Positions 1 through 21,700 of a stretch of 21,700 nucleotides of DNA are shown here, piece by piece (the stretch's first letter is position 1; each line of letters begins with the position of its first letter). The notes beneath the pieces were generated by a model. It made no database searches and was not told where the DNA came from. It was given only the letters and a program-made list of their open reading frames with translations. The position numbers and the translations under genes are program-made. The DNA is from a virus: positions 1 to 21,700 of IMG/VR virus record IMGVR_UViG_3300044630_006106. One strand, given 5' to 3'.

Positions 1-3000
1 GCTGTATTGATTATCAGCATGGTTGATAATCGGACATTCAATATTTCATATCCTTGGCAAACATTGACTAATTATGTAGGGAAAACTATTTCATCGGTTG
101 ATATTATTGGTATTTATAATTATGTTAGTTCATCGACTTTAGCTGAAAATCTATCTGTTTGGAATGAAAAAGATTTCTACAATAGATTGTATAAAAATAG
201 AAAGTTAAATATCGTCAATTCCTTGAAGAATGACTTGTATGCTAAAACTAATAAGTATATTGATGCTACTGTTGTGACAATAAAAAATGAAAATATCTAT
301 GATATTGACCATTATGAATTCTTTACCTCAACCTTACCAGTAAATCATGATTTGTGGATTGAGGTTTTGATGAAGACAGACCTGCCTGAAGTTTATAGTG
401 GTTCTATGACATTTTATGATACTACCACACCTTTAGTTATTACAGATCCAATTACTTTGACAACTTACAACTATGTAAATGTATTAGATTTAAACGTACT
501 TCCGATACCAACAATTTTTAAGCCAGGAGTTCAATTTAAAGTTGTTTCGGTTCCACCATCACTTAATGCTACTCAGTTTTTCAATGTTTCTATTATACCG
601 ACTTTCGTTGGTAATGTCAATTTAGTTACATATGAAGCCGGCGCACAGGTTATTTGGAATAATAAGATAAAACAATGTATTCAAACTCACGTTTGGACAG
701 CAACTTCATCGATTACACCAGATGATACAACATATTGGGGTAATCCGACTTATCTTCCATTAGAACAGTCTCCAGTCTTTGAATCAATTACGGCTGATTT
801 ATATTTGACAACTGATAAGCTATATTTCAATCAGGGATTTACAATGTCATCTAATGTTACTTTAGCATCTGCTGCTGAGAAATTTGCCTCAGATTTATCT
901 GTTTTAAACATAGATTTATATTATCAGAGTGGTACAATTAATGCTGACTTGGTATATCCTTCAAAATATGCAGTTGTCAATTATTATGGAGTAACTTCAT
1001 CATTCTCACCTACATCTTCACTTCAAATAGGAAGTCAAAAGTGGGTAGTTGAAAGAGCCATTGAAGTCGAAGAAACTCTAAAAAGAGAATTTAACTATGA
1101 TTTAAGTCAAAACTTCTCATACAATATAGTTTTCACTGATTTAGACGAGTATGGTTTCATAATAGTAATTAATAAAGAAGTTTATCAAACCGAAATAAGA
1201 TGGGTTTATACATCTGGAACAATTGATATGGAAAGGACTATTGATAAAACTCTGAGAAGTTGGATGACTTATCATAGTGTTAATTTACTATCATTAGGAA
1301 TAGTACCTACTTTACAAACGATTGATATAGTTTCACCTTACTATAACTCAATTAATTTAGCGACTGAATATCCAAACGTTCCTTTACAATTTGAGGTCAA
1401 AGTTGGAACTACTGCTGATTTTCATATTGAAAAATCACATTTATTTTTCTATGAGCCATCTATTCAAGGCATGACATCAAGTTTGGGAAATTATATTGAT
1501 ATAAGGATTAATAATAGATCTTATGGTATATCTCACACTTTACCACAAGCTCCAACTTTTACATCTACTCTTTCTACCACACTTCAGAATTGGATAGATG
1601 AGTATTCTGATATATTAGATAATTATGGTATTTATGTTGATAATTTGGCATCGAGTATCAAATTTCATGTAAAAAAACAAAATCAAAGATGTGATGTTGA
1701 GGTTAGAGCAGGTGTCTCAGTTCTACCTGGTGATTTCAACTGGAATGTAGTTGATAAAATGTTGGGAAATCATGGAACTCTTTTAACATCGAATGAGATT
1801 TTATTAGCAACATACTCTAGTGCCAATCAATTAGAAAGTGCTGGGTTTTCTACTGGTATGGTAACTGGAATCAATGGCACAGTCTATCCACTACAAGATG
1901 TAGAATTTAATGTTCTTTATTTAGATCCAGGTGTTATAAATTTGAGTTATGAGGGTCCTTTCTGGGGATTGACAGGTGGAGTTTGTTCACTTTCACCATT
2001 CACTGTGGTGGCTTTTTCCCTTGGATTTTCTCAATCGGGTTGTCCTCCTGGACCAACTGGTAATGGTGGTATGTTTAATTTGCAACAATTCAGTTATGCG
2101 TTTAATTTAGTTAATGTGTCATCTGCTTCATATAGTGTGAATACATTTGTCGGTATTTCCAACATGGTTGATTTGATATATGTTCAGCCATCTGGTTCAA
2201 TTTTTGTATTTGGTAATAATGTTAGCGTTTATGACTCTGGTACTGGAACTCAAATTACTACTATTAATTTACCTTCTAATACAAATAGCATTCAGATTAT
2301 TTACAATTCGGTTGATAATTTTATATGGGCTCTTTCTCAAAATATACTTTGGCAAATTGATCCTTTTGCTAATACTATTATTAGTCAGATTGCTATCACA
2401 CAAAATGCTTATGCTTTGGATTTTGATAGAAATACAGGATATGTTTATGTTACAACTGATCAGTCGGTTGAGATTTTCAATCTAGGAGTTTTGGTTACAT
2501 CTATTTCGACTATTCCATATAGTGGAAGTTGGAATTTAGTTTTCAATGATTTTGAAGGTGATATGTATGTTACTTGTCGAGATTTTTTAACTGTTTTGAG
2601 AATTGATGGTGGAACACTTGCGTTTATAGTTTATACTATTTCTGGACTCACAGATGATCCTATCATATACGATCCAGTAACAGAAGGTGTTTATATTTGG
2701 AGCTCTTCTAATCTTTTTAAAATAGATGCTGGTGTCCCTACATCACTTACACCAAACTCTGGTACTTTGAATTATTTAGCGTTTAATCCAGTTTTATCAG
2801 GTATTCATTTATCAACAGATACTCCTCAGTTTATTCTTTGGGACACTGTTACAGATAATTTTGTTTATACTCAATCTCCTGCTAATATTTATGGATTTCA
2901 AGCTTATAATAATTATGATGGTGATATTTACATTTCTAATCAAGATCCTACCTTTAATGGAATTTGGACCATGGATGCTACTACTGGCGCAATATCTAAT

Positions 3001-5388
3001 TCTGTTATACTTTCAGCTCCTACTACTCAAATTATCTCAAATCCAGATAGAAATTCAGTTTGGACTATTCAACCAAGTACAAATACTATTGTTGAGGTAG
3101 TTCCGACTTTATTATTTTCATTTGTGCCAATTTCTACAACATCATCTTCAGTTACTCAGAATTTTTATGGTAGTTTAGATCCTAATTTTAACAATAGAGA
3201 TTATTTATGGTTACATACAAGAGATTTTATTAGAAGGCCAAGAGAAAATTTCAATGGTGATGTAAGAGTTTCACTTTATTGGAAATGGTTTTCTGATAAT
3301 GTGCCTGAATTTTTTCTATATGATTTTACTGGTGATTTATTACCAACAACTGGCGTTCTGGCTTATACTGGACCTAAACCATTAACGACTATTCACTTGA
3401 ACAGAGCGGCTAATAGAAGTTTAGATAGAGTAAGTTTACCGGAGTATCAACAAACTATTTTCCCAATTATTGAGAATGAGTTAAGTTACTTAGATGATAA
3501 TGATGACTTATCAATTGTTCCCGAGCCAATTGAATGTTTTATTGGTTTCAATGCACAGATTGAAGGTGGTTTAAGAAGTATATTACAACTCTATAAGAAA
3601 GAGTCAGTTGATTTTACTATTAATACTTCTACTTCTCAATCTGATATAATTACTTTACAAACTATAACTACAACAAATGATAGATATGGTGTCATTTCAT
3701 TAGATGTTAATTCGGTAAGTAATTTTTTAAATTATTCAAATGGTGATATTAGAGGTTTGAAGGTGGGTCAACAATTAGCTTTATTCATTAAGGATGAAAC
3801 AAATACAAAAAAGCAATATATTTCTAAGAATAATGGTTACCTTGTTAAAATACGAGCCATAAACTTTAAATCAATTGTTGTTGATTTCTTCAAACAAATT
3901 GACGAATTTGCTCAAGAATCTACTATTGTTTCGGATTATCCTAAGAGTGGTCAAACAACTTATCTTTCTGTTAGATTTAAAGTTTGGGATAAGGAGATTG
4001 GAAGATTTAATGTTTATGGTCAAACTGAAATCGAAGATATTCGATTCAAAACAGAATTAGGTAATGTTGGTAAACTAGTTTCATCTGATGATGTTTATAT
4101 TTTCAAAGAATATGACATTAAAGAAGAGGGTATTGATTGGGTTTATCTAAATCGTAAAAGAAAAGAGATGTTGATGATGAAGAATCTCATATATCCGTAT
4201 ATCGGTAGTTATAAGTCTATTATTAATGCAATTAATTATTTTGGATATAATGATTTAGAGTTAAATGAATATTATAGAAATATCAATATCGATTCACCAA
4301 ACTATTTTAAATTATTCAAAGTTGAAATACCGGATATTTTTGATAATACTGTTGAGGGTTGGAAGGAAAATGATTTTATCAAACATACTTTTCCTAATCC
4401 AAATTATGCAGATACTAATCTATTCAATTTGACTTATAGAATTACAGATAGAGAGGGCAATAATGTTTTGAATTATACATTAGAAGAAGTTCAGAAAAAG
4501 CTTCAAGGTTTGAAATATTGGTTACAAAAGAATATTATTCCAATCACTCATAAGATTTTAGATATTACTGGAAGAGCCGATTTTCAGGGTGTGTCAACTA
4601 TTACTCATATAGTAAGAGATGTTAATATTATTAAACACTATGAAAACTTTACTCCAGTTTCATTCAAAATGAATGAATTGTATTTAATGCCAGTGAATAA
4701 TGGTTCAACAGTTTATAATTGTGTATTAGATTTTTATTTTCCGACAGATGTTCCTTCGAGATATCCTGGAATAACACAATCTACACTTCCTGATTATTAT
4801 ACAATTGATATAAGAAGTTATCAGATTTATCGTGAATGGTATGCTTTCAAAAATTATATGATTGGTGATAGAGTAGTCTATTATGATAAGTTATATGAAT
4901 CATTTATCGATAACAATAAAACAAATAATCCAAGAAAGTATGAGAATATTGGTGATTGGACTAAGGGAAATGTTTATAATGTTTCCGATATAGTTAAGTA
5001 TCAAAGAGAGTTCTATATTTTTACAAGTTATGGTTTTGGGACAGCTTCTACGGCTTCAGTTGTAACACCTTTTATTGATAGTGGAACCGCTGGAAGTAAT
5101 TGGTTAAATATTACTGAGTGGAAAGAGGTAGATTTAGCACCAATTCAACATATTACTGAAAGAAGAAGAATTGATAACCTTTATCCATTTAATTTCACTA
5201 TTGACTCTAATATTGATCCTTATTTAGTAATCGAGGTTTCTTCTGAAAATGGATATGGTTCTCATTATCGAGATAGAAAGAATTATGAGATTAAGGGTAT
5301 TCTGGATTTGAGAGAATTAGAATCTTATACAAATCTAACTTCTAAGCAATATATAAATGCTGTAATACCAATAGTTTATACAAACTAA
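1..5388 (+). CDS. Giant baseplate wedge-like structural protein with beta-propeller (5' partial)
   Basis: The frame is open from the first base, so the gene probably begins upstream; in-frame TTG at 7 and ATG at 19 are the only early starts here and neither has a clear leader. About 1,790 residues are visible. Nt 4140-4600 encode a conserved block (YLNRKRKE, then YPYIGSYKSIINAINYFGY, ending ITHKILDITGRADF) that resembles the P2 tail protein I type of baseplate wedge domain. Nt 2160-3110 encode about seven WD/YVTN-like beta-propeller blades with repeated short strands and D-x-x-T-G turns. Nt 630-740 and 4830-5130 encode short modules of the G-x-x-V-x-Y/W type seen in carbohydrate-binding domains. 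Nt 2020-2070 hold a Cys-Pro-Pro-Gly turn. Seen: domain pattern, size and neighbouring gp25. Inferred: a baseplate protein exposing sugar-binding surfaces. It might instead be a tail-fibre or T4 gp7-like wedge protein. It ends tail-to-tail with the gp25-like gene, their stop codons overlapping. Confidence 0.7.
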   Translation, partial: AVLIISMVDNRTFNISYPWQTLTNYVGKTISSVDIIGIYNYVSSSTLAENLSVWNEKDFYNRLYKNRKLNIVNSLKNDLYAKTNKYIDATVVTIKNENIYDIDHYEFFTSTLPVNHDLWIEVLMKTDLPEVYSGSMTFYDTTTPLVITDPITLTTYNYVNVLDLNVLPIPTIFKPGVQFKVVSVPPSLNATQFFNVSIIPTFVGNVNLVTYEAGAQVIWNNKIKQCIQTHVWTATSSITPDDTTYWGNPTYLPLEQSPVFESITADLYLTTDKLYFNQGFTMSSNVTLASAAEKFASDLSVLNIDLYYQSGTINADLVYPSKYAVVNYYGVTSSFSPTSSLQIGSQKWVVERAIEVEETLKREFNYDLSQNFSYNIVFTDLDEYGFIIVINKEVYQTEIRWVYTSGTIDMERTIDKTLRSWMTYHSVNLLSLGIVPTLQTIDIVSPYYNSINLATEYPNVPLQFEVKVGTTADFHIEKSHLFFYEPSIQGMTSSLGNYIDIRINNRSYGISHTLPQAPTFTSTLSTTLQNWIDEYSDILDNYGIYVDNLASSIKFHVKKQNQRCDVEVRAGVSVLPGDFNWNVVDKMLGNHGTLLTSNEILLATYSSANQLESAGFSTGMVTGINGTVYPLQDVEFNVLYLDPGVINLSYEGPFWGLTGGVCSLSPFTVVAFSLGFSQSGCPPGPTGNGGMFNLQQFSYAFNLVNVSSASYSVNTFVGISNMVDLIYVQPSGSIFVFGNNVSVYDSGTGTQITTINLPSNTNSIQIIYNSVDNFIWALSQNILWQIDPFANTIISQIAITQNAYALDFDRNTGYVYVTTDQSVEIFNLGVLVTSISTIPYSGSWNLVFNDFEGDMYVTCRDFLTVLRIDGGTLAFIVYTISGLTDDPIIYDPVTEGVYIWSSSNLFKIDAGVPTSLTPNSGTLNYLAFNPVLSGIHLSTDTPQFILWDTVTDNFVYTQSPANIYGFQAYNNYDGDIYISNQDPTFNGIWTMDATTGAISNSVILSAPTTQIISNPDRNSVWTIQPSTNTIVEVVPTLLFSFVPISTTSSSVTQNFYGSLDPNFNNRDYLWLHTRDFIRRPRENFNGDVRVSLYWKWFSDNVPEFFLYDFTGDLLPTTGVLAYTGPKPLTTIHLNRAANRSLDRVSLPEYQQTIFPIIENELSYLDDNDDLSIVPEPIECFIGFNAQIEGGLRSILQLYKKESVDFTINTSTSQSDIITLQTITTTNDRYGVISLDVNSVSNFLNYSNGDIRGLKVGQQLALFIKDETNTKKQYISKNNGYLVKIRAINFKSIVVDFFKQIDEFAQESTIVSDYPKSGQTTYLSVRFKVWDKEIGRFNVYGQTEIEDIRFKTELGNVGKLVSSDDVYIFKEYDIKEEGIDWVYLNRKRKEMLMMKNLIYPYIGSYKSIINAINYFGYNDLELNEYYRNINIDSPNYFKLFKVEIPDIFDNTVEGWKENDFIKHTFPNPNYADTNLFNLTYRITDREGNNVLNYTLEEVQKKLQGLKYWLQKNIIPITHKILDITGRADFQGVSTITHIVRDVNIIKHYENFTPVSFKMNELYLMPVNNGSTVYNCVLDFYFPTDVPSRYPGITQSTLPDYYTIDIRSYQIYREWYAFKNYMIGDRVVYYDKLYESFIDNNKTNNPRKYENIGDWTKGNVYNVSDIVKYQREFYIFTSYGFGTASTASVVTPFIDSGTAGSNWLNITEWKEVDLAPIQHITERRRIDNLYPFNFTIDSNIDPYLVIEVSSENGYGSHYRDRKNYEIKGILDLRELESYTNLTSKQYINAVIPIVYTN

Positions 5389-5762
5389 GAAACGATAGCT
5401 TTAACTTCGTAATCCAGTAGTGTGAAATCAACTATCATGATGTCTTGGTAATTCTCTGGGTCTTGTTGAAATGTTACCTCTAGTGTGTAATTGGTTCCTT
5501 GTAGTTCACTTATATAAGTGTTTATTTGAACAATGATTGTAGATTTTACGGCTTCGGCTGATATTTTGGTTTCATATAGTAACTTTGTTAAATCACATCC
5601 AAAGTTTGGATCTCCAAATAACTCACCTTTATTTGTAAAAAGTATCATTTCGTATTTTTGGACAATCACTCTAATTATATCATCTGTGATGATTTTATTA
5701 ATTGTGAAGCGTGGATGACCTTCATATCCAATATAAAAATCTCTGAAATCAAATTCTGCCAT
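5385..5762 (-). CDS. 25: Baseplate wedge protein, T4 gp25-like
   Basis: This 125-residue protein has the gp25 family signature: a central N-K-G-E...DPNFGCDL motif (residues 45-58; T4 gp25 has DPEFGCDL), then a helix (LLYETKISAEAV) and a beta-rich C-terminus ending in a V-D-F-T-L strand. T4 gp25 is 132 residues, so the length fits. In contractile tails gp25 joins the inner baseplate to the first sheath ring; despite the older lysozyme label its role is structural. The ATG at 5760-5762 is preceded on the minus strand by a TATAATATATAA stretch with its core 4-9 bases away. The gene lies downstream of the clamp-loader gene on the same strand, separated by 32 bases that contain this promoter-like element. 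Its stop overlaps that of the large baseplate gene. Confidence 0.88.
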   Translation of the reverse strand: MAEFDFRDFYIGYEGHPRFTINKIITDDIIRVIVQKYEMILFTNKGELFGDPNFGCDLTKLLYETKISAEAVKSTIIVQINTYISELQGTNYTLEVTFQQDPENYQDIMIVDFTLLDYEVKAIVS

Positions 5763-5766
5763 AAGT

Positions 5767-5772
5767 TATATA
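5767..5772 (-). promoter_or_regulatory. Candidate late promoter element before gp25-like gene
   Basis: A TATATA core inside TATAATATATAA, read on the minus strand, lies 5 bases before the ATG at 5762. It belongs to the recurring set of intergenic TATATA elements. The short distance would give a very short leader unless the upstream TATAAT part is the functional element. Confidence 0.45.
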
Positions 5773-5794
5773 TTATAATCAGATCTCTTAATAC

Positions 5795-6757
5795 TTAATG
5801 TAAAATCTCTCTAAACTTTCCAATAACAGTCATACCAAGAATTATTGGATCGGATTGTGAATCTAATTTTGAACGATAATCAGAAATTACATAATTACAC
5901 TTGAAAAGTTTATCAACATTTTTACCCTCTTGTAAAGACCACTCAATAAATGTTCTTCCTAAGATTTGAAAAAGTAAATCTATTTTTTCAGCACCATAAA
6001 GTGTCATAAGAAAATGATAAATCTTTTCATAATCAGCTGATTTATCATAAATCAAGTTATAAGTATCAGTTTTTAGTTTATTATTTACATTAGAACCAGT
6101 TGATGAAACTTCGCCGGTATCTTTAATATTTTGTAACTCAACGAAAATTGAACGTATATCAGGATATTTCTTATTGATTAGAGAAATCAAAACTTCTTTT
6201 TCTATGGTTAGATTTTCTTTTGGACAAACAACATCTGTTATTCTTTTAAAGATTCCGTTTTTAACCATTTTTTCTTCCTCAGGGCTTTGTGTATCAAAGT
6301 TAATAGCGGTAAATCTTGATTTAATACCATCTGATATTTTATTGTAGTGGTTTGTGGTTAAGATAAAGCGAACATTGTGGTGATATTGTTCGATGAAAGC
6401 TTTCAGTCCGTCTTGATATTGTTGACTTACCCTTTCAAACTCGTCAAGGAAGACGTATTTAATTGGATCTTCTGAATCAAACATTGGAACAGTTTTACAA
6501 AATTTTTCAATTTCACTACGAAGTACATCAATGGATGTATAGAGTGATGAATTTATTTCTAAAAAAGCTTTATCTTTTGAATATTTACCAATTAAAATTC
6601 TAGCTAAAGTTGTTTTGCCTATTCCGTAGTTTCCGTAGAAAATATAGTTTTTCGTAACACCCATTTCAAAGTGTTTTTTGATACGTTCAGGAAGTATAGT
6701 ATCTTCTAATTTTTTTGGACGCCATTTTTCCCAGAGTAATAAATTTTGAATTGACAT
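5795..6757 (-). CDS. 44: Sliding-clamp loader large subunit, T4 gp44-like AAA+ ATPase
   Basis: This 320-residue AAA+ protein matches T4 gp44 (319 residues) in length and motif order: an N-terminal W-R-P-K box, Walker A GNYGIGKTT (42-50), Walker B YVFLDEFE (101-108), sensor 1 ILTTN (132-136) and an SRF arginine-finger motif (147-149). A later K-K-Y-P-D-I-R-S segment parallels K-N-F-P-D-F-R-K in gp44. In T4, gp44 with gp62 uses ATP to load the gp45 clamp for DNA replication and late-promoter activation. No gp62 or gp45 relative is in this window. The gene is divergent from the gp15-like gene; only 27 bases separate the two, and they contain the TATATA element. Placement beside baseplate genes differs from T4, where 44 sits in the replication cluster. 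Confidence 0.92.
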   Translation of the reverse strand: MSIQNLLLWEKWRPKKLEDTILPERIKKHFEMGVTKNYIFYGNYGIGKTTLARILIGKYSKDKAFLEINSSLYTSIDVLRSEIEKFCKTVPMFDSEDPIKYVFLDEFERVSQQYQDGLKAFIEQYHHNVRFILTTNHYNKISDGIKSRFTAINFDTQSPEEEKMVKNGIFKRITDVVCPKENLTIEKEVLISLINKKYPDIRSIFVELQNIKDTGEVSSTGSNVNNKLKTDTYNLIYDKSADYEKIYHFLMTLYGAEKIDLLFQILGRTFIEWSLQEGKNVDKLFKCNYVISDYRSKLDSQSDPIILGMTVIGKFREILH

Positions 6758-6779
6758 GATGCAGAGATTAAAGTTCTAA

Positions 6780-6785
6780 TATATA
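6780..6785. promoter_or_regulatory. Candidate late promoter element between divergent gp44-like and gp15-like genes
   Basis: The core TATATA is self-complementary, so it can serve both directions. It is 23 bases before the gp44-like start on the minus strand, but overlaps the first ATG of the plus-strand gene and ends six bases before its second ATG at 6791. Confidence 0.45.
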
Positions 6786-7537
6786 TGATTATGATAGGTG
6801 AAAAGTTTAATTTCGATGAAGTATTTCTGAGAGACCTGACCATGTGTGTTTTGGACACTCTTGAGGGAAGAGTTAAGTGGATTAATCGGTTTACAAGTGG
6901 TGATGTTGAGGTTAACGTTCCATTTTATTACTCTTTAACTGGTGATGATAGATTTTTATTGGATGCTTTTACTGATGATATAGTTTCACAGAACAGATTT
7001 GTTGAATTGAATACTGACCAAATTCCAAGAGGTCATGTCACACTAACGAGTTGGGTTATTCGTTCAGATGAATTTAGAAATCCAAATATTTGGTTAAGGA
7101 ATGTGGTTGAGGATAATGTTGAGGCAAAGAGAGTTCTGAATAAGTTAAGAGCTATACCTATCACTGCTACTTATGATTTACAGATTTTACTAAAGAGTGA
7201 AGTGGATGTGTTTAAATGTTCACAAGCGATTATGAATACTTTATGGCTTTATAAGTATATGTATTTTGAGCATAATTATATGAACATTGATGCTATAATG
7301 ATGCAGCCAGATAATAATGGCATTGAAATTGTGAGGGAGAAAAATCTAAAAAGTGATAATACAATTAAATTGACTGCTTCTTTGGAAGTCCAGACATTTT
7401 ATCCGGCATTCATTACTAATGTTGAGGTTAAACCTTTTAGAACTCGTTGGTTCAACAATATTATTGCTTTAAGGACTGGAAATCCACGTCCTTCAAATCC
7501 GAATGCTAATTTAGACGATTTATCACAAAATAAATAG
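6785..7537 (+). CDS. Probable tail sheath stabiliser / completion protein, T4 gp15-like
   Basis: This 250-residue protein fits the T4 gp15 pattern at low identity: an early N-V-P-x-x-Y-S strand, a middle segment with N...L.+..A-I-P-I-T-A-T-Y-D-L-Q-I (gp15 has P-I-K-M-I-Y-E-L-S-I), then V-F-K-C-S-Q-A-I (gp15: D-M-F-Q-I-V-E-Q-I-L) and a strand pair ending E-V-Q-T-F-Y-P-A-F. T4 gp15 is 272 residues and caps the finished tail tube and sheath so that it can join the head. Start: ATG at 6785 and ATG at 6791 are both possible; 6791 (MIGEKF) starts closer to gp15 and lies six bases after the TATATA core. The match is by eye only, so a different tail or neck completion protein remains possible. Confidence 0.5.
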   Translation: MIMIGEKFNFDEVFLRDLTMCVLDTLEGRVKWINRFTSGDVEVNVPFYYSLTGDDRFLLDAFTDDIVSQNRFVELNTDQIPRGHVTLTSWVIRSDEFRNPNIWLRNVVEDNVEAKRVLNKLRAIPITATYDLQILLKSEVDVFKCSQAIMNTLWLYKYMYFEHNYMNIDAIMMQPDNNGIEIVREKNLKSDNTIKLTASLEVQTFYPAFITNVEVKPFRTRWFNNIIALRTGNPRPSNPNANLDDLSQNK

Positions 7538-7571
7538 TAAAAAATAGTAAAAAGTCGTTTTTTGAATGTAA

Positions 7572-7577
7572 TATATA
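7572..7577 (+). promoter_or_regulatory. Candidate late promoter of the 426-aa gene
   Basis: TAATATATAA (core 7572-7577) lies 28 bases before ATG 7605 and is preceded by a T6 run five bases upstream of the ten-base motif and by an AAAAATAG stretch. The same arrangement occurs before the gene at 21130. Confidence 0.6.
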
Positions 7578-7604
7578 AGAATATAAAAAATAAACTTTTA
7601 AAAT

Positions 7605-8885
7605 ATGAAGAATCTAAAACTTGAGCTTTTCAACTTTAAAAAGTCTTTGACTTTCGAACAGTCAGACGTAGCTTATGTTGTTGAGGGTCACCTTAATAAT
7701 TATACTGAATTTGCTGAAAAGCAAATGGTTTACTCTTTAAATGAGAGATTAAAGCCTTATACATATGACAAACAAGTAAAGCTTTTCCTTGAAGGATTAA
7801 ATGATGATATGGCTCAGTTTGAGTTATTATATGAATTGAAAAATCTTTATAATGTTATCAATTCTAAAAATCAAGGTGAGTTGTATAGACAACCTTTAAA
7901 TGTTCTTTTACAAACTATAAATCTTGAAACAGATCAAGATAGAATGTCAAAAGTTCTTAACGAATTAGCAGTTTATGACTGGGTTCCAGAAATTAAATTA
8001 TTTGTTCACAATTTAACTAAATCTCCTGAAAAAAGACAAAATCTTTTAAATGGTGGAAAGGCTGAATCAGTTTATACTATTGTAGAGCAGGTTGAGGATG
8101 GTCATATTGCTTTTATTAAAGATTCTTGGTTCCTTTTAAGTGAAAATGTTATTGATAAAACTCTTTTAGAAAATCATGTAAAGGATGAGGCTAGATTTAG
8201 AACTTTAAGAACTTTACAGACTGCTCTTCAATTTTGTTCTATTAATGAGAATAGAATTGATTTCAGAATTTCTGAATATTTGACTGTTGGTTTAGGTGTT
8301 GCTAAGAAGGGTTTATTCATCAACGAAGATGAGTTAAATGAAGAATCAACTCTTGAAAGTATTTTCCAATCTCCGGTTATTCCTATTGTAAATAAAAATT
8401 TTTATCCTTTGATTCAAGAAGTTGCTAAAAACTTAGATTCTTTTGTTGAATTAGATGTAGTTAAGAGAGTTTCTAACTTAGTTAATCCTACTTTAGAAGT
8501 ATTTGCTTTCAACTATAAGAAAAGTCTTTTTGTTTATAGATGTGATGAGAGATATGGCTATTCATTCTTTAAATATGAATCTGCTCTTGAGCTAGTAAAT
8601 GAAGTTAGAAACGAATTAAATTTTGATTTAACTTATTTCTATGAGAATAAATTGAATAAAGAAGTTGTAACTAAGAAAAAACTTGAAGATAAAGAAAGAG
8701 AAATCACTCTTAAATTAGAAGATGTTAAATTTAATGTTAGTAAAGTTAAAGCTTCACTTCAAATGTTAGGTGAAACAAAAGTTCTAAAAGAAGCTTTAGT
8801 AAATCTTCAAAAAAGAGAAAATATTCTTAGTGTGGAATTGCAAGCTGTTAAAGAGCTTCAATATAAGGAAAGAATTAAACTTTAA
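7605..8885 (+). CDS. Unrecognised 426-aa protein, probable late virion or core protein
   Basis: I do not recognise a family. The protein is mixed alpha/beta in its first 330 residues, with no signal peptide or membrane segment. From about residue 340 it becomes a Lys/Glu-rich coiled coil (KEVVTKKKLEDKEREI and onward to the end). The context is telling: it is a single-gene unit with its own TAATATATAA promoter element at 7570-7579, an A-rich leader without Shine-Dalgarno, and a strong terminator directly after the stop. The leader is strikingly similar to that of the gene at 21130, which follows the major capsid gene. This arrangement suggests a protein made in quantity late in infection. The N-terminus (MKNLKLELFNF) is vaguely like core or internal protein leaders of T4 heads, but I cannot show that. 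Confidence 0.75.
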   Translation: MKNLKLELFNFKKSLTFEQSDVAYVVEGHLNNYTEFAEKQMVYSLNERLKPYTYDKQVKLFLEGLNDDMAQFELLYELKNLYNVINSKNQGELYRQPLNVLLQTINLETDQDRMSKVLNELAVYDWVPEIKLFVHNLTKSPEKRQNLLNGGKAESVYTIVEQVEDGHIAFIKDSWFLLSENVIDKTLLENHVKDEARFRTLRTLQTALQFCSINENRIDFRISEYLTVGLGVAKKGLFINEDELNEESTLESIFQSPVIPIVNKNFYPLIQEVAKNLDSFVELDVVKRVSNLVNPTLEVFAFNYKKSLFVYRCDERYGYSFFKYESALELVNEVRNELNFDLTYFYENKLNKEVVTKKKLEDKEREITLKLEDVKFNVSKVKASLQMLGETKVLKEALVNLQKRENILSVELQAVKELQYKERIKL

Positions 8886-8894
8886 AGAAAAATA

Positions 8895-8923
8895 AAAAAC
8901 CTCGAAATTTTCGAGGTTTTTTT
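8895..8923 (+). terminator. Rho-independent terminator after the 426-aa gene
   Basis: The stem CCTCGAA / TTCGAGG (8900-8906 and 8910-8916) with loop ATT is followed by seven T and preceded by an A run, so it could also work on the minus strand. It starts about ten bases after the stop codon. Confidence 0.9.
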
Positions 8924-8954
8924 GTGCCTTTTTAAAACTCGTCATGATAGTTGA

Positions 8955-8960
8955 TATATA
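8955..8960 (+). promoter_or_regulatory. Candidate promoter of the late sigma factor gene
   Basis: GATATATAAC lies about 50 bases before ATG 9011, downstream of the terminator of the previous gene. The long leader between element and start contains a palindrome. Confidence 0.5.
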
Positions 8961-8965
8961 ACATG

Positions 8966-8991
8966 AAAGCATCTTAATAAGATTCGTGCTT
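8966..8991 (+). promoter_or_regulatory. Palindrome in the leader of the late sigma factor gene
   Basis: ATCTTA-A-TAAGAT (8971-8983) is a perfect inverted repeat between the TATATA element and ATG 9011. It is flanked by AAAGC and GCTT, which could extend the stem across a bulge. It may be an operator or an mRNA hairpin controlling sigma factor synthesis. Confidence 0.4.
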
Positions 8992-9010
8992 AAAAAATAA
9001 TGCTTTATGA

Positions 9011-9376
9011 ATGTACCTAAATAACAAAGAGCTCTATGTCGAAATTCTTGTATCAAAATCACAAGGAAAATTAACAAGAAAAGCTGAGAAAATGTTGGAA
9101 TTGCTTGGCAAAGAAACCATCAAAAAAATGAGATATTGGAATAACGATGACAAGATGGATTGTTATCAATCCGGTCTTCTTGATATGTATCAAAATTGGT
9201 ATAATTTTAATGAAGAAAAGTCAGTAAATGCTTTTGCTTATTTTACAGAAGTATTCAAACGTGGAATAGCTAAAGGATTCAACGAAATTTATAAGAAGAA
9301 AGGTGATTCTGATAATCTGATTAAACTAATATCACTTGAGGGATCAAATGATGGTCAGGGATTACACTCACTTTAA
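9011..9376 (+). CDS. 55: RNA polymerase sigma factor for late transcription, T4 gp55-like
   Basis: This 121-residue protein aligns well with T4 gp55. The N-terminal YLNNKEL (2-8) matches YVNNKEL of gp55. The segment D-C-Y-Q-S-G-L-L-D-M (50-59) followed by YNFNEEKSVNAFAYFTEVFKRGI (64-86) matches gp55 H-N-F-D-E-T-K...A-Y-I-T-Q-A-C-F-N-A-F, the sigma-region-2 core-binding and -10-recognition helices. gp55 binds host RNA polymerase core and reads the late promoter. This copy is about 60 residues shorter than T4 gp55; the C-terminus ends G-Q-G-L-H-S-L and lacks a clear S-L-D-F-L-Y-E clamp-binding tail. ATG 9011 is chosen because the slightly earlier ATG at 9007 stops after five codons. The leader from the TATATA element is about 50 bases, the longest in the window, and contains a palindrome. 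Confidence 0.88.
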   Translation: MYLNNKELYVEILVSKSQGKLTRKAEKMLELLGKETIKKMRYWNNDDKMDCYQSGLLDMYQNWYNFNEEKSVNAFAYFTEVFKRGIAKGFNEIYKKKGDSDNLIKLISLEGSNDGQGLHSL

Positions 9377-9460
9377 CGGATAATATCAAAGGACATCGTA
9401 ATATTGTTCTTTATTTATATTTAAAAATATAATTTGGTAAAAAGTCAAATAGTTATTTAC

Positions 9461-9469
9461 AAAGGAGGA
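9461..9469 (+). promoter_or_regulatory. Orphan strong Shine-Dalgarno-like sequence
   Basis: AAAGGAGGA is a near-perfect Shine-Dalgarno sequence in the 143-base gap before gmd. No ATG, GTG or TTG lies at a usable distance downstream, and the first in-frame codons soon stop. The gmd ATG is 50 bases away. The rest of the gap holds an AT palindrome at 9415-9432 and the promoter element at 9489. Confidence 0.4.
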
Positions 9470-9488
9470 AACTATAAGGTTTTTTAAT

Positions 9489-9494
9489 TATATA
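9489..9494 (+). promoter_or_regulatory. Candidate promoter of the gmd-fcl operon
   Basis: TATATAAAAG lies 26 bases before ATG 9520 and follows a GGTTTTTT run. No other promoter-like element is visible inside the operon, which fits co-transcription of four genes. Confidence 0.5.
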
Positions 9495-9519
9495 AAAGAT
9501 ATTAAAATACAAAAAGAAT

Positions 9520-10602
9520 ATGAGTACAAATTTAGATAAAAAAAAAGTAGCACTTTGTACGGGAATCACGGGGCAAGATGGAAGTTACTTAGCTGAATTT
9601 CTTCTAGAAAAAGGTTATATAGTTCATGGTATAAAGAGAAGAAGTTCTTCTTTCAATACTGAAAGAATAGATTATCTTTATGAATCTACAAGAGAATCCA
9701 AAAACTTTCATTTACATTATGGTGATTTGACTGACTCGACCAATTTAATTAGAATAATACAAGAAGTTCAACCAGATGAAATCTATAATTTAGCCGCACA
9801 ATCTCATGTTAAAGTGAGTTTTGAAACTCCGGAATATACTGCAAATGCTGATGGTATAGGAACTCTTAGAATTTTAGAAGCTATTAGAATCTTGAATCTT
9901 CAAAATAAAACAAAATTTTATCAAGCATCAACTTCTGAAATGTTTGGCTTAGTTCAAGAAGTGCCTCAAAAAGAAACAACTCCTTTTTATCCAAGAAGTC
10001 CATATGGTGTAGCTAAACTTTATGCACATTGGATTACTGTTAATTATAGAGAGGCTTATGGAATATTTGCTTGTTCTGGAATACTTTTCAATCATGAAAG
10101 TCCAGTTAGGGGTGAAACATTCGTAACAAGAAAGATTACACAAGCTGTTGCTAAAATTAAATTAGGAATTCAAGATAAATTATTAATTGGTAATCTTGAT
10201 GCTGAAAGAGATTGGGGACATGCTAAAGATTATGTTGAGGGTATGTGGTTAATGATGCAACAAGATACACCAGAAGACTATGTTCTCTCAACTGGTACAA
10301 AAATTTCAGTTAGAGAATTTTGCACCATGGCTTTTAACTTTCTTGATATTCAAATCGATTGGATTGGTTCAGGAAAAGATGAAAGGGGTATAGATAAAAA
10401 AACTGGAAAAGTAATAGTTGAGATAGACACTGAATACTTTAGGCCAACAGAAGTAGATCAACTACTTGGTGATTCAACTAAAGCTAGAACAAAATTGGGA
10501 TGGATACCTAAATATACAGTCGAAGAATTGTGTAAGGAAATGGTTTATTCGGATTTTGAAAAAATATCAAAAAAACATCTTGAAAATGAAAAAAGATTCT
10601 AA
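9520..10602 (+). CDS. gmd: GDP-mannose 4,6-dehydratase
   Basis: This 360-residue SDR-family enzyme converts GDP-D-mannose to GDP-4-keto-6-deoxymannose, the first committed step to GDP-L-fucose. Visible motifs: the NADP-binding loop TGITGQDG (14-21), the R-R-S-S motif (40-43), the catalytic T-S-E (138-140) and Y-G-V-A-K (162-166) giving the Tyr/Lys pair, and the N-H-E-S-P-R-G substrate loop. Length is close to bacterial Gmd (about 370), and nothing essential is missing. It opens an accessory operon; the next gene, GDP-L-fucose synthase, starts 17 bases before this stop. A TATATAAAAG element lies 25 bases before the ATG. Gmd/Fcl pairs are known in some large phages, cyanophages for example. The product may feed glycosylation of a virion or host surface structure, but no fucosyltransferase is visible here. 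Confidence 0.95.
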
Positions 10603-11539
10603 AATATTTGTTGCTGGTCATAGAGGTATGGTTGGATCAGCTATACTAAGAAAATTAAAATCTGAAGGATATACCAATATTGTGACTAAATCAAAAAAAG
10701 AATTAGATCTAACTAATCAATTTCAAGTCAATCATTTTTTTCACTTTGAGAGACCAGAATATGTTTTTCTTGCAGCAGCGAAGGTTGGTGGTATCAAGGC
10801 TAACAGTGATTTTAAGGCAGATTTTATTTATCAAAATCTCGCGATTCAAACGAATATTATTAACGCATCATATCAGACAGGAGTAAAAAAATTAATGTTT
10901 TTGGGTTCCTCATGTATTTACCCTAAAATGGCACCACAGCCTTTAAAGGAGGAATATTTATTGAGTGGTTATTTAGAGACAAGTAATGATGCTTATGCAA
11001 TTGCAAAAATTGCTGGAATAAAAATGTGTCAAAGTTTCAATCAACAGTATGGTACAAATTTTATTTCAGTTATGCCAACTAATTTGTATGGTCCTGGTGA
11101 TAATTATGATTTACAATCATCACACGTTTTACCAGCTCTTATTAGAAAATTTCATGAAGCAAAAAGTAATGGAGATTCCGAGGTTGTTATATGGGGCAGT
11201 GGAAATCCTATGCGTGAATTTTTATATGTCGAGGATTTAGCTGAGGCTTGTGTTTATTTAATGTTAAATTACAATGAGTCTGAAATTGTTAATATTGGAA
11301 CTGGTGAAGATATTTCAATTAAAGATTTAGCATTAATGATCAGAGACGTCATTGGGTTCGCTGGTCAAATTATTTATGATTCTTCTAAACCAGATGGTAC
11401 TCCTCGTAAACTTTTAGATGTTTCTAAAATACATGAGTTAGGTTGGTCACATAAGACTGACTTGAAAAGGGGAATTGAATTAACTTATAAACATTTTTTA
11501 AATGAATCGTTGTTATTTCCAGAGATGGGAAGAATCTGA
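10586..11539 (+). CDS. fcl: GDP-L-fucose synthase (epimerase/reductase)
   Basis: This enzyme turns the Gmd product into GDP-L-fucose by 3,5-epimerisation and NADPH reduction. The frame is open from 10466, but the reading frame before 10586 lies inside gmd and does not resemble Fcl. ATG 10586 gives [17 protein letters not shown], the normal family start, and 317 residues (family about 310-320). Motifs: G-H-R-G-M-V-G nucleotide loop (11-17), the [10 protein letters not shown] strand (61-70), S-S-C-I-Y-P (108-113) with the catalytic Ser/Cys, and Y-A-I-A-K (137-141) with the Tyr/Lys pair. The gene overlaps gmd by 17 bases and the following gene by 38, so it is probably translationally coupled. 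The last dozen residues ([12 protein letters not shown]) are encoded in the overlap and look like a short non-family tail. Confidence 0.95.
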
Positions 11540-11801
11540 AAGAAGTTGGGGTATTAGACCTGATGGTTGCTCTTTACATATCAATGAAGAGGCTCATAAG
11601 AGCTATCTAAATGAAATATATATAATTCGTCAGGGTGAGGCTTTAGTGTCACATGAATATGATAGAATCACTGGTCCATTGATAGAATGTTTTATTTCTG
11701 ATACTCTGTTTGAATTAGTGAAGGAAAAAAATTCACTTCGATTGATGGAGTATGAAATGAACAATCTAATAAAAATAGAAGATATATTTTTTAAAGTATG
11801 A
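11502..11801 (+). CDS. Small conserved protein with RSWGxRPDGxSLH motif
   Basis: This 99-residue soluble protein has no assigned function. Its N-terminal signature [18 protein letters not shown] (9-26) looks like a conserved motif of small proteins that I associate from memory with other large T4-like phages; that memory is not verified. The rest is mixed alpha/beta with no membrane segment. ATG 11502 sits inside fcl (38-base overlap), and the stop overlaps the next start as ATGA, so it is the third member of a translationally coupled operon. Its preservation in such tight packing argues that it is real. A role tied to fucose metabolism is possible only by context. Confidence 0.75.
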
Positions 11802-12145
11802 ATTTTTTAGCTTTCTTTTTTATAATTTCAACCTTTTATTACCTAATTAATAAGTCACATTTGCAAAAAAATGTTGACCAAAAGCTTATTATGTATGACA
11901 ATAAAAACTGGATATTGTTCGACATAATATATTATTTACAACAGATATTTTATTGTTTCTGGATTCTTGCACTTTTATTTACAGAGTGGAAAGTATTTGG
12001 TTTTTTACTTCTAATGATTGGTATATGTAGTTCTTTTGATATTTGGATTTTTTCAAATAAATATGATACTATTTTATGTATTTTTAAGATATTCATTTTA
12101 TTCTGTCTTATAGTAGCCCCATTTTTTTCAGGTGTTCTTCAGTGA
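11798..12145 (+). CDS. Small multi-pass membrane protein
   Basis: This 115-residue protein is mostly hydrophobic. Likely membrane segments are residues 3-17, 38-61, 66-85 and 91-111, separated by short charged loops (KSHLQKNVDQK near 19-29). No catalytic motif stands out. The start overlaps the previous stop as ATGA, typical of translational coupling, making it the last gene of the gmd-fcl operon. The 3' end overlaps the convergent gp4-like gene by 38 bases. It could be a sugar or polyprenol-linked transport partner, a superinfection-exclusion protein or a holin-like protein; the sequence does not decide. High AT and Phe/Ile-rich composition can mimic membrane proteins, but the coupled start supports a real gene. 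Confidence 0.65.
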   Translation: MNFLAFFFIISTFYYLINKSHLQKNVDQKLIMYDNKNWILFDIIYYLQQIFYCFWILALLFTEWKVFGFLLLMIGICSSFDIWIFSNKYDTILCIFKIFILFCLIVAPFFSGVLQ

Positions 12146-12644
12146 TTATGATAAAATCCCAACCTTTTAAGTCACAATATTTTATCATCGTTTTCCATTT
12201 TTCAGAATTTTTCTGAGCCATCTTTAGATCGTATTCAAAGTTTTTTAATTTCTTTAAGGTTGCATTTTCTGGAACAGATAACTTCATTTCTTGAAGTTTT
12301 TGAACCATTAGATATTCCTTCATAGGTTTTACTTCAGCTATTACTTTTTTAGAATTTGCGTTACCGTTGTCTATCTCATAATAAAAGTCTGGATAGTAAC
12401 AGTGACTTTTCAAATTGATATCACCGTTTCTTTCATAATGTGTCAACTGGTAAGGTATCGTTATACACTCAGCTCCCCATCTAGTAATCTTAGGGTTATT
12501 GTCTAACCAAGTCATAATTTTGACTTCCCAAGAACTTCTATAATAGATACCACCTTGTGAATTTAATTTAAGGACTTTATCCTTGTATTTAGGAATATAA
12601 TTTCCCTGATGATAATTAGTATTATTAGGTTTAGAGTTTAACAT
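12108..12644 (-). CDS. 4: Head completion protein, T4 gp4-like (nuclease-fold)
   Basis: This 178-residue protein aligns clearly with T4 gp4 (150 residues): Y-R-S-S-W-E (35-40) matches YRSNWE, then T-W-L-D-N-N-P-K-I-T-R-W-G-A-E (45-59) matches EWLDKNPEIIAWGSE, and I-P-Y follows. Y-P-D-F (84-87) and A-E-V-K-P (103-107) complete the E...D...E-x-K pattern of a PD-(D/E)XK/TnsA-like nuclease fold; E40, D86, E104 and K106 are the candidate active residues. In T4, gp4 acts late in head completion, before tail joining. The N-terminus has about 20 extra residues and there is a short insert around 70-80. ATG 12642-12644 lies only five bases from the TATATA element in the 16-base divergent gap, so the transcript may be leaderless. 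Its 3' end overlaps the convergent membrane-protein gene. Confidence 0.9.
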   Translation of the reverse strand: MLNSKPNNTNYHQGNYIPKYKDKVLKLNSQGGIYYRSSWEVKIMTWLDNNPKITRWGAECITIPYQLTHYERNGDINLKSHCYYPDFYYEIDNGNANSKKVIAEVKPMKEYLMVQKLQEMKLSVPENATLKKLKNFEYDLKMAQKNSEKWKTMIKYCDLKGWDFIIITEEHLKKMGLL

Positions 12645-12648
12645 ATAA

Positions 12649-12654
12649 TATATA
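12649..12654. promoter_or_regulatory. Candidate bidirectional late promoter between gp4-like gene and 231-aa gene
   Basis: The self-complementary TATATA fills the middle of a 16-base divergent gap. It ends 5 bases before the minus-strand ATG and 7 bases before the plus-strand ATG, so transcripts starting at the usual spacing would be leaderless or nearly so. Confidence 0.45.
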
Positions 12655-12660
12655 TTGTAT

Positions 12661-13356
12661 ATGGGATTCCTGAAAGAAAGAGTTAAATTAAATCGATTAG
12701 TCTTTGGAACAGATTTGATTGATTATTACCGAAATAATACTAAATTCATGTATGAAAAGTATTCTGAAAGTGACGAGGATTGTAAGGCTATATCAAAAGA
12801 GGATATTCAAGTAGGTGGATTTTATCATCTTCATTATTTAGATGATTCAAACTGGATGAGATGGTCTCCAATATTTTGTTGTGATTATCGAAAATTCTCA
12901 AATATGATAGTCATATTAGGTGTTAATTTTAACTTCATTCCACTTGAATTGAGGGATTCTATTTTTGATAAATTTATCACCGAAGAAAATTTTGAAAAAA
13001 ATCAAATCATAGAAGTTAACTTCAAAGGCATGTACACTGAATTGCTCAAATATGGTTTCGAATATGCTATTCAAGAATATAATGTTGCACAAATTAAAAT
13101 TGTTCATAGAGTTAGTTTAGAATTATTGCCTAGATTCCTATATTCATCATATCCCAAGAACACTTATGATCCAAAAAAGTTAATGGAAATTTGGGAAACT
13201 AAATTAGAAACTAAAGAGCAAAGACACAAAGAGATTATCACATCAGTTCTTAAAGATTTTTATGATATTAAGAATGAGATAGGTGAGAAATATGATGCAC
13301 TTAGAGAACATATAGACAGGTTGAGGACATCATATGAAAAATATGGAAAACCGTAA
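12661..13356 (+). CDS. Unrecognised 231-aa phage protein (conserved structural type?)
   Basis: The frame is open from a TTG at 12655, but ATG 12661 (MGFLKERVKLNRL) is the better start. I do not recognise a named family. Residues 50-95 have a compact beta pattern, G-G-F-Y-H-L-H-Y...W-M-R-W-S-P, followed by I-V-I-L-G-V-N-F-N-F-I-P-L-E-L-R. This style (a short G-x-x-Y-x-F-x-Y strand, then G-x-N-x-x-x-I-P-x-x-x-R) is reminiscent of unnamed structural proteins near the head genes of T4-like phages. The C-terminal 60 residues are charged and helical (KLETKEQRHKEII onward), probably a coiled coil. It is divergent from gp4 across a 16-base gap and precedes the portal cluster, so a head or neck role is a fair guess. 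Confidence 0.75.
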   Translation: MGFLKERVKLNRLVFGTDLIDYYRNNTKFMYEKYSESDEDCKAISKEDIQVGGFYHLHYLDDSNWMRWSPIFCCDYRKFSNMIVILGVNFNFIPLELRDSIFDKFITEENFEKNQIIEVNFKGMYTELLKYGFEYAIQEYNVAQIKIVHRVSLELLPRFLYSSYPKNTYDPKKLMEIWETKLETKEQRHKEIITSVLKDFYDIKNEIGEKYDALREHIDRLRTSYEKYGKP

Positions 13357-13360
13357 TTAA

Positions 13361-13370
13361 TATATACTCT
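13361..13370 (+). promoter_or_regulatory. Candidate late promoter of the 104-aa gene
   Basis: TATATACTCT with an AAAAATA stretch just downstream lies 23 bases before ATG 13389. It is close to the T4 late promoter form TATAAATACTCCT. Confidence 0.6.
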
Positions 13371-13388
13371 AAAAATACGACTATTAAT

Positions 13389-13703
13389 ATGAAACATTTA
13401 CAAAAATTTGAAGATCTTGATTACAAATCTAAGTTAGCAGCTGAAACTAAGCTAAGACAAGATTTTGAAAAATCTGAAGATGAAAAAATCGAACAAAGAA
13501 GAAAAGAAACTTCGGGTAGATATTTACCAGAATTAGAAGCTGGTAGTAAGAAAAGACAATTATCTTCTCAAGAGGAAGATGAAAGAAGAGAGATAGTTCA
13601 GAAAGTAATCGATGGTTTAGTTGCCGATTTGAATAATAATCCAGGATATCAATCTTTCAAAGAAGAGTTATTGACATTCTTAGGAGAATTTCCTAAGGAG
13701 TAA
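13389..13703 (+). CDS. Small highly charged protein, possible prohead core component
   Basis: This 104-residue protein is dominated by Glu, Lys, Arg and Asp and is almost certainly helical. The middle (about residues 24-77) is very polar, and the C-terminus (YQSFKEELLTFLGEF) is amphipathic. It has its own TATATACTCT promoter element 23 bases before the ATG and may be closed by a weak hairpin. It lies two genes upstream of the portal. In T4 small charged core proteins (gp67, gp68) flank the portal gene, so a prohead core role is plausible, but there is no direct sequence match. The N-terminus MKHLQKFE has the Lys/Phe/Glu composition of short head-targeting leaders; I see no convincing (I/L)-x-E cleavage site just after it. 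Confidence 0.7.
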   Translation: MKHLQKFEDLDYKSKLAAETKLRQDFEKSEDEKIEQRRKETSGRYLPELEAGSKKRQLSSQEEDERREIVQKVIDGLVADLNNNPGYQSFKEELLTFLGEFPKE

Positions 13704-13727
13704 TCTTCAGGAGAAACTGGATTTTTT
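13703..13727 (+). terminator. Possible weak terminator after the 104-aa gene
   Basis: ATC(TT)CAG pairs with CTGGAT around a GAGAAA loop, with a two-base bulge, followed by six T. The T run merges into the next promoter element. The imperfect stem makes this uncertain. Confidence 0.3.
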
Positions 13728-13728
13728 A

Positions 13729-13735
13729 TATATAC
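13729..13735 (+). promoter_or_regulatory. Candidate late promoter of the HNH-portal unit
   Basis: TATATAC follows a T6 run and lies 24 bases before ATG 13758. Because the portal gene overlaps the HNH gene and has no clear element of its own, this site may drive both. Confidence 0.55.
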
Positions 13736-13757
13736 CTTAAAATTTTTGAAAATTTCT

Positions 13758-14492
13758 ATGATTAGTCAAAAAAAATGTAGTAAGTGTGATACTATAAAGG
13801 ATTTAGATTTATTTAACAGAGATAAATCATCTAAAGATGGTCGTAGAACTAATTGTAAAGAGTGTAGTAAATTATATAGGGAAAATAATAGAGAGAATGC
13901 AAAAGAGTATAGGAAAACTATAAAGGAGAAAAGAAGTGAAATTTTTAAGTCCTGGTATTTAGAAAACAAAAACATAAAAAAACAAATTAATAAGGATTAT
14001 TACGATAATAATAAGTTGAAAGTTAAGGAAAAAGCTTCTGAATATTATGAAAATAATAAAGATAGGAAGTTAGAATATCAGAAAAAGTATCAGAGTGAAA
14101 ACAAAGACAAAAGGAATAAACAATTATCTGAAAGGCGTCAGAATGATTCCACATTCAGGTTAGTTACTAATATTAGGAATTTGATAAATAACTCTTTTTA
14201 TAAATCAGGATATTCCAAAAAATCTAAAACACAAGAAATATTAGGATGCTCGTATGATGAATTTAAAATTTATTTAGAGTCAAAGTTTGAAAACTGGATG
14301 ACCTGGGAAAATCGAGGTATCTATACAGGTGAGTTGAATATGGGATGGGACATTGACCATGTAATACCACTATCTAATGCTCAAAGTGAGGAAGAGATTA
14401 TTAAAATTAACCATTATACAAATTTACAGCCACTCTGTACTAAAATAAATAGAGATATTAAAAAAGATAAAATAGAATATGAGTTCATATAA
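13758..14492 (+). CDS. HNH endonuclease with N-terminal zinc ribbon (free-standing homing type)
   Basis: An in-frame TTG at 13746 is possible, but ATG 13758 is preferred, 24 bases after the TATATACC element. The 244-residue protein opens with a Cys4 zinc ribbon (C7, C10, C33, C36; K-C-S-K-C-D-T-I and N-C-K-E-C). A long Lys/Asn/Tyr-rich helical linker follows, then an HNH nuclease domain: W-D-I-D-H-V-I-P-L-S (197-206, with D200-H201), N-L-Q-P-L-C (222-227) and N-R-D-I-K-K-D-K. The order matches phage HNH homing endonucleases that cut intronless cognate loci and spread by repair. It sits directly before the portal gene and overlaps its start by 14 bases, so portal expression may depend on the promoter in front of this gene. 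Lys/Asn-rich composition differs from the neighbouring structural genes. Confidence 0.9.
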   Translation: MISQKKCSKCDTIKDLDLFNRDKSSKDGRRTNCKECSKLYRENNRENAKEYRKTIKEKRSEIFKSWYLENKNIKKQINKDYYDNNKLKVKEKASEYYENNKDRKLEYQKKYQSENKDKRNKQLSERRQNDSTFRLVTNIRNLINNSFYKSGYSKKSKTQEILGCSYDEFKIYLESKFENWMTWENRGIYTGELNMGWDIDHVIPLSNAQSEEEIIKINHYTNLQPLCTKINRDIKKDKIEYEFI

Positions 14493-16197
14493 TCCGTTAA
14501 ATAACCAGGGACAATTTCAATATAATACGAATTCTGCTGTGGAAAATCGTGGTTTATTCTCTAGAATATTGAGGAATTTATCGACTTGGGGTATGAATTA
14601 TGATGATATGATCATGCGTAATCAAGTTGGTGTTGGTATTAATGAGGATCCATATTCACAACAAGGAAATTCAATGTACGATTTCTTTTCTCGCCGCGCA
14701 GTTGCATCAATTTTAAACAGAAAGTCAATACCTTATCTTGACCGTTCATATGCTGATAAAAGAAGAATTTTAAGAGAATATTCTATTAAAGATGAAATTA
14801 GAGATTTTATCTCAACTGTTTGTGATGAATGTATCATTTATTCAGAAAAAGATTTTTGCTCTCCAAGACAACTACCAACTGAATTTACACAAGATATAAA
14901 AGATAAATATCAAGAATATTTTGAAAAGATTTATAACAGATATGGATTTGCTGATTCAGTAAGTGCGTGGCAGTTGATGAAAGATTTTATTATCGATGGT
15001 TATGTGGCTATGGAAATTATTTGGGATGATAAGAAAAAGAATATTATTGGATTTAATCGTCTTCGTCCTGAAACTTTAGTTCCAGCTTTCGAGCCTTCTA
15101 TTGGTCATCTTTGGATTCAATACCCAGAAGATCCACAATTAAGAAGAATATTCTTAGATTCTCAAATTATTTTTATCTCTTATTCTTCTCAGAACGATTA
15201 TTCTGAAACCTCATATGTTGAGGGTTTAATTAAACCATATAATCAGTTAAAAATTATTGAGCAAACTAAGATAATGTTTAATCTTGTTAATGCGACTCTT
15301 TATCAAAAGTTTGTTATACCAATTAAAGGATTAGGTAGACAAAGAGCGGAAGAACAAATTGGTCAACTAATTCAGGATTATTCTGAGGAAGTTGAATGGG
15401 ATGATTCGTTGGGTACTTTAAGGATAAATGGACAAAAACACCTTTCTTATAATAAACAATATTGGTTTCCTGAGGGTGATGGTGGAACTCCTAATATGGA
15501 GATTATGAATGCTGGGGCGGGTCATAATCTAAATGAGGATGACATTTTAAAATGGTTTTTTAATATTCTAAAAAGAGCTTCTAAGATTCCGATGCAAAGA
15601 TTCCAGGATGAGAATGGTGGTGGTAATGTATTTGCTGATGCTGCTGAGATTACTCGTGATGAATCAAAATTTGGAAATTTCGTAATGAGATTAAGATCCA
15701 ATTTTAAAGAATTGATGGTTAAACCACTTAAACTACAAATGTTAGTAGAATTTCCTGAATTAAAGGATGATGAAAGGTTTATGAATGAAGTAGATATTCA
15801 ATTTCTTTCTAATCAATTATTTGAAGAGTGGAAAAAATTAGGCAATCTATCTAAAAAGGCTGAGATTCTTGGAACTCTTAATGGAATTCAAAAAGCTGAT
15901 GGCCAACCTTATTTTCATATTGAATATTTAATAGACCATGTATTGAAATTGACACCTGAGGAGAAAGAAGAAAATAAAAAATATTGGTTAAAAGATGGTG
16001 CTGGTGCGGGTGGTGCTGAAGGTGTTGAAGGTGGTGCTGAAGGTGGTGGAATGGAAGCTGGTGGTGAAATGGGTGGTGCTCAAGCCGCTCCAGAAGGTGG
16101 TGCTCAAACTACACCGGAAGCTCCAGCAGGTGGTGAAACCGAAGCTGGTGGAGAATCTGGAGGTGGAGAAGCTGGCGGCGACGAATTTGAATTTTAG
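14479..16197 (+). CDS. 20: Portal vertex protein, T4 gp20-like
   Basis: This 572-residue protein matches T4 gp20 (524 residues) through the stretch Y-W-F-P-E-G-D-G-G-T-P-N-M-E, then D-D-I-L-K-W-F-F-N-I-L-K-R-A-S-K-I-P-M-Q-R-F and A-A-E-I-T-R-D-E-S-K-F; gp20 has YWLQRRDG...WFRQALYMALRVPLSRI and SITRDELTFAKF. Twelve copies form the ring through which DNA enters and leaves the head. The last 65 residues (from about 506) are a Gly/Ala/Glu low-complexity tail ending D-E-F-E-F; T4 gp20 also ends acidic with a Phe (E-D-F) but has no Gly-rich tail. ATG 14479 overlaps the HNH stop by 14 bases. No TATATA element sits directly in front; an AAATAAATA stretch about 30 bases upstream is a weak alternative. 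The stop overlaps the convergent minus-strand gene. Confidence 0.93.
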   Translation: MSSYNPLNNQGQFQYNTNSAVENRGLFSRILRNLSTWGMNYDDMIMRNQVGVGINEDPYSQQGNSMYDFFSRRAVASILNRKSIPYLDRSYADKRRILREYSIKDEIRDFISTVCDECIIYSEKDFCSPRQLPTEFTQDIKDKYQEYFEKIYNRYGFADSVSAWQLMKDFIIDGYVAMEIIWDDKKKNIIGFNRLRPETLVPAFEPSIGHLWIQYPEDPQLRRIFLDSQIIFISYSSQNDYSETSYVEGLIKPYNQLKIIEQTKIMFNLVNATLYQKFVIPIKGLGRQRAEEQIGQLIQDYSEEVEWDDSLGTLRINGQKHLSYNKQYWFPEGDGGTPNMEIMNAGAGHNLNEDDILKWFFNILKRASKIPMQRFQDENGGGNVFADAAEITRDESKFGNFVMRLRSNFKELMVKPLKLQMLVEFPELKDDERFMNEVDIQFLSNQLFEEWKKLGNLSKKAEILGTLNGIQKADGQPYFHIEYLIDHVLKLTPEEKEENKKYWLKDGAGAGGAEGVEGGAEGGGMEAGGEMGGAQAAPEGGAQTTPEAPAGGETEAGGESGGGEAGGDEFEF

Positions 16198-16646
16198 GCC
16201 CTGATATAAGTTGATGTTGATTTATTGTCGATATAAAATCCGACAACTTGCAATTGGTTATCTAAACCCATTTTTAATATTCTCGGTGTGATTTCGAGAG
16301 AGATCCCAAAAGATTGTAATTCCTTGACTAATTTGCCCATTTTAGTATCAAGTATTTTATAGTTCACCTTAAATTCTAAAATAGTTAAATCAGTATTAAT
16401 TTTAAAAGAAAGTTTATTTATATAAATAGCAGATGTGTTTAATGAAGTGAGTGTGTCTGAACCATCCGAGAAATCACAATAAATTCCTGGATTTATATCT
16501 TCGATTTCAAAAAGACATTTTTCTCCTAATAAGGTGTTGATTTTAATATCACGAATACAAGAGTTGTAGTCTTTATATTTTTCTAATAATGATTTGAAAT
16601 TTTTAATATTATTAATTTCTGAATGTAAATCTATCTTCAATTCCAT
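16194..16646 (-). CDS. Unrecognised 150-aa protein in minus-strand island
   Basis: I do not recognise this protein. It is mixed alpha/beta with no signal or membrane segment: an N-terminal helix (MELKIDLHSEINNIKNFK), a beta-rich middle, and a C-terminal part S-F-G-I-S-L-E-I-T-P-R-I-L-K-M-G-L with a final G-F-Y-I-D-N strand. ATG 16644-16646 lies two bases after the stop of the zinc-ribbon gene on the same strand, so the two form an operon read from the element at 17025-17030. The stop overlaps that of the portal gene. Its position between portal and protease, against the direction of the head genes, suggests an inserted island, but the protein itself shows no nuclease motif. Confidence 0.65.
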   Translation of the reverse strand: MELKIDLHSEINNIKNFKSLLEKYKDYNSCIRDIKINTLLGEKCLFEIEDINPGIYCDFSDGSDTLTSLNTSAIYINKLSFKINTDLTILEFKVNYKILDTKMGKLVKELQSFGISLEITPRILKMGLDNQLQVVGFYIDNKSTSTYIRA

Positions 16647-16648
16647 AT

Positions 16649-17002
16649 CTATTTTTTTCTTTCTGAGATGGTTTGTTTCATTTTTTGATAGATTTTTTTA
16701 TTTTGAATTGGATATTCAACTCCATGGTTTTCTTTTAGAGTTTCTTTTCTTTTTGATTCCGAACATTTTCTACAATAGTAGAATCCCCACTTGTTATCAT
16801 ATTTAACGTAATTTTTGAAAATTACTTCTTTTTCTACACCACAGGTATCACACTTACAAAGTATTTTATGATGTGAGCCTTTTGATAATAATTCAACTGG
16901 GATATTTATTTCATCACCAATAGAAAACTCATATCCAAGATCATCAAAGTATTGATAATTGGATTCACTTACTCTTACTTTTATTTCTCTTGTGAGGATC
17001 AT
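16649..17002 (-). CDS. Zinc-ribbon protein related to phage homing endonucleases, probably truncated
   Basis: This 117-residue protein has a short N-terminal beta domain, then a zinc ribbon with C51-x2-C54 and C77-x2-C80 (also C49), then S-K-R-K-E-T-L-K-E-N-H-G-V-E-Y-P-I-Q-N-K-K-I. The K-E-T...G-V-x-x-P-x-Q motif resembles the repeated DNA-binding segments in phage homing endonucleases, where several copies usually precede a nuclease domain. Here there is one copy and the protein ends at I-S-E-R-K-K, so no nuclease domain is present. It may be a remnant, a DNA-binding regulator or a stand-alone specificity module. A TATATAC element lies 23 bases before its ATG on the minus strand. The next gene starts two bases after the stop. 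Confidence 0.7.
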   Translation of the reverse strand: MILTREIKVRVSESNYQYFDDLGYEFSIGDEINIPVELLSKGSHHKILCKCDTCGVEKEVIFKNYVKYDNKWGFYYCRKCSESKRKETLKENHGVEYPIQNKKIYQKMKQTISERKK

Positions 17003-17024
17003 AAAAAACCAACGAATTTTTAAG

Positions 17025-17030
17025 TATATA
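17025..17030 (-). promoter_or_regulatory. Candidate late promoter of the minus-strand island
   Basis: Read on the minus strand, GATATATACTTAAAAA lies 23 bases before the ATG at 17002. It has the same TATATAC-plus-A-run form as the sites at 13361 and 13729. Confidence 0.55.
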
Positions 17031-17104
17031 TCTTTACTTATTATGTCTCTGTCTTCATTCCTATAAAAAATCCACCTTTAATTTTTCTCGGTTTTTTTAG
17101 TTTC

Positions 17105-17111
17105 TATATAC
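17105..17111 (+). promoter_or_regulatory. Candidate late promoter of the protease-scaffold and capsid unit
   Basis: CTATATACTATCAAAAT lies 26 bases before ATG 17136 and follows a T7 run. It is the only element seen upstream of the capsid gene, which lacks one directly in front. Confidence 0.6.
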
Positions 17112-17135
17112 TATCAAAATAAAGACAACAATTTC

Positions 17136-19238
17136 ATGAAATCAGTACTAATTGTAGAAAACTCAACTAACTCATTATCACTTAATGAGAATAACAGTCA
17201 GAAGGATCAATTCATATTGGGTGGTATTTTCACTGAGTTCGATATTAAAAATAGGAACGAAAGAGTTTACACAGCCGATAGATTTATTCCTTGTTTAAAT
17301 GAATTAAACGAAAGGATTACAAATCTTGGTGTTGTTTATGGTGAATTCGACCATCCCGATGTTTTCGACACTTCTCTTTCAAGAGCATCTCACATTGTGA
17401 GAAGTGCTTCTTTTGTTAAAGAAAGTAACAGAATAGAAGGTGAAATTAGACTTCTCAACACATACTGGGGAAAAGAAGCTAAAGCTTTGGTCAACGATGG
17501 TTGTCCTATTTTCGTTTCTTCTCGTGCTGCTGGTGTTACAGAGGCTGATGGAACGGTTACATTGAAAAAATTATTCACATATGATATCGTAGCAGATCCT
17601 GGTTTTTCTTCTGCCAAAATGACTGTAAAGACTCTTAACGAATCTTTAGGTTATAAAAATCCGAAGTCAAACTTTAGAATTTACGAGATGTCTGATGAAT
17701 CAAAAATTAACGAACTATTTAACATGAACGCTAACGATTTCGTAACGAAAAAACAATTGACCGATTACTCAAAATACTTAGTAAATGAGTTGGCTTCTAC
17801 AAAGAAGACTGTAACATCGGCTCTTTCTAAAGGTAACTTAAATCCTAAGAAGTTAGAACAACTTCTTGAATATTATGAAGATTTAAATAAAAATAACTCA
17901 CAAATTGTTAAGTATCTTGATTACTTAGCAGAAAAAGTACAAGTTGTAGTTAATGAGAATACTTCTCTTAAATCTACTACTGAGAAACTTATCAAACACA
18001 ATGATTATTTAGCTGAAAATCTTGAAAAGGCTATCAATTATTCTGAGTATATCGCTGAGAATCTTGATAAAAACATCGAATACTCTGAGTATATCGCTGA
18101 AAATCTTGACAAGAACATTTCTTACGCTGAATATATCGCTGAAAATCTTGACAAATCAATTTCTTATGGTGAATACTTAGCTGAGAATCTTGACAAGAAC
18201 ATTGCTTACTCTGAATATTTAGCTGAGAATCTTGACAAGAACATTGCTTATGCTGAATATATCGCAGAAAACTTAGACAAATCTATCTCTTACGGAGAAT
18301 ATTTAGCAGAACACTTAGATAACTCTATTGCTTACTCTGAGTATCTTGCTGAACACGTAGAAGGTAATATTGCATACTCTGAATATATCGCTGAGAATCT
18401 TGATGATAACATCGCTTACTCTGAATATATCGCAGAAAACTTAGACAAATCTATTTCATACTCTGGACTTATCGCTGAAAGATTGAATAGTGGAAAACTA
18501 TTAGAGTCTTATGGTGAATCAGAAACTTTCCCTACTTTAAAAGCTGCAGGTTTTGAAGCTGTAGAAGAAGAGGAAGAAGAAGAAAAATCTTGGAATGATG
18601 AAATGGAAGCTCCAGCTCATGAAGAAACTCCTGAAGAAGAAGTTTGTGGTCCAATGGCTCACGAAGAAGATGAGGAAGAAACTCAAGAAGAAGAATCTTA
18701 TGAAGTTTCTGGAGAGTCTGATACTGAATTATCACAATCTATTGATAAATTGATCGAAGAAGCTAAAAAACGTAAAGCTACTGAAACATCCGATCTACAT
18801 TTTTTGAAGTTTTTAAACAAATCTCAGGTTGATAGTTTCTACAATCTTACAAACGAAGAACAAGAAACTGTTAAACTTTACATAAACGAAAAAAGTTTCT
18901 TCACTACATCTGATGTATTGAAGTTAATCTCTGAGGCCTTGAGTGCTAAAAACGAAACTCTTGAAGAAAGAGTAATCAGATTGATGCCTGAAAACATCAA
19001 GCCAATCTGGAACCAACTTAATGAGAGTGCTAGAAAATCTATCCTTTCACAGGCTAGACTTTACCCATCTGATGTTATGAAAACTGAATCTCAGTTAGAA
19101 CATTTCTGGATGACTAGAAATCTTAAAAAGAATGAATCTGTTACTAAGAAATTAGTTTCACATGAAGCGTTAATTCAGGAAGATAAATTATCTGACAAAG
19201 AATTAGGAGCTATTATGGAAAGATTCAAAAACCTTTAA
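17136..19238 (+). CDS. 21: Prohead protease (gp21-like) fused to repeat-rich scaffold (gp22-like)
   Basis: The 700-residue product has four parts. Residues 25-165 are a T4 gp21-type prohead protease: N-R-N-E-R-V-Y (39-45), G-E-F-D-H-P (69-74, catalytic His73), V-S-S-R-A-A-G (127-133, catalytic Ser128 or 129) and D-I-V-A-D-P-G-F (150-157). Residues 170-287 are helical. Residues 288-455 are about twelve tandem 14-residue repeats of the type Y-S-E-Y-I-A-E-N-L-D-K-N-I-x. Residues 465-530 are extremely acidic, and 535-700 form a helical C-terminal domain. T4 encodes protease (21) and scaffold (22) separately, upstream of 23; here the single gene lies directly before the capsid gene. Each repeat holds an (I/L)-A-E site like those gp21 cleaves. 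A TATATACT element lies 26 bases before the ATG. Confidence 0.9.
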   Translation: MKSVLIVENSTNSLSLNENNSQKDQFILGGIFTEFDIKNRNERVYTADRFIPCLNELNERITNLGVVYGEFDHPDVFDTSLSRASHIVRSASFVKESNRIEGEIRLLNTYWGKEAKALVNDGCPIFVSSRAAGVTEADGTVTLKKLFTYDIVADPGFSSAKMTVKTLNESLGYKNPKSNFRIYEMSDESKINELFNMNANDFVTKKQLTDYSKYLVNELASTKKTVTSALSKGNLNPKKLEQLLEYYEDLNKNNSQIVKYLDYLAEKVQVVVNENTSLKSTTEKLIKHNDYLAENLEKAINYSEYIAENLDKNIEYSEYIAENLDKNISYAEYIAENLDKSISYGEYLAENLDKNIAYSEYLAENLDKNIAYAEYIAENLDKSISYGEYLAEHLDNSIAYSEYLAEHVEGNIAYSEYIAENLDDNIAYSEYIAENLDKSISYSGLIAERLNSGKLLESYGESETFPTLKAAGFEAVEEEEEEEKSWNDEMEAPAHEETPEEEVCGPMAHEEDEEETQEEESYEVSGESDTELSQSIDKLIEEAKKRKATETSDLHFLKFLNKSQVDSFYNLTNEEQETVKLYINEKSFFTTSDVLKLISEALSAKNETLEERVIRLMPENIKPIWNQLNESARKSILSQARLYPSDVMKTESQLEHFWMTRNLKKNESVTKKLVSHEALIQEDKLSDKELGAIMERFKNL
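17997..18500 (+). repeat. Tandem 42-bp (14-residue) in-frame repeats, about 12 copies
   Basis: Units start at residues 288, 302, 316 and so on every 14 residues to 442. Ten are near-identical and the first and last are degenerate. Third-position codon choice varies (for example atcgctgaaaatcttgac against atcgcagaaaacttagac), so the protein is better conserved than the DNA. Units 3-5 and 6-8 share the same variant order, giving a higher-order period of three units (126 bp). A related isolated unit, Y-L-D-Y-L-A-E-K, occurs earlier at residues 260-267. Confidence 0.95.
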
Positions 19239-19280
19239 TCTCGGGCTAAAGAGATAAAAACTAAAAAAATTAAAAAAATT

Positions 19281-21014
19281 ATGTCACACATTAGAATAGA
19301 CAAACAAAAAGCGGTTAAGAAGTGGGCTCCAGTATTGGAGAACATGGGTGTTACTGGTGATAGAGTTGAATGGTTAGCAGAATATGCTGAGTTCCACTCA
19401 ATCAATGAGAACGCTTACGCTAACGCAACTACTGCTGGTATGGGTCAAGTTTTGGCTCCAACTCCAGGATCTTTTCCAGGTCTTTTAGGTGGTGGTGCTG
19501 GATTCGGTGGTTCATCTGTAACAGGTCAATCAACAATTGGATCAGGTGATCTTGGTCAAAACTTACTTCCAGTAGCTATGAAAATTGCAGCTCAAACAAT
19601 CGGTTTAGATTTAGTAGCTGTAAAACCTACTCCAGGTCCAAAAATCGACTTACTTTATATTGATTTTCAATATGATGATTTAACAAATGGTGGTACAACT
19701 GGTCGTCCACAAGTGTTCAAAATTACTGCATCATCGTTAACCGGTGCTTTTGCATTAGCTAAAGCTGGCTTAACGACTGCTGTATCTACTGGAAATGGTA
19801 CTTTAACAACTGGTGGTATTCAAGGAACAGAAGTATTTTTTAATATAGCTACAAGTGCTCTTCCTGTTAACGCAGAGCCAACTGGTTCAAAACAAGGAGT
19901 CTTAGAATTCTTAGGTTTCTCACGTATTGACGGAGCTCCTATGTTCAAAGCATACAGACAAGCAAATGCTCAAGCTCCATACGGTGGTCTTAATACATCC
20001 CCTTATCATTTTGAGCAGACATTGAACACATTTAACCCAACTGCATCAATGGTTGATCAAATTAATTATATCGGTACTGTTGGTGTTACTGCATCAGTAA
20101 CTATCGAATTGGTATCAGCTCTTGAAGATCACCTTCCGGGATTCTCAGCTAACTGGGCATCTAACGCATCTTCAGGTGATTATCCAATGAATCGTGAAAC
20201 TGATGACAACACTTATGCTGGTGTTATCGGTCCTAAAATTTCTTCTAAATCAATCGCTGTAGGTACTATTGAAGTATCAACTGCATTGAGAAGAACTGAA
20301 ATTGAAGATATTAAGGCTAATACAGGTATGGATATCGTTCAAAAAATGGAATCTATCCTTGTCAATGAATTATCTCAAACAATTTCTAAACAAATTGTTG
20401 CTAAAATCTTCGCTCTTGGAGAACAAAACAGACAAACCGCTCCACTTCAGGCTGGATTAGGTGTAACAACTGTTGGTACAACAGCTTCTACAATCTTTGA
20501 TTTGAATACTGCTTATGTTACAATAAATGGTGGTATCGGTGGTGAGACAACTCACGCTGTTCAAAGAAAACTTATCACTAAGTTGGCACATGCTTCTAAC
20601 TTCATTGCAACAGAAGGTCGTGTTGGTCCTGCTCAATTCGCAGTAACTAATGGAGGTCTTGCAGCATCTCTTATGGATATCGCTGGTTACACAGTTAACC
20701 CAGTTAAATCTAAAATAAACGGTGCTGGTCAATTATATCCAGTAGGTACAATCGGAGATATTCAAATCTACGTTGATCCTTATATGAGATATAACGATAA
20801 CAGAATCGTACTTGGTAGAAAGAACAACCCAGACCAACCAGGTCTTATCTTCGTACCTTACTTGATGGCTCAGTCTATCTCTGTAATTTCTGAAGCTACT
20901 TTCGCTCCAAGAATGTTACTACGTTCAAGATATGCTATCGCTGATGTTGGATTCTTCCCACAAAAGCAGTATATGACTATCGTTGTAACAGACGCAAACC
21001 AATACTTGAACTAA
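19281..21014 (+). CDS. 23: Major capsid protein, T4 gp23-like
   Basis: This 577-residue protein follows the gp23 pattern: the N-terminal K-A-V-K-K-W-A-P-V-L-E (gp23: LLNKWKPLLE), then I-G-P-K-I-S-S-K-S-I-A-V, T-E-I-E-D-I-K-A-N-T-G-M-D (gp23: AQDLRAVHGMD), a Gly/Thr-rich stretch, and near the C-terminus P-G-L-I-F-V-P-Y-L-M-A and L-L-R-S-R-Y-A-I (gp23: AGIYYAPYVAL and FKTRYGI). It forms the HK97-fold hexamers of the head. A likely propeptide ends at I-N-E (41-43), matching the (I/L)-x-E rule of T4 prohead proteases; L-A-E at 32-34 is an alternative. It lies 42 bases after the protease-scaffold gene with no TATATA element in between, and a strong terminator follows. Codon choice (gct, act, ggt, ctt) suits high expression. 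Confidence 0.95.
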   Translation: MSHIRIDKQKAVKKWAPVLENMGVTGDRVEWLAEYAEFHSINENAYANATTAGMGQVLAPTPGSFPGLLGGGAGFGGSSVTGQSTIGSGDLGQNLLPVAMKIAAQTIGLDLVAVKPTPGPKIDLLYIDFQYDDLTNGGTTGRPQVFKITASSLTGAFALAKAGLTTAVSTGNGTLTTGGIQGTEVFFNIATSALPVNAEPTGSKQGVLEFLGFSRIDGAPMFKAYRQANAQAPYGGLNTSPYHFEQTLNTFNPTASMVDQINYIGTVGVTASVTIELVSALEDHLPGFSANWASNASSGDYPMNRETDDNTYAGVIGPKISSKSIAVGTIEVSTALRRTEIEDIKANTGMDIVQKMESILVNELSQTISKQIVAKIFALGEQNRQTAPLQAGLGVTTVGTTASTIFDLNTAYVTINGGIGGETTHAVQRKLITKLAHASNFIATEGRVGPAQFAVTNGGLAASLMDIAGYTVNPVKSKINGAGQLYPVGTIGDIQIYVDPYMRYNDNRIVLGRKNNPDQPGLIFVPYLMAQSISVISEATFAPRMLLRSRYAIADVGFFPQKQYMTIVVTDANQYLN

Positions 21015-21031
21015 TAAGTTCTTTATTAAAG

Positions 21032-21060
21032 AAAAACCTCTCAAAATTGAGAGGTTTTTT
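21032..21060 (+). terminator. Rho-independent terminator after the major capsid gene
   Basis: The stem CCTCTCA / TGAGAGG (21037-21043 and 21048-21054) with an AAAT loop is followed by six T, then C and six more T. An A run precedes it, extending the stem by A-T pairs. Confidence 0.9.
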
Positions 21061-21102
21061 CTTTTTTATTAAAAATAGAAAAAAATGACTTTTTAGATAT
21101 AA

Positions 21103-21108
21103 TATATA
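21103..21108 (+). promoter_or_regulatory. Candidate late promoter of the 3'-terminal structural gene
   Basis: TAATATATAAAAG (core 21103-21108) lies 22 bases before ATG 21130. It comes after the capsid terminator and shares its upstream and downstream flanks with the leader at 7539-7604. Confidence 0.6.
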
Positions 21109-21129
21109 AAAGAAAATAAACAAAATAAT

Positions 21130-21700
21130 ATGTCAAGACCTTATTTATCAATTAATCCTACTTACAACTCTAGCACTGATGTTGTAACTTTAGATATTCT
21201 AGCTCTCAGAATGAGAGGAATTAATAGTTTAGAACTGACTGGACTATCTGCTTCACGAACCATAAATTTATCTAATGGTTACTTCAATGGTAGTACTACA
21301 TTCTCAGCTAATTTGGATGCTTCAACAGCATCTGGAACTTCAAGTACAACTTATGTTCCTGCTACTGCGACTTTAACTTTTGGTGGAAGTGCTTCTAACA
21401 CAACAAGTGTGAACTTTCAGATTAGAGGAGTTAACTTACTTGGCGCTGGTGGATATACATTCTCGTCAACACAGAGTACAGTGGCTTCTGCTATAAATCT
21501 GTTGGTTGGTGGTATGTCTTTTACAGGTAATGCTGTTGGATTTTCAGCAACTACTAGTGGTAATAGTATAGTATTTAGTTCACCGGTTAATACTGGTAAT
21601 TTCTTTAATGGATTCACGGCATCAGTTAGTAAACAAGTAGGACTTGGCACTTTTACATTTTCTCAAAGTGCTGCATTTGCAAGCGGTACAACAACTTACT
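21130..21700 (+). CDS. Ser/Thr/Gly-rich probable structural protein (3' partial)
   Basis: From ATG 21130 the frame stays open to the last base, giving 190 codons with no stop. The product begins MSRPYLSINPTYNSSTDVV and is rich in Ser, Thr, Gly, Asn and Phe with very few charged residues after the first 35, the composition of a beta-rich virion surface or tail protein. I do not recognise the family; a sheath, fibre or head-decoration protein would fit the location after the capsid gene. It has its own strong promoter-like leader (TAATATATAA at 21101-21109, ATG 22 bases after the TATATA core), which closely resembles the leader of the 426-aa gene at 7605, and it is insulated from the capsid gene by a terminator. 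Confidence 0.8.
   Translation, partial: MSRPYLSINPTYNSSTDVVTLDILALRMRGINSLELTGLSASRTINLSNGYFNGSTTFSANLDASTASGTSSTTYVPATATLTFGGSASNTTSVNFQIRGVNLLGAGGYTFSSTQSTVASAINLLVGGMSFTGNAVGFSATTSGNSIVFSSPVNTGNFFNGFTASVSKQVGLGTFTFSQSAAFASGTTTY

Follow-up and report, generated by a model that had tools for sequence, protein, structure and literature searches.

A fused gp21-type prohead protease and putative scaffold of huge phages with a tandem array of motifs resembling the T4 capsid-targeting sequence

Why would a prohead protease be encoded in one chain with a putative scaffold, and what could a regular ladder of predicted cleavage sites for this very protease do there? This question is raised by an intact open reading frame of 700 aa at positions 17136..19238 (+) of the window (the whole stretch of 21,700 nucleotides analyzed here), located exactly where an earlier note on this DNA had placed it. 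Along the chain, a gp21-type protease is followed by 12 tandem units of 14 residues each and then by an acidic stretch, and the C-terminal domain is helical. The gene is located between the genes for a gp20-like portal protein (14479..16197, +; PF07230, E 2e-59) and a gp23-like major capsid protein (19281..21014, +; PF07068, E 1.7e-27), and only 42 bases, without any intervening gene, separate it from the capsid ORF. In T4, the portal-to-capsid slot is occupied by the separate genes 67, 68, 21 and 22, whereas here it contains one fused gene. Note that two further ORFs of the window (9520-11539), placed between structural genes, resemble by eye GDP-mannose 4,6-dehydratase and GDP-fucose synthase and are likely involved in surface-sugar synthesis.

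The fused gene and its protease domain

IMG/VR and GenBank yielded 83 distinct orthologues, each likewise a single ORF (some of the contigs are incomplete) and some of them from Mahaphage genomes of 634-735 kb, and three other IMG/VR contigs (L011-L013) match residues 1-700 with 100% identity. An assembly error joining two genes can therefore be ruled out, and the protease is indeed continuous with the scaffold-like chain, as the earlier note had claimed. Its contrast with T4, where genes 21 and 22 are separate, was borne out as well; the protease and the scaffold are also encoded by separate genes in 121Q, Munch and D479. The genomes of 634, 636, 642 and 735 kb were reported to be complete and to belong to the Mahaphage clade, of which the Lak phages are also part and for which Bacteroidetes hosts are predicted (PMC7162821). 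The clade carrying the fusion includes the largest known phages. In Lak phage MK250021 (the locus was read with genetic code 15), a fused chain of 581 aa possesses a gp21-type protease, an NE|S site, an acidic segment and a helical-looking tail, as here, but it has no 14-residue ladder.

A protease-scaffold fusion as such is not new, since lambda C/Nu3, P2 O and herpesvirus UL26 are known examples. All three consist of an N-terminal protease and a C-terminal scaffold with self-cleavage between them, and these fusions make an extra scaffold-only product; the proteases of lambda and P2 belong to families unlike the gp21 type. To our knowledge, none of these fusions contains a tandem array of substrate motifs. 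The protein studied here is one chain, in which a putative scaffold follows the protease; between the two, [LI]NE|S is conserved as a predicted cleavage site.

The protease domain comprises residues 1-169 (17136..17642, +). The fusion protein matches PHROG 207 (phrog_207, "head maturation protease") with an E of 7e-29, and a profile of seven relatives compared by hhalign with gp21 of T4, D479, 121Q and Munch gave a probability of 99.2%. His73 (codon 17352-17354, +) lies in EFDHP, which pairs with GELNHP of T4 gp21, and Ser128/129 (codons 17517-17522, +) lie in VSSRAAG, which pairs with VSSRGLG; these residues are invariant among the orthologues. Furthermore, the three best PDB matches of the AF2 model in Foldseek are all chains of one crystal structure, that of T4 gp21 (5jbl; E 2e-5 to 4e-5, probability 1.0), the protease part of this model having modest pLDDT. 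The Pfam S77 family PF03420 scored 20.2 bits on the fusion protein, which is below the gathering cut-off of 27, and a search of solved structures by sequence with the fusion protein gave no match. Thus, the N-terminus is by homology a T4 gp21-type prohead protease (Peptidase S77) with the His and Ser residues that the earlier note had picked out; PHROG, profile-profile comparison and fold all agree. T4 gp21 shares with it the His/Ser motifs, an N-terminal L-I-x-E site and a gene position between the portal and capsid genes, but it is a protein of 212 aa without a scaffold part, whereas here 530 more residues follow the protease.

The 735-kb phage also encodes a paralogue of the protease domain that is 178 aa long (L074:1515-2051, -). 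In this paralogue, GEFDHP is replaced by GELGYP and VSSRAAG by FRPRAAG, i.e., it lacks both catalytic residues and is a pseudo-protease, and it ends with a DPYGEENW tag. Altogether, 100 copies of the octapeptide DPYGEE-x-W were counted in this phage (LR756501.1; L145-L181), spread over about 85-90 ORFs; 40 copies lie no more than 6 residues from the C-terminus, and the first 18 bases come in 45 different DNA versions. The 635-kb relative lacks this octapeptide, which looks like a proteome-wide peptide tag.

The 14-residue array and the T4 capsid-targeting sequence

Twelve 14-residue units of the form Y/H-x-x-Y/L-[IL]-A-E|N/H/R make up residues 288-455 (17997..18500, +), and TRF detects the array in the DNA with a period of 42. 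The Glu residues stand at 294, 308, 322 and so on to 448, every one in [IL]-A-E, and a first, separate copy of the motif, YLDYLAE266 (17913..17933, +), is retained by most aligned orthologues. The earlier note had described these positions correctly as a ladder of gp21-type sites every 14 residues plus one at 266, and the Glu is conserved in the orthologues.

The even spacing alone is a trivial outcome of tandem duplication, but the conservation of Glu exceeds chance. From the 83 orthologues we collected 989 units (243 distinct), with 11-13 units per orthologue and one exception with 9, in a set that includes incomplete contigs. Unit position 7 (P1) is Glu in 987 of them, while the other two, each the first unit of its array, have Gly; the entropy at this position is 0.02 bit, the next lowest positions having 0.45-0.52. 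Asp never occurs at position 7, although positions 3 and 10 freely swap Glu and Asp. Tyr is present at positions 1 and 4 in about 91-92% of the units (end units have His at 1 and Leu/Met at 4), position 5 is always I, L or V, and P1' is N, H or K, Asn being the commonest. Recent homogenization of the repeats is unlikely in view of the 243 distinct units and mixed synonymous codons; in the nearer orthologue set, the position-7 Glu is encoded by 245 GAA and 103 GAG. An i/i+4 salt bridge with Lys11 as the reason for keeping Glu was rejected, as Glu is present in all 342 units without K/R at position 11. Pfam matches over the repeats (PGEED, PSCyt2, DUF6468) were below the cut-offs and were taken as composition artefacts.

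The array unit matches a known T4 signal, a likeness absent from the earlier note. T4 IPII and IPIII begin with MKTYQEFIAE|A (confirmed in the T4 records), and the unit Y-x-E-Y-[IL]-A-E aligns residue by residue with their Y-Q-E-F-I-A-E|A. In this capsid-targeting sequence (CTS), residues 4 and 7 are responsible for targeting and residues 8 and 10 for gp21 processing, and Asp at residue 10 blocks processing and leaves targeting intact (Mullaney and Black 1996, reviewed in PMC9026906). CTS residues 4, 7, 8 and 10 (aromatic, aromatic, aliphatic, Glu) correspond to unit positions 1, 4, 5 and 7. A DNA pattern derived from the repeats has three matches in T4, two of which are ipII and ipIII. The known cut of T4 gp23 after residue 65 (PMC9958956) follows FGSFLTE, the sole relaxed motif match in gp23; no relaxed match was present in T4 gp22, gp67, gp68 or gp21, and the CTS is reported to be absent from other core proteins (PMC9958956). 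Judged by these alignments, the unit is most aptly called an extended recognition motif of gp21, which T4 uses as a targeting signal as well, and the ladder is not gp22-like but a series of tandem T4-type capsid-targeting/cleavage motifs. Note that in T4 the CTS is a single N-terminal copy on a packaged cargo protein, whereas here there are about 12 tandem internal copies, with N-terminal copies on many other ORFs.

The conserved aromatic residues, which in T4 do the targeting, would suit an array that only docks: the repeats would bind tagged cargo or the protease's own active site, either keeping the enzyme inactive or recruiting proteins, and would be removed whole. Dozens of ORFs with an N-terminal tag (see below) and four further small ORFs that contain the 14-residue repeat 2-4 times fit with this as well. 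But docking would tolerate Asp at the Glu position, as the T4 mutant does (PMC9026906), and Asp was never seen there in 989 units; we regard docking without cleavage as quite improbable.

Cleavage at every unit is likewise not free of objections. The P1' residues of the array are N/H/K vs mostly S/A in the tags, Val, which the L/I-x-E rule of T4 does not cover, occupies P3 in 97 of the 989 units, and the AF2 model predicts one continuous helix (residues 237-447, including the array), which the protease would need to unwind. In a 462-kb relative (L005; read by eye), the 14-residue register is kept over about 11 units, only about 6 of which have Glu. The continuous helix, the register kept in L005 in units without Glu and the unlike P1' would also be compatible with a structural ruler, i.e., a rigid helical rod that sets the size or spacing of the core, with Glu serving rod packing and with only the chain ends and the capsid protein being cut. 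This appears unlikely: Glu is the most constant residue of the unit though it lies off the hydrophobic helix face, it is replaced neither by Asp nor by Gln, the degenerate last unit loses Tyr4 yet retains [IL]-x-E, and the motif equals the known gp21 substrate motif. Cleavage of the ladder is suggested by the invariance of Glu together with the T4 precedent.

The putative scaffold and the predicted sites outside the array

The array is followed by a variable acidic segment (residues 456-527; 18501..18716, +), which is predicted to be disordered (pLDDT <50 over 441-529) and aligns poorly among the orthologues, and by a C-terminal domain (residues 528-700; 18717..19235, +) with helices in the model. 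The full-chain prediction proposed in the earlier note has thus given a gp21 fold at the N-terminus, the continuous helix and a helical C-terminus. We infer that the C-terminal part is an internal head scaffold from the gene position, the predicted helical form and the lack of another candidate in the slot.

The scaffold part resembles T4 gp22 in its gene position before the capsid gene, in being helical and in its richness in [IL]-x-E (16 in gp22), and gp21 cleaves gp22 to fragments (PMC9026906). But gp22 is encoded by a separate gene and has neither a tandem unit nor a CTS-type motif, and hhalign comparison of the scaffold region with the four gp22 sequences used gave a probability of 1.1% over 22 columns; the gp22 relatives that the earlier note had proposed to search for thus have no detectable likeness to it in this comparison. 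With the last 150 residues, tblastn found matches in huge-phage relatives only, and no PHROG or Pfam family convincingly covers residues 456-700. The missing gp22 homology and family assignment would be expected if an unrelated virion protein, which is no scaffold, had been joined to the protease gene. We consider this very improbable, as the long fused chain is common to the clade, a similar fused tail is present in Lak phages, and the C-terminal part occupies the gp22 slot, where the capsid gene is its immediate neighbour.

Three further cuts are predicted. The first, I6-V7-E8|N9 (17151..17159, +), is the counterpart of LIE9 in T4 gp21, for which N-terminal self-cleavage has a precedent (PMC9026906, PMC9958956); LI[VI]E|N is present in 82 of the 83 orthologues. 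The second, L167-N168-E169|S170 (17634..17642, +), would release the protease from the scaffold, and [LI]NE|S is likewise conserved in 82 of 83. The third would remove the capsid propeptide at INE43|N44 (site region 19371-19409, +), within W[LM][AS]EYAExHx[IM][NH]E|N, which is conserved in the capsid protein; its P1' Asn is the commonest P1' of the ladder.

The fusion may couple the protease dose to the scaffold, as the earlier note proposed. T4 contains about 580 copies of gp22 vs about 55 of gp21 (PMC9958956), and a 1:1 fusion would be very protease-rich in comparison, unless a scaffold-only product exists. A nested start at Met185 was rejected for lack of conservation. Most of the orthologues inspected share a Met near residue 196-197; it has no Shine-Dalgarno sequence, which is also absent from other genes of the window, and no sign of initiation was found there. 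In the same region, most relatives carry a 38-nt coding block, TTTAGGATATATGAAATGTCCGATGAGTCAAAAATAAA, at about codons 180-192 (window 17673-17711), which has been lost in the window's own sublineage. Synonymous codons of this block are kept between the 635-kb and 735-kb phages, with 3 mismatches, and it may be a DNA or RNA element that overlaps the coding sequence; a repeated promoter was rejected, as the block is confined to the fusion gene in the two genomes carrying it.

N-terminal tags and a possible mechanism

The motif of the array was also searched for at the N-termini of other proteins, using greedy ATG ORFs of four huge phages and the strict pattern [YFW]x[EDNQ][YFW][ILVM]xE starting within the first 14 residues. 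The four genomes have 36, 20, 17 and 21 tagged ORFs vs 1.0, 1.4, 1.0 and 0.5 expected from the internal rates, i.e., a 14-44-fold excess, and T4 has 3 vs 0.1 expected; in the scanned part of 121Q none was found. Versions of the motif with Asp or Asn/Gln are near background, save for Asp in one genome (3 vs 0.3). The consensus of the tag is about I-K-K-[YF]-x-[ED]-F-[IL]-N-E|[SA], with P1' mostly S/A. Among the tagged ORFs are one T4-type RNA ligase, one DHH match below the cut-off and one PPK2. As the array motif also tags the N-termini of many other proteins, a role in recruitment as well as in destruction is suggested. We found no paper describing a capsid-targeting code in huge phages, subscription journals being mostly outside the search.

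One tagged ORF of the 635-kb phage (L207:8257-9573, -; 438 aa, tag MKLKKYKQFIKES) has 2'-5' RNA ligase/Acb1-like and RNase T-type exonuclease domains and is a candidate for an injected counter-defence enzyme. A second N-terminal pattern, MK[YH][LI]xx[FY][NED][ESDN], is present in 46, 21 and 17 ORFs of LR745206.1 (635 kb), LR756504.1 and LR756500.1, respectively, vs about 0.5 expected, and the ORF 13389-13703 of the window starts with it, too (MKHLQKFED); this pattern may be the capsid-targeting tag in a shorter form.

We consider it fairly probable that the fusion is protease and scaffold in one, with a rod of arrayed capsid-targeting/cleavage motifs that is cut once assembly is complete. The fused chains would assemble together in the prohead core, with the rod helices packed via their aromatic/aliphatic face, and head proteins with one N-terminal copy of the motif might enter the core by making these contacts, too. 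When the prohead is complete, the protease would free itself at IVE8|N and LNE169|S and then remove the propeptides of the capsid protein and the cargo, and the rod would be cut after the invariant Glu to peptides of about 14 residues, which would leave before DNA packaging. This reading is favoured by the 83 orthologues with the fused gene in the gp21-gp22 slot, next to the capsid gene, and by the conservation of the self-cleavage and capsid sites; the missing homology to gp22 and the Lak fusion without a ladder count against it. More doubtful, and offered only tentatively, is a proteome-wide capsid-import code of Mahaphages, in which dozens of tagged proteins (predicted Acb1-like, RNA-ligase and PPK2 among them) would dock like-to-like on the array, be freed when the fused protease cuts every copy, and be injected with the DNA.

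The sorting of proteins into the T4 core and the structure of this core are still called mysterious and unresolved, respectively (PMC9958956). If our reading is true, a scaffold built of tandem targeting motifs would be a concrete and testable answer to the sorting problem, in which like binds like and one kind of cut frees all, and it would provide a natural design for a scaffold that is dismantled at set steps. The sequence rule would then predict which of the hundreds of unknown huge-phage proteins are packaged or injected, including candidate counter-defence enzymes.
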